A stretch of DNA of 64,000 nt, taken from positions 1 to 64,000 of the forward strand of contig CACZCZ010000015.1 of the NCBI GenBank assembly GCA_902779845.1, given 5' to 3'. Under the pieces are notes generated by a model. That model did not search any database. It was given only the letters and a program-made list of their open reading frames with translations, and was not told the origin of the DNA. Source of the stretch: an uncultured Bacteroidales bacterium. Lineage in GTDB: Bacteria; Bacteroidota; Bacteroidia; Bacteroidales; Bacteroidaceae. The position numbers and the translations under genes were made by a program. Below are positions 1 to 64,000 of the stretch, one piece after another (the first letter of the stretch is position 1; each line of letters starts with the position of its first letter).

Positions 1-1
1 G

Positions 2-1807
2 CTGGCAGCCTTAGAGAACGGCAAGGTAGATGCGGCAGGCGGTGAAAGCCTGACGCTGATGTTCAACAAGGAGTTGCTTGAAAAGGTGGATTCTGTGGGT
101 GCAGGACTTCCGCCGATTCCGTTAGGAGCCTGTTACCGTCTGGATAATACCGAACTGCAGCAGGACTTCAACAGTTTCCTGGCCGAAATACGCAGTGACG
201 GCACCTACCAGCAGATTATGGATCGCTGGAGCAATGCCGATGACCCCGCAGCCATGGACATTCCCCAACAACGCGGCACAGGGCGCATCCTACGCATAGC
301 CACCTTTCCGGCCATGCCTCCGTTCAATTTCATTAATTACGGAAAGCCGTCAGGTCTGGAGCCGGAACTGCTGACGGAATGGGCTAACCGGCGTAACTGG
401 CAACTGGAGTACCTCATTATGGACTTCGCCGCGCAAATTCCTGCCGTGCAGACGGGCAAGGCTGATATGGCCATGGGGGCTATCAGCATCACCGAAGAGC
501 GACAGAAACAGGTGCTCTTTTCCGACGGCTATCTCGATTCGCACATCGTGCTGATGACGCGAAAGGGCGAGGCTGCCATACTCAGCAACCCCATTCAGCC
601 GACCACCATAGAGAATGAGGAAATCCAATGGATGTGGGCTGTAGCTCTCCTTATAATCATAATAGGTGGCGGTGCATGGCTTTTTATACGCCATCAGCAC
701 GGCACTTGCCCGAAACCTCTTACGCCAGACAACAGTTCTCGGACATCCGACCTCCTCCGCATCTCGCACCTGAAGAAAAGCTATGGCAATCTCGACGTCT
801 TGCGCGACATCAATACTGAAGTGCATCGCGGCGAGGTCATCTCCATCATCGGACCTTCTGGTACAGGTAAGAGTACACTCCTGCGCTGTCTAAACCTGCT
901 GGAGCAGCCTACCAGCGGCAGTATCATCGTCGATGGAGAGGATATCCTCACTAAGGGCTATCCAGTCAACAGGCTGCGGCAGAAGATGGGCATGGTGTTC
1001 CAGTCGTTCAACCTCTTCGAGCATAAGACGGTGCTGGAGAACGTCATCTATGCCCCCTGCCAGCTGCGACATGAGTCAGAAGAGACGGCACGCGAGGAGG
1101 GACTGGCACTGCTGCGCAAAGTGGGACTGGCGGAGAAGGCCGACGTCTATCCGTCGAGTCTCTCCGGTGGCCAGAAACAGCGTGTGGCCATCGCCCGAGC
1201 CCTGGCCATGAAGCCCGATGTCATCCTCTTCGACGAACCTACATCGGCCCTCGACCCGACAATGGTGGGCGAGGTGCTCAGCGTCATCCGCCAGCTGGCC
1301 AAGGAGGGCATGACCATGCTCATCGTCACCCACGAGATGAAGTTCGCCCACGACGTATCGACGCGCATCTTTTTCATGTACGACGGCTATATCCATGAGG
1401 ACGGCTCACCGGAGGTGATCTTCGAGAATCCGGTGCACAGCGCCACAAAAGCCTTTATACAGCGCATCCGCAAGGAGGTGTTCGAAATCGATAACCCCGA
1501 CTTCGACTTTCTGGGCATGCACTCAGCCATGGGCGCCTTCTGCCACAAGTACGGCATTGCCGATAAACTGGAGACAGCAGAGCGGCTGACGGACCAGTTA
1601 CTCGACGGCGCGATGGCCCAGTACCGCCCCATCACCGTCCGCATCACTCACAGCGAACAGTCGGGCATCACCGCCCTCGACTTCATGGTGGAGAAGATGA
1701 CTGATACGCCACTGACTGATGTACAGCGTAACGCGCTCTCTGGTCAGTGCAAACAGGTAATAGAGGAACCCACCAAGCGGGGCTTCCGTGTGAAACTGAT
1801 CATATAA
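2..1807 (+). CDS. ABC transporter fusion: solute-binding domain, TM helix and ATPase (5' end outside window)
   Basis: The reading frame is open from base 2, so the true start lies upstream. The visible 601 residues contain the end of one periplasmic solute-binding lobe, a second binding-protein-like segment with the [14 protein letters not shown] signature of polar amino acid binding proteins, one hydrophobic helix (about 629-685), then a complete ABC ATPase of the GlnQ/HisP type. Walker [10 protein letters not shown] is at 851-877, the LSGGQ signature at 1160-1174, followed by Walker B (ILFDEP) and the switch histidine (IVTHE). About 90 residues after the ATPase match no domain I recognise. 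Amino acid import is inferred from the family. Fusing sensor, helix and ATPase in one chain is unusual: a permease domain is not visible here and may be encoded upstream. No terminator is evident after the stop. Confidence 0.85.
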
Positions 1808-1906
1808 TTAATAACAACAAATAAAACGAAACAACACATTATTATAAAGACCATGAAAAATATGACGAATTGAGTGCTAGCCGCCACCCTCGTAATCATT
1901 TTTTTA

Positions 1907-1914
1907 TATCTTTG
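1907..1914 (+). promoter_or_regulatory. Orphan TATCTTTG promoter element
   Basis: A perfect match to the Bacteroidetes -7 consensus TAnnTTTG, pointing rightwards, with no rightward gene after it. It lies in an 1808-1940 spacer that also holds a broken leader (ATG at 1852, seven codons including the stop at 1870-1872, then a hydrophobic in-frame stretch resembling a signal peptide). The element would drive RNA antisense to the truncated cyclophilin gene, or is left over from a deleted gene. Confidence 0.45.
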
Positions 1915-1931
1915 CAGCACTCGGTCGAGGT

Positions 1932-1966
1932 GGTATACTTTTAAATTATTATTTGGTATACTTTTA
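1932..1966. repeat. 12-bp direct repeat GGTATACTTTTA at a gene-truncation junction
   Basis: GGTATACTTTTA occurs at 1932-1943 and again at 1955-1966. The copies overlap the last codons and stop of the truncated cyclophilin reading frame, near where that protein stops resembling its family, and may mark a past insertion or deletion. Confidence 0.6.
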
Positions 1967-2372
1967 CGTTATCATTTACACAGGGATGAACACTTGGAGC
2001 TCCGCGCTGGCCTTCATTATAAACCTGTCCCCAAACGATATAGAACTGTGAACCACTACTGCGACGTTCTGGATTCACTTCGTCACCTTGTCTCGCAGCA
2101 GCCAATGCACCACGCTTATGGAAGAGCCCATCTTTTATCTCAGCATCAAGCGTGTAGTCTGGACCTCCTACTCCAAGCTTCTTTCCAGCAGGTGCGCCCT
2201 TTGAATCAGGATCACCGCCCTGAATCATAAAGTCCTTAATCACTCGATGGAACAGTGTACCATCATAATAGCCCTCCTTCGCCAGTTTCAAGAAGTTGTC
2301 ACGATGGATGGGAGTCTCGTCATATAGGCGAATTACAATATCGCCAAGCGTTGTTTGAATCTTTACTTTCAT
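1941..2372 (-). pseudogene. Cyclophilin-type peptidyl-prolyl isomerase, 3'-truncated
   Basis: Residues 1 to about 120 are a good cyclophilin: RLYDETPIHRDNFLKL, FHRVIKDFMIQGGDPDSKG and the GSQFYIV core strand. After QVYNEGQ the family resemblance ends and a 21-residue unrelated tail follows. Bacteroidetes homologues normally continue with a helical insert and then the conserved GTPHLDGxYTVFG block, which is missing. The break falls at about 2005-2010, beside a direct repeat. The product would catalyse proline isomerisation in protein folding, but without the last strands of the barrel it is probably inactive. The gene is last in a leftward operon after the 51-aa ORF (1-nt gap) and yjbQ. Confidence 0.75.
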
Positions 2373-2373
2373 G

Positions 2374-2529
2374 TCAGTATTGGTCGTTTATATAATTCTT
2401 TGTACTCATATCATAATAGAGTGCTTCCAACTCTTGCAAAGTCAGTTTCTCTACAGAATGTTCTATCACTCGTATCAACTCTTCACGTCGATATTCCTCT
2501 GATTGTCCGAAACGTCCTATATAAGCCAT
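2374..2529 (-). CDS. 51-aa conserved-looking small protein
   Basis: Reading leftwards from ATG at 2529, this frame codes for 51 residues beginning MAYIGRFGQSEEYRREELIR and ending at TGA 2374. It sits tightly between yjbQ (4 nt upstream) and the cyclophilin start (1 nt downstream), which is typical of a translated operon member. The composition is charged and helical, with no signal peptide, Cys pairs or membrane segment. I do not recognise a family. Placement, spacing and ordinary codon use support it as a real gene. Confidence 0.6.
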   Translation of the reverse strand: MAYIGRFGQSEEYRREELIRVIEHSVEKLTLQELEALYYDMSTKNYINDQY

Positions 2530-2533
2530 AGCC

Positions 2534-2947
2534 CTATTCTCCAATTATTGTTATTACCAGGTCTCTTGCTCCACCATAGTTTCTATACTCACAGAAATAG
2601 ATGCCCTGCCATGTTCCCATATTCAGGTGTCCGTTGGTGATGGGAATAGTCAAACTTACACCACTCAGAGTAGACTTTGCATGTGCTGGCATATCATCAG
2701 CACCCTCCAAAGTATGCTCATACTCAGGTCTATTCTCTGGTACAAGACGGTTGAAGATGGTTTCCATATCAACCCTTACGTCTGGATCAGCATTTTCATT
2801 GATGCTCAGTCCGCAACTCGTATGCTTGCAGAATATGTTGATGATACCAGTCTTAGGCAGTTTTGGCAACTGACGTATTATCTCGCTAGTCACCAGATGG
2901 AAGCCTCTCGACTTGGGAGTAAGTGTTATCTCTAATTGCTGAATCAT
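2534..2947 (-). CDS. yjbQ: YjbQ family protein (UPF0047, secondary thiamine-phosphate synthase-like)
   Basis: This 137-residue protein matches YjbQ/UPF0047 over its full length: the KHTSCGLSINENADPDVRVD block around residues 40-60 and the HTLEGADDMPAHAKS ... NMGTWQGIYFCEYR block carry the conserved His, Asp and Glu residues of the fold. Members have weak thiamine-phosphate synthase activity; their main role is unsettled. It is the first gene of a leftward operon with a 51-aa ORF and a cyclophilin. The start at 2947 gives the usual family length. Confidence 0.88.
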   Translation of the reverse strand: MIQQLEITLTPKSRGFHLVTSEIIRQLPKLPKTGIINIFCKHTSCGLSINENADPDVRVDMETIFNRLVPENRPEYEHTLEGADDMPAHAKSTLSGVSLTIPITNGHLNMGTWQGIYFCEYRNYGGARDLVITIIGE

Positions 2948-3050
2948 TCCTTATCTCGTTGAAATTCGCCACAAAATTACTAAAAACTGGCCTAATTTTG
3001 ACCGTTTGTGCCATTATTGTGCCACTAAAAATGGCATATTTTGCACATAA

Positions 3051-3089
3051 AACGAGGTGTGCAAATAATAATAATTTGCACACCTCGTT
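3051..3089 (-). terminator. Rho-independent terminator (16-bp perfect stem)
   Basis: Arms 3051-3066 and 3074-3089 are perfectly complementary over 16 bp with a 7-nt loop. On the minus strand the stem is followed by TTTTATG. It lies just after the stop of the DUF2795 gene, so it probably ends that leftward transcript and separates it from yjbQ. Confidence 0.85.
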
Positions 3090-3121
3090 GATTTTCAGTT
3101 GCTTGCGCCTGCGAAAACCGA

Positions 3122-3343
3122 TTAATACTCATCCTCGTTGAAGAGGAAGTCTTCTTTCGTGGGGTAGTCGGGCCAGACATCTTCGATGTTTTCGTAGATG
3201 TCTCCTTCGTCTTCTATCTCTTCCAGGTTCTCGATGACTTCCATGGGGGCGCCGCTACGTACGGCGTAGTCAATCAGTTCCTCCTTGGTGGCAGGCCAAG
3301 GCGCATCTTCGAGTTTCGATGCCAGTTCCAGTGTCCAGTACAT
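3122..3343 (-). CDS. DUF2795 domain protein
   Basis: A 73-residue acidic protein starting MYWTLELASKLEDAPWPATK, with the EELIDYAVRSGAP motif typical of DUF2795 and a long Glu/Asp-rich C-terminal half ending FNEDEY. This short protein is strongly conserved across Bacteroidetes; its function is unknown. It has no signal peptide or membrane segment, so it should be cytoplasmic. Upstream on the minus strand is a TATCTTCG element (3423-3430), one base off the -7 consensus, and a tract of GTTTAAA repeats. A strong terminator follows it. Confidence 0.88.
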   Translation of the reverse strand: MYWTLELASKLEDAPWPATKEELIDYAVRSGAPMEVIENLEEIEDEGDIYENIEDVWPDYPTKEDFLFNEDEY

Positions 3344-3353
3344 ATGTTGTAGA

Positions 3354-3383
3354 GTTTAAAGTTTAAAGTTGAGCGTTTAAAGA
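3354..3383. repeat. GTTTAAA microrepeat in 5' leader
   Basis: Three copies of GTTTAAAG occur in the untranslated spacer just before the DUF2795 start. The same word returns at 4699-4726 and 15222-15250, also in leader positions. Confidence 0.7.
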
Positions 3384-3465
3384 TTAAGGCTTAGAAATAT
3401 ACTGTTTTTGGGAAATCGGCCGCGAAGATACGAATAATTCGCTATTGGTGGTTCAAAAAATGCAA

Positions 3466-4044
3466 TTATTTTGCACGTTTTGCCCAAATTAGTTCTTCTT
3501 GACCCGCAGAATGGTTGATTTTTTGTGCTAAAGCGAAGAAATAGTCGCTTAAGCGGTTGACATAAGCCAGCAAATCCTGATCGACTTCTGCTTCTGCGGC
3601 CATGGCGTAGATCCGTCGCTCGGCACGGCGGCAGACAGTGCGGCAGACATGGGCTTGAGCAGCGGCGCGAGTGCCCCCCGGAAGGATGAAGCCGCGCCAG
3701 CCCGGAAGTCCCTCCTGCGCAGTGTCGATGGCTCGTTCCATTGCCTGGACATCTTCCGGTGTGACGAAACGGCCCGGACGATAGTCGCGTTCTGAAGTGT
3801 CAGTGGCGAGCATGGAGCCGATGGAGAAAAGCAGGTGCTGCACATCGGTGAGGAGCTGGATGTCTGCATCGAGCGCTGCACAGACGACGTCGTCGGTGCG
3901 GAGCTCGGCCAGGAGCAGACCGATATGGGAGTTGAGTTCGTCCACGGTGCCATAGGCTTCCAGACGGATGTGGGTCTTAGGGATGCGCTGACCGCCTACA
4001 AGGCTGGTCATGCCGGCATCGCCGGTGCGGGTGTAGAGAGGCAT
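3466..4044 (-). CDS. Cob(I)alamin adenosyltransferase, PduO type
   Basis: This 192-residue protein opens with MPLYTRTGDAGMTSLVGGQR, the ATP-binding YTRTGDxGxTxL motif of PduO-type adenosyltransferases, and keeps the central R-E-R-I helix-bundle features (CRTVCRRAERR) and the C-terminal NRLSDYFFALAQ motif. It transfers the adenosyl group of ATP to reduced cobalamin, making coenzyme B12 in the cytoplasm. Length is normal. The next gene upstream ends 34 nt before its start, so the two are probably co-transcribed leftwards. Confidence 0.93.
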   Translation of the reverse strand: MPLYTRTGDAGMTSLVGGQRIPKTHIRLEAYGTVDELNSHIGLLLAELRTDDVVCAALDADIQLLTDVQHLLFSIGSMLATDTSERDYRPGRFVTPEDVQAMERAIDTAQEGLPGWRGFILPGGTRAAAQAHVCRTVCRRAERRIYAMAAEAEVDQDLLAYVNRLSDYFFALAQKINHSAGQEELIWAKRAK

Positions 4045-4078
4045 GTTGAAGAGTGAAAAGTGATGAATGAAGAATGGG

Positions 4079-4666
4079 TTAGAAGTTGATGACGTAATGA
4101 CGGGGTGAACGGGGCGGTCCGATGAAAAGCAGACCGTAGGTGTAGAGGTCGAAGGAGTGGGCTATGCGGTCGTCGTTGCGGAGACGCTGCCAGGCTGCGT
4201 GGCCAACGGCATCGTGGTGGATGCCTTCTACGATGAGTAGGGTAGTGGGCAGCTCGATGGGCGTAGTTGGCAGGCTGGCCAGCGAAGGATGGCTCAAGAA
4301 CATGAGGTCGGCGTGGGCAGTCCGAGGGCTTGTAGATTCTATAGACTCCAACTGCTCAAGCTTGGCCGACGGTACGGCAGCAGACATATAAGCGGCCTCC
4401 GTAGGACAGTCGCCCACAAGGGTGATGCGGGCCGGATGGGCGTAGTTGGCCAAACGAAACAACAACCGGCGGCACGTGAGCGGGTATAGCCGAAACCACC
4501 GCACCCACCAGGGGTGGAGGGCGTTCAGCTGTGCATAGGCGTAGTAGGCGCCAGACTCATAGACCACACCGCGCAGGAAGGCGAAGGTGGCGGGTGAGTG
4601 TACGCCGTAACCTTTGCGATGCCGCACACGCAGCAGCCATATCCAAGGACGTCGGATGAGTTTCAT
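4079..4666 (-). CDS. Methyltransferase-like protein with degenerate SAM motif
   Basis: I take the start at 4666 (MKLIRRPWIW), giving 195 residues; a longer frame from 4681 would start inside the promoter element. The N-terminus RVRHRKGYGVHSPATFAFLR and the YYAYAQLN region resemble a Bacteroidetes family annotated as SAM-dependent methyltransferases. The expected glycine-rich motif I is reduced to ITLVGDCPTEAAY, so SAM binding is doubtful. The predicted -7 promoter element ends only 4 nt upstream of the ATG, so the mRNA would be leaderless or nearly so. It precedes the adenosyltransferase gene in the same direction. Function unknown. Confidence 0.7.
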   Translation of the reverse strand: MKLIRRPWIWLLRVRHRKGYGVHSPATFAFLRGVVYESGAYYAYAQLNALHPWWVRWFRLYPLTCRRLLFRLANYAHPARITLVGDCPTEAAYMSAAVPSAKLEQLESIESTSPRTAHADLMFLSHPSLASLPTTPIELPTTLLIVEGIHHDAVGHAAWQRLRNDDRIAHSFDLYTYGLLFIGPPRSPRHYVINF

Positions 4667-4670
4667 GCTG

Positions 4671-4678
4671 CAAAGATA
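4671..4678 (-). promoter_or_regulatory. TATCTTTG promoter for leftward operon
   Basis: A perfect TAnnTTTG -7 element on the minus strand, with its 3' end 4 nt from the ATG at 4666. It decides the start codon for the methyltransferase-like gene and implies almost no 5' untranslated region. Confidence 0.7.
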
Positions 4679-4743
4679 CAAAGAAATTGATAAAAGTATA
4701 AAGTTTAGGGTTTAAAGTTTAAAGTTATTTCGTAAAAACTTCA

Positions 4744-4751
4744 TACCTTTG
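4744..4751 (+). promoter_or_regulatory. TACCTTTG promoter for the DUF4954 gene
   Basis: A consensus -7 element 38 nt before the ATG at 4790. It is divergent from the promoter at 4671-4678, with a GTTTAAAG microrepeat (4699-4726) between the two. Confidence 0.7.
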
Positions 4752-4789
4752 CACCGTCAAACAACATGAAATGACAATTTTTTCAGTCT

Positions 4790-6772
4790 ATGAGAACGCT
4801 TAAAAAGACAGAAATTGCGCTTCTTGAAGCGCAGGCATGCAGTGCCGAGGACTGGAGTCGCGTGCTTATCACCGACGAACACAGCCTAAGGTACATCCGT
4901 AACACTCGTTTTTCGGGAGACATCTGCATCGGCAGCTTCCAGAAGAGCTTTGATATGCCCGGCGGCATCCATAAGCATACTGGCATCTTCCATGCTACCC
5001 TGCACAACGTCACCATCGGCGACGACTGCTGCATTGAGAACATCAAGAACTATATTGCCAACTATGACATCTCCCACGACTGTTTCATAGAGAACGTGGA
5101 TATCATCCTCTGCGACGGCCCCTCCAGCTTCGGTAATGGTGTTGAGGTGGCTGTGCTCAACGAGACGGGTGGCCGTGAAGTGACGATTCATGACCGCCTC
5201 ACAGCACATGAGGCATACCTTGAGACCTTCTACCGCCATCGCCCCAAACTCATCACACGCTTGAAGCAATTTGCCGCAGAACGCACTGCGGCTTGCACCA
5301 GCACACGTGGTACCATCGCGGAGCACGTGACCATCGTGGACACTGGTTATATTAAAAATATGTACGTGGGCGCGTACGCGAAGGTGGAGGGTGCCGGTCG
5401 TCTGAAGAACGGAACGCTCAACAGCCGTCAGGAAGCTCCCATCCATGTGGGCTACGGTGTCATCGCAGATGATTTCATCGTGCAGGATGGTTCCAGCATT
5501 GAGGACTGCACCACGCTGACACGCGTCTATGTGGGCCAGGCTTGTTCGCTCGGTCATGGCTACTCGGCCAGTGACTCCCTCTTCTTCTGCAACTGCCAAG
5601 AGGAGAATGGCGAGGCCTGCGCCATCTTTGCCGGACCCTTCACTGTCACCCACCACAAGAGCACGCTGCTCATCGCTGGTATGTTCAGCTTCATGAATGC
5701 AGGCTCCGGCAGCAACCAGAGCAACCACATGTACAAGCTGGGTCCCATCCACCAGGGAGCTCTGGAGCGTGGCGCCAAGACCACCAGCGACTCCTACATT
5801 CTGTGGCCAGCCCGCATCGGTGCCTTCTCGCTCGTCATGGGACGTCACAGTAGTCACAGCGACACCAGCGACCTGCCCTTCTCGTACCTCATTGAGAAAC
5901 ATGGCGAGACGTGGCTCGCTCCGGCCGTGAACCTGCGTTCCGTCGGTACAGTGCGCGACGCACAGAAATGGCCCAAGCGTGACAAACGCTATGCTGAGGG
6001 CCGCATGGATCATGTCAACTTCAACCTGCTCTCGCCTTATACCATTGACAAGATGTTCCGCGGCCTGCATGTTCTCGAAGAACTGGAAACCCTGAGTGGA
6101 GCTACCAGTGATGTCTATGCCTATCAGAGTGCCAAGATCAGCAACCATGCCCTGTACCGCGGTCAGATGCTCTATCGCATTGCTATCGAGAAATTCCTGG
6201 GGAACTCCCTGATTTCACATCTCGAGCGTACCGACTGCTCCAGCGCAGAGAGCTTGCTGGAAGCCTTAAAGCCTACGCGTGTCGAAGGGACTGGTGTCTG
6301 GGTGGACCTCGCTGGACTCATTGCGCCCAAGGAGGTGGTCAATCAGCTCTTGGACGAAGTCGAAGCCGGCCGCGTGCCATCGCTTCAAGACTTCTCTGAT
6401 GCCTTGAAGCATATTCATGAGAACTACTACCGCTACGAGTGGACATGGGCCTATGAGAAGATGCTCGAGTACTATGGTCTCTATCCCGACCGCATCACCA
6501 TTGAGGATCTCATAGACATCATCCGCCGCTGGAAAGATAGCGTAGTGAAGCTCGACCAGATGCTCTATGCTGATGCCAAGAAGGAATTCTCGCTGTCTGC
6601 CCACACCGGTTTCGGTTTCGACGGTGCCAGCCAGCGAACTGTAGAGGCTGACTTTGAGCAGGTACGCGGTGATTTCGAGACCAACCCCTTCGTGATGGAG
6701 ACACAGGCCCACATCGAGCGCAAGAGCGCACTTGGCGACAAGATGATTGCCCTCTTGGAGGGCTTGCAGTAG
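4790..6772 (+). CDS. DUF4954 family protein with left-handed beta-helix-like repeats
   Basis: This 660-residue protein matches the Bacteroidetes DUF4954 family from its start (MRTLKKTEIALLEAQACSAE). Residues about 40-350 contain irregular hexapeptide-like repeats (FSGDICIGSF, NVTIGDDCCIENI, TRVYVGQACSLG) as in left-handed beta-helix acyl- or nucleotidyl-transferases, followed by a mostly helical C-terminal third. There is no signal peptide. Biochemical role is unknown; the fold suggests sugar-nucleotide or acyl-transfer chemistry, which is inference. It is a single-gene unit with its own promoter and a strong hairpin terminator. Confidence 0.85.
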   Translation: MRTLKKTEIALLEAQACSAEDWSRVLITDEHSLRYIRNTRFSGDICIGSFQKSFDMPGGIHKHTGIFHATLHNVTIGDDCCIENIKNYIANYDISHDCFIENVDIILCDGPSSFGNGVEVAVLNETGGREVTIHDRLTAHEAYLETFYRHRPKLITRLKQFAAERTAACTSTRGTIAEHVTIVDTGYIKNMYVGAYAKVEGAGRLKNGTLNSRQEAPIHVGYGVIADDFIVQDGSSIEDCTTLTRVYVGQACSLGHGYSASDSLFFCNCQEENGEACAIFAGPFTVTHHKSTLLIAGMFSFMNAGSGSNQSNHMYKLGPIHQGALERGAKTTSDSYILWPARIGAFSLVMGRHSSHSDTSDLPFSYLIEKHGETWLAPAVNLRSVGTVRDAQKWPKRDKRYAEGRMDHVNFNLLSPYTIDKMFRGLHVLEELETLSGATSDVYAYQSAKISNHALYRGQMLYRIAIEKFLGNSLISHLERTDCSSAESLLEALKPTRVEGTGVWVDLAGLIAPKEVVNQLLDEVEAGRVPSLQDFSDALKHIHENYYRYEWTWAYEKMLEYYGLYPDRITIEDLIDIIRRWKDSVVKLDQMLYADAKKEFSLSAHTGFGFDGASQRTVEADFEQVRGDFETNPFVMETQAHIERKSALGDKMIALLEGLQ

Positions 6773-6816
6773 CCCTTATCCGTTAAAGAAGGTTAACAAA
6801 ATCAAAAAATATTGAC

Positions 6817-6853
6817 ATAAGTGCTTCGCGTATTACGTGAAGCACTTATTTTT
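6817..6853 (+). terminator. Terminator after the DUF4954 gene, overlapping a promoter-like element
   Basis: Arms 6817-6830 and 6836-6849 pair over 14 bp with one G-T pair and a 5-nt loop, followed by a T run. The tail plus the following G also reads TATTTTTG (6847-6854), a match to TAnnTTTG that could start the transcript for the 1281-aa gene about 90 nt downstream. Confidence 0.82.
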
Positions 6854-6946
6854 GCGGTGTGAAAGTGTAAAAAACACACGTATTATTGCATTTATCGAAA
6901 GATAATATCCTTCAAACTACTAATTAACTAATTTATTTCTAACAAC

Positions 6947-9900
6947 ATGAAGAAAATCTACTTCTTTCTTTCTTGCCTCCTCGCGTTAGTGGGGGCGAGT
7001 TCTGTAAAGGCGCAGAGCTGGGTAGAGCCCGTGGAGCCCACGAATCCTACGCAGGCGTTGCTGGACAAGGCTACTGCTCCGGAGTATGGCACGTCCTACT
7101 TCATCTTGAATGAGGGGTGTGGCCAGTTTGTGATTGGCGCTAACTCATGGGCTACGACAGTGTCTCTTTCCACTGACGGCATGCCTTACATGAAATTTCT
7201 CATGGAAGATCCGAATGACGGTTCGGAGAACTTCTTAATAAAGGTTGACGGCCAATATACCACTTATGGTAGTGGTTATGAAGGTGGCCGTAGTGTGGGT
7301 AACGACTATGTTTGGCGCGATGACAATCAAACTACGGCTTTCATTGACTGCAATGGACGTGGTAAGAAATATTGGACGCTTACTGAGACCGGGGTCGGAA
7401 ACTCCTACTATTGGCAGTCTGCTGAAGGTCAGGGTGACATCAGTTATGATGTTTCCGCCCACTATGCTGCTGGTGATGCCCCTGGCAAGGCTGTAATCTT
7501 CAACAAGTCCATCAACGACAATAACATCACATGGCTCTTTATCCCCGCTGATGAGGTGGACGTGGATGCTTACAAAATAGAGGCTGACGCATACGCCGAC
7601 GCTATGAAGATCTACAATGCCCGCAAGGCTCTCTATGACCTGCTGGTTGATGCCAACGCGTATGGTGCCGACTATGCTGCTGCCAGCGCTGTCTATAACA
7701 CTCCCGATGCTACGGTTGATGAACTCAATGCTGCCATCGACGAATTTAAGCCTGTGGTGACTGCTGCACTTCTGGCCTATGCCAAGAAGAACTCTACTGC
7801 TGAGGAACCCGTTGACATTACCAAGTACATGATTGTGAACCCCAACTTCGAGACAAAGACTGCTGACGGTTGGACGGTTGACAAGATTGGTGCCAACTGT
7901 GGCTTCCAGAACAATGCTGTTTATGCAAATGAAGAGGAAGGCGTACTGATTTCCAACTTCATCGAGGCTTGGCGCCCCGCCACTGCACAGACTTGGACAG
8001 GCGAGCCTTGGACAATTCCTCCCTACTACCTGCTCGACGGTAAGATCTGCCAGACCATTGACGCGCTGCCCGCTGGTCACTACATTCTGGAGTGCGACGG
8101 TATTGCCCGCAACCAGGCTCCTTCCACTGATGAGAGCTATGTAGATCCCGACGACTACAAAGGTATCTATCTCTTCTACAGTGATGGTTCCATCACTGTT
8201 CACAGCACGGAAACCCTGAAGGATGTGGAAAGTGGCGAGTTCGATGACGATGGTAACCCCATCCGTGTGCCGTCACACTTCGTATTCGAGTTCGATATCC
8301 AGGATGTGGACAGCCTCACCATCGGTTTGATGACCGAGGATACCAATATGAACTGGATGGCTGCCGATAATTTCACGCTGTCTATGGCAGGTTCTAGCCA
8401 GCAGTTGCCTTCTTACGTGGCTCTGCAGGGCGAAGTGAGCACCGTTGCAGGTATTCTGGAGAAGGTTGAGCAGGATCTGATTATTGCCGAGCAGGCTGTG
8501 GCTGACAACTTGGAAAGCGTCTATAAAGAGGTGAAGCCTTTGGCTGATGCCGCTTCTGATCCCACAAAGGACGCAGCCTATGTTGCAGCTTACACCAAGC
8601 TGATTGGTGCCCGCAACGCACTGACCGCTTCTGAGGCTGACTATAAGAAGGCCTACGACTTCATTGACAAGCTGACTGCAGACCACGATGCCTATGAGTT
8701 GAAGGCTGGTTACGCAGGTGTCGTAACAGCCGTCTCAAACCTCCTTGATAGTATGCAGCAGGGCTATGATGAGCGCACGCTGACCAGTGCTGCTATCACC
8801 TCTGCTATTGACGGCTACTCTGAAATGATTAAGAGCGCTATTCAGGTTGTCTTCAATGATGCTGTCAAGGCTGGCGAGCCTCTCGAGGAAGGTCTCGACA
8901 TCACTCCGCTCTTCGAGCACATGGGTTATGCATGGGGCACCAGCCAGGTCGCCTTCTCCAATGGCTATCCCGCTGAGAACCCCGTGTGGATGAACGAAAG
9001 CAAGACCGGTAACTTCAAGACCAATTACAGCACAGCTGAGGTGTGGGATGCACGTCCCTTCAACATCTATCGTGAGTTCAAGGGCCTTCCCAAGGGCAAA
9101 TATACCATCAAGGTACACGCCCTCTATCGTGTTAAGGCGAATTCCGGTGATCAAGGACTGGAGGGATATAACTACGCTAATTACTGGGCTGGTGATTATG
9201 ACGATCCCGACTACGCTTGGCTCTATGCAAATAACAACAAGGTACACCTGACCAACATTGCTGAAATGGCAACGAGCGCCAATATCGACGGCGGCGTGGA
9301 AGTACAGGATGATCCTAACACGGGTGGTGTCGGTTATCTGGTCAACAACCAGAGCGGCGCTTACAAGCTCTTCACGGATCCCGCTTATGCTGACGCTGCT
9401 GAAAAAGGCTATATCGGTGTCAGCGCCAACGTCTTTGAGGATGGCGGCTCCTTCACGGCCGGTATCCGTGGTACCGAAAATCTGGAAGGTAACCACTGGG
9501 TGCTCTGGTACAACTTCGAACTCTACTACGATGGTATGCAGGAGTCTCTTGATGATGAACTTCAGGCTCTGCTCGACGACCTGCAGGAGCTCGAGGATAA
9601 CCTTGTCGGCAGCAGCGTTGCAACGACTGTAAAGCTAATGTCAGACGCCAAGACTGCCGGTAAGGCTGCTCTCGGTAAGGCGGTAGATGTTCAGGCTGCA
9701 GCTATCCTGCAACTCCAGGCTGCCATCAAGGCTGCCAACGAGAGCGAAGCACTCTGTGTGAAGATCATGGAGCTTCATGGACAGTATGAGACGATGCTGG
9801 ATGACATGATGGGCCAAGGCACCTTCAGCGATACGCGCATTGAGGAAATCCTGGAGGAAATCGAGGGCGCCCAAGACATGGATGAGTTCGAAAGCGATGC

Positions 9901-10792
9901 ACAAATCCAGGCTTGGATTGCTGAGCTGCCCGAGGCTTGGGTGAACTACATCCTGAGCATGGAAGAGCTGAACGATGCTACACTGGATGATCCCGTGGCG
10001 CTGCCCATTATCGTCAATCCTGACTACACCCAGGGTAGCAACCACTATGAGGGCTGGACAATCGAGGGCAATGTCTCAGGCGGTAACGTCGGTAATTACA
10101 ATGAAGAGTACCTTGAGTTCTGGAACAACAGAGCAGGTTCTGATTGGACCATCTATCAGGAACTGGCTAAGCTGAAAGAGGGTTACTATACTCTCCAGGT
10201 TGACGGCCTCTATCGTGCTGCTGGCAGCGATGCTGATATCCAAAGCCTCAAGGACGGCGACGTGAAGATGGATGAGTACATTTTCGCCAACAACATGAGC
10301 CAGCCCGTGATTGCATGGACAGACTCTGTGAATGGTGCCCTCATCGGCACACTCGCAGAACTGCATGAGACAGTCGAATATGCGGGAATCAACGGTGTGG
10401 AATACAAATATGAAGTTACACCCGGTGACACTGTTCGCTTTGTGGCTCCTAACACGCGTGCTAATATGAAGACCTTCGCAAACGTCGGTCGTTATCAGAA
10501 CCGGCTTAACTTCTCTTATGTGGAAACGGATGGTCCCGTCCGCATCGGTCTGAAGGCACTCACCACTTATGCCAACAACTGGAGCCCCTTCGGCTTCTGG
10601 AAGCTCTACTACCTCGGCACTGAGGCTCCTGATGCTGTCAAGGATATCACCTCTGGCGAGCAAGCTATCAAGACGGGTAGCCTCTACACCATCGACGGCC
10701 GTCTCATCCGTGGCAATGCTACGCTGAACGACCTCCGCAACGCCGGTCGTGGTGTTTACATCCTCAACGGCAAGAAGGTGGTTGTGAAGTAA
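6947..10792 (+). CDS. Large secreted modular protein with three beta-sandwich-like modules and a T9SS-like tail
   Basis: The 1281-residue product starts with a clear signal peptide (KKIYFFLSCLLALVGASS, cleaved near AQ-SW). Residues about 35-205 look like a beta-trefoil or similar binding domain. Three related modules follow at about 294-480, 648-860 and 1021-1220: each starts with a P-N/D-F/Y or DITPLF-type strand, has a 'G.Y.L..DG..R' centre and closes with NFELYYDG-like residues, as in carbohydrate-binding jelly-roll domains. Helical FIVAR-like spacers separate them. The last 40 residues (LYTIDGRLIRG ... GVYILNGKKVVVK) resemble a type IX secretion sorting domain. No catalytic domain is recognised. 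It is probably a surface or secreted glycan-binding protein; the ligand is unknown. Confidence 0.75.
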   Translation: MKKIYFFLSCLLALVGASSVKAQSWVEPVEPTNPTQALLDKATAPEYGTSYFILNEGCGQFVIGANSWATTVSLSTDGMPYMKFLMEDPNDGSENFLIKVDGQYTTYGSGYEGGRSVGNDYVWRDDNQTTAFIDCNGRGKKYWTLTETGVGNSYYWQSAEGQGDISYDVSAHYAAGDAPGKAVIFNKSINDNNITWLFIPADEVDVDAYKIEADAYADAMKIYNARKALYDLLVDANAYGADYAAASAVYNTPDATVDELNAAIDEFKPVVTAALLAYAKKNSTAEEPVDITKYMIVNPNFETKTADGWTVDKIGANCGFQNNAVYANEEEGVLISNFIEAWRPATAQTWTGEPWTIPPYYLLDGKICQTIDALPAGHYILECDGIARNQAPSTDESYVDPDDYKGIYLFYSDGSITVHSTETLKDVESGEFDDDGNPIRVPSHFVFEFDIQDVDSLTIGLMTEDTNMNWMAADNFTLSMAGSSQQLPSYVALQGEVSTVAGILEKVEQDLIIAEQAVADNLESVYKEVKPLADAASDPTKDAAYVAAYTKLIGARNALTASEADYKKAYDFIDKLTADHDAYELKAGYAGVVTAVSNLLDSMQQGYDERTLTSAAITSAIDGYSEMIKSAIQVVFNDAVKAGEPLEEGLDITPLFEHMGYAWGTSQVAFSNGYPAENPVWMNESKTGNFKTNYSTAEVWDARPFNIYREFKGLPKGKYTIKVHALYRVKANSGDQGLEGYNYANYWAGDYDDPDYAWLYANNNKVHLTNIAEMATSANIDGGVEVQDDPNTGGVGYLVNNQSGAYKLFTDPAYADAAEKGYIGVSANVFEDGGSFTAGIRGTENLEGNHWVLWYNFELYYDGMQESLDDELQALLDDLQELEDNLVGSSVATTVKLMSDAKTAGKAALGKAVDVQAAAILQLQAAIKAANESEALCVKIMELHGQYETMLDDMMGQGTFSDTRIEEILEEIEGAQDMDEFESDAQIQAWIAELPEAWVNYILSMEELNDATLDDPVALPIIVNPDYTQGSNHYEGWTIEGNVSGGNVGNYNEEYLEFWNNRAGSDWTIYQELAKLKEGYYTLQVDGLYRAAGSDADIQSLKDGDVKMDEYIFANNMSQPVIAWTDSVNGALIGTLAELHETVEYAGINGVEYKYEVTPGDTVRFVAPNTRANMKTFANVGRYQNRLNFSYVETDGPVRIGLKALTTYANNWSPFGFWKLYYLGTEAPDAVKDITSGEQAIKTGSLYTIDGRLIRGNATLNDLRNAGRGVYILNGKKVVVK

Positions 10793-10817
10793 CGGCTTGT
10801 AACAATGAATAGTTTGA

Positions 10818-10849
10818 GAGGAGCGGTTTTGCCGCTCCTCCCTTTTTTT
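10818..10849 (+). terminator. Terminator after the 1281-aa protein gene
   Basis: GAGGAGCGG (10818-10826) pairs with CCGCTCCTC (10832-10840) over 9 bp with a 5-nt loop, followed by CC and seven T. Confidence 0.88.
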
Positions 10850-10871
10850 GTGTGCAATCAATAAAAGAAAA

Positions 10872-10900
10872 GTCCGCAATCTCCGAAGAGTATTGCGGAC
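10872..10900 (-). terminator. Terminator of the tRNA-Asn pair, with TTCG loop
   Basis: On the minus strand GTCCGCAAT pairs with ATTGCGGAC, extended past a bulged A by CTC-TTCG-GAG, giving a stable TTCG-capped stem. It is followed by TTTTCTTTTATTG. It lies 10 nt beyond the 3' end of the second tRNA. Confidence 0.85.
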
Positions 10901-10910
10901 CAACGCCCTG

Positions 10911-10984
10911 CGCTCCAGGATGGGCTTGAACCAACGACCCCCTGATTAACAGTCAGGTGCTCTAACCAACTGAGCTACTGAAGC
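10911..10984 (-). tRNA. tRNA-Asn (GTT), downstream copy
   Basis: Read leftwards, the 74-nt sequence folds as a tRNA: acceptor GCTTCAG with CTGGAGC, a D arm (GCTCAGTTGGTTAGAGC), anticodon loop CTGTTAA with GTT, and a T arm (GTTGG-TTCAAGC-CC). The discriminator base is G and CCA is not encoded. It is identical to the copy at 11004-11077. Confidence 0.95.
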
Positions 10985-11003
10985 AGTGCTTTTCCGAGTG
11001 GCG

Positions 11004-11077
11004 CGCTCCAGGATGGGCTTGAACCAACGACCCCCTGATTAACAGTCAGGTGCTCTAACCAACTGAGCTACTGAAGC
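11004..11077 (-). tRNA. tRNA-Asn (GTT), upstream copy
   Basis: A 74-nt tRNA-Asn identical to the copy 19 nt downstream, with the same acceptor stem and GTT anticodon. A minus-strand TACTTTTG element at 11121-11128 should start the two-tRNA transcript. Confidence 0.95.
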
Positions 11078-11120
11078 AGTTTCGAAGCAGTTTTTTTGCT
11101 TTTTTCTCGGAATTGCGGGG

Positions 11121-11159
11121 CAAAAGTAGTGCTTTTCTCAAAAATAAGCAATACTTTTG
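11121..11159. promoter_or_regulatory. Divergent promoters for the tRNA-Asn pair and the PfkB kinase
   Basis: CAAAAGTA at 11121-11128 is TACTTTTG on the minus strand, 44 nt before the tRNAs. TACTTTTG at 11152-11159 on the plus strand lies 19 nt before the kinase ATG. Both match the -7 consensus. Confidence 0.7.
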
Positions 11160-11177
11160 CAGAAAATTTTATGAATC

Positions 11178-12146
11178 ATGACGAAAATCATTGGAATTGG
11201 CAACGCTTTAGTGGATGTTTTGGTCCATATTGACAACGAAAAGCTCTTGTATGAGCTCGGATTGCCGAAGGGAGCAATGACCCATATTGACCGTAAGGGG
11301 CTGATGCGTCTGCGTCAACGTCTGGTTGGCGTTCACGTTGAACGTGCCACAGGTGGAAGTGCCGCCAATACCATTCATGCGTTAGCTGTGCTGGGACATC
11401 ACACTGGCCTCATCGGTGCTGTGGGTGATGACGAGACGGGGCGTTTCTTTGCAGAACAGAACCGAGCCCGAGGCATAGACCTGCATCTGGCCATCATCGC
11501 TGATGAACAGACGGGAACCGCCAATACGCTGGTGACGCCCGACCACGAGCGCACCTTTGCCACTCATCTTGGTGCCGCGGTTTATCTGGAGCGTGCGCTG
11601 TGCGAGGTGGACTTGTCCGCTTACGACCTGCTTCACATTGAAGGCTACCTTCTGCAGGACGATATCCTGCTGCACAAGATCTTGCAGGCGGCGAAGGATG
11701 CCGGACTTCGGATCAGCTATGACTTGGCATCGTGGAATATTGTCCGCGACCACCATGCTGTCGTTACAGATCTGATGGAGAAGTACGTCGATATTGTCTT
11801 CGCCAACGAGGATGAGGCTGTGGCATTCTGTGGCGTTGATGACCCGAAACGGGCACTGCGCGAGCTGGTAGCCAAGACGGACATCGCCGTGGTGAAGGTT
11901 GGCAAACACGGTGCGATGGCTATGACACAGGAGACGGGTGACGAGGTGTTCTTTGCACCGGCACAGGAACGGACAGTCGTGGACACCACAGCAGCCGGCG
12001 ATTTCTTTGCAGCTGGATTCCTGCACGGCCTCGTCGGCAATAAGTCCATTGACACTTGCCTTGCCTACGGCAACAGTATGGCAGGGGAGGTAATACAAGT
12101 GATGGGAACGCAGGTGGCTCCGGAGAAACTGCGCAAATGCTTATAG
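11178..12146 (+). CDS. PfkB-family kinase (adenosine kinase-like)
   Basis: This 322-residue sugar/nucleoside kinase carries the PfkB N-terminal motif (GIGNALVDVLVHID), the substrate-binding GGSAANTIHAL stretch at about residues 58-68, and the C-terminal DTTAAGDFFAAGF motif with the catalytic Asp and anion hole. It phosphorylates a nucleoside or sugar with ATP in the cytoplasm; adenosine kinase-like proteins are its nearest relatives by motif, but the substrate cannot be fixed from sequence. It begins a rightward unit with its own promoter; the protease gene follows after 17 nt. Confidence 0.85.
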   Translation: MTKIIGIGNALVDVLVHIDNEKLLYELGLPKGAMTHIDRKGLMRLRQRLVGVHVERATGGSAANTIHALAVLGHHTGLIGAVGDDETGRFFAEQNRARGIDLHLAIIADEQTGTANTLVTPDHERTFATHLGAAVYLERALCEVDLSAYDLLHIEGYLLQDDILLHKILQAAKDAGLRISYDLASWNIVRDHHAVVTDLMEKYVDIVFANEDEAVAFCGVDDPKRALRELVAKTDIAVVKVGKHGAMAMTQETGDEVFFAPAQERTVVDTTAAGDFFAAGFLHGLVGNKSIDTCLAYGNSMAGEVIQVMGTQVAPEKLRKCL

Positions 12147-12163
12147 AAAACAAACACCATACA

Positions 12164-13786
12164 ATGAAAAAGATACTCCTATCATTTGTGCTGGCGCTGA
12201 CGCTTGCGGCCAGTGCCCAGGAACGTAAACCACAGACGGGCTTCGACATCAGCCGTAACCTGGAGGTGTTCGCAGACATCTACCGTCAGCTGGATATGTA
12301 CTATGTCGATACCCTCTCTGCTGATACCGCTGTGCGATGGGCTATCGACGGGATGCTCTCGGAAATAGATCCCTTCACTATCTACTATCCGGGTGATGAC
12401 GAGGAAGAGCTGAAGACGATGACCACGGGACGCTATGCTGGCATCGGTGCCATCATCCGTCCCTATAAACAGGAAGACAGGGCGGCTATCGAAGAACCTT
12501 ACGAGGGCAGCCCGGCACAGGAGGCCGGCGTGCGGGCCGGCGATGTCATCCTGACCATTGACGGGAAGGATGTCAAGGGCTGGCCCATATCGGAGGTGAG
12601 CAAGAACCTGCGTGGTGAGGCTGGAACGACCTTTGAACTGTGTGTAAAGCGCGAAGGCGAGAAGAAACCTTTAGCATTCAAGATCACGAGACGACAGATA
12701 CAGACGCCGGCGGTGCCCTGGTATGGCATCGTGGATGAGGAGGCACACGTGGGCTACCTCTACTTGTCAAGCGTCACCGACCACTGCTCGCGCGATGTAC
12801 GTTATGCCGTGACCGAGTTGAAGCAACAGGGCATGGAGCGGCTCATCATCGATCTACGCGACAACCCTGGTGGTGCTGTTGTGGAGGCCGTGGAGATTGT
12901 GGGGATGTTCGTGCCGCGCGGTAGCTTGGTGGTCTCTACTCGGGGAAAGGTGGAGTCGATGTGTCATGAATACCGCACACCCGCAGAGCCTATTGACACC
13001 GTGATGCCGTTGGCCGTGCTGGTGAATGGTGGTTCCGCCTCGGCATCTGAGATTATCAGCGGTGCGCTGCAGGATCTGGACCGCGCTGTCATCCTTGGCC
13101 AGCGCACCTATGGCAAAGGTCTTGTGCAGGGTATCCGGGAGCTACCCTATCATGGTCACCTCAAGATCACCACAGCCCGTTATTACATTCCTTCCGGACG
13201 CTGCATCCAGGCCTATGACTATCGCCATCGCACTATTGACGGCGCTGCCACGACGTTGCCTGACAGCCTGACGCGCGAATTCCATACCCGTCTGGGTCGT
13301 CCTGTGCGCGATGGCGGCGGAATACTCCCGGACAGTGTCCTCGTGGTGGACAGTGTGCCTACAATGGTCTATGATCTCTACAACTCTGATGCGTTTTTCA
13401 ACTATGCCAATCACTTTGTGGCCGCCCATCCTTCTGTCGTAGCACCGGCAGACTTCCACCTTACGGATGAAGACTACGCTGCCTTCGTGGATGCTATAGC
13501 GGCCAGCGACTTCACCTATAACGCCCGCTCTGTTGCTGCCTTGAATCAGGTGCGTCAGGTGGCGCGCATCGAAGGACGCTATGAGGAGGTGCAGGAAGAT
13601 TTCAGCCGCCTCGAGGCCAAACTAAAGGCCAATGACCTGCGCGCAGACCTCGAACGTTTCCGTTCGCACATTCAGAAATATCTGGAAACAGAACTCGTCA
13701 GCCGCTACTACTACCAGCGTGGCGCGCTGCAGCACCAGGCGCAGAATGACAAGGCCATTCGTAAAGCTGTGGAGACGTTGCGTTGA
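12164..13786 (+). CDS. S41 family C-terminal processing peptidase
   Basis: I choose ATG 12164 because it starts a standard signal peptide (MKKILLSFVLALTLAASAQ); the frame is open further upstream but overlaps the kinase gene. The 540-residue protein has a PDZ domain (about 90-180, with AIIRPYKQEDRAAIEEPYEGSPA) and the S41 core with the GSASASEI serine motif at residues 290-296 and Lys318 in TYGKGLVQ. It should be a periplasmic serine/lysine-dyad protease acting on C-termini of exported proteins. The C-terminal 150 residues are helical. It ends exactly where the convergent recO gene ends, with no spacer. Confidence 0.92.
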   Translation: MKKILLSFVLALTLAASAQERKPQTGFDISRNLEVFADIYRQLDMYYVDTLSADTAVRWAIDGMLSEIDPFTIYYPGDDEEELKTMTTGRYAGIGAIIRPYKQEDRAAIEEPYEGSPAQEAGVRAGDVILTIDGKDVKGWPISEVSKNLRGEAGTTFELCVKREGEKKPLAFKITRRQIQTPAVPWYGIVDEEAHVGYLYLSSVTDHCSRDVRYAVTELKQQGMERLIIDLRDNPGGAVVEAVEIVGMFVPRGSLVVSTRGKVESMCHEYRTPAEPIDTVMPLAVLVNGGSASASEIISGALQDLDRAVILGQRTYGKGLVQGIRELPYHGHLKITTARYYIPSGRCIQAYDYRHRTIDGAATTLPDSLTREFHTRLGRPVRDGGGILPDSVLVVDSVPTMVYDLYNSDAFFNYANHFVAAHPSVVAPADFHLTDEDYAAFVDAIAASDFTYNARSVAALNQVRQVARIEGRYEEVQEDFSRLEAKLKANDLRADLERFRSHIQKYLETELVSRYYYQRGALQHQAQNDKAIRKAVETLR

Positions 13787-14506
13787 CTATTCAAACACTT
13801 CAGCCAACACCTCTAAGCTGCGGCTTTCTGGAAACTCGGGGATGTGCAGGCGGTAGAACTCTGTGACAATTTCCAGCGCCCGATGGCGCAAGGCGTGGTT
13901 AAGTCCAACGGCGCGCATCGACCGCAGGTCCATACGCAGGAACTTGGGGACGAGTGCAGACTCCTCGGGCTCAAGATAATATATATGGTACGGGCGCACG
14001 CGTGAGAAGGTCGCGGCCTGTAGGTCGAAATAGCAGCCTTCCTCCCAGTCCTCCACATTGGGAAGGAAACCCAGGAAACGCGTCAGGTGAAGCAGGAACA
14101 CAATGTGGAAGTTGACGAACTGGTCGTCTCGCTCATCGAACCACGACAGGGCATTCGTCACGAACTCGAAGAGCGGGCGGTTCTCCTGCTCGCGACGCAG
14201 GGCGTGATACAGGAACTCGCTGAGAAATAAACTCATGGCCGTCTTGCGCGGCTCTATCGTCAGCGTTCGCCATGGTTGCCACAGCGATAATTCCTTGGGG
14301 CGTTGAAGGGCCGTCTTCACGTTGGGCTGCCATGCGACCTCCACCAGTGCCAATGGCTGCCACGCACTGGCTTTGATGCCGTTGCGCCCGATGCGCGACT
14401 GCGGCACGATAAATGGCACCACGCCGGCAGCCTCAGTGAAGATATCTACGATGATGCGATGATCGCCGTAGCGAAGAGAATGAAGGACGATTCCATGGCT
14501 ACGCAT
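13787..14506 (-). CDS. recO: DNA repair protein RecO
   Basis: A 239-residue RecO: N-terminal OB fold starting MRSHGIVLHSLRYGDHRIIVDIFTE, then the helical C-terminal domain with FLLHLTRFLGFLPN. It loads RecA with RecR onto single-stranded DNA in gap repair. The zinc-binding cysteines of some RecO proteins are absent, which is normal here. The ATG lies 4 nt from the predicted -7 element TACTTTTG (14511-14518), so the message is probably leaderless. Its stop abuts the stop of the S41 peptidase gene. Confidence 0.9.
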   Translation of the reverse strand: MRSHGIVLHSLRYGDHRIIVDIFTEAAGVVPFIVPQSRIGRNGIKASAWQPLALVEVAWQPNVKTALQRPKELSLWQPWRTLTIEPRKTAMSLFLSEFLYHALRREQENRPLFEFVTNALSWFDERDDQFVNFHIVFLLHLTRFLGFLPNVEDWEEGCYFDLQAATFSRVRPYHIYYLEPEESALVPKFLRMDLRSMRAVGLNHALRHRALEIVTEFYRLHIPEFPESRSLEVLAEVFE

Positions 14507-14510
14507 GGGA

Positions 14511-14518
14511 CAAAAGTA
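14511..14518 (-). promoter_or_regulatory. TACTTTTG promoter for recO
   Basis: A consensus -7 element on the minus strand ending 4 nt before the only plausible recO start codon, implying a leaderless transcript. Confidence 0.65.
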
Positions 14519-14613
14519 GCAAAAAATGACGAATAGAGCCCTTAGAAAGGTTGAAAATCATTGGTAAAATAATATTTTTTGTGGAAATGTTTGGTGCGTA
14601 TTGTTTTTTACCG

Positions 14614-14621
14614 TACCTTTG
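14614..14621 (+). promoter_or_regulatory. TACCTTTG promoter for the tRNA-Glu and rpsT unit
   Basis: A consensus -7 element 20 nt before the mature 5' end of tRNA-Glu. No other promoter or terminator is visible before rpsT. Confidence 0.75.
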
Positions 14622-14641
14622 CACCCGCAAATTCAGCCGCT

Positions 14642-14713
14642 GGTCCATTCGTCTATCGGTTAGGACGAGAGATTTTCATTCTCTAAAGAGCAGTTCGACT
14701 CTGCTATGGACTA
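14642..14713 (+). tRNA. tRNA-Glu (TTC)
   Basis: The 72-nt sequence folds as tRNA-Glu: acceptor GGTCCAT with ATGGACT (first pair G-T), D arm, anticodon loop TTTTCAT with TTC, and T arm GAGCAG-TTCGACT-CTGC. Discriminator A; CCA not encoded. It is transcribed together with rpsT, which starts 42 nt downstream. Confidence 0.95.
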
Positions 14714-14754
14714 CAAATAAACGTAAATAGTAAATAGTCAAATCGTAAATTGAA

Positions 14755-15009
14755 ATGGCAAATCATAAGTCGTCATTAAAGAGAATCCGTCAGGAGCAGA
14801 AGCGCCGCCTGCACAACCGCTACTATGCGAAGGCTATGCGCGCTGCCGTACGTACACTCCGTGCTACCACGGACAAGGCTGAGGCCGAGAAGCAGTATCC
14901 CGCTGTCCAGAAGATGCTGGATAAACTGGCAAAGGTGAACATCATTCACAAGAACAAGGCTTCCAACCTCAAGTCTAAATTAGCTCGTCATATCCAGAAG
15001 CTTGGATAA
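14755..15009 (+). CDS. rpsT: 30S ribosomal protein S20 (bS20)
   Basis: An 84-residue, Lys/Arg-rich helical protein ([20 protein letters not shown]) that matches bS20 throughout. It binds 16S rRNA at the base of the small subunit. The leader between tRNA-Glu and the ATG is a run of GTAAATAGT/ATCGTAAAT microrepeats with no Shine-Dalgarno sequence. A hairpin terminator follows at 15091. Confidence 0.96.
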
Positions 15010-15090
15010 GACATCTCGTTGGCAAATATTTCCATCCTCCGTTTGGACGCTAGTCCAAACAAGTCCATAGCAAATTTTTAATACTTCCGT

Positions 15091-15129
15091 GAGAACAACG
15101 GGCCGTGAGGTTCATTGTTCTCTTTTTTT
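15091..15129 (+). terminator. Terminator after rpsT
   Basis: GAGAACAA (15091-15098) pairs with TTGTTCTC (15115-15122), followed by seven T. It closes the tRNA-Glu/rpsT transcript before the gyrB leader. Confidence 0.8.
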
Positions 15130-15170
15130 GTGCTTTGCGAGAAGATATTTTGTGCCTTACGTAACAAAAG

Positions 15171-15198
15171 TATGCGCGCGTGCGCGCGTGCGCGTGTG
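15171..15198. other. Alternating purine-pyrimidine tract (Z-DNA-prone) upstream of gyrB
   Basis: Twenty-eight consecutive bases alternate pyrimidine and purine, almost all CG and TG steps. The tract ends about 62 nt before the gyrB -7 element at 15260, inside an otherwise AT-rich spacer. Such tracts flip to left-handed DNA under negative supercoiling, the quantity that gyrase sets. Confidence 0.8.
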
Positions 15199-15248
15199 AA
15201 AAGCTGTTAAAAGGGCGAAATCTTTAAACTTTAAACTTTATTCTTTAA

Positions 15249-17258
<2,010 letters not shown>

Positions 17259-17298
17259 TGATAGGCGCATTGCCAATGGCAGCGCACAGGAATACTAA

Positions 17299-17345
17299 AA
17301 ATCGCCCATTTCATCGGAAACGAGATACGATGAAATGGGCGATTT
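17299..17345. terminator. Bidirectional terminator between gyrB and the SpmAB-like gene
   Basis: Arms 17299-17316 and 17328-17345 form an 18-bp perfect stem with an 11-nt loop. The stem starts with AAA and ends with TTT, so it has a T tract on both strands and can serve both convergent genes. Confidence 0.9.
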
Positions 17346-17363
17346 CTTTATTGGAACGTGTTC

Positions 17364-18596
17364 TTATCCGAAAAAGAGGTTGGCTACGATGATAGCTGCA
17401 ATCACAGATGCCAGATCAGCGGCTAAACCGCAGGGTAGGGCATAGCGTGTGTTGCGGATTCCTACACTGCCGAAATAGACGGCCAGGATATAGAAGGTCG
17501 TGTCTGTGGAGCCTTGGAAGATGCAGCTCAGGCGTCCGGCAAAGGAGTCGGGGCCGTAGGTCTGCATGCATTCCAGCATCATACCACGGGCGCCACTGCC
17601 GCTAAGAGGTTTCATGAGTGCGGTGGGTAAAGCTCCTGTGATGTCGGCATGACCGCCGCAGGCCTCCACAATCCAACCGATGCCGCTCAGTAGCCAGTCC
17701 ATTGCACCCGATGCGCGGAAGGCTGCGATGCCTACTAGGATAGCGATGAGGTAGGGGATGATGCCCACAGCTGTCGAGAAGCCGCCCTTGGCACCTTCAA
17801 TGAAGGCGTCATATACATTAATATGTTTGCGCACGCCCGCGAGGATGAAAGCCACGATGATGGCTAGGAGGACGATGTCGGCGACATTGGCGGAGAAGAC
17901 ACCCATCTCTTGCTGTGACAGGGTCTTCGCTGCCCATGCCATTCCGGCTACGATGAAGGCGAAGACAGCCAGGGTGATGAGCACGGGACGGTTCCACAGA
18001 TTGATACGCTGGATGGCACCGGTGATGGCGACGCCTACCACCATGGAGATGAGCGTGGCTAAGAGAATCGGGATGAAGATATCAGTAGGTTCTGCAGCAC
18101 CCATCGAGGCACGGTAGGCAAAGATGGACACGGGTACGATGGTGAGTCCGGCAGTGTTCATCACGAGGAACATAATCATGGAGTTGGAGGCGGTGTCTTT
18201 GCGCGTGTTCAGTTCTTGCAGTCCCTCCATTGCCTTCAGACCTAATGGCGTGGCAGCGTTGTCGAGTCCCAGCATGTTCGCTGAGAGATTCATGAAGATG
18301 TTACCTACCACGGGGTGTCCTTCGGGAATTTCGGGAAAGAGCCTTCGGAACAGAGGCCCCAGCCAGCGCGCCAGCGTGTTGACTACACCACCCTGTTCGC
18401 CTATTTTCATAATACCCATCCACAATGAGAGTACGGCAGTGAGGCCGAGGGAGATCTCAAAGCCGTTTTTTGCCGCATCCATCGTGGCATTCATGATGGC
18501 GGGAAAGACTTCTACATCGGCGAAGAATACCAATTTCACCGTTGCTACAGCGGCAGCGATGATGAAAAATGCAATCCAAATATAGTTCAGTGCCAT
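17364..18596 (-). CDS. Fused SpmA/SpmB-like nucleoside-recognition membrane protein
   Basis: This 410-residue membrane protein has two nucleoside-recognition (Gate) domains in tandem. The first half contains NIFMNLSANMLGLDNAATPLG and the second GGFSTAVGIIPYLIAILVG and FQGSTDTTFYILAVYFGSVG, the SpmA and SpmB signatures. About ten hydrophobic helices are visible. In non-sporulating Bacteroidetes its transport role is unknown. The gene lies 18 nt after the GH125 gene in the same direction with no promoter between, so it is probably co-transcribed with it. Confidence 0.9.
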   Translation of the reverse strand: MALNYIWIAFFIIAAAVATVKLVFFADVEVFPAIMNATMDAAKNGFEISLGLTAVLSLWMGIMKIGEQGGVVNTLARWLGPLFRRLFPEIPEGHPVVGNIFMNLSANMLGLDNAATPLGLKAMEGLQELNTRKDTASNSMIMFLVMNTAGLTIVPVSIFAYRASMGAAEPTDIFIPILLATLISMVVGVAITGAIQRINLWNRPVLITLAVFAFIVAGMAWAAKTLSQQEMGVFSANVADIVLLAIIVAFILAGVRKHINVYDAFIEGAKGGFSTAVGIIPYLIAILVGIAAFRASGAMDWLLSGIGWIVEACGGHADITGALPTALMKPLSGSGARGMMLECMQTYGPDSFAGRLSCIFQGSTDTTFYILAVYFGSVGIRNTRYALPCGLAADLASVIAAIIVANLFFG

Positions 18597-18614
18597 GTTA
18601 TTGTTGTATGAGAA

Positions 18615-20069
18615 TCAGAGACTGTTGAGGAGGTAGAGCTTACCATCGTTCACGAGTTTGATGATGAGCTCGCCGAAGAGCGTGTTCTGCCAGGCGAACC
18701 ACTCGCGGGTGAAGTGGGTGGCATCGTCCTTGTTGAAGCTCTCGTGCATGAAGCCCGTGCCGGCATCGGTGTCCATGAGCATTCTGATGCATGCCTTGAT
18801 CTCGGAGTCATCGGTGCTGGTGAAGGCTTTCATCATGATGGACATGGGCCAGGGCATATCATGTCCGATGTGCGGACCGCCGATGCCTTCTCCGGCTTTT
18901 CCGCGGAAGAAGTAGGGGTTGTCCTCACTCCATACGAAGCGACGTGTGTTCTGGTAGATGGGGTCGCTGGCAGGTACATCGCCGAGGTAGGCCATGGCGA
19001 GCAGTGAGGGCACGTTGGCGTCGTCCATCAGTAGCTGGTTGCCGAATCCATCGATTTCGTAGGCGTAGATGGGGCCGTATTTGGGGTGGATATTGATGGC
19101 ATATTTGTTCAGCGCCTCATGTACTTCGTTGGCCAGATCGGTACATTGTTGTGCCAGGTCTGTGCGTCCATTTACCTTCGTGAGAATCTCGGCGGCATGG
19201 CGTAGTTGCGTTACGGCCATGAAATTAGAGGGGATGAGGAAGAGGAAGGTGGTGGCATCGTCGCTGGGGCGGAAGGCAGATGCGATGAGGCCAACGGGCT
19301 TGACGGGAGCGCCCCAGCCGTTGTTGCTCATCGTGTCGAGTTGGCGTGTGGTTTTGCGCTCAAAACGATATTTCCCACGGTTGCCGTCTTTGTGTTGTTG
19401 GTCGTGGAATGTGGCGAGGATGTTCTGCACGGCCTTGATCCAGGCATCGCCGAAGATGGAGGTGTCACCCGTTACCGTCCAGTACTCATAGGCCAGACGG
19501 ATGACATAGCACAGCGAATCAATCTCCCACTTGCGCTCATGCAATTCGGGCTTCATGTCGGTGTAATCGCTCTGCCAGGGGCCGTTGGGATTGGGCTCCT
19601 TGTTGAAGGCGTTGGCAAAGGGGTCAATATTGATGCATTTGAGTTGTCGCAGGATGACACCGGCGAGCATCCGTTGCAGATGCTTGTCCTTGGGGGCCAG
19701 CTTTACATAGGGAAACACCTGTGCGCCAGAGTCTCGCAGCCACATCGCGTGAATGTCACCCGTATATACAAAGGTGTCGGGATTGCCTTCGCTGTCGGTT
19801 TCGGTGTAGTGTACCGTAGTGTCAAGGGTGTTGGGGAAGCAGTTGACAAACATCCATGCCAGGCGCACATTCGTGAGCTGTGCTACGATCTCCTGAATCT
19901 GCTTCTCGACGGCATCGGAGCGGAACAGCCGTTCGGCGACCGCCGGGCGGTTGTTGACTTTCAGCACATCCGCTTTCTCAACGGGGATGTCTCGCTTGGC
20001 GAGAGTGCCTGCAAACAACGGTAGTGTTAAGGAGATAAATACGAATACAAAGGATAGGAATTTCTTCAT
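18615..20069 (-). CDS. GH125 exo-alpha-1,6-mannosidase
   Basis: A 484-residue glycoside hydrolase family 125 protein (formerly DUF1237) with an N-terminal signal sequence (MKKFLSFVFVFISLTLPLFA). Family motifs seen are DIHAMWLRDSGAQVFPYV, QSDYTDMKPELHERKWEIDS and ASAFRPSDDATTFLFLIPSN. These metal-independent inverting enzymes release alpha-1,6-mannose from yeast mannan or N-glycans. Secretion and family point to glycan foraging in the periplasm. First gene of a leftward unit with the SpmAB-like gene; promoter TACCTTTG at 20100-20107. Confidence 0.93.
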   Translation of the reverse strand: MKKFLSFVFVFISLTLPLFAGTLAKRDIPVEKADVLKVNNRPAVAERLFRSDAVEKQIQEIVAQLTNVRLAWMFVNCFPNTLDTTVHYTETDSEGNPDTFVYTGDIHAMWLRDSGAQVFPYVKLAPKDKHLQRMLAGVILRQLKCINIDPFANAFNKEPNPNGPWQSDYTDMKPELHERKWEIDSLCYVIRLAYEYWTVTGDTSIFGDAWIKAVQNILATFHDQQHKDGNRGKYRFERKTTRQLDTMSNNGWGAPVKPVGLIASAFRPSDDATTFLFLIPSNFMAVTQLRHAAEILTKVNGRTDLAQQCTDLANEVHEALNKYAINIHPKYGPIYAYEIDGFGNQLLMDDANVPSLLAMAYLGDVPASDPIYQNTRRFVWSEDNPYFFRGKAGEGIGGPHIGHDMPWPMSIMMKAFTSTDDSEIKACIRMLMDTDAGTGFMHESFNKDDATHFTREWFAWQNTLFGELIIKLVNDGKLYLLNSL

Positions 20070-20099
20070 ATCTTATGCGGTATTTGCGATTGGACTGCG

Positions 20100-20178
20100 C
20101 AAAGGTAGTTAAAAAGCAGGTTTTTTGAAAACTTTAAGCTTTCAACTTTAAGCTTTCAGCGAAATATTCGTATCTTTG
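20100..20178. promoter_or_regulatory. Divergent promoters for the GH125 and aldo/keto reductase genes
   Basis: The minus-strand TACCTTTG lies at 20100-20107, and the plus-strand TATCTTTG at 20171-20178, 31 nt before the reductase ATG. Between them a perfect 14-bp direct repeat, ACTTTAAGCTTTCA, occupies 20131-20158. Confidence 0.75.
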
Positions 20179-20209
20179 TCGCAAAATTATACCGAAAAAG
20201 TCCGATTAC

Positions 20210-21166
20210 ATGGAATCAATTCGTCCTTATGAAGCCGATGTGCGACGCTATGACGCGTCTGAAACACTTTATGCCCGCTGCGGTCACAGCGGTGTCCTTC
20301 TGCCGCGCTTGAGCCTTGGCTTCTGGCACAACTTCGGAGGCGACGATCCCTTCGAGCGCAGTCGCGCCATTACCCGTTACGCCTTCGACCACGGCATCAC
20401 GCATTTTGACTTGGCCAACAACTATGGTCCGCCCTATGGTTCTGCCGAGGAGACGCTGGGCCGTCTGATGGATGAGGATTTTCGTCCGTATCGCGATGAG
20501 CTGTTCATCGCCACTAAAGCGGGTTATGACATGTGGCCGGGTCCTTACGGCAATTGGGGCTCACGCAAGTACCTGATGGCCAGTCTCGACCAGAGCCTGC
20601 GCCGAATGCGCCTGGATTATGTAGATCTCTTCTACAGTCATCGCTACGACCCGGCCACACCCCTGGAAGAAACTTTGCAGGCCCTCGTCGATATCGTCCG
20701 TTCAGGAAAGACATTATATATAGGTATATCGCGCTGGCCCTTGGAGGCCTTGAAGCGGGCTGATGAATACCTGCGTGAACGCGACGTTCCTTTGTTGATT
20801 TATCAGGGCCGCCTAAACCTGCTCGACCGTGAGCCGATGGACGAGGGCATCTTGGACTACTGCCATGAACACGGCATCGGTTTTATCGCTTTCTCCCCGT
20901 TGGCACAGGGCCTTCTTACAGACCGCTATCTCAACGGCATTCCGACAGATTCTCGTATGGCCAAAAACCACTTCCTGAAGGAAGAACGTCTCACGCCGGA
21001 GCTGATGCAGTTCCTCCTTCAGTTAAAAGCCGATGCCGAAGCTTGCGGGCAGTCGATGGCAGAGTACGCCTTGCGCTGGATTCTCTGCCAGCGCGGCGTC
21101 ACCTCAGTCCTTGTCGGAGCCAGCTCCACAGAGCAGCTCGCCAAGAACCTTCGCTGTCTGCTTTAA
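20210..21166 (+). CDS. Aldo/keto reductase (YghZ/glyceraldehyde-3-phosphate reductase-like)
   Basis: A 318-residue TIM-barrel oxidoreductase of the aldo/keto reductase superfamily. The catalytic tetrad is visible as Asp and Tyr in HFDLANNYGPPYGSAEE, Lys in IATKAGYDMWPGPYG and His in DLFYSHRYDP. The GPYGNWGSRKYL loop matches the YghZ subgroup, which reduces L-glyceraldehyde 3-phosphate and methylglyoxal with NADPH. The exact substrate is unproven. It is a single-gene unit with its own promoter, ending 36 nt from the convergent Cys-rich lipoprotein gene. Confidence 0.92.
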   Translation: MESIRPYEADVRRYDASETLYARCGHSGVLLPRLSLGFWHNFGGDDPFERSRAITRYAFDHGITHFDLANNYGPPYGSAEETLGRLMDEDFRPYRDELFIATKAGYDMWPGPYGNWGSRKYLMASLDQSLRRMRLDYVDLFYSHRYDPATPLEETLQALVDIVRSGKTLYIGISRWPLEALKRADEYLRERDVPLLIYQGRLNLLDREPMDEGILDYCHEHGIGFIAFSPLAQGLLTDRYLNGIPTDSRMAKNHFLKEERLTPELMQFLLQLKADAEACGQSMAEYALRWILCQRGVTSVLVGASSTEQLAKNLRCLL

Positions 21167-21202
21167 CCCTTATTCTTCATACAGAACGAGGGCTGGCATT
21201 CC

Positions 21203-21448
21203 TTAATCGTCTTCGATGTGGCAGGTCTGGCAGGCATAGCCGGACGAACGGCATCCTTCCATTGTTTGCCAGCATGTGCCGTGGCCGTCGTTGTATTGAT
21301 ATCCACAACAGGCTTTTGCAGAACTGCAGTAGTAAGGCTTGTCGGCCGACGTGCAGTTCTTCGAGTTTTTCTTGTCACAGGATGTAATGGCGACAGCACA
21401 GCAAAGTGCGAGTGCCATGCCACAGATGCTTAAGAGGTTCTTTTTCAT
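21203..21448 (-). CDS. Small cysteine-rich lipoprotein
   Basis: From ATG 21448 this is an 81-residue protein; a GTG three codons earlier overlaps the upstream stop. It begins with a lipoprotein signal (MKKNLLSICGMALALCC) ending in lipobox AITSC. The mature part of about 57 residues has the lipidated Cys plus eight others spaced C-X8-C-X5-CC-X10-C-X6-C-X6-C-X2-C, and a single Trp next to a Cys. The CCGY in KACCGYQYNDGHGTCW recalls the disulfide-rich light chain of methylamine dehydrogenase. Function unknown. It starts 5 nt after the MauE/thioredoxin fusion gene, which suggests that the fusion protein helps it fold or is its redox partner. Confidence 0.75.
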   Translation of the reverse strand: MKKNLLSICGMALALCCAVAITSCDKKNSKNCTSADKPYYCSSAKACCGYQYNDGHGTCWQTMEGCRSSGYACQTCHIEDD

Positions 21449-21453
21449 AGTTG

Positions 21454-22407
21454 TCACTCACTTTTAGGGGTTGATATTTGTTTTAAGATTTCGTCGTTTG
21501 ACATCTCCAGATAGTTACTCTTGAAGGAGTATATGCTCGGCACAGACTCTTCGATGACGAACTTTACCTTGCCGTCTTCCACGTAGAGGAGTGTGGGCAG
21601 AATCTCGATGAAACCGGACAATTCGTCGCCTACATAGATGGCATCGTAAGGGAACTGTAGCAGCCGACGCTTGCGCCCGTCGGGGTCAGGTGTCACCGCC
21701 AGCGGCACAAAGCGATCTGCGACATCCTGATATTGTTTGATGTTCTCCATGCTGTTGATGCAGCCACCGCAGCTGTACGAGAACACCCAAATTATATAGG
21801 TGGAATCATTGGCCACTTGTAAGTATCTGCCTATGGGCGATTGGTTGATTTCGCAGCCAAGCAGAGGGTGCGCCTGGGCGAAGTTGTTCATGAAGAAAGT
21901 GGTGGGGCGCCACGTATAGCCTGTCCAGAAGGTGGCGATGGTCATAAGTACCGTCAGGAAGAAGAGACTTGGTCGGTTTTTGTCCAGAGATGTTGCAGCT
22001 CGCTTTGGCTCGTGCATCAGGATATAGAGCGCGAATGCCATCAAAATGATATTCCTTAGATAGGTGGCCCACACGGGCATCTTTTGTCCCAGACTTCCGA
22101 AGCAACCACAATCCTCGATGCCGTGTACCAGATGTCCGTACATGAAAGCAATGCTGAACACCATCAGCAGTGCGAGAGTTGCGGTCGCGGCAAAGCGTGG
22201 CCAAAGATGCAAGAGTAGCAGCAGGCCTAATAGCATCTCTATTAGGATAATGACTGGTGACAGCATCGAGAACCATTCCAGCCCATAGCTGGAGATCAGT
22301 TCTCCGAAGCCTGCCGAGTTCACCATCTTTCCAGCTCCTGAGAGGAGGAAGACAACGGCCAGAACCCATTCCAGGATGTGCGTGATTTGATGTGCCCTCT
22401 TATTCAT
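21454..22407 (-). CDS. MauE/DoxX-like membrane protein fused to a thioredoxin-like domain
   Basis: I take ATG 22407 (MNKRAHQITHILEWVLAVVF), 19 nt past a TAACTTTG promoter; the frame is open further upstream but would start before the promoter. The 317-residue product has a MauE/DoxX four-helix domain (about 10-150) with the conserved GIEDCGCFG motif, another helix, then a periplasmic domain with a thioredoxin-like CGGC site in IIWVFSYSCGGCINSMENI. MauE works with thioredoxin-like MauD to form disulfides in methylamine dehydrogenase light chain; here both functions appear in one chain. The next gene is a Cys-rich lipoprotein, the likely client. Confidence 0.83.
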   Translation of the reverse strand: MNKRAHQITHILEWVLAVVFLLSGAGKMVNSAGFGELISSYGLEWFSMLSPVIILIEMLLGLLLLLHLWPRFAATATLALLMVFSIAFMYGHLVHGIEDCGCFGSLGQKMPVWATYLRNIILMAFALYILMHEPKRAATSLDKNRPSLFFLTVLMTIATFWTGYTWRPTTFFMNNFAQAHPLLGCEINQSPIGRYLQVANDSTYIIWVFSYSCGGCINSMENIKQYQDVADRFVPLAVTPDPDGRKRRLLQFPYDAIYVGDELSGFIEILPTLLYVEDGKVKFVIEESVPSIYSFKSNYLEMSNDEILKQISTPKSE

Positions 22408-22425
22408 ATATTGTATATGGCGTTG

Positions 22426-22433
22426 CAAAGTTA
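22426..22433 (-). promoter_or_regulatory. TAACTTTG promoter for the MauE fusion operon
   Basis: A minus-strand consensus -7 element 18 nt before the chosen start at 22407. It rules out the longer upstream reading frame. Confidence 0.68.
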
Positions 22434-22803
22434 AATGCATTGCTGTTTTCCAACAAATATTTTTTCTCTTTTTTATATGTAGATGCTTAAAAAACATCAA
22501 AACTTTGTTGAAAGGTTTAAAAGTCTATTCTTCAATCAAATACATCCATAGGTCCGCGTCTGATTCTGCGCGCGAACATTATATAATATTAGTAGCTCTC
22601 AGTGCGTAGGAAAAATGTCCCCGTAAGGGGATGGGGCTGCTCTCGCGTGAGGACACCTGTGGCTTTGGTGCAGGGAAGGGCCTGCTTTTGCGAGGGGAGG
22701 GACGCGCCATATCGGATGGAAGACCATGTTATGGTGGGCAGAAGAGCATGTGGTGAGAGGGGGAAGGTAAGGTGGTGATGGCTGGAAGGGCTGGGCGCAT
22801 CGG

Positions 22804-22825
22804 GTGGATCACCATGGTGATCCAC
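22804..22825. repeat. 22-bp perfect palindrome centred on CCATGG
   Basis: The 22 bases from 22804 to 22825 equal their own reverse complement (inner core GGATCACCATGGTGATCC). Its centre, CACCATGG, is also the start of each unit of the tandem array that begins 5 bp downstream. Confidence 0.9.
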
Positions 22826-22830
22826 TCAAT

Positions 22831-22962
22831 ACACCATGGAGAGATTGGCAACACACCATGGAGAGATTGGCAACACACCATGGAGCGATTGGCAACACAC
22901 CATGGAGCGATTGGTAACACACCATGGAGTGATTGGCAACACACCATGGAGCGATTGGTAAC
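22831..22962. repeat. Six tandem 22-bp repeats
   Basis: Six uninterrupted units of exactly 22 bp, each starting ACACCATGGAG and ending GATTGGYAAC, differ only at base 12 (A, C or T) and at one C/T near the end. There are no spacers, so this is not a CRISPR array. The 22-bp period puts every CCATGG on nearly the same face of the helix. Confidence 0.95.
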
Positions 22963-23190
22963 AGGGTATCGAGTGAACGGCGGTGGAGTAAGTAGAGAAG
23001 ATATTTTATTTCACTTATTGATAGCCTTTTTTCACTAAATATGCCATAATTACCTGTACAATAATTAGGTAATCTTATGGAAAATGCAGTTTTAATGCTG
23101 TATTTATAGCTTAAATAGGCAAAAATAGGCTGATAATAGGCCGAATTACTTGCATTTCTGCGCATAAATTCGATTTATTTCTGCATTTAT

Positions 23191-23253
23191 GGTGTTTTTC
23201 TTGTAATTATTGGTGTTTTTCTTGTAATTATTGGTGTTTTTCTTCCTATTATG
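23191..23253. repeat. 21-bp tandem repeat, nearly three copies
   Basis: Two identical 21-bp units (23191-23211 and 23212-23232, GGTGTTTTTCTTG plus TAATTATT) are followed by a diverged third. The period is two helical turns. The region lies about 140-200 bp upstream of the argR promoter. Confidence 0.9.
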
Positions 23254-23370
23254 ATGTCTATTTCTTCAACTTTTGGTGCTATTATTTCCCAACACCAATG
23301 CTGCCGAAGGGCAGGATATGCAGAAAATGCAATGAATATGCAAAATATTCGGCACAATATGTAGTCCGTT

Positions 23371-23392
23371 TGAAAATTTATTCATACCTTTG
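23371..23392 (+). promoter_or_regulatory. ARG-box-like operator abutting the argR promoter
   Basis: TGAAAATTTATTCA (23371-23384) differs by one base from the ArgR half-site arrangement TGAATWWWWATTCA. It directly touches the -7 element TACCTTTG (23385-23392), so a bound ArgR hexamer would block RNA polymerase. This predicts arginine-dependent autorepression of argR, the acyltransferase, argG and argC. Confidence 0.6.
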
Positions 23393-23437
23393 CGCCCGTT
23401 TTTAATGCGTCCGGCGTTTCGGGTGCTATAGAAGGAA

Positions 23438-23917
23438 ATGAGACAAGACAAGCACACACGGCTGGAGGTTATCAAAATGATTATTTCCAGCCAGGAGTTG
23501 AGCAAGCAGGATGAGTTGCTGCACGAGTTGGAAAAGGCTGGCTTCCCCATCACTCAAGCCACGTTGTCGCGCGACTTGCGGCAGCTGCACGTGGTGAAAG
23601 GGCGTAGCGACCAGGGGAATTACATCTATCTCCTGCCCGAGCAGCGGCGCTACCAACGTGTGAGCGATACACGCATGACGGTGCAGCAAATCAACCGTCT
23701 TGGCGCATTGTCCATGACGTTCAGCGGCAATCTGGCTGTCATGCACACACCCCCGGGCCACGCAGGCCATGTGGCATACGACATCGACAATGCCCGCCTG
23801 CCTGAAGTGCTGGGGACAATTGCGGGTGATGACACGGTGCTCATTGTGCTCGACGAAAGGTCAGATCGTAAACATGTGATGGACGCCATCGCCGAGATTC
23901 AACAAAGCGGAATATAA
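23438..23917 (+). CDS. argR: Arginine repressor ArgR
   Basis: A 159-residue ArgR. The winged-helix N-terminus has the family pattern [17 protein letters not shown] at about residues 38-54. The C-terminal core has the arginine-binding and trimerisation segment [13 protein letters not shown]. ArgR hexamers bind ARG boxes when loaded with arginine. It heads the arginine gene cluster and sits just after an ARG-box-like site overlapping its own promoter, which points to autoregulation. The next gene starts 24 nt downstream. Confidence 0.95.
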
Positions 23918-23941
23918 TGAATAATTGAATAAATATACAAT

Positions 23942-24586
23942 ATGACAGAACAGGAAATACAAGTATTAGTGGCCGACGAGACGCATGAGAAATACGTTGA
24001 TACCATTCTGAAGACCATTGAGGACGCTGCCAAAGTCCGCGGCACGGGTATTGCCAAGCGCACCCATGAGTATGTTGCCACGAAGATGAAGGAGGCCAAG
24101 GCGGTTATCGCGCTGGCACCGCAGGCAGACGGTTCGGAGCTGCGTTTCGCGGGCTTCAGCTACATCGAGACATGGGGCAACAAACAGTATGTCACCACCT
24201 CGGGCCTGATTGTACATCCCGACTTCCGCGGTCTCGGCATCGCGAAGAAAATCAAGGACCTGACATTCTCGTTGGCACGTATTCGCTGGCCACATGCCAA
24301 GATTTTCTCACTCACCAGCGGTAAGGCGGTGATGAAGATGAATACACAGTTGGGCTACCTGCCCGTGACCTTCGACGACCTCACGGACGACGAAGCGTTC
24401 TGGAAAGGGTGTGAGGGCTGCGTGAATGTGGGGGTGTTGCGCGAGCGCAACCGCAAGTTCTGTATCTGCACCGCCATGCTCTTTGACCCCGAAGAGCACC
24501 TGCCTGCTAAAGTGCCGCAGGATGTCATAGAGAGAATAAACAGGTTAGAGGGGCGCGCAGCGCACAGCCAGGAGTTGAGAGACTAA
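23942..24586 (+). CDS. GNAT acyltransferase, probable N-acylglutamate synthase of the arginine pathway
   Basis: A 214-residue GNAT-fold protein. The acyl-CoA binding segment is VHPDFRGLGIAKKIKD (R/Q-x-x-G-x-A type) at about residues 90-106, flanked by the beta strands of the fold; a C-terminal region with GCEGCVNVGVLRERNRKFCICTAM is typical of this Bacteroidetes group. No argA or argJ is present, and it lies between argR and argG, so it is the natural candidate for acylating glutamate (acetyl or, with ArgF', succinyl). Assignment rests on context. Confidence 0.8.
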   Translation: MTEQEIQVLVADETHEKYVDTILKTIEDAAKVRGTGIAKRTHEYVATKMKEAKAVIALAPQADGSELRFAGFSYIETWGNKQYVTTSGLIVHPDFRGLGIAKKIKDLTFSLARIRWPHAKIFSLTSGKAVMKMNTQLGYLPVTFDDLTDDEAFWKGCEGCVNVGVLRERNRKFCICTAMLFDPEEHLPAKVPQDVIERINRLEGRAAHSQELRD

Positions 24587-24598
24587 GAGGGGCGTGAG

Positions 24599-24646
24599 AT
24601 TGAAGGATTGAGAGATTGAAACATTGAAGGATTGAATAATTGAAAA
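24599..24646. repeat. GGATTGA / AGATTGAA microrepeat before argG
   Basis: Six imperfect copies of an ATTGAA-containing 7-11 bp word fill the 70-bp spacer between the acyltransferase and argG and form the argG ribosome-loading region, with no Shine-Dalgarno sequence. Confidence 0.75.
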
Positions 24647-24655
24647 TTAAAATAT

Positions 24656-25861
24656 ATGGAAAAGAAGAAAGTAGTGGTCGCCTTTAGTGGCGGCCTGGAC
24701 ACGAGCTACACGGTGATGTATCTCGCCAAGGAATTAGGATATGAAGTGCACGCCGCGTGTGCCAATACGGGTGGTTTCAGTGCTGAGCAGCTGAAGACCA
24801 ACGAGGAGAACGCCTACAAGCTGGGCGCTACGAAGTATGTGACGCTCGATGTGACACAGGAGTATTACGAGAAGTCGCTGAAGTACATGATTTTCGGCAA
24901 TGTGCTGCGGAACAACTGCTACCCGATATCAGTTAGCAGTGAGCGCATCTTCCAGGCCATCGCCATCGCCCGATATGCCAACGAGATTGGCGCCGACGCC
25001 ATCGCTCATGGCAGCACGGGAGCCGGCAACGACCAGATTCGCTTTGACATGACCTTCCTGGTGATGGCGCCGGGCGTGGAGATCATCACTCTCACCCGCG
25101 ACAAGAAGCTGACGCGCAAGGAAGAGGTGGACTATCTCAACGACCATGGTTTCAGCGCAGACTTCGCTAAACTGAAGTATTCTTATAATGTAGGCATTTG
25201 GGGCACCAGCATCTGTGGCGGCGAGCTCCTTGACGCTACGCAGAGCTTGCCCGAGGAGGCTTACCTGAAGCACGTGACGGCCAAGGAACCTGAGAGCCTG
25301 CTGAAGATTCAGTTCGAGAAGGGTGAGATTGTGGCTGTCAATGGCGAGAAGTTCGACGACCGTATCAAAGCCATCCAGAAGATTGAGGAGATTGGTGCCA
25401 GCTACGCCATCGGTCGTGATGCCAACGTGGGCGACACCATCATCGGCATCAAGGGCCGTGTAGGCTTCGAGGCCGCAGCACCCAAACTCATCATCGAGGC
25501 CCACCGCCTGCTGGAGAAGTCCACGCTCTCCAAGTGGCAGCAGTACTGGAAAGATCAGTTGGGCAACTGGTATGGAATGTTCCTGCACGAGAGCCAGTAT
25601 CTGGAGCCCGTGATGCCCGACCTGGAGGCCTTCCTGACATCCACGCAGCGCAATGTCACCGGCACAGCCATCCTGAAGCTGCGCCCCTTCGGCTTTGAGA
25701 CCGTGGGTGTTGACAGTGTCAACGACCTCACCCGCAGCAAGCTCGGTGAATACGGCGAGACGCAGACGGGTTGGACCGCCGATGAGGCCAAGGGCTTCAT
25801 CAAGGTGCTCTCCACACCGCTGCGCGTGTATTATGGCATTCACAAGGACGAAGAACGCTAA
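24656..25861 (+). CDS. argG: Argininosuccinate synthase
   Basis: A 401-residue ArgG. The ATP pyrophosphatase motif AFSGGLDTSYTVMYLAKE is at the N-terminus, and the AHGSTGAGNDQIRFD citrulline/aspartate-binding stretch at about residues 115-130. It condenses citrulline and aspartate to argininosuccinate in the cytoplasm. Length and motifs are normal. It is third in the argR operon, and PspC follows after 11 nt. Confidence 0.97.
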   Translation: MEKKKVVVAFSGGLDTSYTVMYLAKELGYEVHAACANTGGFSAEQLKTNEENAYKLGATKYVTLDVTQEYYEKSLKYMIFGNVLRNNCYPISVSSERIFQAIAIARYANEIGADAIAHGSTGAGNDQIRFDMTFLVMAPGVEIITLTRDKKLTRKEEVDYLNDHGFSADFAKLKYSYNVGIWGTSICGGELLDATQSLPEEAYLKHVTAKEPESLLKIQFEKGEIVAVNGEKFDDRIKAIQKIEEIGASYAIGRDANVGDTIIGIKGRVGFEAAAPKLIIEAHRLLEKSTLSKWQQYWKDQLGNWYGMFLHESQYLEPVMPDLEAFLTSTQRNVTGTAILKLRPFGFETVGVDSVNDLTRSKLGEYGETQTGWTADEAKGFIKVLSTPLRVYYGIHKDEER

Positions 25862-25872
25862 CCTTTCACGAT

Positions 25873-26067
25873 ATGGCACAAAAACGTTTCTACCTCTCAT
25901 CTACCGACAAGAAAATCGGTGGCGTATGCGGAGGTTTGGCAGAATACTTCGAGATAGACCCGCTACTCGTTCGCATTGCCTTCCTAATCCTCACCTTCTG
26001 CATTGGCGGCGGCCTGCTGTTCTATCTGGTTCTGTGGTTGCTGGCTCCTAAACAGTCACAAATATGA
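25873..26067 (+). CDS. PspC domain membrane protein
   Basis: A 64-residue single-domain PspC protein: FYLSSTDKKIGGVCGGLAEYF leads into one or two membrane helices (VRIAFLILTFCIGGGLLFYLVLWLL). PspC proteins are inner-membrane stress sensors or anchors; a stand-alone copy this small has no assigned role. It lies 11 nt after argG and its stop overlaps the argC start (ATGA), so it is translated with the arginine genes. Why it is kept here is unknown. Confidence 0.9.
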   Translation: MAQKRFYLSSTDKKIGGVCGGLAEYFEIDPLLVRIAFLILTFCIGGGLLFYLVLWLLAPKQSQI

Positions 26068-27038
26068 TAAAAGTAGGAATCATAGGCGGTGCAGGCTACA
26101 CGGCGGGTGAGCTCATCCGTTTGCTGCTGCACCACCCCGAAGCTGAGATTGCTTTCGTACACAGCACCAGCAATGCCAAGGCACTTCTCACAGATGTTCA
26201 CGAAGGCCTCCTTGGCGAGACCGACATGAAGTTCACCAACCGCATGGCGCTGAAGAGCATCGATGTGCTGTTCCTGTGTATGGGGCACGGCAAGAGCGCA
26301 GAGTTCCTCAAGGAACACCCTGTGCCAGCCAATGTACGTATCATCGACCTGGCACAGGACTTCCGTCTGGCCTCACCCGATCATGATTATGTCTATGGTT
26401 TGCCGGAAATCAATAAGGCGGAGATTGCTAAAGCCCAGCACATTGCGAACCCCGGTTGTTTCGCCACTGCCATCCAGCTGGGGCTTCTTCCCTTGGCCGC
26501 TAACTGGCTGCTGCACAGCGACATCAGCGTGAATGCCATCACGGGTTCCACGGGTGCCGGCGTGAAGCCCGGTGCCACGACGCACTTTTCATGGCGTATG
26601 GGCAACATGAGCATCTACAAGGCATTCCGCCATCAGCATGTGCCTGAAATCCGTCAGTCGCTGGCCCAGCTGCAGCCCGGCTTCGATGCCAGCGTGGATT
26701 TCATCCCGTATCGTGGCGACTTCGCCCGCGGCATCTTCTGCACCGAGGTCGTGCGCATCGACCCCGCCGTGCCTGAGGCAGATATTGTGAAACTCTACAA
26801 GCAGTTCTATGAGACGGCTGCTTTCACACATTACGTAGATCGCGACCTCGACCTGAAGCAAGTGGTGAACACCAACAAAGCCCTCGTTCATGTGGAAAAA
26901 CACGATGACAAGCTCCTCATCACTAGCGTCATCGACAACCTGCTCAAGGGCGCCAGCGGCCAGGCCGTGCAGAACATGAATCTGATGTTCGGCATCGATG
27001 AACACGCGGGGCTCGACCTCAAACCCAGTGCTTTCTGA
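26064..27038 (+). CDS. argC: N-acyl-gamma-glutamyl-phosphate reductase
   Basis: A 324-residue ArgC with the NADP-binding GIIGGAGYTAGELIRLL motif at the N-terminus and the catalytic cysteine in NPGCFATAIQLGLLPL at about residue 132. It reduces N-acylglutamyl phosphate to the semialdehyde, the third arginine step. The argB kinase is not in the window. It overlaps PspC by 4 nt. The next gene starts 7 nt after its stop, so an outer membrane protein may be co-transcribed. Confidence 0.96.
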   Translation: MIKVGIIGGAGYTAGELIRLLLHHPEAEIAFVHSTSNAKALLTDVHEGLLGETDMKFTNRMALKSIDVLFLCMGHGKSAEFLKEHPVPANVRIIDLAQDFRLASPDHDYVYGLPEINKAEIAKAQHIANPGCFATAIQLGLLPLAANWLLHSDISVNAITGSTGAGVKPGATTHFSWRMGNMSIYKAFRHQHVPEIRQSLAQLQPGFDASVDFIPYRGDFARGIFCTEVVRIDPAVPEADIVKLYKQFYETAAFTHYVDRDLDLKQVVNTNKALVHVEKHDDKLLITSVIDNLLKGASGQAVQNMNLMFGIDEHAGLDLKPSAF

Positions 27039-27045
27039 CAACTTC

Positions 27046-28017
27046 ATGAACCCACGAACTCATTATTTTAACGTGTCTGGCAAGCCATCACTGGTGATAG
27101 CTCTTATGCTGTCGTGTGGGATGGCTGTTGCACAAACGCCCTTGGATAAGCCGTCGCTGAGCGATGTCACGTTGATATCGCCTTACTACTTCGGTCCCAA
27201 TGCCTTTGCGGTGCCAGAGATGTTGGACGGACGTGTGAGTCGTGACCTTCGTGTGGAGTTGGCCGGAGACTATTTCAACGGCTACCGAGGTGACCACACG
27301 GGCGACATCTCGCTGAAAGTGAATATCCCGTTGTGGACGGATCGCGCAAACCTGAGCTTGTGGATGCCTGTGATGGAATGGTACCGCAACTCGGATGAGA
27401 ATATGGATGTTTGCCGAATCCCCGAAGAGCATCGCGAGGATGCCCGCAAAGGACATCTGAGCGGCGATGTATATGTCAGCACCGACATACAAATTCTAAA
27501 GGAGAAACGGTGGCGGCCGGACTGGGTGGTGCGCGCAGCCCTGAAGACAGCTTCCGGTGGTGAGTATTATCACGCACGCTACTATGATAGCCCTGGTTAC
27601 TTCTTTGACACCAGTTTGGGTAAGTCCTTTTCCTTGGGACGCGATGCAAAATGGAACCATCGCTTGCGTGGAGCTCTGTCCACGGGTTTCCTCTGTTGGC
27701 AGACCGATAATGGCCGCCAGAATGATGCCGTGCAGTTTGGCGCTATGATTAAATGGGAGAACCGCTACTTTTCCCTTTCCGAAACTTTTGCAGGCTATAG
27801 CGGTTGGGAACATAATGCCAGCAATGGCGGCGACCAGGCACATGATGTGCCGATGGTTCTGCGCACAGACATTATCGTTCATGTCAAGCAGTTCGACATC
27901 GTGGCAGCCTATCAATATGGTTTGCATGACTATCCCTACCACCAGGTGCGATTGGGTGTCGCCTATCGATGGGATATACTGAAAGTGAAAAGTGAAAGAG
28001 TGAAAAGTGAAAAATAA
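27046..28017 (+). CDS. Outer membrane beta-barrel protein with repeat-derived C-terminal tail
   Basis: I take ATG 27046 (MNPRTHYFNVSGKPS, then a hydrophobic signal ending GMAVAQ), giving 323 residues; the upstream frame overlaps argC. The body is rich in alternating aromatic beta strands and ends in a typical barrel strand (VRLGVAYRWD). After that come about 13 residues, ILKVKSERVKSEK, encoded by a TGAAAAGTGAAA repeat that is the left arm of a 33-bp inverted repeat. Barrel proteins usually end with the last aromatic strand, so this tail may be an acquired extension. No specific family recognised. It overlaps the next gene by 11 nt. Confidence 0.75.
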   Translation: MNPRTHYFNVSGKPSLVIALMLSCGMAVAQTPLDKPSLSDVTLISPYYFGPNAFAVPEMLDGRVSRDLRVELAGDYFNGYRGDHTGDISLKVNIPLWTDRANLSLWMPVMEWYRNSDENMDVCRIPEEHREDARKGHLSGDVYVSTDIQILKEKRWRPDWVVRAALKTASGGEYYHARYYDSPGYFFDTSLGKSFSLGRDAKWNHRLRGALSTGFLCWQTDNGRQNDAVQFGAMIKWENRYFSLSETFAGYSGWEHNASNGGDQAHDVPMVLRTDIIVHVKQFDIVAAYQYGLHDYPYHQVRLGVAYRWDILKVKSERVKSEK

Positions 28018-28131
28018 GAGATTCTATCATTTTTTGTCACTCATTGCCAAAGTGATCACCCTCACCCTGGAAGAGGGAGTGAGGAGGGGGGCTTTTTATT
28101 TTTCACTTTTCACTCTTTCACTTTTCACTTT
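27982..28131. repeat. 33-bp perfect inverted repeat with 84-bp loop across a gene junction
   Basis: The arm at 27982-28014 (TGAAAAG-type repeats) is the exact reverse complement of 28099-28131. The left arm encodes the tail of the first barrel protein and contains the GTG start of the second; the right arm encodes the hydrophobic core of the second protein's signal peptide (FSLFTLSLFTLP). The loop carries the stop of gene one and codons 3-30 of gene two. Confidence 0.95.
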
Positions 28132-30472
28132 GCCCACGCAGGCACAGGTCGATGAGGACTCGGTGTCGGCGGCATTCTTTCGCGAGTACTATCACCAAGG
28201 CCATTTGGCGCATTGGTTAGACGGCCTTTCTGACCACACCATTTATCAAGGTTTACATGTGGGACAATGGGATGAATCCGGACAGTTGATTTTCACCGTC
28301 GATGGCAATTCGTTCCGATGGAATCGCTATTATTTGGATGGCTTCCGCATCGATAACCGTTTCACGGCAGGCTCCACCAGTTACGTTCCCAATATGGAGA
28401 ACTACAACTTGCGCCTTGACCCACTCAGTTCCGTTTTCCATTTTGAACAGGACACGCTGGCTGGCGACTATGCACAGGCTTCGTGGAACCGTGGCAATCT
28501 TGGTGGTATCTCGTGGGGCACAGCCGACATCATCCATCTCTCTCATGCCACACCTCGTGAGGAGGCCTACGACCAGGACATCGTCCTGAACCGTCAGTAT
28601 GTCAGGGGGCAGGGTACGGTGGATGTGGCAGCTACCCTACGTGATCGTCAAGGCCGAGGCTACCGTCAGCACCTCTATGCAAGCATGGGACAGCAGGCAT
28701 ATCCCAATCTTGACCATAACGGTCTGCGCCGCGCACAACCGCTCTACACGGCCTCATATTATAAGGTACAGCTGGACGGCCAGCTGCCATCGGGCGGTTT
28801 CTTCGACCGCTTCGGCTACCTCCTGAATTTCTCGGGGAAGGACAACTACGGTGCTGAGTTCTACTACAATCCCAACGAGGTGATGCGCCTGAATACCTAC
28901 AGCGCCTCGCTCTATGCCAAACGCGGCGGGCTGACAACAGGCCTCACATGGGCCACCAACGTCACGCGGCATGACGACCTTCAGTTCTCCCGCAACTTTA
29001 TTGACCAGGACGGCGAGTCGTTGGAACCCTGGATGACAGACGGCAACACCCACGAGCTGTCGTGGCACATCGCTTATGCCAGGCCCCTGCTGTCATGGCT
29101 GCAACTGAAGACCGAGGGCTACAATTCTCTGCTGCTCTTCTCGCCTTCCACCCAACATTTCACAAACGAGGTGTACTTACAGCACGCCCAGCAACCGGGG
29201 CCCACGCCCCTCTACCGTTATGAATGGACGAGTCGTGCTTTCGCTGCAGGGCTCTTGGAGAACAAAGTGGGCGTTGAGGCCCGCTACCAGATTACCCCGA
29301 AGCTGGAAGTGCGTGGCGACTGCTACTTCACCCTTGATGGAATGGTGCTGCGCAACCGCACGAAGATATCTCCCAATGTGAAGGCCACTGCCATGCTGGA
29401 CTACCGTCCTACGAAGTGGCTGCAACTGGGCCTGACTTTGGCACACGACCGCGTGAACTACAATATTGAGGACATCCGTTTCATGAGTCGTGACTATATG
29501 AGCGCCAATGTCTTCTTCAGTGGCACAGACCGCCTCTTCACCACCACAGGCGGCAGCAGCCACCGCTATGCTGCAGGCTTACAGCAACCTGCTTACGCCA
29601 CGCTGAGCATTCCAATCCATCTGCGCTTCGGGCGCCACGAGTTTGCCCTCTTGCAGAGCTTCAGGAAATACTACCACGTATGGATGACACGGTTTGCGGA
29701 TGGAGCGGCCGCCAACGGAGTGATGAATGGCGAGTATTACTTCATGACACCCGGAGCGCGTGACTATGTCGTTGACTACCAGCCCACAGGACTGATGAGC
29801 AACAATTGGCTGACGAATACGCCCTATTTTATGACGCAGACAACGCGCTACACCTATCATGGCCGCAAGGTGTTCTTCAGCCTCTCGTGGCAATCGATGA
29901 TGGGCGCGAGTGTCGTGGCTTTGGGCATCGGACCTGCCGCCAACAACATCGGTGTACTCTCGGAATCGACCGCCAACCCCAACACCCGCAGCACGTTGGG
30001 CAACACCTCGGCGCCCTATCCTGGTGTAGGGCGTCTGGATCAGGATAAGGCCTATGTGTGTCGTATCTATCTGGCTTACAACGTATGCAAGAACTTTCGC
30101 TTCGGCATTAACGGGCGCTGGACCGATGGTCAGCCCATCGTCTTCTTCAACACCGCCAATGCCATCGATGCCAACGGTAATCTGCAAGTGGCTGTGCGCC
30201 CGGGTTGTTCGCGTGGCATCAATCCCACCGACGGCGACTTTGGCTGTAGGGAATGCGCCCTCTTCAATTTCGACCTTCATGCTCAGGCGAACTGGAAGGT
30301 GGGCAAGTTCCCGATGACCTTCAGCCTGATGTGCTACAATATCTATGATTTCGGAACGTCCCTGACGGAATACAGCTTCCCCCAAGGCCTGCGCGGCGTA
30401 GATCGCCGTGGCTATACCATGACGCTGACCATTCCGCGTGGCATCATTGGAACTTTAAAAATTGGCCTATGA
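28007..30472 (+). CDS. TonB-dependent receptor-like outer membrane protein
   Basis: An 821-residue beta-barrel protein starting at GTG 28007, inside an inverted-repeat arm. The first 45 residues act as a signal peptide whose hydrophobic core (FYFSLFTLSLFTLPTQAQ) comes from the other arm. Residues about 85-160 (IFTVDGNSFRWNRYYLDGFRID) resemble a reduced plug region, followed by many amphipathic barrel strands. No carboxypeptidase-like or clear TonB box domain is visible, so energised uptake is not certain. It overlaps the preceding barrel gene by 11 nt and the PAP2 gene by 4 nt. Substrate unknown. Confidence 0.72.
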   Translation: MKNKRFYHFLSLIAKVITLTLEEGVRRGAFYFSLFTLSLFTLPTQAQVDEDSVSAAFFREYYHQGHLAHWLDGLSDHTIYQGLHVGQWDESGQLIFTVDGNSFRWNRYYLDGFRIDNRFTAGSTSYVPNMENYNLRLDPLSSVFHFEQDTLAGDYAQASWNRGNLGGISWGTADIIHLSHATPREEAYDQDIVLNRQYVRGQGTVDVAATLRDRQGRGYRQHLYASMGQQAYPNLDHNGLRRAQPLYTASYYKVQLDGQLPSGGFFDRFGYLLNFSGKDNYGAEFYYNPNEVMRLNTYSASLYAKRGGLTTGLTWATNVTRHDDLQFSRNFIDQDGESLEPWMTDGNTHELSWHIAYARPLLSWLQLKTEGYNSLLLFSPSTQHFTNEVYLQHAQQPGPTPLYRYEWTSRAFAAGLLENKVGVEARYQITPKLEVRGDCYFTLDGMVLRNRTKISPNVKATAMLDYRPTKWLQLGLTLAHDRVNYNIEDIRFMSRDYMSANVFFSGTDRLFTTTGGSSHRYAAGLQQPAYATLSIPIHLRFGRHEFALLQSFRKYYHVWMTRFADGAAANGVMNGEYYFMTPGARDYVVDYQPTGLMSNNWLTNTPYFMTQTTRYTYHGRKVFFSLSWQSMMGASVVALGIGPAANNIGVLSESTANPNTRSTLGNTSAPYPGVGRLDQDKAYVCRIYLAYNVCKNFRFGINGRWTDGQPIVFFNTANAIDANGNLQVAVRPGCSRGINPTDGDFGCRECALFNFDLHAQANWKVGKFPMTFSLMCYNIYDFGTSLTEYSFPQGLRGVDRRGYTMTLTIPRGIIGTLKIGL

Positions 30473-31251
30473 GACGCCCCCTGATGACTGCCTTGCTGTT
30501 GCTTGCGATGTGCCCGATATGGGCGCAGGAAGACAGCGTGCTGGTGGTGCAACGCCATAAGAACCCTTATTATCAGCCCCAACAGCTGATAGCTCCTGCC
30601 GTGTTGATCACGATGGGAACGCTGGGACTGGTGGAGAAGAGCCCCGTGGATTTGGTGGCGCAGAAGGCGTTCAAGGAGATGAACCCCGGATGGAATACTA
30701 TTTCGATAGATGACTATCTGCAATATGTCCCTTCGGGTGTCCAGCCGTTCTTAGGCTTCATCCCGGGAGTGGAATCCAAGCATAACTTCCGTGACCGTGT
30801 CATCGCATCCGCCACTGCCCACGCCTTGATGGCGGCCATCACCAATACCGTGAAATATACCGTTCGCGAGCAACGTCCCGATTCCGAGGCGCGCAACTCC
30901 TTCTTCTCCGGCCACACCGCTACGGCCTTCACCGGTGCCGAACTGATGCGCATTGAATACGGCTGGGGGTATGGCGGCGCAGCCTATGCTGTGGCCACTG
31001 GCGTAGCTTTCCTACGTGTCTATAACAAGCGGCATTGGGTGGGCGATGTGCTGGCCGGTGCTGGTGTCGGCATTCTCTGTGCCAACGCTGGCTACTGGAT
31101 GTTGCCTGTGTGGAAGCGGTGGTTCAAGATCAAGGATTCCGCTCCCGGCGCCCCGTCGATGAAGGAGGGCCAAAGCCCCGTCATTGTGGCTGCTCCCTTC
31201 TATGATAGCGAGTGCCGAGGTGCAGGCATTGCCTGCAATATTGTATTCTGA
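30469..31251 (+). CDS. PAP2-family phosphatase
   Basis: A 260-residue protein with an N-terminal signal (MTALLLLAMCPIWAQ) and the three PAP2 signatures: KYTVREQRP (K-x6-RP), NSFFSGHTA (SGH) and RVYNKRHWVGDVLAG (R-x5-H-x3-D). These enzymes remove phosphate from lipid or isoprenoid phosphates outside the inner membrane. Two or three membrane helices follow the active-site motifs. Its ATG overlaps the stop of the barrel gene, so the three envelope genes form one block inserted between argC and argD. Confidence 0.9.
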   Translation: MRRPLMTALLLLAMCPIWAQEDSVLVVQRHKNPYYQPQQLIAPAVLITMGTLGLVEKSPVDLVAQKAFKEMNPGWNTISIDDYLQYVPSGVQPFLGFIPGVESKHNFRDRVIASATAHALMAAITNTVKYTVREQRPDSEARNSFFSGHTATAFTGAELMRIEYGWGYGGAAYAVATGVAFLRVYNKRHWVGDVLAGAGVGILCANAGYWMLPVWKRWFKIKDSAPGAPSMKEGQSPVIVAAPFYDSECRGAGIACNIVF

Positions 31252-31329
31252 TACGTCCGTTGAATAGCATTTTTACTTTTCTAAGGCCGTTTTGATGGCA
31301 AAAAGTAACAGCATATCAGAAAAATCGTG

Positions 31330-31337
31330 TATCTTTG
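31330..31337 (+). promoter_or_regulatory. TATCTTTG promoter for the argD-argF operon
   Basis: A perfect -7 element 64 nt before the argD ATG. The leader between them contains a GTAAATCGT microrepeat (31373-31399). It separates a second arginine/proline operon from the argR operon. Confidence 0.75.
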
Positions 31338-31400
31338 CAGCGTTTTTCACTAAGTGAATGTTCAACCCTTGAATAGTAAATCGTCATATCGTAAATCATA

Positions 31401-32528
31401 ATGACACTTTTCGACGTCTATCCCCTTTTCCCCGTCAATATCGTGCGTGGCCAAGGTTGCCGCGTGTGGGACGACCAAGGCACTGAGTATCTGGATCTTT
31501 ATGGAGGTCATGCCGTCATCAGCATCGGCCACGCTCATCCGCACTATGTGGAGGCCGTGAGCCGTCAGGTGGGACAGCTTGGCTTTTACAGTAACTCCGT
31601 CATCAATAAGCTTCAGCAGCAGCTGGCCGAGCGCCTGGGCAAGGCATGCGGCTACGAGGACTACCGCTTGTTCTTGATCAACAGCGGTGCCGAGGCCAAC
31701 GAGAACGCGCTGAAGCTGGCCTCGTTCCACACGGGTCGTACACGCGTGCTGTCGGCACAGAAGGCCTTCCACGGTCGCACGAGTCTGGCTGTCGAAGTGA
31801 CCAACAATCCCAAGATCATAGCGCCCATCAATGCCAACGGCCATACCACCTTCCTGCCCCTCAACGATCTCGAGGCTTGGAAGGCAGAGCTGGCAAAGGG
31901 CGATGTGGCAGCCTGCATCGTGGAGTGCATCCAGGGCGTTGGCGGCATCCAACTGGCTACGGCCGAGTTCATGCAGGGCCTGCGGCAGGCATGCGATGTG
32001 ACGGGCGCCGTGCTCATCTGCGATGAAATCCAGTGTGGCTACGGCCGTTCGGGTAAGTTCTTTGCCCATCAGTGGCTGGATGTAGCTCCCGACATCATCA
32101 CGGTGGCCAAGGGCATTGCCAACGGTTTCCCCATGGGTGCTGTGCTCATCTCACCCAAGTTCGAAGCCGTCTATGGACAGCTTGGCACCACCTTCGGCGG
32201 CAATCATCTCGCTTGTGCAGCAGCATTGGCTGTGTTGGATGTCATCGAGGGCGAAGGGCTGATAGAGAATGCCAGGGCAGTGGGGGAGTACCTCTGCAAT
32301 GCCCTACGCGCTCTCAATACATCTACCATCACGGAGGTGCGTGGTCGCGGCCTGATGATTGGCATCGAGCTCAGCGAGCCTTATAAAGAGGTGCGCCAGA
32401 AGTTGCTCTTCGACGAGCATGTGTTCACGGGCTGTGCCGGCACAAATGTGCTGCGTCTGCTGCCCCCGCTGTGCCTGAGCATGGCAGAAGCCGATGAGTT
32501 CTTAGAAAAACTGAAGAGAGTCCTATAA
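31401..32528 (+). CDS. argD: N-acylornithine aminotransferase
   Basis: A 375-residue class III PLP aminotransferase of the ArgD type. Motifs seen are LDLYGGHAVISIGHAHP, FLINSGAEANENALKLA, ICDEIQCGYGRSG and the PLP lysine in TVAKGIANGFPMGAV. It converts the N-acylglutamate semialdehyde to N-acylornithine. First gene of an eight-gene rightward run ending in argF'. Confidence 0.95.
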   Translation: MTLFDVYPLFPVNIVRGQGCRVWDDQGTEYLDLYGGHAVISIGHAHPHYVEAVSRQVGQLGFYSNSVINKLQQQLAERLGKACGYEDYRLFLINSGAEANENALKLASFHTGRTRVLSAQKAFHGRTSLAVEVTNNPKIIAPINANGHTTFLPLNDLEAWKAELAKGDVAACIVECIQGVGGIQLATAEFMQGLRQACDVTGAVLICDEIQCGYGRSGKFFAHQWLDVAPDIITVAKGIANGFPMGAVLISPKFEAVYGQLGTTFGGNHLACAAALAVLDVIEGEGLIENARAVGEYLCNALRALNTSTITEVRGRGLMIGIELSEPYKEVRQKLLFDEHVFTGCAGTNVLRLLPPLCLSMAEADEFLEKLKRVL

Positions 32529-32568
32529 GCCTCATAGGTCCCATTAGTCCCATCAACAACAAACCAAT

Positions 32569-33126
32569 ATGAACGACCAACTTCATCAAATCGGCGAGCG
32601 CCTGCGCGGCTTGCGTGACGCCTTAGACATCCCCGCACAGGAGGTGGCAGACCTCTGTGGACTGCCCCTTGAAACCTACGAACAAGTGGAGCGTGGCGAG
32701 GCGGACATCACCATTTCCAAACTGATGACCATCGCCAACCATTATGGCGTTACCACAGAAGCCCTCATCTTCGACGAAGAACCCCACATGCATGGCTACT
32801 TGGTTGTGCGTAAGGGTCAGGGCATGAGCATCGAGCGCACGAAGGCCTATAAGTATCAGAGCCTGACGGGTGGCTTTGCCGGCAATAAGGCAGAGGTGTT
32901 CATCGTCACCGTGGAACCCAAGCCCGATGCCCACACCATCTACAAGAACTCACATCCTGGTCAGGAATTCAATATGATTCTTGAAGGCGCCATGGAACTC
33001 TTCCTGGGTGGCAAGACCATCGTGCTTGAAGAGGGCGACAGCATCTACTTCGACAGCACGAAGCCCCACGGTATGCGCGCCATCGGCGAGCGTCCCGTAC
33101 GTTTTCTGGCCTTCACCGTAGAATAG
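32569..33126 (+). CDS. XRE-family regulator with cupin domain
   Basis: A 185-residue protein with an N-terminal helix-turn-helix (about 7-62: LRGLRDALDIPAQEVADLCGLP) and a C-terminal cupin (about 105-180) with the motif HPGQEFNMILEGAMELFLGG and the second half SIYFDSTKPHGMRA. This HTH-cupin pairing senses a small ligand and regulates nearby genes; the ligand is unknown. It is 26 nt upstream of an acyl-CoA ligase gene, its probable target or partner. Confidence 0.9.
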   Translation: MNDQLHQIGERLRGLRDALDIPAQEVADLCGLPLETYEQVERGEADITISKLMTIANHYGVTTEALIFDEEPHMHGYLVVRKGQGMSIERTKAYKYQSLTGGFAGNKAEVFIVTVEPKPDAHTIYKNSHPGQEFNMILEGAMELFLGGKTIVLEEGDSIYFDSTKPHGMRAIGERPVRFLAFTVE

Positions 33127-33152
33127 GACTACAAAGACACACACAAACATTT

Positions 33153-34820
33153 ATGGTAGAAAGATTTTTGAAGCAGACTCATTTCACGTCTGTTGAGGAT
33201 TACAACGAGCATCTGGAGTTCATCATTCCCGAGCATTTCAACTTCGCTTACGATGTGATGGACGCCTGGGCTGCTGAGGCGCCTGAGAAGCTGGCGCTGC
33301 TCTGGACCAATGACCAGGGCGAGGAGATTCGTGCCACCTTCAAGCAGCTGAAGGAGCAAAGCGATCAGGCTGCATCCTACCTGCAGACGCTGGGTATCGG
33401 CAAGGGTGACCCCGTGATGCTGATACTCAAGCGCCGCTATGAGTGGTGGATTGTGATGCTGGCCCTCTGCAAGATTGGCGCAATCGTCATTCCTGCCACC
33501 CACATGCTCACAAAACACGACATTGTCTATAGGAATACACGTGCGAGCGTCAAGGCCATCATCTGTGTGGATGACGCCTATGTAGTCAGCCAGATACAGG
33601 CGGCTAAGGACGAGAGTCCCACGGTGACACAGTATATCACCATCACCGACCATGGCAAGCCCATTCCCGAAGGCTTCCGTGATTACCAGGCAGAGGTCGT
33701 CAAGGCTCCCGCCTTCGTGCGTCCAGCCTTCGTCAACAACAACGAGGACACGATGATCATGTACTTCACCAGCGGCACGAGCGGCGAACCTAAGATGGTG
33801 GCCCACGACTACCTCTATGCCATGGGCCACCTGACGACGGGCGTCTTCTGGCATAACCTGCATGAGCATTCGCTTCACCTGACCGTAGCCGATACCGGCT
33901 GGGGAAAGGCTGTGTGGGGTAAGTTCTACGGCCAATGGTTTGCTGGCGCTACGGTCTTTGTCTTCGACCATGAGAAGTTCGATGCCGACTGTCTGCTGCG
34001 TCAGATGGAGAAGTATCGTGTGACCAGCTTCTGTGCGCCCCCCACCATCTACCGCTTCATGATTCGCGAGGATCTGTCGAAGTACGACCTCTCCTCGCTC
34101 GAATACTGCACCACGGCCGGTGAGGCCCTGAATCCTGCCGTCTATGACAAGTTCTTCGAGAAGACCGGCATCAGGATGATGGAAGGCTTCGGGCAGACCG
34201 AGACCACCATGACCCTCGGCACCTTCCCCTGGATGCAACCGAAGCCAGGCTCCATGGGCATCCCGAATGCACAATATGACATCGACCTCATCCGTGCCGA
34301 CGGCACCTCGTGCGAGGACGGTGAGAAGGGTGAAATCGTTGTCCGCGTAGGCGACAAGAAGCCCATCGGCCTCTTCAAAGAGTACTATCGCGACGAGGAG
34401 AAGACGCGCGAGGCATGGCATGACGGCCTCTACCACACCGGCGATATGGCGTGGCGCGATGAGGACGGCTACTATTGGTTCGAGGGCCGCATCGACGATG
34501 TCATCAAGTCCAGCGGCTACCGCATTGGTCCCTTCGAGGTGGAGAGTGCGCTGATGACGCATCCCGCCGTCGTAGAATGTGCCATCACGGGCGTGCCCGA
34601 CGACATTCGCGGCATGGTCGTGAAGGCTACTGTCGTGCTCGGCAAGGAATGGAAGGACAAAGCCGGCGACGACCTCATCAAGGAGTTGCAGCAACATGTA
34701 AAACGTGAGACCGCGCCCTACAAATATCCCCGTATTGTTGAGTTCGTGGACGAGTTGCCCAAGACCATCAGCGGAAAGATTCGTAGGGTGGAGATTCGAA
34801 ATAAAGATAATAAGAAATGA
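33153..34820 (+). CDS. AMP-forming acyl-CoA synthetase
   Basis: A 555-residue ANL-superfamily ligase. The phosphate-binding loop is MYFTSGTSGEPKMV at about residues 204-217. EGFGQTETT, DDVIKSSGYRIGPFEVES and the C-terminal catalytic Lys in PKTISGKIRR complete the set. It activates a carboxylic acid with ATP and CoA; motif spacing is closest to medium-chain or acetyl-CoA synthetase-like proteins, and the acid is not determinable. It overlaps proC by 4 nt and follows the HTH-cupin regulator. Confidence 0.9.
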   Translation: MVERFLKQTHFTSVEDYNEHLEFIIPEHFNFAYDVMDAWAAEAPEKLALLWTNDQGEEIRATFKQLKEQSDQAASYLQTLGIGKGDPVMLILKRRYEWWIVMLALCKIGAIVIPATHMLTKHDIVYRNTRASVKAIICVDDAYVVSQIQAAKDESPTVTQYITITDHGKPIPEGFRDYQAEVVKAPAFVRPAFVNNNEDTMIMYFTSGTSGEPKMVAHDYLYAMGHLTTGVFWHNLHEHSLHLTVADTGWGKAVWGKFYGQWFAGATVFVFDHEKFDADCLLRQMEKYRVTSFCAPPTIYRFMIREDLSKYDLSSLEYCTTAGEALNPAVYDKFFEKTGIRMMEGFGQTETTMTLGTFPWMQPKPGSMGIPNAQYDIDLIRADGTSCEDGEKGEIVVRVGDKKPIGLFKEYYRDEEKTREAWHDGLYHTGDMAWRDEDGYYWFEGRIDDVIKSSGYRIGPFEVESALMTHPAVVECAITGVPDDIRGMVVKATVVLGKEWKDKAGDDLIKELQQHVKRETAPYKYPRIVEFVDELPKTISGKIRRVEIRNKDNKK

Positions 34821-35587
34821 AGATAGCTATCATCGGAGCCGGCAATATGGGCGGCGCCATTGCCGAGGCATTGCTGAGAATGGACGGTTACAAAATAACC
34901 GTCAGCAATCGTACAGAAGGTAAGTTGCAGCGCTTTGCTGCGGCGGGTGCCAGCGTGACCACCGACAACTGCGTAGCCGCAAAGGATGCCGACCTCATCA
35001 TCCTGGCCGTGAAGCCTTGGTTGGTGGAAGATGTGTTGAACGAACTCAAGGCTAATATCCAACTCGCAGGCAAGACACTCGTCTCAGTAGCTGCCGCTAC
35101 ACGCGGCGAGCAGCTCTGTGACTGGGCCGGCGAGGGACCTCAGATACTCACCGCAATCCCCAATACGGCCATCGCCAACCTGGCTTCTATGACCTTCCTG
35201 GTGCCGGTTCGTGCTGATGAAGCCACCACAGCTCAGGTGAAAGCGCTCTTCGACGGCATGGGTAGTACTCTGGTCACCGATGAGGCTCACCTGCCTGCTG
35301 CCACAGCCCTCGCCTCCTGTGGCATTGCCTATGCCCTGCGCTATGTCCGTGCTGCCACGGAAGGCGGTGTGCAGCTGGGCTTCCGTGCTGCCGAGGCGCA
35401 GGACATCGTGGCACAGACGCTGCGCGGTGCTGTCAGCCTTTTAGAGAAGGAAGGAGCTCACGCAGAAGCGGAAATCGATAAGGTCACCACCCCCGGTGGC
35501 CTCACCATCCGCGGCCTCAATGCCATGGAGGAAGCCGGATTCACCAATGCTGTGATTCAGGGGCTCCTTGCCTCTTTGTCTAAGTAA
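34817..35587 (+). CDS. proC: Pyrroline-5-carboxylate reductase
   Basis: A 256-residue ProC. The NADPH Rossmann motif MKIAIIGAGNMGGAIAEAL is at the N-terminus and the TTPGGLTIRGLNAMEEAGF motif near the C-terminus. It catalyses the last proline step. It overlaps the acyl-CoA ligase gene by 4 nt and is followed 11 nt later by proB, so the three proline genes lie together inside an arginine operon. Confidence 0.95.
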   Translation: MKIAIIGAGNMGGAIAEALLRMDGYKITVSNRTEGKLQRFAAAGASVTTDNCVAAKDADLIILAVKPWLVEDVLNELKANIQLAGKTLVSVAAATRGEQLCDWAGEGPQILTAIPNTAIANLASMTFLVPVRADEATTAQVKALFDGMGSTLVTDEAHLPAATALASCGIAYALRYVRAATEGGVQLGFRAAEAQDIVAQTLRGAVSLLEKEGAHAEAEIDKVTTPGGLTIRGLNAMEEAGFTNAVIQGLLASLSK

Positions 35588-35598
35588 AATGCGAAATC

Positions 35599-36381
35599 AT
35601 GTATAAAAGAATAGCCATCAAGGTGGGCAGCAATGTGCTTACGCGGAAAGACGGGACCCTTGACATCACCCGTATGTCGGCGCTTGTAGATCAGTTGGCA
35701 GAGTTGCGTCGCTCAGGCATCGAGGTTATCCTTGTTTCCTCTGGCGCGGTAGCCAGTGGGCGCAGTGAGTTGCGTCTGCCTGCCGATGAGACGGCGCAGA
35801 TGGACAGCGTGGAACAGCGACAACTCTTCTCTGCCGTGGGACAGGCCAAGCTCATGGGACGCTACGTGGAACTCTTCCGTGACCACGGCATCCATGTGGG
35901 GCAGATTCTCACGATGAAGGAAAACTTCGCTCCAGGTGAGCAGTACGACAACCAGCGCCAGTGCATGACAGCCATGCTGGCACACGGCGTGCTACCCATC
36001 GTCAATGAAAACGATACTGTATGCGTGACGGAGTTGATGTTCACCGACAACGATGAGCTCAGCGGCCTTGTGGCACAGATGATGGACTGCCAGGCGCTGG
36101 TCATCTTGTCCAATATCGACGGCATCTACACAGGTGCTCCCGATAATCCCCAATCGCAATTGATACGGGAAGTGCCTCATGGCACTGACCTCAGCCAATA
36201 CCTGCAACCCAGCCGCTCGTCAGCCGGACGTGGCGGCATGCAAAGCAAATACCATACAGCACAGCTCGTGGCCGATGCTGGCATTCATGTCTATATTGCT
36301 AACGGCAAACGCGAGCATATCCTCTGCGATGTGCTACAACACCCAGAACAAGTGCCTTTCACCCATTTCTGCCCACAATGA
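35599..36381 (+). CDS. proB: Glutamate 5-kinase, short form without PUA domain
   Basis: A 260-residue amino acid kinase domain with KRIAIKVGSNVLTRKDG at the start and the glutamate-binding INENDTVCVTELMFTDNDELSG motif. It phosphorylates glutamate, the first proline step. The C-terminal PUA domain of enterobacterial ProB is missing, as in several Bacteroidetes. Overlaps proA by 4 nt. Confidence 0.94.
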   Translation: MYKRIAIKVGSNVLTRKDGTLDITRMSALVDQLAELRRSGIEVILVSSGAVASGRSELRLPADETAQMDSVEQRQLFSAVGQAKLMGRYVELFRDHGIHVGQILTMKENFAPGEQYDNQRQCMTAMLAHGVLPIVNENDTVCVTELMFTDNDELSGLVAQMMDCQALVILSNIDGIYTGAPDNPQSQLIREVPHGTDLSQYLQPSRSSAGRGGMQSKYHTAQLVADAGIHVYIANGKREHILCDVLQHPEQVPFTHFCPQ

Positions 36382-37646
36382 ATACAGATTTTTCACAGGT
36401 GCGTGCAGCCAGCAAGCGCATAGCGCAACTCACTGATGAAGAGCGCAGCGCTGTCCTCTGTGAGCTGGCTGATATGACCGAGGCTCGTATGGCCGACCTC
36501 TTGCAGGCCAACGCCCAAGACTTGCAGCGGATGGATCCTGCCAATCCCAACTACGACCGTCTACAACTCACAGAAGCACGTCTGCGCGACATCGCCGCAG
36601 ACCTGCGCAAAGTGGCCTCGCTGCCCTCGCCGCTCGGCCGTGAGCTTAAGCACAGCATCCTCCCCAACGGCCTTGAGCTGACGCGCGTGAGTGTGCCCTT
36701 TGGCGTCATAGGCATCATCTTCGAGGCACGTCCCAACGTCTGCTTCGACTGCTTCGCACTTTGTCTGAAGGCTGGCAGTGCCTGCATCCTCAAAGGTGGC
36801 AGCGATGCCAAGGACAGCTGCACAGCTATCATATCCCTGATTCACGAGGCTTTGCGCCGTCACAACCTGTCTGCTGAGAGCGCCCTGCTGCTCACCAGCC
36901 ACGAGGACACCGACCGCCTGCTCGCTGCTCGCGGACAGGTGGATCTCATCATTCCGCGCGGCAGCAACCGCCTCATCAACTACGTTCGCGACAATGCCCG
37001 TGTGCCTGTCATCGAGACCGGTGCCGGCGTCGTGCACTGCTATGTCGATCGCGCGGCCGACCTCGAAAAGGCCATCGCCATCGTGGTGAACGCCAAGACG
37101 CGCCGCGTCAGCGTCTGCAACGCCCTCGACTGTCTCATCATCCATCGTGACCGTCTCGCCGATCTGCCCGCTCTCTTCGAGCCACTCCTCAGCAAGGGTG
37201 TGACGATAGAGCTTGATGAAAAGGTTTTTGCCACCAGTGGCAAAACCATTTGCCACCAGTGGCAAAACCATTTGCCACCAGTGGCAAATCGCATCATCCC
37301 CGCAACCGAAACATCTTACGGCACGGAGTTCCTGTCCCTGCGTATGGCCGTGAAGGTCGTCGATAGCTTGGACGAAGCCCTTGAGCACATTGCCCGCTAT
37401 GGCTCGGGTCACAGCGAGAGCATCGTCACCGAGGACCCCGCAGCCGCCCAGCGCTTCCTCAACGAGGTCGATGCCGCCTGTGTCTATCACAATGCCCCCA
37501 CCAGCTTCACCGATGGCGGTCAGTTCGGCCTTGGCGCAGAGATTGGCATCAGCACACAGAAACTGCACGCCCGCGGCCCCATGGCCCTCGAAGAAATCAC
37601 CACGTATAAGTGGCTGATTCGAGGCAACGGGCAGACGCGCCCATAA
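36378..37646 (+). CDS. proA: Gamma-glutamyl phosphate reductase with repeat-encoded insertion
   Basis: A 422-residue ProA of the aldehyde dehydrogenase fold, with FGVIGIIFEARPNVCFDC, the IPRGSNRLINYVRDN stretch and the catalytic cysteine in RRVSVCNALDCLIIH at about residue 247. It reduces glutamyl phosphate to the semialdehyde. Residues about 283-304 (from FATSGKT to LPPVAN) are encoded by three 22-bp-period palindromic repeats, in a variable loop where relatives have an ordinary linker. The frame stays open and the downstream ATETSYGTEFLSLRMAVKVVD block is intact, so the enzyme is probably functional. Confidence 0.94.
   Translation: MNTDFSQVRAASKRIAQLTDEERSAVLCELADMTEARMADLLQANAQDLQRMDPANPNYDRLQLTEARLRDIAADLRKVASLPSPLGRELKHSILPNGLELTRVSVPFGVIGIIFEARPNVCFDCFALCLKAGSACILKGGSDAKDSCTAIISLIHEALRRHNLSAESALLLTSHEDTDRLLAARGQVDLIIPRGSNRLINYVRDNARVPVIETGAGVVHCYVDRAADLEKAIAIVVNAKTRRVSVCNALDCLIIHRDRLADLPALFEPLLSKGVTIELDEKVFATSGKTICHQWQNHLPPVANRIIPATETSYGTEFLSLRMAVKVVDSLDEALEHIARYGSGHSESIVTEDPAAAQRFLNEVDAACVYHNAPTSFTDGGQFGLGAEIGISTQKLHARGPMALEEITTYKWLIRGNGQTRP
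37227..37288. repeat. Three palindromic repeats with 22-bp period inside proA
   Basis: TTTGCCACCAGTGGCAAA (8-bp arms, 2-bp centre) occurs three times, at 37227, 37249 and 37271, joined by ACCA. The array lies inside the proA coding frame without breaking it. Confidence 0.95.
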
Positions 37647-37688
37647 ACTCTTTCTCAACGAAATTCGCGAATTCATCGAGCCTACATT

Positions 37689-40600
37689 ATGAAACACAAC
37701 TTATGCATCCTCTTGCTGTTCATCAGCATTTATCCCGTGTTTGGTGCCACTACCGCCGAAAACGACACTCTTCTCCGCGTCCTTCGTGAAGAATTGGCTG
37801 CAGACTTCGCCGAGCTGCAGCAGCAGGACGTGAAGCCCTACTTCATGAGCTTCCGCGTGCAGGAAACCCATAGGGCCATCATCGCTTCAACTTTCGGGTT
37901 CTTGGCCAACTCAAATCAAGAGCGCGTTCGTCAGTTCACTCCTCAGATACGTGTTGGCTCTGCCGAGTTGGACAACTTCAAGTTCAATCCTCAGAGCTCG
38001 GTCGGCTCTGTTCAGCTACCTCTGACTGATGCCTCGCCCGATGCTTTTCGTGCTACTATCTGGTCGCACATGTTGAATGCTTATGACCGTGTGGCCAATG
38101 AATACCGCAGTGTGCAGAACCGCCTGCGCACCCAAGCCGACAACGAGGACAAGGCTCCCTGCTTCAGTGTGCTCAGCGGTTCTCCCGCTGAGACCTACTA
38201 CGAAGCCCCCCTTGCTTATACATCCCTCACGCCCGAGGAACAGCGTGAATGGGAGCAGCGCCTGTGCCGTATCTCTGCTGCCTTCTGCAAGCATCCCCAA
38301 TTCAACGAGGCTGTGGCCAGCATGCAAGTGGAGTTTAGTCGTACGCACCTGGTCAACACGGAGGGAACCGCTATCGTGCAGAACCGCCGCAGCTTCCAAG
38401 TGATGCTGCAGGTGCAGACCACGACTGATGATGGAATGGTCCTGCCCTTATATCAAAGTTACTTCGCCACCCAACTCGACTCATTGCCCTCTGAGGATGT
38501 GATGTTGCGCGATGCAGAAAATCTGGGTCGCCGACTTGAAGCGCTGGTGAAGGCCCCTGTGGCCGATCCTTTCACAGGACCCGCTTTGATGAGCGGTGAG
38601 GCCAGCGGTGTCTTCTTCCATGAGATCTTCGGACATCGTTTGGAAGGCCACCGCATGAAGTCGGGTGGTCAGACCTTCCGCAAGATGGTGGGTGAGCGTG
38701 TGCTGCCCACGGACTTCCAAGTCTATTGCGACCCCACGTTGACGCACTACGGCACGCAGCCTTTGAATGGTGGCTATGTTTATGACGATGAAGGCACGCG
38801 CGCGCGTAGAGTAAATAATGTGGTGGATGGCGTGCTGAAGGAATTCCTGATGAGCCGCGTGCCGCTCGACAGCTTCCCCGAGAGCAATGGCCATGGCCGA
38901 ACAGCCGGAGGCGGCACGCCTGTCAGCCGTCAGTCCAACCTCGTTGTAGAGACCCGCAAGCCCTACACCGAGGCACGGCTGCGACAGATGCTGCGCGACG
39001 AAGCACAGCGACAGGGCAAGGAGTACGGCTATCTCTTCCAAAGTGTCAGCGGCGGCTACACGCAGACAGGCGAAGGAGGTAGCATCAATTCCTTCAATGT
39101 CAACCCGCTGGAAGTCTATCGCGTGTATGTCGATGGCCGTCCTGATGAGCTCGTTCGTGGCGTGGACCTCATCGGCACACCCCTCTCCATGTTCTCCAAT
39201 ATCGCCGCTGGCGGCGACACCCCTTCCACCTTCATCGGCTCCTGCGGTGCCGAGAGCGGTTGGGTGCCTGTCAGTGCTACCTCGCCGATGCTTTACTGCT
39301 CGAAGATTGAGACACAGCGCAGGACACAGAAAGGCTACCTGATGCCGAAGCTGGCTGCGCCAAGCCTTCATGCGGCAGCTCCTTCAGAATCCAAAGATTC
39401 CGTCATCTTCGCCGCGCTCTCAGATGAGCTGAAGCGTAGTATGGACAGCCTGCAGATTGCCGGGCAACCCGCTCCTTTCATCATCGACTACCGTCTGCAA
39501 CGCGAGCGTTCGCTGCACATAGAAGCCACCCTCGGCGAGGTCTGCCAGAAGCAGATAACACCTTGGTATCAGAAGTTTGATGCTGAAGTGGTACTGGGCG
39601 ACTACCATCGCACCAGCCAGCTTCAGGCAGAGCCGAACATGCGTGGTGTCAGTATTCCCATGGCTGCAGACTATAACAATCTGCGCCGTCAGGCCTGGAT
39701 GGCTTCAGATGCACGCTACAAACAGTCGCTTGCAGCCCTTGCACAGAAAATGCAGGCGCAGCGGAAAGCCACTTTGCCCGAAGATGAGGAGGCAATGGAC
39801 GATCTTATCCCATCAAAGCCTGCCACCAGCATCCAGCACCGCAGCGCAGAAATGGAAAACCTTCACGCCGATGAGCTGGAAGCCTATGTTCGCCGCCTGT
39901 CCCTTGTCGCTCGCGAGTTCCCTGAACTGACGCACAGCGCAGCGCAGGCACACATCATGCAGGCTGACATCTACCGTCTCACCAGCGAGGGCGTCCGCGT
40001 GGCACAGCCGCAGGACAATCTGTGTGAGATATACTTCTCCTTCCATCTTTTCCACAACACTAACGGCTACAATTCCACCGACGGACATAACAAAACCTAT
40101 ACTTGTGCGGCTGAAGCGCTGGCAGACAGTGCAAAGTTCACTAAAACACTGCGTGAGTACATCCGCCGGCGTCTGGACCTCCTTCAGGCAAAGATTGAGG
40201 AAGACTACTATGTCGGCCCCGTACTCTTTGAAGGCAATGCCGGCTGGACCATTTACACAGAGGCCAGCAGTGGCCGTCACAACTTCCGTGCCTGGCATCC
40301 CTACACCCAGAGCGATCGTGAGATCTATGTGAAGATGAACCGCAAGATCATCGACGATAAGATCAGTATGCGGCAGGATCCGACGCTCAGCACATGGGAG
40401 GGAAAACCGCTCGTGGGTTTTTACACGGCCGATGCCAACGGTCAGAAGCCGCAAGCCCTGACGCTGATTGAGCGCGGCATCTTCCGCGACCAGTTCTGCG
40501 GTGTCACGCCTTCGCTGGGAACTTCTACGCCTACTGGCAACCTGCGCTTCAACTTCCCCAATAACCGAAACGGTGCCATGGGCGCCGCCACAGCTCCTGG

Positions 40601-40970
40601 CATCCTTCGCATTGAGAGCAGCAAGACTGTGCCGCTCAAGAAGATGCGTAAGCAGCTGTTGCGCGAGGCGCAGCGCGAGGGCTACGACCACGCCTATATC
40701 GATCGTGAGGACGCTTTTTACCGCGTCAGCGTGAAGGACGGCAGCGAGACCCTGATGCGACGCCCGAACATCCAAGTCACCCTCAACAATCTGCGCCATA
40801 TCAATGCCCTCTCCACCGAGCAGGAAGCTGTGGTGGGCTCAGAGGACGGCGGTGCCCGCTTCTCCATCATCGCTCCCAAGGCGATGCTTCTGGGCGATAT
40901 CGTAGTACCTACTCCCTCGCCCGAACAGATTGCCAAGCCCACCCTCACATTCCCGCTACATCGGAAATAA
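37689..40970 (+). CDS. Secreted tandem TldD-like metallopeptidase fusion
   Basis: A 1093-residue protein with a signal peptide (MKHNLCILLLFISIYPVFG). Residues about 25-550 form a TldD/PmbA-like peptidase with the zinc motif HEIFGH (His311, Glu312, His316) and the conserved Cys519 in FIGSCGAESG. Residues about 560-1093 repeat the TldD architecture but replace the zinc motif with GNAGWTIYTEAS, so this half is probably catalytically dead. Cytoplasmic TldD-TldE pairs work as an active/inactive heterodimer; here a similar pair is apparently fused and exported. It lies between proA and argF' with spacers near 40 nt. The substrate is unknown. Confidence 0.85.
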   Translation: MKHNLCILLLFISIYPVFGATTAENDTLLRVLREELAADFAELQQQDVKPYFMSFRVQETHRAIIASTFGFLANSNQERVRQFTPQIRVGSAELDNFKFNPQSSVGSVQLPLTDASPDAFRATIWSHMLNAYDRVANEYRSVQNRLRTQADNEDKAPCFSVLSGSPAETYYEAPLAYTSLTPEEQREWEQRLCRISAAFCKHPQFNEAVASMQVEFSRTHLVNTEGTAIVQNRRSFQVMLQVQTTTDDGMVLPLYQSYFATQLDSLPSEDVMLRDAENLGRRLEALVKAPVADPFTGPALMSGEASGVFFHEIFGHRLEGHRMKSGGQTFRKMVGERVLPTDFQVYCDPTLTHYGTQPLNGGYVYDDEGTRARRVNNVVDGVLKEFLMSRVPLDSFPESNGHGRTAGGGTPVSRQSNLVVETRKPYTEARLRQMLRDEAQRQGKEYGYLFQSVSGGYTQTGEGGSINSFNVNPLEVYRVYVDGRPDELVRGVDLIGTPLSMFSNIAAGGDTPSTFIGSCGAESGWVPVSATSPMLYCSKIETQRRTQKGYLMPKLAAPSLHAAAPSESKDSVIFAALSDELKRSMDSLQIAGQPAPFIIDYRLQRERSLHIEATLGEVCQKQITPWYQKFDAEVVLGDYHRTSQLQAEPNMRGVSIPMAADYNNLRRQAWMASDARYKQSLAALAQKMQAQRKATLPEDEEAMDDLIPSKPATSIQHRSAEMENLHADELEAYVRRLSLVAREFPELTHSAAQAHIMQADIYRLTSEGVRVAQPQDNLCEIYFSFHLFHNTNGYNSTDGHNKTYTCAAEALADSAKFTKTLREYIRRRLDLLQAKIEEDYYVGPVLFEGNAGWTIYTEASSGRHNFRAWHPYTQSDREIYVKMNRKIIDDKISMRQDPTLSTWEGKPLVGFYTADANGQKPQALTLIERGIFRDQFCGVTPSLGTSTPTGNLRFNFPNNRNGAMGAATAPGILRIESSKTVPLKKMRKQLLREAQREGYDHAYIDREDAFYRVSVKDGSETLMRRPNIQVTLNNLRHINALSTEQEAVVGSEDGGARFSIIAPKAMLLGDIVVPTPSPEQIAKPTLTFPLHRK

Positions 40971-41009
40971 AAGATTCAACAGATTAAAAACATAAGGGGA
41001 TTTTATATT

Positions 41010-41981
41010 ATGAAAGTCTTTCAACACGTCAGTGATATCGGCGACCTCCGCGTCGCCCTCGCGGAAGCGCAGGAAGTGAAGCGCGACCGCTACCAGTGGC
41101 AGCACCTTGGTAAGAACAAGACCGCGCTGCTTATCTTCTTCAATAACTCCCTGCGCACACGCCTCTCCACGCAGAAGGCTGCCATGAACCTCGGCATGAA
41201 CGTCATCGTGCTCGACGTGAACCAAGGTGCCTGGAAACTGGAGACAGAGCGCGGCGTCATCATGGACGGCGACAAGAGTGAGCATCTCTTGGAGGCTATC
41301 CCCGTGATGGCCAGCTACTGCGACATCATCGGCGTCCGTAGCTTTGCCCGCTTCGAGAGCCGCGCGGATGACTACGAAGAGAAGATTCTCAATCAATTCA
41401 TCAAGTATAGTGGTCGCCCCGTCTTCTTCATGGAGTCCGCTACGGTGCACCCCCTGCAGGCGTTTGCGGATTTGATTACGATAGAAGAGCACAAGCAAAA
41501 TCCCCGTCCCAAGGTCGTCATGACTTGGGCTCCTCATCCCAAAGCCTTACCACAGGCCGTTCCCAACAGTTTCGCTGAATGGATGTTGGCCGCTGATGTC
41601 GATTTCGTCATCACGCACCCCGAGGGTTATGAACTCGACCCGCAGTTCGTGAAGGGCGCGCACGTGGAGTATGACCAGATGAAAGCTTTCGAAGGTGCAG
41701 ACTTTGTATATGCCAAGAACTGGAGCTGTCCGGGCGTCACACGCCCCGAGGATTACGGAAAGGTGCTGCACGACTATCACTCGATGATGGATTGGTGTGT
41801 CAGCAAGCGTCAGATGGCTGTCACGAACGATGCCCGCTTCATGCATTGCCTGCCCGTGCGCCGCAACATGATTGTCACGGACGAAGTCATCGAGGCCCCC
41901 CGCAGTCTCGTCATCCCAGAAGCCGCGAACCGCGAGATATCTGCACAGGTGGTTATCAAACGAATGTTGGAATCGCTTTAG
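41010..41981 (+). CDS. argF': N-acylornithine carbamoyltransferase, probable N-succinylornithine type
   Basis: A 323-residue carbamoyltransferase of the AOTC/SOTC group. The carbamoyl phosphate loop is FFNNSLRTRLSTQKA, and HPLQAFADL and HCLPVRRNM follow. Residue 90, in MDGDKSEH, is Ser. In this group Glu at the equivalent site accepts N-acetylornithine and Pro, Ser, Ala or Val accepts N-succinylornithine. The enzyme should make N-succinylcitrulline, so the pathway uses acylated intermediates past ornithine. Last gene of the argD run; it ends 14 nt from the convergent YjbH-like gene. Confidence 0.93.
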   Translation: MKVFQHVSDIGDLRVALAEAQEVKRDRYQWQHLGKNKTALLIFFNNSLRTRLSTQKAAMNLGMNVIVLDVNQGAWKLETERGVIMDGDKSEHLLEAIPVMASYCDIIGVRSFARFESRADDYEEKILNQFIKYSGRPVFFMESATVHPLQAFADLITIEEHKQNPRPKVVMTWAPHPKALPQAVPNSFAEWMLAADVDFVITHPEGYELDPQFVKGAHVEYDQMKAFEGADFVYAKNWSCPGVTRPEDYGKVLHDYHSMMDWCVSKRQMAVTNDARFMHCLPVRRNMIVTDEVIEAPRSLVIPEAANREISAQVVIKRMLESL

Positions 41982-41995
41982 GGGAGAGAAAGGCG

Positions 41996-42796
41996 TTAAA
42001 ATGGGATTGTGTAGTGGTAGCTGAGGCCGCCAGTGAAACCATAACCATGAATGAGGCTCGCCTGCACGAAGAGATGTCGCCATAATAGGACATCAGCACC
42101 TACGTTGACACCGATGCCGTCCCACTCTACGATGAGTCGCGGCCGCTGTAGCCAAGCACGCGGATTGCGCAACGATTCGCCCAGCCTCGGAACAAAAGTT
42201 ATGCCGCCGGCTACGCCGCGGCGGTTTGAGTTGGCATTGGAGGAATAGTAGCGATAGGCCACGTGTACACCCAACTCAAAGCCCTTGATGTCGAAATGCT
42301 TGGTAGCTGCGATATAAAGGTTTTGGAAGTAGTTGTTGCCACTTGCGCCGCTTTTAATCAGCTTGAAGCGACCGATGTCGTCCATGCCTAAGGCGATGGC
42401 TGGCCACCAGCGACCCTCATACAACGGGTTCACCTTCACGTTCATGTGGCGATCCTCATTGTAGTAGCCCAACGGCTCGTCTTTTTTCCCGTTCTTGTGC
42501 ATATACAACAGGGTGGCGGCATACGAGATTTCAATCCAGCGGAAGGCAGTGAGGCCGATGGCGTAGCCAAAGGTGTTGTATTTATCACCGTCACGCTGCA
42601 ACTGATCGGGCGTGAAAGCTTTGTGCAGAAACGACGCGCTGCCGCGGAAAGTGCCCGCGGGTCCCATCTCGGCATTCGGCACTTGGAGCAGACCTGTGGT
42701 GCCATGGTAGTTTTGTGCTGACAGCATGGTTGTCAGCAGCAGCATGATGGCCAGGAGGGCGCTTCTAGTGCGGATGATGGTCGTTGAACGTTTCAT
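41996..42796 (-). CDS. YjbH-like outer membrane protein
   Basis: A 266-residue protein with a signal sequence (RSALLAIMLLLTTMLSAQ) followed by GTTGLLQVPNAEMGPAGTFRGSASFL, the N-terminal motif of YjbH-domain proteins linked to exopolysaccharide production. The rest is amphipathic beta strands ending in an aromatic C-terminal strand (LSYHYTIPF), as in outer membrane barrels. Function unknown beyond family. Promoter TACTTTTG on the minus strand at 42814-42821. Confidence 0.83.
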   Translation of the reverse strand: MKRSTTIIRTRSALLAIMLLLTTMLSAQNYHGTTGLLQVPNAEMGPAGTFRGSASFLHKAFTPDQLQRDGDKYNTFGYAIGLTAFRWIEISYAATLLYMHKNGKKDEPLGYYNEDRHMNVKVNPLYEGRWWPAIALGMDDIGRFKLIKSGASGNNYFQNLYIAATKHFDIKGFELGVHVAYRYYSSNANSNRRGVAGGITFVPRLGESLRNPRAWLQRPRLIVEWDGIGVNVGADVLLWRHLFVQASLIHGYGFTGGLSYHYTIPF

Positions 42797-42813
42797 TTCA
42801 GTTGTTTTCGCCG

Positions 42814-42821
42814 CAAAAGTA
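42814..42821 (-). promoter_or_regulatory. TACTTTTG promoter for the YjbH-like gene
   Basis: A consensus -7 element 17 nt before the start at 42796. A 7-bp hairpin (42836-42858) without a T run lies just upstream. Confidence 0.65.
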
Positions 42822-42866
42822 CACTTTTTTCTTCATATCACCTTCATTTTCGGTGATAAAGATACT

Positions 42867-43535
42867 TTACGGCCTGAAAATAAAGTAAGAACCGCCATCG
42901 CTATGGGCATATTTGCGCAGGAGTGCCTGGATGAATTCGGCATTCTCACAGACGCGAGCCTCGTTGCCATCGTAACCGTTGATGAGTACGACAAGATGGC
43001 TGGTGGTGTCGGTGATTTTGGTACGTTCGTTGTCGCTGGTAGGCGTGCCCACGCCACCTTGAGCATCGCGATAGACGGGCAGCCCCTGAATGTTAATCAT
43101 GCCACGGCCGATGCCTTCGTAAGGTTCACCCTCGCGACCGATACCCAATGTTAGCGTCGTGCCACTGAAGCGGTCAGCATCGAAGCCTCCGATGCTGTAG
43201 CCGTAGGCAATGGATGCCAGATTCACTAGATCCACCAGCGTATTGAGCTGGTAGAGCTGCTTCCCCTGCAGAATGCGACGTATCAGCGCCTCAGAGGCAG
43301 GACGGTAGCGGGAGGGGTCTTTGCCGCAGCTCTTATAGACGTGGCGCGTGGCTGCGATGCTGGTGAGTCCCTTTAGCGATTCAGTCGTCAGTTCCTGGCG
43401 CCATTGTTGGCATAGTGCATCGATTTCCTGCCACAACGTTTCGCAGTAGGGGCTGTTCACAACCTTCGCATCCAAGCAGGCTCCTACGAACTTGGGGCAG
43501 ACCTGCTCTATTTCTTTTGAAACGATAACTTCCAT
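42867..43535 (-). CDS. B3/B4 tRNA-binding domain protein
   Basis: A 222-residue stand-alone B3/B4 domain like that in the phenylalanyl-tRNA synthetase beta chain. Recognisable parts are KSCGKDPSRYRPASEALIRR and LVDLVNLASIAYGYSIGGFD. In PheRS this domain hosts the editing site; free copies are thought to act in trans editing or binding, which is not established. It is a single-gene unit with promoter TACCTTTG at 43559-43566. Confidence 0.85.
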   Translation of the reverse strand: MEVIVSKEIEQVCPKFVGACLDAKVVNSPYCETLWQEIDALCQQWRQELTTESLKGLTSIAATRHVYKSCGKDPSRYRPASEALIRRILQGKQLYQLNTLVDLVNLASIAYGYSIGGFDADRFSGTTLTLGIGREGEPYEGIGRGMINIQGLPVYRDAQGGVGTPTSDNERTKITDTTSHLVVLINGYDGNEARVCENAEFIQALLRKYAHSDGGSYFIFRP

Positions 43536-43558
43536 GGATATATTCTTCTAAAACGCCG

Positions 43559-43670
43559 CAAAGGTAGGGATATTGTTCAAGATATGAGTTATAAAAACGG
43601 AAATATAAGTAGTAAATTCGACATTTATACTTCATCTTTGATGATTTTCTATGAGAAATCTGTATTTTTG
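43559..43670. promoter_or_regulatory. Divergent promoters for the B3/B4 and GH35 genes
   Basis: CAAAGGTA at 43559-43566 reads TACCTTTG on the minus strand. TATTTTTG at 43663-43670 on the plus strand lies 42 nt before the GH35 ATG. Confidence 0.65.
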
Positions 43671-43712
43671 TCGCGCCAAACGATGTGAATAGTACAATCA
43701 TTCAGTACATAT

Positions 43713-45860
43713 ATGAAAAAAACGCTCTCCTTGCTCGGCGTGATGCTGATGAGTCTTGTGGCTGCAGCACAGACAACGCCTCCTGTGGTTACCTGGGATT
43801 GCCATAGCTTGATGTTCGATGGCCGTCGTGTGATGCCCGTGATGGGCGAAATCCATTACTCGCGACTTCCCGAGAACGAATGGGCCGATGAAGTGCGGAA
43901 AATGAAGGAGGGCGGTGTGACGATTATCGCCAACTATGTCTTCTGGAACCATGTAGAGGAGCAACAAGGCATCTTTGACTGGAGCGGACAACGCAATTTG
44001 CGTCATTTTATAGAGATATGTAAAGCAGAGGGGATGCCTGTATGCCTGCGCATAGGCCCCTACTGTCATGGCGAGGCACGTTGCGGTGGCATTCCCGACT
44101 GGGTGGTCAAGAGTGGCTGTAAGCTGCGTAGCGAGGACCCGCAGTTCCTCGCTTATGTGGAAGCACTCTATCGTCAGATCTTTACGCAGGTGCAAGGCTT
44201 GCAATGGAAGGACGGCGGCCCTGTGTTGGCATGTCAGTTCGACAATGAATACGGCGGCAACGGCTCTTATCTGATGCAACTGAAAAAGATTGCCAATGAC
44301 ATTGGATTTGACCTGCCGTTTTATACACGTACGGGTTGGCCGGCGCTGCGCACTCCCACGCCCTTCGGCGAGATGATTCCCCTTTATGGTGACTATGCTG
44401 ACGGCTTCTGGGACCGCAAGACTTCTGAGGGGTGTGGCAACTACTGGAAAGCCTTCCATTTCACAGCCTCGCCCACCTCGGGTGCCATCGGCTCCGAGCA
44501 GCTCGATTATTCTCAAGGAGTAAATGGTGTATCGCCAAATAGTACATCACAGTACCCTTACTTTACTTGTGAACTCGGAGGCGGCATGATGACCTCCTAC
44601 CATCGTCGTGTCTATCTCTACCCAGAGGATGCTTATTCCATGGCTCTGGTGAAACTGGGCAGCGGCTCGAATCTGCTGGGCTACTATATGTACCATGGAG
44701 GCACCAACCCCGATGGCCATCTCACTTATCTGAATGAATGTCAGAAGACACCGGCGACCAACCACAACGATTTGCCCGTGAAGACCTACGACTTTCAGGC
44801 ACCACTTGGGGAGTTCGGACAGAGAAATCCGCACTACTATAGTCTGCGTCCCTTGCACCTGTTCATGCGAGACTTCGGCGAGATGCTGGCTCCCATGGAT
44901 GCCGTGTTTCCCGTGGATGCTGTGGTGAGGAAGGGGGATGATTCACGCCTTCGTTGGTCTTACCGCAGCATATCATCTTATTTAGGGGACAGCAAGAGTT
45001 CTTCTTCTCCGGCCTTCGTCTTCATTAACAATTACGAGCGCTTTGCTAACCTGACGGCCAAGGATGGGGCGCAGTTTGAGGTCTGTGGTGTCCGTTTCCC
45101 TAAGCGTCCTATCACCATCCCTGCTGGCATGATGACCCTCTTTCCCGTAAACCTTCCCGTGGGCGGCAGCGTTATCAACTGGGCTACAGCACAGCCAGTA
45201 GCATGGCGCAACGGACGGATGTGGTTTGAGAAGAAATCAGGTATCGCGGCGGATTTTTGCGTTGATGGAAAGGTTCGTAGCGTGAAGAAATGCAGCGCCG
45301 AGACACCTTTCGCTATCATCGGGAAAACGGAATTGTATCTGCTTAGCACCGAGCAGGCGGAACGTCTTTTCCTGGAAGAGAAAAGAGATAGGGCAGAGGA
45401 CGAAAAAACTAATGGTACCCTGTCGCTTGCCACCTGCCAGATCACAAAGGTTCGTGAAGCAGGCCATCAACGCGACATCACTATTGGTGTTCAAAAAGTG
45501 GCTGAAGAACCTGTTGATGCAGACTTTGACAACGCCGCCGTCTATCGCATTACGCTCCCTGCCGATGCTACACTTTTTGCTCCTCCTCAGGTAGGGAAGG
45601 GGTGGGAGGGGGCCCTCCTCGAAATTGCATATAGGGGTGATGTGGCACGCCTTTATGCCGATGGCCGGCTCATTGCCGATAACTTCTATAACGGCCGCCC
45701 ATTCCTCTTTGGACTGTGGCGCCTCACTCCCGGCACGAAGGAACTGGAGCTTCGAATCCTACCTCTGCAAAAGGATATGCCTGTGTATTTCCCACGTGAA
45801 GCCGATGTCCGGACTGCAGGCGAAGAGGTGAGGTATGTCACTATCCAGCCTCGACCATAG
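43713..45860 (+). CDS. GH35 beta-galactosidase, secreted
   Basis: A 715-residue glycoside hydrolase family 35 protein with a signal peptide (MKKTLSLLGVMLMSLVAAAQ). The catalytic domain opens with PVMGEIHYSRLPENEWADEV. Glu179 in CQFDNEYGG is the acid/base and Glu287 in FTCELGGGM the nucleophile. The C-terminal 300 residues form beta-sandwich domains. It releases terminal beta-galactose from oligosaccharides or pectic galactan outside the cytoplasm. It lies 40 nt before DUF3467, where Bacteroidetes often have rpoC. Confidence 0.93.
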   Translation: MKKTLSLLGVMLMSLVAAAQTTPPVVTWDCHSLMFDGRRVMPVMGEIHYSRLPENEWADEVRKMKEGGVTIIANYVFWNHVEEQQGIFDWSGQRNLRHFIEICKAEGMPVCLRIGPYCHGEARCGGIPDWVVKSGCKLRSEDPQFLAYVEALYRQIFTQVQGLQWKDGGPVLACQFDNEYGGNGSYLMQLKKIANDIGFDLPFYTRTGWPALRTPTPFGEMIPLYGDYADGFWDRKTSEGCGNYWKAFHFTASPTSGAIGSEQLDYSQGVNGVSPNSTSQYPYFTCELGGGMMTSYHRRVYLYPEDAYSMALVKLGSGSNLLGYYMYHGGTNPDGHLTYLNECQKTPATNHNDLPVKTYDFQAPLGEFGQRNPHYYSLRPLHLFMRDFGEMLAPMDAVFPVDAVVRKGDDSRLRWSYRSISSYLGDSKSSSSPAFVFINNYERFANLTAKDGAQFEVCGVRFPKRPITIPAGMMTLFPVNLPVGGSVINWATAQPVAWRNGRMWFEKKSGIAADFCVDGKVRSVKKCSAETPFAIIGKTELYLLSTEQAERLFLEEKRDRAEDEKTNGTLSLATCQITKVREAGHQRDITIGVQKVAEEPVDADFDNAAVYRITLPADATLFAPPQVGKGWEGALLEIAYRGDVARLYADGRLIADNFYNGRPFLFGLWRLTPGTKELELRILPLQKDMPVYFPREADVRTAGEEVRYVTIQPRP

Positions 45861-45900
45861 CAGTATATGATATTTTAATAAAACAATTTAATAGAGCATT

Positions 45901-46218
45901 ATGGCAACAAACAACGAACAGCAAAAGCAAGGTCAGGTGCAGGTGAATATGACGCCCGAAGTGGAGAAGGGTGTTTATTCCAACCTGGCCATCATGGGCT
46001 TTACGCCTACTGAGTTTATCATCGACTTCGTCTTCCATCATCCCGGAATGCCTCGGGCCAATGTCCAGAGTAGGGTAGTGATGTCTCCCGTGCAGGCTAA
46101 ACGTCTGATGCGTCTGCTGGAGCAGAATATGGCCAACTACGAGAAGGCACATGGTGTGATCGCGTTGCCTGAAGATGTGAAGCCACAAGGACCTATCTCA
46201 CCCTTTAAGGTTAACTGA
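45901..46218 (+). CDS. DUF3467 protein
   Basis: A 105-residue protein matching DUF3467: QVQVNMTPEVEKGVYSNLAI, HHPGMPRANVQSRVVMSP and LLEQNMANYEKAHG. Members are cytoplasmic, of unknown function, and in many Bacteroidetes lie between rpoC and rpsL. Here the rpsL side is kept but a GH35 gene is upstream. Confidence 0.88.
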   Translation: MATNNEQQKQGQVQVNMTPEVEKGVYSNLAIMGFTPTEFIIDFVFHHPGMPRANVQSRVVMSPVQAKRLMRLLEQNMANYEKAHGVIALPEDVKPQGPISPFKVN

Positions 46219-46548
46219 GAACTGAACCTTTACCGGAACTCGTAATCTCTCGCGCGTACCTTATTATATAATACGATATGAAAGGCTGTGGTATGGCCTT
46301 CGACCATGGAGGCTATAGGTCTTTACCCTCAAAAATGCCCTCGAAACGTTAAACTTTATTAAATAATAGGCGTTTTGAAGCAAAATGAGTGCTTTTTGAC
46401 CATTTTCTGGTGCTGGGGGCATTGTCAATTGAGGAATTATACGTACCTTTGCAGCCCGAAATGGGCATATTGTGCCCTTTTGGCCCGTGCTAAGGTGCGG
46501 AGACAGACCTGATAATTACATAATAATAATATATTAAAAACAAAACAA
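46219..46548 (+). promoter_or_regulatory. rpsL promoter and leader region
   Basis: This 330-bp spacer holds no gene. A TACCTTTG -7 element at 46444-46451 should start the str operon. The roughly 90-nt leader contains a small hairpin (GGGCA 46463-46467 with TGCCC 46473-46477) followed by TTTT, which may be an attenuator or a protein-binding site for feedback control. A 12-bp AT palindrome (TATTATATAATA) lies at 46262-46273. Confidence 0.65.
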
Positions 46549-46932
46549 ATGCCTACAATTCAACAACTTGTGCGGAAAGGTCGCAAGGTGCTTGTGGACA
46601 AGAGCAAGAGCCCCGCTTTGGACAGCTGCCCTCAGCGTCGCGGTGTCTGCGTTCGCGTCTATACTACGACACCTAAGAAACCTAACTCCGCCATGCGTAA
46701 GGTTGCGCGTGTGCGCCTTACCAACACAAAGGAAGTCAACAGCTACATTCCCGGAGAGGGTCACAACCTGCAGGAGCACAGCATCGTGCTGGTGCGTGGC
46801 GGTCGTGTGAAGGATCTCCCTGGTGTACGTTATCACATCGTTCGCGGAACACTTGATACGGCTGGCGTTGCCAATCGTACTCAGCGCCGTTCCAAGTATG
46901 GTGCTAAGCGTCCGAAGGCTGCTAAGAAGTAA
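46549..46932 (+). CDS. rpsL: 30S ribosomal protein S12 (uS12)
   Basis: A 127-residue uS12 with the decoding-centre segments [20 protein letters not shown] and [18 protein letters not shown]. The lysines associated with streptomycin sensitivity are unaltered. First gene of the ribosomal block. A 220-bp microrepeat-filled spacer follows before rpsG. Confidence 0.97.
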
Positions 46933-46939
46933 TCTTATT

Positions 46940-47039
46940 TGATAATTTGACGATTGACAATTTGACAATTGGAAAGAGCTAATCAGATGTCTTCAGATGT
47001 TAATTGTAAAATCGTAAAATTGTAAAATTGTAAAATTAA
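46940..47039. repeat. GACAATTT / AAAATTGT microrepeats between rpsL and rpsG
   Basis: Several copies of a TTGACAATT-type word (46940-46970) face copies of AAAATTGT (47000-47039), so the spacer RNA could fold on itself. It is an unusually long spacer for two adjacent ribosomal genes. Confidence 0.7.
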
Positions 47040-47155
47040 ATCGTTTTGTGCTAGTATAAACGCGGTTGAGTAAATGTGCCGGGCACTCGCGACGAGGCGA
47101 TGGCACGTTGAAGATAACAAACGAATACAGCCCAAACAAGTAAAATCACAAAACA

Positions 47156-47632
47156 ATGCGTAAAGCAAAACCAAAGAAAAGACTGGTCCTTCCCGATCCT
47201 GTGTATGGCGACGTGAAGGTGTCAAAGTTCGTCAACCACTTGATGTATGACGGCAAGAAGAGCATCTCGTATCGTATTTTCTATGATGCTCTTGAGATTG
47301 TGAAGAACAAGATGCAGAACGAGGAGAAGTCTTCCCTCGAAATCTGGAAGGAAGCTCTTCAGAAAGTTACTCCGCAAGTAGAGGTTAAGAGCCGCCGTAT
47401 CGGTGGTGCCACGTTCCAGGTTCCTACGGAGATCCGTCCGAGCCGTAAGGAGAGCGTCAGCATGAAGAATCTTATTCAGTTCGCTCGTAAGCGTGGTGGT
47501 AAGACCATGGCCGATAAACTCGCAGCTGAAATCATGGATGCCTATAACGAGCAGGGCGGTGCCTTCAAGCGTAAGGAGGATATGCACCGCATGGCTGAGG
47601 CTAACCGCGCATTTGCACACTTCCGCTTCTAA
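47156..47632 (+). CDS. rpsG: 30S ribosomal protein S7 (uS7)
   Basis: A 158-residue uS7 ([49 protein letters not shown] at the end). It nucleates folding of the 16S rRNA 3' domain. fusA follows 17 nt later. Confidence 0.97.
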
Positions 47633-47649
47633 TCTCAAACAACTAAGCA

Positions 47650-49767
47650 ATGGCAAAACAAGATTTGCATTTGACCCGCAACATTGGCATCATGGCTCAT
47701 ATTGATGCTGGTAAGACTACTACGTCTGAGCGTATCCTCTTCTATACGGGTCTGACACATAAGATTGGTGAGGTGCACGATGGTGCTGCCACCATGGACT
47801 GGATGGCCCAGGAGCAGGAGCGCGGTATCACCATCACCTCAGCTGCCACGACGACGTTCTGGAACTGGAACGGTAACAAGTATAAAATCAACCTTATTGA
47901 CACCCCGGGACACGTGGACTTTACCGCTGAGGTGGAGCGCTCACTGCGTGTGTTGGACGGCGCTGTCGCTGCTTACTGTGCTGTAGGTGGCGTGGAGCCC
48001 CAGTCCGAGACGGTGTGGCGTCAGGCTGACAAATACAATGTTCCCCGCATTGGCTACGTGAACAAGATGGACCGCAGCGGTGCCGACTTCTTCGAGGTCG
48101 TGCGTCAGATGAAGGATGTCTTGGGCGCTAAGGCTGTTCCCGTGGTTATCCCCATTGGTGCAGAAGAGAACTTCAAGGGTGTCGTTGACCTCGTGAAGAT
48201 GAAGGCCATCCTGTGGCACGATGAGACGATGGGCGCTGAATACACCGTTGAGGAGATTCCTGCTGATTTGGTCGATGAGGCTCAGGAGTGGCGCGACAAG
48301 ATGCTGGAGACAGTGGCTGAGTACGACGAAACTCTCATGGAGAAGTTCTTCGACGATCCCGCCAGCATCACAGAGGAGGAAATCCTTACTGCCCTGCGCG
48401 CTGCAACTGTCAGCATGGAGATTACTCCTATGCTCTGTGGTTCTTCCTTCAAGAACAAGGGCGTGCAGACACTGCTTGACTACGTCTGCGCCTTCCTGCC
48501 TAGTCCTCTGGATACGCCCAATGTGATTGGTACAAACCCCGATACGGGCGAAGAAGAAGACCGCAAGCCCAGCGAGGACGAGAAGACCAGTGCTTTGGCT
48601 TTCAAGATTGCTACAGACCCGTATGTGGGCCGCCTGACCTTCATCCGCGTATATAGCGGTAAGGTGGAGGCCGGTAGCTATATCTACAACACCCGCTCCG
48701 GAAAGAAGGAGCGCGTGAGCCGTCTGTTCCAGATGCACTCCAACCATCAGAATCCCGTTGAGGTTATCGGCGCTGGTGATATCGGTGCAGGTGTTGGCTT
48801 CAAGGATATCCGTACTGGTGACACCCTCTGCGACGAGGATGCACCCATCGTGCTGGAGTCTATGGACTTCCCCGATCCCGTGATCGGTATCGCCGTGGAG
48901 CCCAAGACGCAGAAGGACCTCGACAAGCTCAGCAACGGCCTCGCCAAGCTGGCAGAGGAGGATCCCACCTTCACCGTCCGCACCGACGAGCAGAGCGGCC
49001 AGACCGTCATCAGCGGTATGGGCGAGCTCCACTTGGACATCATCATCGACCGTCTGAAGCGCGAGTTTAAGGTGGAGTGCAACCAGGGTAAGCCCCAGGT
49101 GAACTACAAGGAGGCCATCACGAAGACCGTGAACCTCCGCGAGGTCTATAAGAAGCAGTCCGGTGGTCGCGGTAAGTTCGCTGACATCATTGTTAACGTC
49201 GGTCCTATCGACGAAGACTTTGAAGGCACAGGCCTGCAGTTCATCAATAGCGTCACTGGCGGTAACATCCCCAAAGAGTTTATCCCTGCTGTTCAGAAGG
49301 GCTTTGAGAGTGCTATGAAGAACGGTATCCTCGGTGGCTTCCCCATGGACAGCTTGAAGGTAGAACTCGTGGACGGCAGCTTCCACCCCGTGGACTCCGA
49401 CCAGCTCTCCTTTGAAATCTGTGCTATTCAGGCCTACAAGAATGCCTGCGCACAAGCTAAGCCCGTTTTGATGGAACCCATCATGAAGCTTGAGGTGGTG
49501 ACGCCTGAGGAGAATATGGGTGATGTCATCGGCGACTTGAACAAGCGCCGCGGACAGGTCGAGGGTATGGACACCAGCCGCAGCGGTGCCCGCATCGTGA
49601 AGGCTATGGTGCCCCTGGGTGAGATGTTCGGCTATGTGACGGCACTGCGTACCATCACCTCTGGACGTGCTACCAGCAGTATGACCTATGACCACCACGC
49701 TCCCGTCTCCAGCAGCATCGCCAAGGCCGTGCTTGAGGAAATCAAGGGCCGTGTAGATCTCGTCTAA
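47650..49767 (+). CDS. fusA: Elongation factor G
   Basis: A 705-residue EF-G with G1 [20 protein letters not shown]3 [16 protein letters not shown] and G4 [10 protein letters not shown], then domains II-V ending in [17 protein letters not shown]. It moves tRNA and mRNA through the ribosome using GTP. Normal length. An intercistronic hairpin follows, before rpsJ; tuf is absent from this locus. Confidence 0.97.
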
Positions 49768-49776
49768 GAAATAGTA

Positions 49777-49804
49777 CCCCAGCCCCTCTTCTGAGGAGCT
49801 GGGG
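49777..49804 (+). other. Intercistronic hairpin between fusA and rpsJ
   Basis: CCCCAGC (49777-49783) pairs with GCTGGGG (49798-49804), with an inner CCTC-TTCT-GAGG stem and one mismatch. There is no T run, so it is more likely a processing or 3'-end-stabilising element than a terminator. A GTAAATC microrepeat (49851-49887) follows it. Confidence 0.75.
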
Positions 49805-49891
49805 ACGACTGCTTTCGAGCAAATGACTCTTTGAAGGCAGCCGTAAGAGATAAATAGTAAATCGTAAATCTTTAAATCGTAAATCAGAATC

Positions 49892-50197
49892 ATGAGTCAG
49901 AAGATCAGAATCAAACTGAAGTCCTACGACCACAATCTCGTCGACAAAAGCGCCGAGAAAATTGTTAAGACTGTGAAGGCTACAGGTGCTATCGTGAGCG
50001 GTCCAATACCCCTCCCCACGCACAAGCGTATCTTCACCGTTAACCGCTCCACCTTTGTCAATAAGAAGGCTCGCGAGCAATTCCAGCTCTGCAATTACAA
50101 GCGCCTCATTGACATCTACAGCAGCACCGCGCAGACCGTGGATGCGCTGATGAAGTTGGAACTGCCCAGCGGAGTGGAAGTAGAGATCAAGGTGTAA
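49892..50197 (+). CDS. rpsJ: 30S ribosomal protein S10 (uS10)
   Basis: A 101-residue uS10 ([37 protein letters not shown]). It is part of the 30S head and also of the antitermination complex. It starts the S10-type cluster. The spacer to rplC holds a CTAGAG microrepeat (50212-50265). Confidence 0.97.
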
Positions 50198-50289
50198 TAA
50201 AGAACAAGAAAAGCTAGAGAAACTTGGTCCTCTAGACCATCTAGAGAATCTGGAAAATCTAGAAATAATCAATTAATTCAATTACAGAA

Positions 50290-50904
50290 ATGCCAGGATT
50301 ATTAGGAAAGAAAATCGGAATGACTTCCGTATTCAGTGCCGACGGCAAGAACGTGCCGTGCACTGTTATCGAATTAGGTCCTTGCGTAGTTACCCAAGTG
50401 AAGAGCGTCGAGAAGGACGGCTATGATGCCGTGCAGCTCGGCTTCGAGGAGGCTAAGGAAAAGAATACCACCAAGCCTATGCTCGGACACTTCGCGAAGA
50501 GCGGTACTACTCCCAAGCGCCACTTGGCCGAGTTCACAGGTTTCGGAGAGGTGAATCTGGGTGATACTATCACCGTAGAACTCTTCGCTGACGCCGCTTA
50601 TGTTGACGTAATCGGTACGAGCAAAGGTAAAGGTTTCCAGGGTGTCGTGAAGCGTCATGGCTTCGGTGGCGTAGGCCAGAGCACACACGGTCAGGACGAC
50701 CGTCTGCGCAAGCCGGGTTCCATCGGTGCCTGCTCCTATCCCGCTAAGGTCTTCAAGGGTCTTCGCATGGGTGGCCAGATGGGCAATGCCCGCGTGACCA
50801 CGCACAACCTGCAAGTGTTAAAGGTGATTCCCGAGCACAACTTGCTCCTTATCAAGGGCAGTATCCCGGGCTTCAAAGGTTCAATCGTAAGCGTTATTAA
50901 GTAA
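50290..50904 (+). CDS. rplC: 50S ribosomal protein L3 (uL3)
   Basis: A 204-residue uL3, with [16 protein letters not shown] at the start and the conserved [16 protein letters not shown] and [20 protein letters not shown] loops that reach the peptidyl transferase centre. rplD begins 1 nt after its stop. Confidence 0.97.
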
Positions 50905-50905
50905 G

Positions 50906-51535
50906 ATGGAAGTCAGTGTATTGAATATCAAGGGTCAGGAAACTGGCCGTAAGGTGGTCCTCGACGATGCTATCTATGGTGTCGAGCCCAATGACCACGC
51001 CATTTATCTCGATGTCAAGCTCTTCCTCGCCAACCAGCGCCAGGGTACCGCAAAGTCCAAGGAGCGCTCTGAGATTAGCGGTTCTACCCGCAAACTCGGT
51101 CGCCAGAAGGGCGGCGGCGGTGCACGTCGTGGTGACATCAACTCACCCGTGCTCGTAGGTGGTGCTCGCGTGTTCGGCCCCAAGCCCCGCGACTACGGTT
51201 TCAAGCTCAACAAGAAAGTGCGTCAGCTCGCCCGCAAGAGCGCTCTTGCTTACAAGGCACAGGAGAATGCCATTGTGGTGGTTGAGAACTTCACTTTTGA
51301 GGCTCCGAAGACGAAAAACTTCATCGAAGTCATAAAAAATCTTAAAGTTGACGGCAAGAAGGCCCTCTTCGTTTTGCCAGGTACGGATAAAGCCGTATAT
51401 TTGTCGGCTCGTAACATCGAGCGCGTCAAAGTGATGGCGGCATCTGCACTGAACACCTACAAGGTGCTCGATGCAGACGTGCTTGTGCTCACCGAGGGCG
51501 CTCTCGACATTGTCGCAGCAAACCTTAACAAGTAA
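50906..51535 (+). CDS. rplD: 50S ribosomal protein L4 (uL4)
   Basis: A 209-residue uL4 with the exit-tunnel loop [20 protein letters not shown] and the C-terminal nucleotide-fold part ([11 protein letters not shown]). In some bacteria it represses its own operon; no such leader is evident here. Confidence 0.97.
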
Positions 51536-51548
51536 CAGGCAAGACATT

Positions 51549-51839
51549 ATGGGATATATCATTAAACCCCTGGTCACTGAGAAGATGACCAACATCACGG
51601 AGAAGCAGAATAAGTTCGGCTTCATCGTTCGTCCTGAGGCTAACAAGGTCGAGATCAAGAATGAGATCGAGGCTCTGTACAATGTCACCGTGACCGGCAT
51701 CAGCACTTGCCGTTATGCAGGCAAGAACAAGAGCCGCTATACCAAGGCTGGCCTCATCAAGGGTCGCACTAATGCCTTCAAGAAGGCTATCGTCACTCTG
51801 AAGGAGGGCGAGACAATCGATTTCTACAGTAACATTTAA
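51549..51839 (+). CDS. rplW: 50S ribosomal protein L23 (uL23)
   Basis: I take ATG 51549 ([20 protein letters not shown]), giving 96 residues, the normal length; the frame is open further upstream but overlaps rplD. The protein lines the exit tunnel and docks trigger factor and SRP. Confidence 0.96.
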
Positions 51840-51844
51840 ACAAG

Positions 51845-52672
51845 ATGGCAGTACGTAAATTAAAGCCCACAACACCGGGCCAAAGACACAAAATTATAGG
51901 TACGTTCGAAGAGATTACTGCATCTGTACCTGAAAAGTCTCTCACCTACGGTAAGCGTAGCACTGGTGGCCGCAACAACACTGGTAAGATGACTGTTCGT
52001 TACATGGGCGGCGGTCACAAGCGCAAGTTCCGTTTCATTGATTTCAAGCGAGAGAAAGATGGTGTTCCCGCAGTGGTGAAGTCCATCGAGTACGATCCGA
52101 ACCGTTCGGCTCGCATCGCCCTCCTCTTCTACGCTGATGGTGAAAAACGTTATATCATTGCTCCTAATGGCCTCAAAGTGGGTCAGACGCTGATGTCTGG
52201 CGCTGAGGCAGCTCCTGAGGTCGGCAACGCCCTGCCTCTGCAGAATATTCCCGTTGGTACTGTGATTCACAATATCGAGCTTCGTCCTGGTCAGGGCGCA
52301 CTCCTCGTGCGTTCCGCTGGAAACTTCGCTCAGCTGACATCACGTGAGGATCGCTACTGTGTCATCAAACTCCCCTCGGGCGAGACACGTAAGATTCTGA
52401 GTGCCTGTAAGGCAACCGTCGGTAGTGTTGGCAACAGCGATCACGCACTTGAAGCCTCCGGTAAGGCCGGACGCAGCCGCTGGCTCGGTCGTCGCCCCCA
52501 CAACCGTGGTGTCGTCATGAACCCCCACGATCACCCGATGGGCGGTGGTGAAGGTCGCCAGAGCGGTGGACATCCTCGTTCACGTAAGGGCCTCTATGCT
52601 AAGGGCCTCAAGACACGTGCACCGAAGAAGCAGTCCAGCAAGTATATCATTGAAAGAGCCAACAAGAAGTAA
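51845..52672 (+). CDS. rplB: 50S ribosomal protein L2 (uL2)
   Basis: A 275-residue uL2 with [20 protein letters not shown] near the start and the conserved [15 protein letters not shown] segment (containing the functionally important His) near residue 225. It is needed for subunit joining. Confidence 0.97.
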
Positions 52673-52697
52673 TCACTGTTAACACGAAGAAAACATT

Positions 52698-52967
52698 ATG
52701 AGTCGTTCACTTAAGAAAGGTCCCTACATCGCAGTAAGCCTTGAGAAAAAGGTTCTCGCCATGAACGAGAGCGGCAAGAAGAACGTCGTGAAGACTTGGG
52801 CTCGTGCTTCAATGATCAGCCCCGACTTCGTCGGTCACACGATTGCCGTTCACAACGGAAACAAGTTCATCCCTGTGTATGTCACTGAGAACATGGTTGG
52901 TCACAAGCTGGGTGAGTTCGCTCCCACCCGCAAGTTCGGCGGCCATGCAGGTCAGAAGAAGAAGTAA
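52698..52967 (+). CDS. rpsS: 30S ribosomal protein S19 (uS19)
   Basis: An 89-residue uS19 ([39 protein letters not shown]), complete and normal. It sits at the 30S head near the A-site finger. Confidence 0.97.
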
Positions 52968-53012
52968 GCAGGGCCTCGGATTCAATTATCGAATTAATAG
53001 AGTAATCATATA

Positions 53013-53411
53013 ATGGGAAAAAGAAAAAGACTGGCAGCTGAAGCAAGAAAGGCTGCACTGAAGACCCAGTTCTTTGCCAAGGCTAAGGGCGTACCCTCCT
53101 CCCCGCGTAAGATGCGTTATGTGGTGGATTTGATCCGCGGTATGGAAGTCAACCGCGCCCTGGCTACGCTGCACTTCAACAAAAAGGCAGCTGCCGCCGA
53201 CGTAGAGAAACTTCTGCGTTCTGCCATTGCCAACTGGGAACAGAAGAACGATCGCAAAGCCGAGGATGGCGAGCTGTTCGTTACAAGAGTATTCGTTGAT
53301 GAGGGCGCTACCCTCAAGCGTATGCGCCCCGCTCCTCAGGGTCGTGGCTATCGCATCCGCAAGCGCAGCAACCACGTCACATTGTTCGTTGACACTAAAA
53401 CTAATGATTAA
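53013..53411 (+). CDS. rplV: 50S ribosomal protein L22 (uL22)
   Basis: A 132-residue uL22 with the core [20 protein letters not shown] and the tunnel loop region [20 protein letters not shown]. It has a short extra basic N-terminus ([20 protein letters not shown]), a length difference seen in this phylum. Confidence 0.96.
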
Positions 53412-53422
53412 TCAGTAACAGT

Positions 53423-54157
53423 ATGGGACAGAAAGTTAATCCTATCAGCAACCGTCTCGGCATTGTCCGTGGTTGGGATTCCAATTGGTATGGAGGCAAG
53501 AACTTCGGCGATTCCATTCTTGAGGACAGCAAGATTCGCAAGTACCTCATGGCTCGTCTGGGTGATGCCAGCATCTCCCGCATTGTCATCGAACGCACAC
53601 TGAAGCTCGTGACCATCACGATCTGCACGTCGCGTCCGGGTATAATCATTGGCAAAGGTGGTGAGAAAGTTGACGCTCTGAAGCGTGAGCTTAAGAAGAT
53701 TACAGACAAGGACATTCAGCTTAACATCTTTGAGGTGAAGAAGCCCGACCTCGATGCCAACATTGTAGGCGCCAACATCGCCAAGCAGGTCGAGGGCAAG
53801 ATTGCTTACCGTCGTGCCATCAAGATGGCTATCGGCAACACTATGCGTGCAGGTGCCGAGGGTATCAAGGTGCTCATCTCCGGCCGTCTGAACGGTGCTG
53901 AGATCGCCCGCTCAGAGATGTTTAAGGAAGGTCGTACGCCCCTGCACACTTTCCGCGCAGATATCGACTATTGCCAGACCGAGGCTCTCACGAAGGTGGG
54001 TCTGCTCGGCATTAAGGTGTGGATCTGCCGTGGTGAGGTCTATGGCAAGAAAGACCTGGCTCCTAACTTTGCACAGCAGAAGGAGACCGGCCGCTTTGGC
54101 GGCAATGACCGTGGCGGTCGTCGTGGTCCCCGTCGTCCGCGCAACAACAATCGTTAA
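53423..54157 (+). CDS. rpsC: 30S ribosomal protein S3 (uS3)
   Basis: A 244-residue uS3 with the KH domain ([20 protein letters not shown]) and C-terminal domain, ending in an Arg/Gly/Asn-rich tail. It forms the mRNA entry channel and helicase site with S4 and S5. Confidence 0.97.
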
Positions 54158-54178
54158 ACCAACTGAAAGAACGTAATT

Positions 54179-54604
54179 ATGTTACAGCCGAAAAGAACAA
54201 AATATAGAAGACCGCAAAAGGGTCGTTGCAAAGGCAATGCCCAGCGCGGCAACCAGCTTGCTTTCGGATCGTTCGGTATTAAGAGTTTGGATACGCACTG
54301 GATTAACAGCCGCCAGATAGAGGCTGCCCGTGTGGCCGTGACGCGCTACATGCAGCGTGAGGGTCAGGTGTGGATCCGCATCTTCCCGGACAAACCCATC
54401 ACCAAGAAGCCTGCTGATGTGCGTATGGGTAAAGGTAAGGGTGACCCCGTGGGTTACGTCTTCCCCGTGACTCCCGGCCGCATCATCTTCGAGGTAGAAG
54501 GTGTACCCTATGAGACAGCGAAAGAAGCTCTGCGCCTCGCCGCTCAGAAGCTTCCCGTGACTACGAAGTTTATTGTTAGACGAGATTACGACAAAAACGC
54601 TTGA
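54179..54604 (+). CDS. rplP: 50S ribosomal protein L16 (uL16)
   Basis: A 141-residue uL16 ([40 protein letters not shown]). It positions A-site tRNA. Its stop lies 2 nt before the rpmC ATG. Confidence 0.97.
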
Positions 54605-54606
54605 TT

Positions 54607-54801
54607 ATGAAGACAGCAGAAGTAAGAGCTCTCTCTGTTGAGGAGCTCGCAGAGAAAATCGAAACGGCAAAGGCACAGTACAATCAGATGTTGCTCAACC
54701 ATGCCGTCTCTCCGCTGGAGAATCCTTCTGAGATCAAGAAGGCACGTCGTGACATCGCTCGTATGATGACGATTCTCACGGAGAAAAAGAATGCTAATTA
54801 A
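54607..54801 (+). CDS. rpmC: 50S ribosomal protein L29 (uL29)
   Basis: A 64-residue uL29 from ATG 54607 ([20 protein letters not shown]), with the C-terminal [16 protein letters not shown] helix. A TTG two codons earlier in frame overlaps rplP and is not used. Confidence 0.95.
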
Positions 54802-54815
54802 TAATGGTCTTAGAC

Positions 54816-55030
54816 ATGGAAGTTAGAAACTTAAGAAAGACAAGAACCGGTGTGGTCGTCAGCGACAAAATGGACAAGACCATTGTAGTGGCTGCCAAGT
54901 TCAAGGAGAAACACCCGATCTATGGTAAGTTCGTCCAGAAGACGAAGACACCGTGCTCATCATGGAGACTCGTCCCCTGAGCAAAACCAAGAGATGGAGA
55001 GTAGTAGAAATCGTAGAAAGAGCTAAGTAA
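54816..55030 (+). pseudogene. rpsQ: 30S ribosomal protein S17 (uS17), frameshifted by an internal deletion
   Basis: From ATG 54816 the frame reads [20 protein letters not shown] and on to FVQKTK, all good uS17, then shifts out of frame and stops at 54978. The second half of uS17 continues in another frame from 54947 ([20 protein letters not shown]) to TAA 55030. Compared with the usual uS17 sequence, the segment encoding about 14-15 residues (KYHAHDEKND... type) is gone, roughly 43 bp, not a multiple of three. The junction lies in GAAGACGAAGAC, a short direct repeat that could have mediated the loss. An in-frame ATG at 54804 is an alternative start. uS17 normally binds helix 11 of 16S rRNA early in assembly. 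Confidence 0.88.
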
Positions 55031-55032
55031 TT

Positions 55033-55398
55033 ATGATACAGGCAGAATCTAGATTAGTCGTTGCAGACAACAGCGGTGCTAAGGAAGCCCTCTGCATTCG
55101 CGTGCTGGGTGGCACTCGCCGCCGTTATGCAACCGTAGGGGACGTTATTGTCGTCTCTGTGAAGAGCGTCATCCCCTCCAGTGAAATCAAAAAGGGTGCT
55201 GTGTCGAAAGCTTTGATCGTCCGCACAAGTAAGGAAGTCCGTCGTGCTGATGGGTCCTACATTCGCTTCGACGACAACGCTTGCGTACTGTTGAACAATG
55301 CTGGTGAACTTCGCGGCAGTCGTATCTTCGGCCCTGTGGCCCGTGAGTTGCGTGCTGCTAATATGAAGGTGGTCTCACTCGCACCCGAGGTACTTTAA
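55033..55398 (+). CDS. rplN: 50S ribosomal protein L14 (uL14)
   Basis: A 121-residue uL14 ([40 protein letters not shown]). It starts 2 nt after the remnant rpsQ stop. It contributes to the 30S-50S interface. Confidence 0.97.
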
Positions 55399-55422
55399 TC
55401 ATCTAAAGATTCAATTACAGTA

Positions 55423-55743
55423 ATGGCAAAGTTACATATTAAGAAAGGCGACACCGTGCAGATTCTCTCTGGCAACAGCAAGGGCCAGACGGGTAAGGTG
55501 CTTAAGGTGCTCGTCAAGGAGCAGAAGGCAATCGTGGAGGGCCAGAACATGGTGTCCAAGAGCCAGAAGCCCAGTGCCAAGAACCCTCAGGGTGGCATCG
55601 TGAAGCAGGAAGCCCCCATCCACATCTCCAACTTGAATGTGGTGGACCCCAAGTCCGGCAAGGCAACCCGCATTGGTCGTAAGTTGAACGCAGAGGGCAA
55701 GCTTGTCCGTTATGCAAAAAAATCAGGAGAGGAGATTAAGTAA
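55423..55743 (+). CDS. rplX: 50S ribosomal protein L24 (uL24)
   Basis: A 106-residue uL24 with KOW motif [20 protein letters not shown]. Its last base is the first base of the rplE start codon (TAATG), so the two are translationally coupled. Confidence 0.97.
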
Positions 55744-56297
55744 TGGCAAATACCGCAAGACTGAAGCAGGAGTATGCTGAGCGCATCGCTCCCGCACTGA
55801 AAGAGAAGTTCGGCTACACCTCTACAATGCAGATCCCCGTCCTGAAGAAGATTGTTATCAATCAGGGCCTGGGTATCGCTACCGCCGACAAGAAAATCAT
55901 CGAGGTGGCTATCAATGAGCTCACCGCTATCACTGGCCAGAAGGCTGTCGCCACCATCTCTAAGAAGGACGTGGCCAACTTCAAGCTTCGTAAGAAGATG
56001 CCCATTGGTGTCATGGTAACGCTGCGTCGCGAGCGCATGTACGAGTTCCTTGAGAAACTCGTGAAGGTTGCTCTCCCTCGTATTCGTGACTTCAAGGGTA
56101 TTGAGAGTAAGCTCGATGGCCGTGGTAACTACACCCTCGGCATTCAGGAGCAGATTATCTTCCCCGAGATTAATATCGATGCCATCGACCGCATTGTGGG
56201 AATGAATATCACTTTCGTGACTACGGCTCAGACCGACGAGGAGGGCTTCGCTCTACTCAAGGAGTTCGGCCTTCCCTTCAAAAACGCTAAAGACTAA
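55743..56297 (+). CDS. rplE: 50S ribosomal protein L5 (uL5)
   Basis: A 184-residue uL5 ([43 protein letters not shown]). It binds 5S rRNA. One-base overlap with rplX. Confidence 0.97.
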
Positions 56298-56303
56298 AGA
56301 GAT

Positions 56304-56603
56304 ATGGCAAAAGAATCAATGAAGGCCCGCGAGGTCAAGCGTGCCAAGCTCGTTGCCAAGTATGCTGCCAAGCGTGCAGCCCTGAAGAAAATTGTCAACA
56401 CGGGTGATCCCGTGGAGGCTTTTGAGGCTGCCCAGAAGCTGCAGAGCATCCCCCGCAACGCTAACCCCATCCGCCTGCACAACCGTTGCAAGATCACGGG
56501 TCGTCCCAAGGGTTATATCCGTCAGTTCGGAATCTCTCGTATTCAATTCCGTGAGATGGCATCCCAGGGTCTTATCCCCGGCGTGAAGAAGGCCAGCTGG
56601 TAA
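56304..56603 (+). CDS. rpsN: 30S ribosomal protein S14 (uS14), zinc-free form
   Basis: A 99-residue uS14 ([20 protein letters not shown] ... [20 protein letters not shown]). The CxxC pairs of the zinc-binding form are absent, so this is the long, zinc-independent type. Confidence 0.96.
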
Positions 56604-56671
56604 TCGAAGCAGAAGCATCATTATTTTTTAATATTGTCGGCACAGTGCCGATTAATTAAATCATTTAACAA

Positions 56672-57067
56672 ATGACAGATCCTATTGCAGACTATCTGAC
56701 GCGAGTGCGTAACGCCATCATGGCGAAGCACAGGATTGTGGAAATCCCTGCGTCGAATCTGAAGAAGGAGATCACCAAGATCCTCTTCGAGAAGGGATAC
56801 ATCCTCAACTACAAGTTCCTGGAGGATGGCCCTCAGGGCACCATCAAGGTGGCCTTGAAATACGATGCCGCTAACAAGGTTAGCGCCATCAAGAAACTGA
56901 TCCGCGTGTCCCGCCCCGGTATGCGTAAGTACACCGGTTACAAGGACATGCCCCGTGTAATCAATGGCCTGGGTATCGCCATCATCTCCACTTCACGTGG
57001 TGTGATGACGGACAAGGAAGCTGCCGAGCAGAAGATCGGTGGCGAAGTTCTTTGCTACGTTTATTAA
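56672..57067 (+). CDS. rpsH: 30S ribosomal protein S8 (uS8)
   Basis: A 131-residue uS8 (MTDPIADYLTRVRNAIMAKH; end GISTSRGVMTD-like segment IISTSRGVMTDKEA). It binds 16S helix 21; in enterobacteria it represses the spc operon. Confidence 0.97.
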   Translation: MTDPIADYLTRVRNAIMAKHRIVEIPASNLKKEITKILFEKGYILNYKFLEDGPQGTIKVALKYDAANKVSAIKKLIRVSRPGMRKYTGYKDMPRVINGLGIAIISTSRGVMTDKEAAEQKIGGEVLCYVY

Positions 57068-57070
57068 TTA

Positions 57071-57077
57071 AAGGAGG
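57071..57077 (+). promoter_or_regulatory. Strong Shine-Dalgarno AAGGAGG before rplF
   Basis: AAGGAGG ends 7 nt before the rplF ATG at 57085, a perfect complement to the 16S tail at ideal spacing. Neighbouring genes, except rpmD, have no such sequence. Confidence 0.9.
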
Positions 57078-57084
57078 AATTAAC

Positions 57085-57666
57085 ATGTCAAGAATTGGTA
57101 AATTGCCCATAAACATCCCTGCAGGTGTTGAGATTTCCATTGACGGCAACAAGATCACCGTCAAAGGCAAGGAGGGTGTTTTAACCCAAGAGGTTAATCC
57201 TTCCATCAAAATGAACTACGACAAGGATAAAGCTGAGCTCACCTTTACGGTCGATGAGGAGTACGATCCCATCAACATCTCTCTGAAGCAGAAGCAGGCT
57301 TACCATGGTCTCTACCGCGCACTTGTCCACAACATGGTTGTTGGCGTGAGCGAGGGCTATACGAAGGAGATGGAGCTTGTCGGTGTCGGCTACCGCGTGA
57401 GCAACAAGGGTAACCTCGTTGAGTTCTCGCTGGGCTACACCCACAGCATTTTCATCCAACTTCCCGCTGAGATCAAGGTTGAGACTAAGGCCGAGCGTAA
57501 CCAGAATCCCCAGATTATCTTGAAGTCTTGTGACAAACAGCTCCTCGGACAGGTTTGTGCCAAGATCCGTTCTTTCCGTAAGCCCGAACCTTACAAGGGC
57601 AAGGGTATCTTGTTCGTTGGCGAACAGATTCGCAGAAAGTCTGGTAAGTCAGCAGGTGCTAAGTAA
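57085..57666 (+). CDS. rplF: 50S ribosomal protein L6 (uL6)
   Basis: A 193-residue uL6 from ATG 57085 (MSRIGKLPINIPAGVEISID), chosen by the Shine-Dalgarno; an in-frame TTG upstream overlaps rpsH. The C-terminal signature KPEPYKGKGI is present. It binds near the sarcin-ricin loop. Confidence 0.97.
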   Translation: MSRIGKLPINIPAGVEISIDGNKITVKGKEGVLTQEVNPSIKMNYDKDKAELTFTVDEEYDPINISLKQKQAYHGLYRALVHNMVVGVSEGYTKEMELVGVGYRVSNKGNLVEFSLGYTHSIFIQLPAEIKVETKAERNQNPQIILKSCDKQLLGQVCAKIRSFRKPEPYKGKGILFVGEQIRRKSGKSAGAK

Positions 57667-57684
57667 CTTTAAAATCGCGTAATC

Positions 57685-58026
57685 ATGACAACGAAATTAG
57701 AAAGACGAATCAAGATTAAGTATAGAGTTCGTAACAAGGTCTCTGGTACTACCGAGCGTCCCCGCATGTCGGTGTTCCGCAGTAACAAGCAGATCTATGT
57801 TCAGATTATCAATGACCTGACGGGCACTACGCTGTGCGCCGCTTCCTCCCTCGGGATGGAAGCTTGCCCCAAGAAGGAGCAGGCTGCCAAGGTCGGTGAA
57901 CTCATTGCGAAGAAGGCCCTCGAAGCCGGTATCACTACTGTCGTTTTCGACCGTAACGGTTATCTCTACCATGGTAGAGTCAAGGAAGTTGCAGATGCAG
58001 CGCGTAACGGTGGACTTAAATTCTAA
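57685..58026 (+). CDS. rplR: 50S ribosomal protein L18 (uL18)
   Basis: A 113-residue uL18 ([40 protein letters not shown]). It binds 5S rRNA with uL5. The ATG at 57685 lies in a short AT-rich spacer. Confidence 0.97.
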
Positions 58027-58031
58027 TCATT

Positions 58032-58544
58032 ATGGCAATCAAGAATGTAAAGATCAATAGCGATGTTGAATTGAAGGACCGCCTCGTAGCCATCAACCGC
58101 GTTACAAAGGTAACGAAGGGTGGCCGCACCTTCACATTTGCAGCAATCGTTGTAGTCGGCGACGGCAAGGGAATCATCGGTTACGGTCTGGGTAAGGCCG
58201 GCGAGGTCACAGCCGCTATCGCCAAGGGCGTGGAAGCCGCCAAGAAGAATCTTGTGCAGGTTCCCGTCATCAAGGGTACAGTACCCCACGAGCAGGCCGC
58301 CAAGTTCGGCGGCGCCGAAGTTCTCATCATGCCCGCTTCCACTGGTACGGGTGTGGTAGCAGGTGGCGCTATGCGTGCCGTGCTCGAGAGTGTTGGTATC
58401 ACTGACTGTCTGGCCAAGAGCAAGGGCTCCTCGAACCCCCACAACCTGGTGAAGGCTACCATCGCAGCACTCGCTGAGATGCGCGATGCCCGTCAGGTGG
58501 CTCAGAACCGTGGCATCAGTGTAGAGAAAGTATTCAGAGGTTAA
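58032..58544 (+). CDS. rpsE: 30S ribosomal protein S5 (uS5)
   Basis: A 170-residue uS5 with [20 protein letters not shown] and [17 protein letters not shown]-like segment [20 protein letters not shown]. It takes part in decoding fidelity and mRNA entry. Confidence 0.97.
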
Positions 58545-58546
58545 CG

Positions 58547-58553
58547 AAGGAGG
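58547..58553 (+). promoter_or_regulatory. Strong Shine-Dalgarno AAGGAGG before rpmD
   Basis: AAGGAGG ends 9 nt before the rpmD ATG at 58563, the second such site in this ribosomal block. Confidence 0.88.
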
Positions 58554-58562
58554 TTCAAGACT

Positions 58563-58739
58563 ATGGCAACTATTAAAGTAAAGCAGATCAAGAGCCGCAT
58601 CGGCGCACCCAAGAATCAGAAGCGCACGCTTGATTCCATGGGTCTGAGGAAGTTGAATCAGGTTGTAGAGCTGGAGGATAACGCCTCCGTTCGCGGTCAG
58701 ATTCAGACTGTTCACCATCTGGTGAAGATCCTCGACTAA
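58563..58739 (+). CDS. rpmD: 50S ribosomal protein L30 (uL30)
   Basis: A 58-residue uL30 starting MATIKVKQIKSRIGAPKNQK, with LRKLNQVVELEDNASVRGQI. The size and motifs are normal. Its start is set by the AAGGAGG site 9 nt upstream. Confidence 0.96.
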   Translation: MATIKVKQIKSRIGAPKNQKRTLDSMGLRKLNQVVELEDNASVRGQIQTVHHLVKILD

Positions 58740-58783
58740 GAGTTAACCCTATTTCGTCAACGTAATAAAAACCGACACACGAT

Positions 58784-59227
58784 ATGAAATTGAATAATTT
58801 GCAACCCGCTGCAGGCAGCACCACTGCGCGCAAGCGCATCGGTCGCGGTCCCGGTTCCGGTCTCGGTGGTACTTCCACACGTGGTCATAAGGGTGCCAAG
58901 GCACGTTCGGGTTATAAGAAGAAGATTGGTTTCGAAGGTGGTCAGATGCCTTTGCAGCGTCGTCTGCCGAAGTTCGGCTTCAAGAACATCAACCGCAAGG
59001 AGTACGCTCCTGTGAACCTGAGCACGCTCCAGAAGCTCGCTGAGCAGGGCCTCGAGAAGATCGGCCTCGCTGAGATTGTCGCCGCTGGCTTTGCCAAGAG
59101 TGGCGAACTGGTGAAGGTCCTGGGTAGGGGCGAGCTCAAGGCCAAGGTAACTGTTGAGGCCAACGCCTTCTCCAAGACTGCCGAGGCTGCCATTACGGCT
59201 GCCGGCGGAACCGCAACAACTCTGTAA
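58784..59227 (+). CDS. rplO: 50S ribosomal protein L15 (uL15)
   Basis: A 147-residue uL15 with KRIGRGPGSGLGGTSTRGHK and the FEGGQMPLQRRLPKFGF motif. A late assembly protein of the 50S subunit; secY follows after 12 nt. Confidence 0.97.
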   Translation: MKLNNLQPAAGSTTARKRIGRGPGSGLGGTSTRGHKGAKARSGYKKKIGFEGGQMPLQRRLPKFGFKNINRKEYAPVNLSTLQKLAEQGLEKIGLAEIVAAGFAKSGELVKVLGRGELKAKVTVEANAFSKTAEAAITAAGGTATTL

Positions 59228-59239
59228 GACTAAAGACTC

Positions 59240-60586
59240 ATGAAGAAGTTTTTTGCAACACTGAAGAACATTTGGATGATTGAGGATCTCCGCATGAAGA
59301 TCCTCATCACCATTGGCTTTGCCGCCATCTACCGTTTTGGTTCGTTTGTGGTGCTCCCCGGCATCAACCCTAACCACCTGGTAGCTCTGCGCGAGCAGAC
59401 CAGCGAAGGCTTGATGAGTCTTCTGAACATGTTCTCGGGAGGTGCTTTCTCCAATGCGTCCATCTTCGCACTGGGAATTATGCCCTACATCACAGCCTCC
59501 ATCGTTATTCAGTTGCTGGCTGTAGCAGTGCCTTATTTCCAGAAGATGCAGCGTGAGGGTGAGAGCGGCCGTCGCAAGATAAACCAGTACACTCGCTATC
59601 TGACCATTTTCATCCTGCTGTTCCAGGCTCCCGGCTATCTGGTCAACCTGAAGCACCTTTCGGGCGGTGCCCTTGCACCTTCCATTGGATGGACTGTGTT
59701 CATGATTAGTTCCACGGTGATTCTTGCCGCTGGCAGTATGTTCATCCTTTGGTTGGGTGAGCGCATCACGGACAAGGGTATTGGCAACGGTGTATCCATG
59801 ATCATCATGCTCGGTATCATCGCCCGTCTGCCGCAGGCTTTCGGTCAGGAGGCTGTCAGCCGCTTGAACAACCTTAGCGGTGGTGGTTTGGTGATGTTCC
59901 TCATCGAGCTTGTCATCCTGTTCCTCGTCATCATGGCAGCTATTATGCTGACACAAGGTACGCGTAAGGTGCCTGTGCAGTATGCCAAGCGTGTCATGGG
60001 CGGTCAGCAGATTGGCGGTGCCCGTCAGTATATCCCCTTGAAGCTCTTCGCAGCCAACGTGATGCCTATCATCTTTGCACAGGCTATCATGTTCCTGCCT
60101 ATCACCCTCTTGCAGGCATTCAGCGACGGTCAGAATCCCTCTGCAGTCCTGATGGCTCTTTCCGATCACACCAGCTGGGCTTACAATCTTGTCTTCGCTG
60201 CCCTCATCATCATCTTCACGTACCTCTACACTGCCATCACGATGAACCCCGTTCAGATGGCTGAGGACATGAAGCGCAACAACGGCTTCATCCCCGGTGT
60301 GCGTCCTGGTAAGGACACGGCAGACTACATCGACAATGTGATGTCCCACATCATGTTGCCGGGCTCTCTCTTCCTGGCTTTCATTGCTTGTATGCCCGCT
60401 TTCGCTGGCCTGCTCAATGTCCAGCCGGAATTCGCCCAGTTCTTTGGTGGAACCTCCCTGCTCATTCTGGTCGGTGTTGTCCTCGACACGCTGCAGCAGA
60501 TTGAGAGTCATTTGCTCATGCGCCACTACGATGGCCTGCTCGAATCAGGCCGCATTCGTGGACGTGGCGGTGTCAGTGCCTATTAA
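59240..60586 (+). CDS. secY: Protein translocase subunit SecY
   Basis: A 448-residue membrane protein with ten predicted helices and SecY signatures: FGIMPYITASIVIQL-type ALGIMPYITASIVIQLLAV near residues 75-93, and the cytoplasmic loop QYAKRVMGGQQIGGARQYIP. It forms the channel for protein export with SecE and SecG. It sits at the usual place in the spc block. Confidence 0.97.
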   Translation: MKKFFATLKNIWMIEDLRMKILITIGFAAIYRFGSFVVLPGINPNHLVALREQTSEGLMSLLNMFSGGAFSNASIFALGIMPYITASIVIQLLAVAVPYFQKMQREGESGRRKINQYTRYLTIFILLFQAPGYLVNLKHLSGGALAPSIGWTVFMISSTVILAAGSMFILWLGERITDKGIGNGVSMIIMLGIIARLPQAFGQEAVSRLNNLSGGGLVMFLIELVILFLVIMAAIMLTQGTRKVPVQYAKRVMGGQQIGGARQYIPLKLFAANVMPIIFAQAIMFLPITLLQAFSDGQNPSAVLMALSDHTSWAYNLVFAALIIIFTYLYTAITMNPVQMAEDMKRNNGFIPGVRPGKDTADYIDNVMSHIMLPGSLFLAFIACMPAFAGLLNVQPEFAQFFGGTSLLILVGVVLDTLQQIESHLLMRHYDGLLESGRIRGRGGVSAY

Positions 60587-60601
60587 GCGTTCAGTGAATT
60601 C

Positions 60602-61402
60602 ATGATATATCTGAAGACCGAAGACGAGATCGAGCTGATGCGAGCTGCCAATCAACTGGTGGCACAGACGCTCGCCGAGGTGGGTAAGGCTATCCGACCG
60701 GGTGTCACTACCGCACAGCTCAATCGTCTCGCCGAGGAATTCATCCGCGACCATGGTGCAGAGCCCACCTTCCTGGGTTTCCCCAACCCTTATGGTGGCC
60801 CTTTTCCGGGCAGCATCTGCACCTCCGTCAACGACGTTGTCGTTCACGGTGTCCCTTCGGAGAAGACCATCTTGCGTGATGGCGACATCGTCTCCGTGGA
60901 TTGCGGCACGTTGCTCAATGGCTACAATGGCGATTCCTGCTACACCTTCATGGTGGGTGAGGTCGCCGAGGATGTCAAGCACCTCCTCCGCACTACGAAG
61001 GAAGCGCTCTACAAGGGCATCGAGAGTGCCGTTGCAGGCTTTCGCATCGGTGACATCGGCTATGCCGTCCAGAGTCACTGCGAGGCACAAGGCTTCGGCG
61101 TAGTTCGCGAGTTTGTGGGTCACGGCATTGGTCGTGAGATGCATGAGGACCCTCAGGTGCCCAACTACGGCCGCCGCGGCCAGGGCAAGCAGCTGAAGAA
61201 CGGCCTCTGCATCGCCATAGAACCCATGATTACCATGGGCAGCTATGAGGTCTATCTCGACGAGGATCGTTGGACAGTGCACACGCGTGATGGCAAACCT
61301 GCCGCACACTTTGAGCACACCATCGCTATCCACCACGGCAAGGCTGACATCCTGTCCTCCTTCGCCGACATCGAGGCCCTGGAAACCCAGCGCTACAGCT
61401 GA
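60602..61402 (+). CDS. map: Methionine aminopeptidase, type I
   Basis: A 266-residue MetAP. The metal ligands are Asp, Asp in VSVDCGTLLNGYNGDSCYTF, His in GHGIGREMHEDPQVPNYG, Glu in CIAIEPMI and Glu in HFEHTIAI. It removes the initiator Met from nascent proteins. It starts 15 nt after secY, the usual neighbour in this phylum. Confidence 0.96.
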   Translation: MIYLKTEDEIELMRAANQLVAQTLAEVGKAIRPGVTTAQLNRLAEEFIRDHGAEPTFLGFPNPYGGPFPGSICTSVNDVVVHGVPSEKTILRDGDIVSVDCGTLLNGYNGDSCYTFMVGEVAEDVKHLLRTTKEALYKGIESAVAGFRIGDIGYAVQSHCEAQGFGVVREFVGHGIGREMHEDPQVPNYGRRGQGKQLKNGLCIAIEPMITMGSYEVYLDEDRWTVHTRDGKPAAHFEHTIAIHHGKADILSSFADIEALETQRYS

Positions 61403-61459
61403 CCCTCACTTCAGAATCATTATTCCACATCTGTCAACTCAGAAACCAAGAATCACAAT

Positions 61460-61678
61460 ATGGCAAAACAATCCGCTATTGAGCAAGACGGTCAGATTAT
61501 TGAAGCGCTCTCCAATGCCATGTTCCGCGTGGAGCTGGAGAACGGCCATCAGATTACCGCGCATATCTCTGGCAAGATGAGAATGCATTACATCAAGATC
61601 CTGCCCGGGGACAAGGTGAAGGTCGAGATGAGCCCCTACGACCTCACAAAGGGACGCATCGTATTCCGATTCAAGTAA
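61460..61678 (+). CDS. infA: Translation initiation factor IF-1
   Basis: A 72-residue OB-fold protein ([52 protein letters not shown]). It binds the A site during initiation. rpmJ follows after 13 nt. Confidence 0.97.
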
Positions 61679-61691
61679 AAAAGTCAACAAT

Positions 61692-61808
61692 ATGAAAACA
61701 AGAGCATCTTTAAAAAAGCGTACCCCTGACTGCAAGATTGTGCGTCGCAAGGGTCGTTTGTACGTGATCAACAAGAAGAACCCTAAGTTCAAGACACGTC
61801 AGGGTTAA
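61692..61808 (+). CDS. rpmJ: 50S ribosomal protein L36 (bL36), zinc-free form
   Basis: A 38-residue bL36 ([20 protein letters not shown], ending [11 protein letters not shown]). Only one Cys remains, so it is the form without the zinc site. It lies at the usual position between infA and rpsM. Confidence 0.95.
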
Positions 61809-61843
61809 GGCAAATCGTAAATTGTAAATCGTAATTTCAAGAT

Positions 61844-62224
61844 ATGGCAATAAGAATTGTTGGTGTCGATTTGCCTCAGAACAAGAGAGGCGAAATCGCT
61901 TTGACCTATGTCTATGGCATCGGTCGCAGTAGCTCAGCAAAGATCCTGGAGAAAGCCGGTGTCGATAAGGACATCAAGGTGAAGGACTGGACCGACGACC
62001 AGGCTTCAAAGATCCGTGAGGTCATCGCTGCAGACTACAAGGTAGAGGGCGACCTCCGCTCCGAAATCGCTATGAACATCAAGCGTCTGATGGATATCGG
62101 CTGCTACCGTGGTGTTCGTCATCGTAATGGACTTCCCGTTCGCGGACAAAGCACAAAGAACAATGCCCGCACTCGTAAGGGTAAGAAGAAGACCGTTGCG
62201 AACAAGAAGAAGGCCACGAAGTAA
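61844..62224 (+). CDS. rpsM: 30S ribosomal protein S13 (uS13)
   Basis: A 126-residue uS13 ([40 protein letters not shown]). It contacts the 50S subunit and P-site tRNA. Its leader is a GTAAATTGTAAATCG microrepeat (61811-61838). Confidence 0.97.
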
Positions 62225-62268
62225 TAGAAAATAGTAAATAGAAAATCGTCAAATCGTAAATTGAAGAT

Positions 62269-62658
62269 ATGGCAAAGAAAACAGTTGCAGCAAAGAAAAG
62301 AAACGTGAAGGTTGACGCGCTTGGCCAGCTCCATGTCCACAGCTCCTTCAACAATGTCATCGTTTCGCTTGCCAACAGCGAGGGTCAGATTATCTCCTGG
62401 TCCAGCGCCGGCAAGATGGGTTTCCGTGGTTCCAAGAAGAACACTCCCTATGCCGCTCAGATGGCCGCTCAGGACTGCGCCAAGGTTGCTTACGACCTCG
62501 GTCTGCGCAAGGTGAAAGCTTATGTGAAGGGTCCTGGCAACGGTCGTGAGTCCGCAATCCGCACCATCCATGGTGCCGGCATCGAGGTTGTCGAAATCGT
62601 CGACGTCACTCCGCTGCCCCACAACGGATGCCGCCCCCCGAAGCGTCGTAGAGTGTAA
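62269..62658 (+). CDS. rpsK: 30S ribosomal protein S11 (uS11)
   Basis: A 129-residue uS11 ([40 protein letters not shown]). Part of the 30S platform near the mRNA exit. Its leader is a GTAAATAG/ATCGTAAAT microrepeat (62225-62264). Confidence 0.97.
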
Positions 62659-62734
62659 TATATCAGGAAAACCTAGGCACAGCTAGGGCTCCCTAGGCCC
62701 TTTAAACTATAAACTTTATACATTAAACTCAAAT

Positions 62735-63340
62735 ATGGCTAGATATACTGGTCCTAAGTCAAAGATTGCTCGCCGCTTCGGCGATGCCATTTTCGGTCCC
62801 GACAAGGTTCTGTCCAAGCGTAACTTCCCCCCCGGACAGCATGGCAACAACCGTCGTCGCAAGACCTCTGAGTATGGAATCATGCTTGCTGAGAAGCAGA
62901 AGGCAAAGTACACCTATGGTGTTCTTGAGAAGCAGTTCCGCAATATGTTCGAGAAGGCAGCCCGCACCAACGGTATCACCGGTGAGATTCTTCTTCAGAA
63001 CCTCGAGTGCCGTTTGGACAACATTGTCTTCCGTCTCGGTATTGCTCCCACGCGTGCTGCCGCACGTCAGCTGGTGAGTCACCGCCACATCGTTGTTGAC
63101 GGCAAGGTTGTGGGTATTCCCTCTTTCTCCGTTAAGCCCGGTCAGATTGTGGGCGTGCGCGAGAAGGCCAAGTCTCTTGAGGTGATTGCCGCAGCTCTCG
63201 CTGGCTTTAACCACAGCAAATATCCCTGGATCGAGTGGGACGAGTCCCAGAAGGCCGGTAAGCTGCTGCACAAGCCCGAGCGCGCAGACATCCCCGAGAA
63301 TATCAAGGAGCAACTGATCGTTGAATTGTACTCTAAATAA
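62735..63340 (+). CDS. rpsD: 30S ribosomal protein S4 (uS4)
   Basis: A 201-residue uS4 ([41 protein letters not shown]4 domain [18 protein letters not shown]). It has no zinc-finger cysteines. It nucleates 30S assembly and in enterobacteria regulates the alpha operon. A CCTAGG/TTTAAAC microrepeat fills its leader. Confidence 0.97.
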
Positions 63341-63349
63341 GAATTAATC

Positions 63350-64000
63350 ATGGCGATATTAGCATTTCAAAAACCTGACAAGGTGTTAATGGTGGAGGCC
63401 GACGACAAATACGGCAAGTTCGAATTTCGTCCGTTGGAGCCCGGCTTCGGTATTACCGTGGGTAATGCGCTTCGCCGTATCTTGCTCTCTTCACTTGAGG
63501 GTTATGCTATCAATACCGTACGTATTGAGGGCGTAGAACACGAATTCGCATCTGTTCCCGGTGTGAAAGAGGACGTCACCAACATCATCCTGAACCTGAA
63601 GCAAGTTCGCTTCAAGCAGGTGGTGGAAGAATTCGAGAATGAGAAAGTCAGCATCACCGTTGAGAACACTACGGAGTTCAAGGCTGGTGACTTCAACAAG
63701 TATCTGACCGGATTCGAAGTGTTAAACCCCGAATTAGTGATCTGTCATTTAGACAACAAGGCAACGATGCAGATGGAAATCAGCATCAACAAGGGCCGCG
63801 GCTATGTCCCCAGCGACGAGAACCGTGAGTTCTGCACAGACGTCAACGTGCTGCCCATCGATTCCATTTACACTCCTATCCGCAATGTCAAGTACGCCGT
63901 AGAGAATTTCCGCGTTGAGCAGAAGACCGACTACGAGAAACTCGTGCTTGAAATCACCACCGATGGTTCCATCCACCCGAAGAACGCCCTCAAGGAGGCT
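63350..64000 (+). CDS. rpoA: RNA polymerase alpha subunit, N-terminal part (3' end outside window)
   Basis: The frame starts at ATG 63350 ([20 protein letters not shown]) and runs off the window after 217 codons. The dimerisation motif [20 protein letters not shown] is present. The N-terminal domain assembles the polymerase core. It closes the alpha block after rpsD, as in most bacteria; rplQ should follow outside the window. Confidence 0.97.

Follow-up and report, generated by a model that had tools for sequence, protein, structure and literature searches.

A 22-bp palindromic repeat array in frame in proA of a Bacteroidales bacterium and its symmetric arm differences among related species

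The proA gene and its array

The window analysed here is a stretch of 64,000 nucleotides from an uncultured Bacteroidales bacterium (genome G000 in the following), and its proA gene is host to an array of short palindromes. The features at this locus, with the basis of each in brackets, are:

36378 to 37646, + strand: proA, glutamate-5-semialdehyde dehydrogenase, 422 aa, host of the array (open frame; NCBIfam; sole full-length match in the genome)
37227 to 37244, + strand: unit 1, palindrome TTTGCCAC-CA-GTGGCAAA (sequence)
37245 to 37248, + strand: spacer ACCA between units 1 and 2 (sequence)
37249 to 37266, + strand: unit 2, palindrome identical to unit 1, in another reading frame (sequence)
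37267 to 37270, + strand: spacer ACCA between units 2 and 3 (sequence)
37271 to 37288, + strand: unit 3, palindrome identical to unit 1, in the third reading frame (sequence)

As described in the initial annotation, three in-frame copies at 22-bp spacing lie in an enzyme gene with intact catalytic parts. The copies of TTTGCCACCAGTGGCAAA (37227-37288, 62 bp) are perfect, each with 8-bp arms and a 2-bp centre, and TRF reports period 22, 2.8 copies and 100% match. The proA frame is open and its product matches NCBIfam NF001221 (glutamate-5-semialdehyde dehydrogenase) with 522.6 bits (cut-off 289), and the SVCN motif, the cysteine of which we take to be the catalytic one, is invariant across 14 ProA sequences. 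Searching the genome with ProA gave one full-length match and two further short ones, both on the repeat. The two genes before proA look by sight like proC and proB, and proA itself serves proline synthesis in this gut bacterium. In the AlphaFold model of ProA (mean pLDDT 77.6) the block means of residues 281-310 are 53-74.

A period of 22 cannot be divided by 3, and the three units therefore use all three reading frames (FATSGK, CHQWQ and LPPVA in G000); among arrays of one to six units only those of three or six keep the frame. A frame check predicts a stop in the array if all three units were of the TTTCTCAC or TTTATCAC type. The three units of G000 do not differ from one another, nor do the two spacers, and to judge from the letters they look as after a recent tandem duplication. 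Two other explanations were rejected: terminator-like matches over the array sit antisense and inside the gene, and the five matches to known RNA families over this stretch at E <=1 are all far under the gathering score.

Arrays in ProA and in a second protein of congeners

The genus set comprised 139 genomes, 107 of which had a ProA match, and the loop was read in 52 that were picked mostly by similarity (18 + 40, 6 in both; G084 was not readable by pattern); the key genomes are incomplete and probably metagenome assemblies. The array is present at the same codons in seven of the 52 congeners (G000, G107, G143, G149, G131, G120 and G147). Array-free are G016 and G018 (81% identical) and G015 (77%), where an unrelated segment makes up a loop that is 11-12 residues shorter than that of G000, such that the array replaces approximately 10-11 other codons. 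ProA of G103 and G153 is without the loop and the G000 protein is 33 residues longer there, and in the remaining congeners the loop is either absent or of unrelated sequence. Alignment with proA of relatives hence supports the earlier view that a repeat array was put into an intact enzyme gene; the estimate that it adds about 20 residues was too simple, in that the loop is indeed longer, by 11-12 or by 33 residues depending on the relative. The refuting outcome, the same residues being conserved in remote ProA proteins, did not turn up: relatives have other residues or no loop, and a conserved ProA feature was rejected on the same ground.

An unlike loop repeat, CCCTCCCT..AGGGAGGG-like, is present in G016, G018, G048, G065, G088 and G154, while the loop of G061 has a CCCCCCACGGGGGG repeat and that of G020 a GGTCAATG tandem repeat. 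Judged from these unlike repeats at one place, the ProA loop is a hot spot for repeats. The CCCTCCCT..AGGGAGGG-like palindrome reads, in frame, IAPSLTGRAGG at the array's place in loci L010, L011, L176, L179, L181 and L193, and at a second ProA site in-frame GC-rich insertions occur in G013 (L029/L036) and G020 (L032/L035), namely SPFKGELEG and SLPLREGWGG.

Ready-made three-unit arrays might thus have been inserted repeatedly and independently at this hot spot, without any rewriting in place, and in line with this the array-free species are interspersed with array species on the tree. We nevertheless regard such repeated insertion as improbable: the seven proA arrays always have three units 22 bp apart, are of equal length, align gap-free and stand in the same codon phase, G149 and G131 have unit 1, centres and spacers in common, and G107 and G143 have common arms. 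The tree, on which G000 pairs with G107 (support 90/81), needs three changes of the array label and therefore implies either a single gain followed by losses or multiple gains.

The 7-bp arms of the proA arrays are TTTGCCAC in G000, GTTCCAC in G120 and GTCCCAT in G107 and G143; those of G149 and G131 are mixed (TTTGCCAT, TTTCTCAC, TTTCCCAC and TGTCCCAC), and the arms of G147 are of the TTTACCG and TTTTCCG types and contain more mismatches. Over the 24 pairs and seven sequences 94.0% of the cells are paired, compared with 79.7% after shuffling and 37-52% with slid partners; the covariation score is 0.510 vs 0.223 for shuffled arrays (0 of 500 shuffles as high), and 26 cells are changed on two sides vs 9.8 in the shuffles. 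As the shuffles ignore relatedness among the seven sequences, the three-hairpin mask was also slid along the ungapped proA alignment, giving 102 concordant two-sided changes at the array and at most 10 at offsets >66 nt away. We show in this way that the proA arms of seven species differ in a coordinated, two-sided manner, which, together with the array being common to the seven, is beyond what the initial annotation had seen.

Pairwise comparisons give the scale of these differences. Between G000 and G107, 48/672 sites differ outside the array and 20/48 arm sites, with nine pairs changed on both sides; given the grouping of these two, the arms switched in the G000 line or the shared state is an older one. 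The corresponding numbers are 53/672 and 1/48 for G107 vs G143, and 48/672 and 5/48 for G149 vs G131, where one unit 3 pair has changed on both sides (T-A to G-C). As far as such comparisons go, this suggests that something keeps rewriting the units while the protein stays unbroken.

Three units also stand in frame in a gene for a PD40 repeat protein, at a single position and in three species, with GTCCCAT arms in G107 and G143 and TTTACCAC-like arms in G131; the other 15 of 18 aligned sequences, including those of G000, G149 and G061, are without this array. Here five pairs differ on both sides vs 1.7 in shuffled arrays, and 2 of 500 shuffles reach this number. The PD40 gene of G131 has arms of another type than proA of the same genome. 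A 43-nt stretch including a spacer occurs unchanged in proA of G107 and, in a different frame, in the PD40 gene of G143, indicating that the DNA was copied or kept irrespective of the peptide. Between G107 and G143 none of the 42 positions in 7-bp arms differ in proA, which alone is weak since approximately three differences are expected, and none of 42 in the PD40 gene, a number that is biased as both copies were found by the exact arm pattern. The centres of these arrays differ at 3/12 positions and the spacers at 5/24, and outside the array the PD40 gene differs at 361/1541 sites (for proA see above). With their arms constant and their centres free to vary, the units resemble a recognised dyad. 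Other in-frame repeats were seen in the PD40 gene loop, CTTTCAA in G048 (L293) and a AATGAGCCC-like one in G120 (L298).

The 22-bp lattice between genes

The lattice extends beyond proA. In 464 kb of G000, palindrome centres lie 22 bp apart 23 times, the background mean being 1.4 per distance (21 bp: 2; 23 bp: 2), and in 358 kb of six array-bearing relatives 19 times vs 1.1, while 79 named loci outside the close clade gave no signal (5 vs 2.7). The test counts palindromes with 6 of 7 pairs, a stricter threshold having given too few pairs. For unlike palindromes 22 bp apart the counts are weak, both in G000 (5; background mean 1.3, largest 5) and in the clade (3; 1.1, largest 6), and the claim that unlike units stand in the lattice therefore draws on the profile outward from TTT-type array edges. 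There palindromicity peaks at 22, 44, 66, 88 and 110 bp (3.84, 3.44, 3.13, 2.87 and 2.47) over a mean of 1.76 across distances (sd 0.34), and the units past the edge are no longer of the TTT type.

One further array lies within the window:

22806 to 22963, no strand assigned: intergenic array upstream of argR, the gene name being that of the initial annotation (TRF period 22; seven CCATGG centres)

Its CCATGG centres are exactly 22 bp apart (22815, 22837, 22859, 22881, 22903, 22925 and 22947) and its first unit is a perfect ATCACCATGGTGAT. That it might form one family with the proA array holds for the lattice, which is of the same 22-bp kind, but not for the arms, which are unlike those of proA. 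Directly past it, at 23175-23278, is a 21-bp tandem array of TGGTGTTTTTCTTGTAATTAT with 2.6 copies, and elsewhere in the window two tandem tRNA-Asn genes (gtt) lie in a perfect 93-bp duplication (10910-11077). The repeat load of the 464 kb of G000 beside the 22-bp arrays includes TRF rows of period 7 (62), period 8 (39) and period 15 (38). Congener G016 also carries 22-bp arrays, built of unlike units (17 TRF rows over 200 kb), and has few palindrome pairs at 22 bp (3 vs 0.5).

The initial annotation had proposed searching the genome for the 18-bp palindrome, and it is dispersed: exact matches number 18 over the 2.92 Mb of the genome (control 0) and rise to 21 if any centre is allowed. Three of the 18 are those in proA, and the other 15 are outside genes by our own gene calls; this recurrence is not due to chance. 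Among 40 relatives TTTGCCACYRGTGGCAAA was found in one, at a single site in G003. The TTT type, TTTNNCAYNNRTGNNAAA, has 94 sites in G000 (control 0), and the middle arm letters of the 50 listed are CT (25), GC (16), CT/AT mixed (7), AT (1) and CC/CT (1), such that the listed arms form a few discrete types; CT, the commonest of these 50 (25/50), would bring TGA into the proA array. In the pieces examined there are 31 distinct TTT-type arrays, with one (12), two (3), three (13) or four (3) units, and of the 19 intergenic arrays with more than one unit most (13) have three.

In 11 genomes searched, GTCCCAT has 16 sites in G107, nine in G143, and one each in G149 and G131; TTTGCCAC has 21 in G000, 15 in G107, two each in G149 and G120, and one in G131; and GTTCCAC has 15 in G000, seven in G120, six in G131, four in G149, two in G107 and one in G061, the others having none in each case. 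According to these counts the proA arm types of G000, G107, G143 and G120 recur elsewhere in their own genomes. This bears on the possibility that the arrays are kept by mutation only, where slippage homogenises adjacent units and hairpin-templated correction, that is quasi-palindrome mutation, keeps the symmetry, with no factor involved and the dyad having no role. The identity of units and spacers in G000, the mixed and imperfect units of G149 and G131 with their one T-A to G-C change in unit 3, and a ProA loop that tolerates any sequence are all consistent with it. Local mutation does not, however, explain arm types common to many distant sites of the same genome or a 43-nt stretch with spacer common to two genes, and the few discrete types among the listed G000 arms also argue against it; we therefore consider mutational upkeep unlikely. 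As a side observation, some intergenic arrays are composite (L003, L006, L008, L043, L044, L047 and L051), frequently in the order AAGAGC/AAGACC units, one TTTGCCAC unit and TTTCTCAC units.

Gene context was read for 63 distinct arrays, with gene calls from our own codon-usage heuristic; arrays <60 bp from a locus end or with the same 20-nt flanks were left out, and orthologous copies of G107 and G143 were counted once. Both neighbours were called for 46, of which 27 lie between co-directional, 16 between convergent and three between divergent genes, while among the other 17 there are 14 with an uncalled neighbour and three inside genes. The ratio of 16 convergent to 3 divergent, set against an expected convergent share by length of 0.34, gives p ~1e-5, the arrays of related genomes not being independent; a small sample not chosen by arm pattern had one convergent and one divergent among seven intergenic arrays.

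Such a preference for 3' ends in the pooled arrays would fit hairpins that act in the mRNA (stability, pausing), with compensatory changes keeping the stems, as would the mismatches in the proA units, which on the sense strand are G.T in 13 cases vs A.C in three (seven other), and the RNA folds of the seven arrays, with z from -1.5 to -11.6. Against this, wobble pairs are not in excess on the sense strand of arrays that lie between co-directional genes (G.T 18 vs A.C 24), the small sample, which was taken without looking for arrays, has no such preference with its one convergent and one divergent case, and structure alone does not explain arm letters that are common across the genome. A role in RNA structure is thus in our view very improbable, and an RNA hairpin as the sole reason was rejected, as the excess of proA is missing from the intergenic arrays.

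Known systems and a possible mechanism

Rickettsia palindromic elements are palindromic DNA in frame in housekeeping genes, where the protein tolerates it, and RPE-1 is a single element of >100 bp in Rickettsiales. The likeness to these lies in an in-frame palindrome in a functional gene, here proA in seven species and the PD40 gene in three. The arrays differ from them in having 22-bp units in threes (62 bp in total), changing arms and a Bacteroidales host, and the resemblance drawn in the initial annotation did not translate into membership. These elements are also mentioned in PMC3733652, which describes REPs as mostly intergenic, with convergent and co-directional spacers favoured and few between divergent genes; some intragenic REPs are in frame and add 20-30 residues, and in two Xanthomonas species roughly the same position of recB is occupied by different REPs. 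Our palindromes resemble these REPs in being short, dispersed, mostly intergenic and in some cases in frame, and they share with REPs, as 20-40 bp palindromic repeats, the presence in many dispersed copies (94 TTT-type sites, 18 of the 18-mer). Unlike REPs, neither GTAG nor CGTC occurs in the 22-bp unit, its complement or the junctions, and compared with PMC3733652 the strict head-to-tail 22-bp lattice and the orthologous array of seven species with symmetric arm switching are different.

BrickBuilt of Porphyromonas gingivalis (PMC4596501) is a minisatellite of 23-nt repeats that is embedded in a MITE, with a leader and a tail, and all of its copies are intergenic. It shares with the arrays a Bacteroidales host, a similar period and many sites, and its unit number varies; the proA array is different in its 22-bp period, its intragenic position and the proA sequence on either side, and the word palindrome is absent from the BrickBuilt text. 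In-frame palindromic repeats as such are thus already known (Rickettsia elements, intragenic REPs). Among the records listed in searches of the open-access literature, none described this array, a 22-bp lattice of dyads or arms that switch symmetrically, and both the lattice and the symmetric switching in place look new.

The reading we propose, and to which we give about an even chance, is that a REP-like 22-bp palindrome family entered the ProA loop, where its units turn over and the arms are held by recognition at the DNA level. Each unit of this family would consist of a palindrome of 18 bp, the central 2 bp of which are free to vary, and a spacer of 4 bp, and the family would be dispersed in the genus mainly between genes. 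In an ancestor an array may have entered the length-tolerant ProA loop, in which the reading frame would act as a filter such that only three (or six) units, and only arms that are stop-free in the frame used, can stay. Within a lineage, units would turn over by tandem duplication or slippage and by copying from other genomic arrays, and this turnover would replace the arm type and leave number, spacing and symmetry. The arms are probably held by a putative sequence-specific factor, transposase-like or DNA-binding, that reads the DNA dyad, and not by the protein sequence. Several points speak against this proposal: three units need not reflect the frame, as most multi-unit arrays between genes have three as well; with several arm types in one genome a single recogniser is not enough; proA and the PD40 gene of G131 have unlike arms; and the tree needs three changes of the array label.

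More tentatively, a genome-wide 22-bp dyad lattice might have arms that are read by a putative factor of changing specificity, where shifts in specificity would rewrite arrays in place. If so, the rewriting covers both arms and all units, even in the gene of a metabolic enzyme, where the genetic code would do no more than filter the outcome by requiring three units and no stops. The usual view of small palindromic repeats is that of frozen insertions. The orthologous arrays of proA and the PD40 gene preserve several arm types, all with the same symmetry, spacing and number of units. The upkeep of REP-like palindromes, for which selfish copying, protein binding, hairpin-driven mutation and RNA structure are candidate causes, is thereby testable at fixed places across species, and the arrays also illustrate a route for repeat DNA to supply enzymes with new loop sequence while the frame is kept.

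For the factor that would recognise the arms, a RAYT-like protein is a weak candidate. According to PMC6006769, each RAYT/TnpAREP is tied to its own REP type, and subclass 2.6, from Bacteroidetes, is flanked by atypical structures; the likeness to such systems is that a RAYT-like ORF is present in G000, its link to the palindromes being only a candidate one. This ORF (L059 1261-2565, G000:C7) encodes 434 aa with DHVH and scores 33.6 bits with the NCBIfam REP-associated tyrosine transposase (under the cut-off of 80) and 22.8-24.1 bits with Pfam Y1_Tnp (cut-off 23). A PF01797 match is present in 14 of 21 genomes, over the cut-off in nine. The same long ORF is found in G107 and G131, also in G103 and G116, which are without the proA array, and no match was found in the array bearer G120, such that the presence of the ORF does not coincide with that of the arrays. 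The copy in G107 is preceded by TTTGCCAC units at a distance of 320-430 bp. Finally, the RAYT-like HUH protein of G000 has in-frame tandem repeats of its own (AEVHGGERDA, GARGDEG), the numbers of which differ in relatives.
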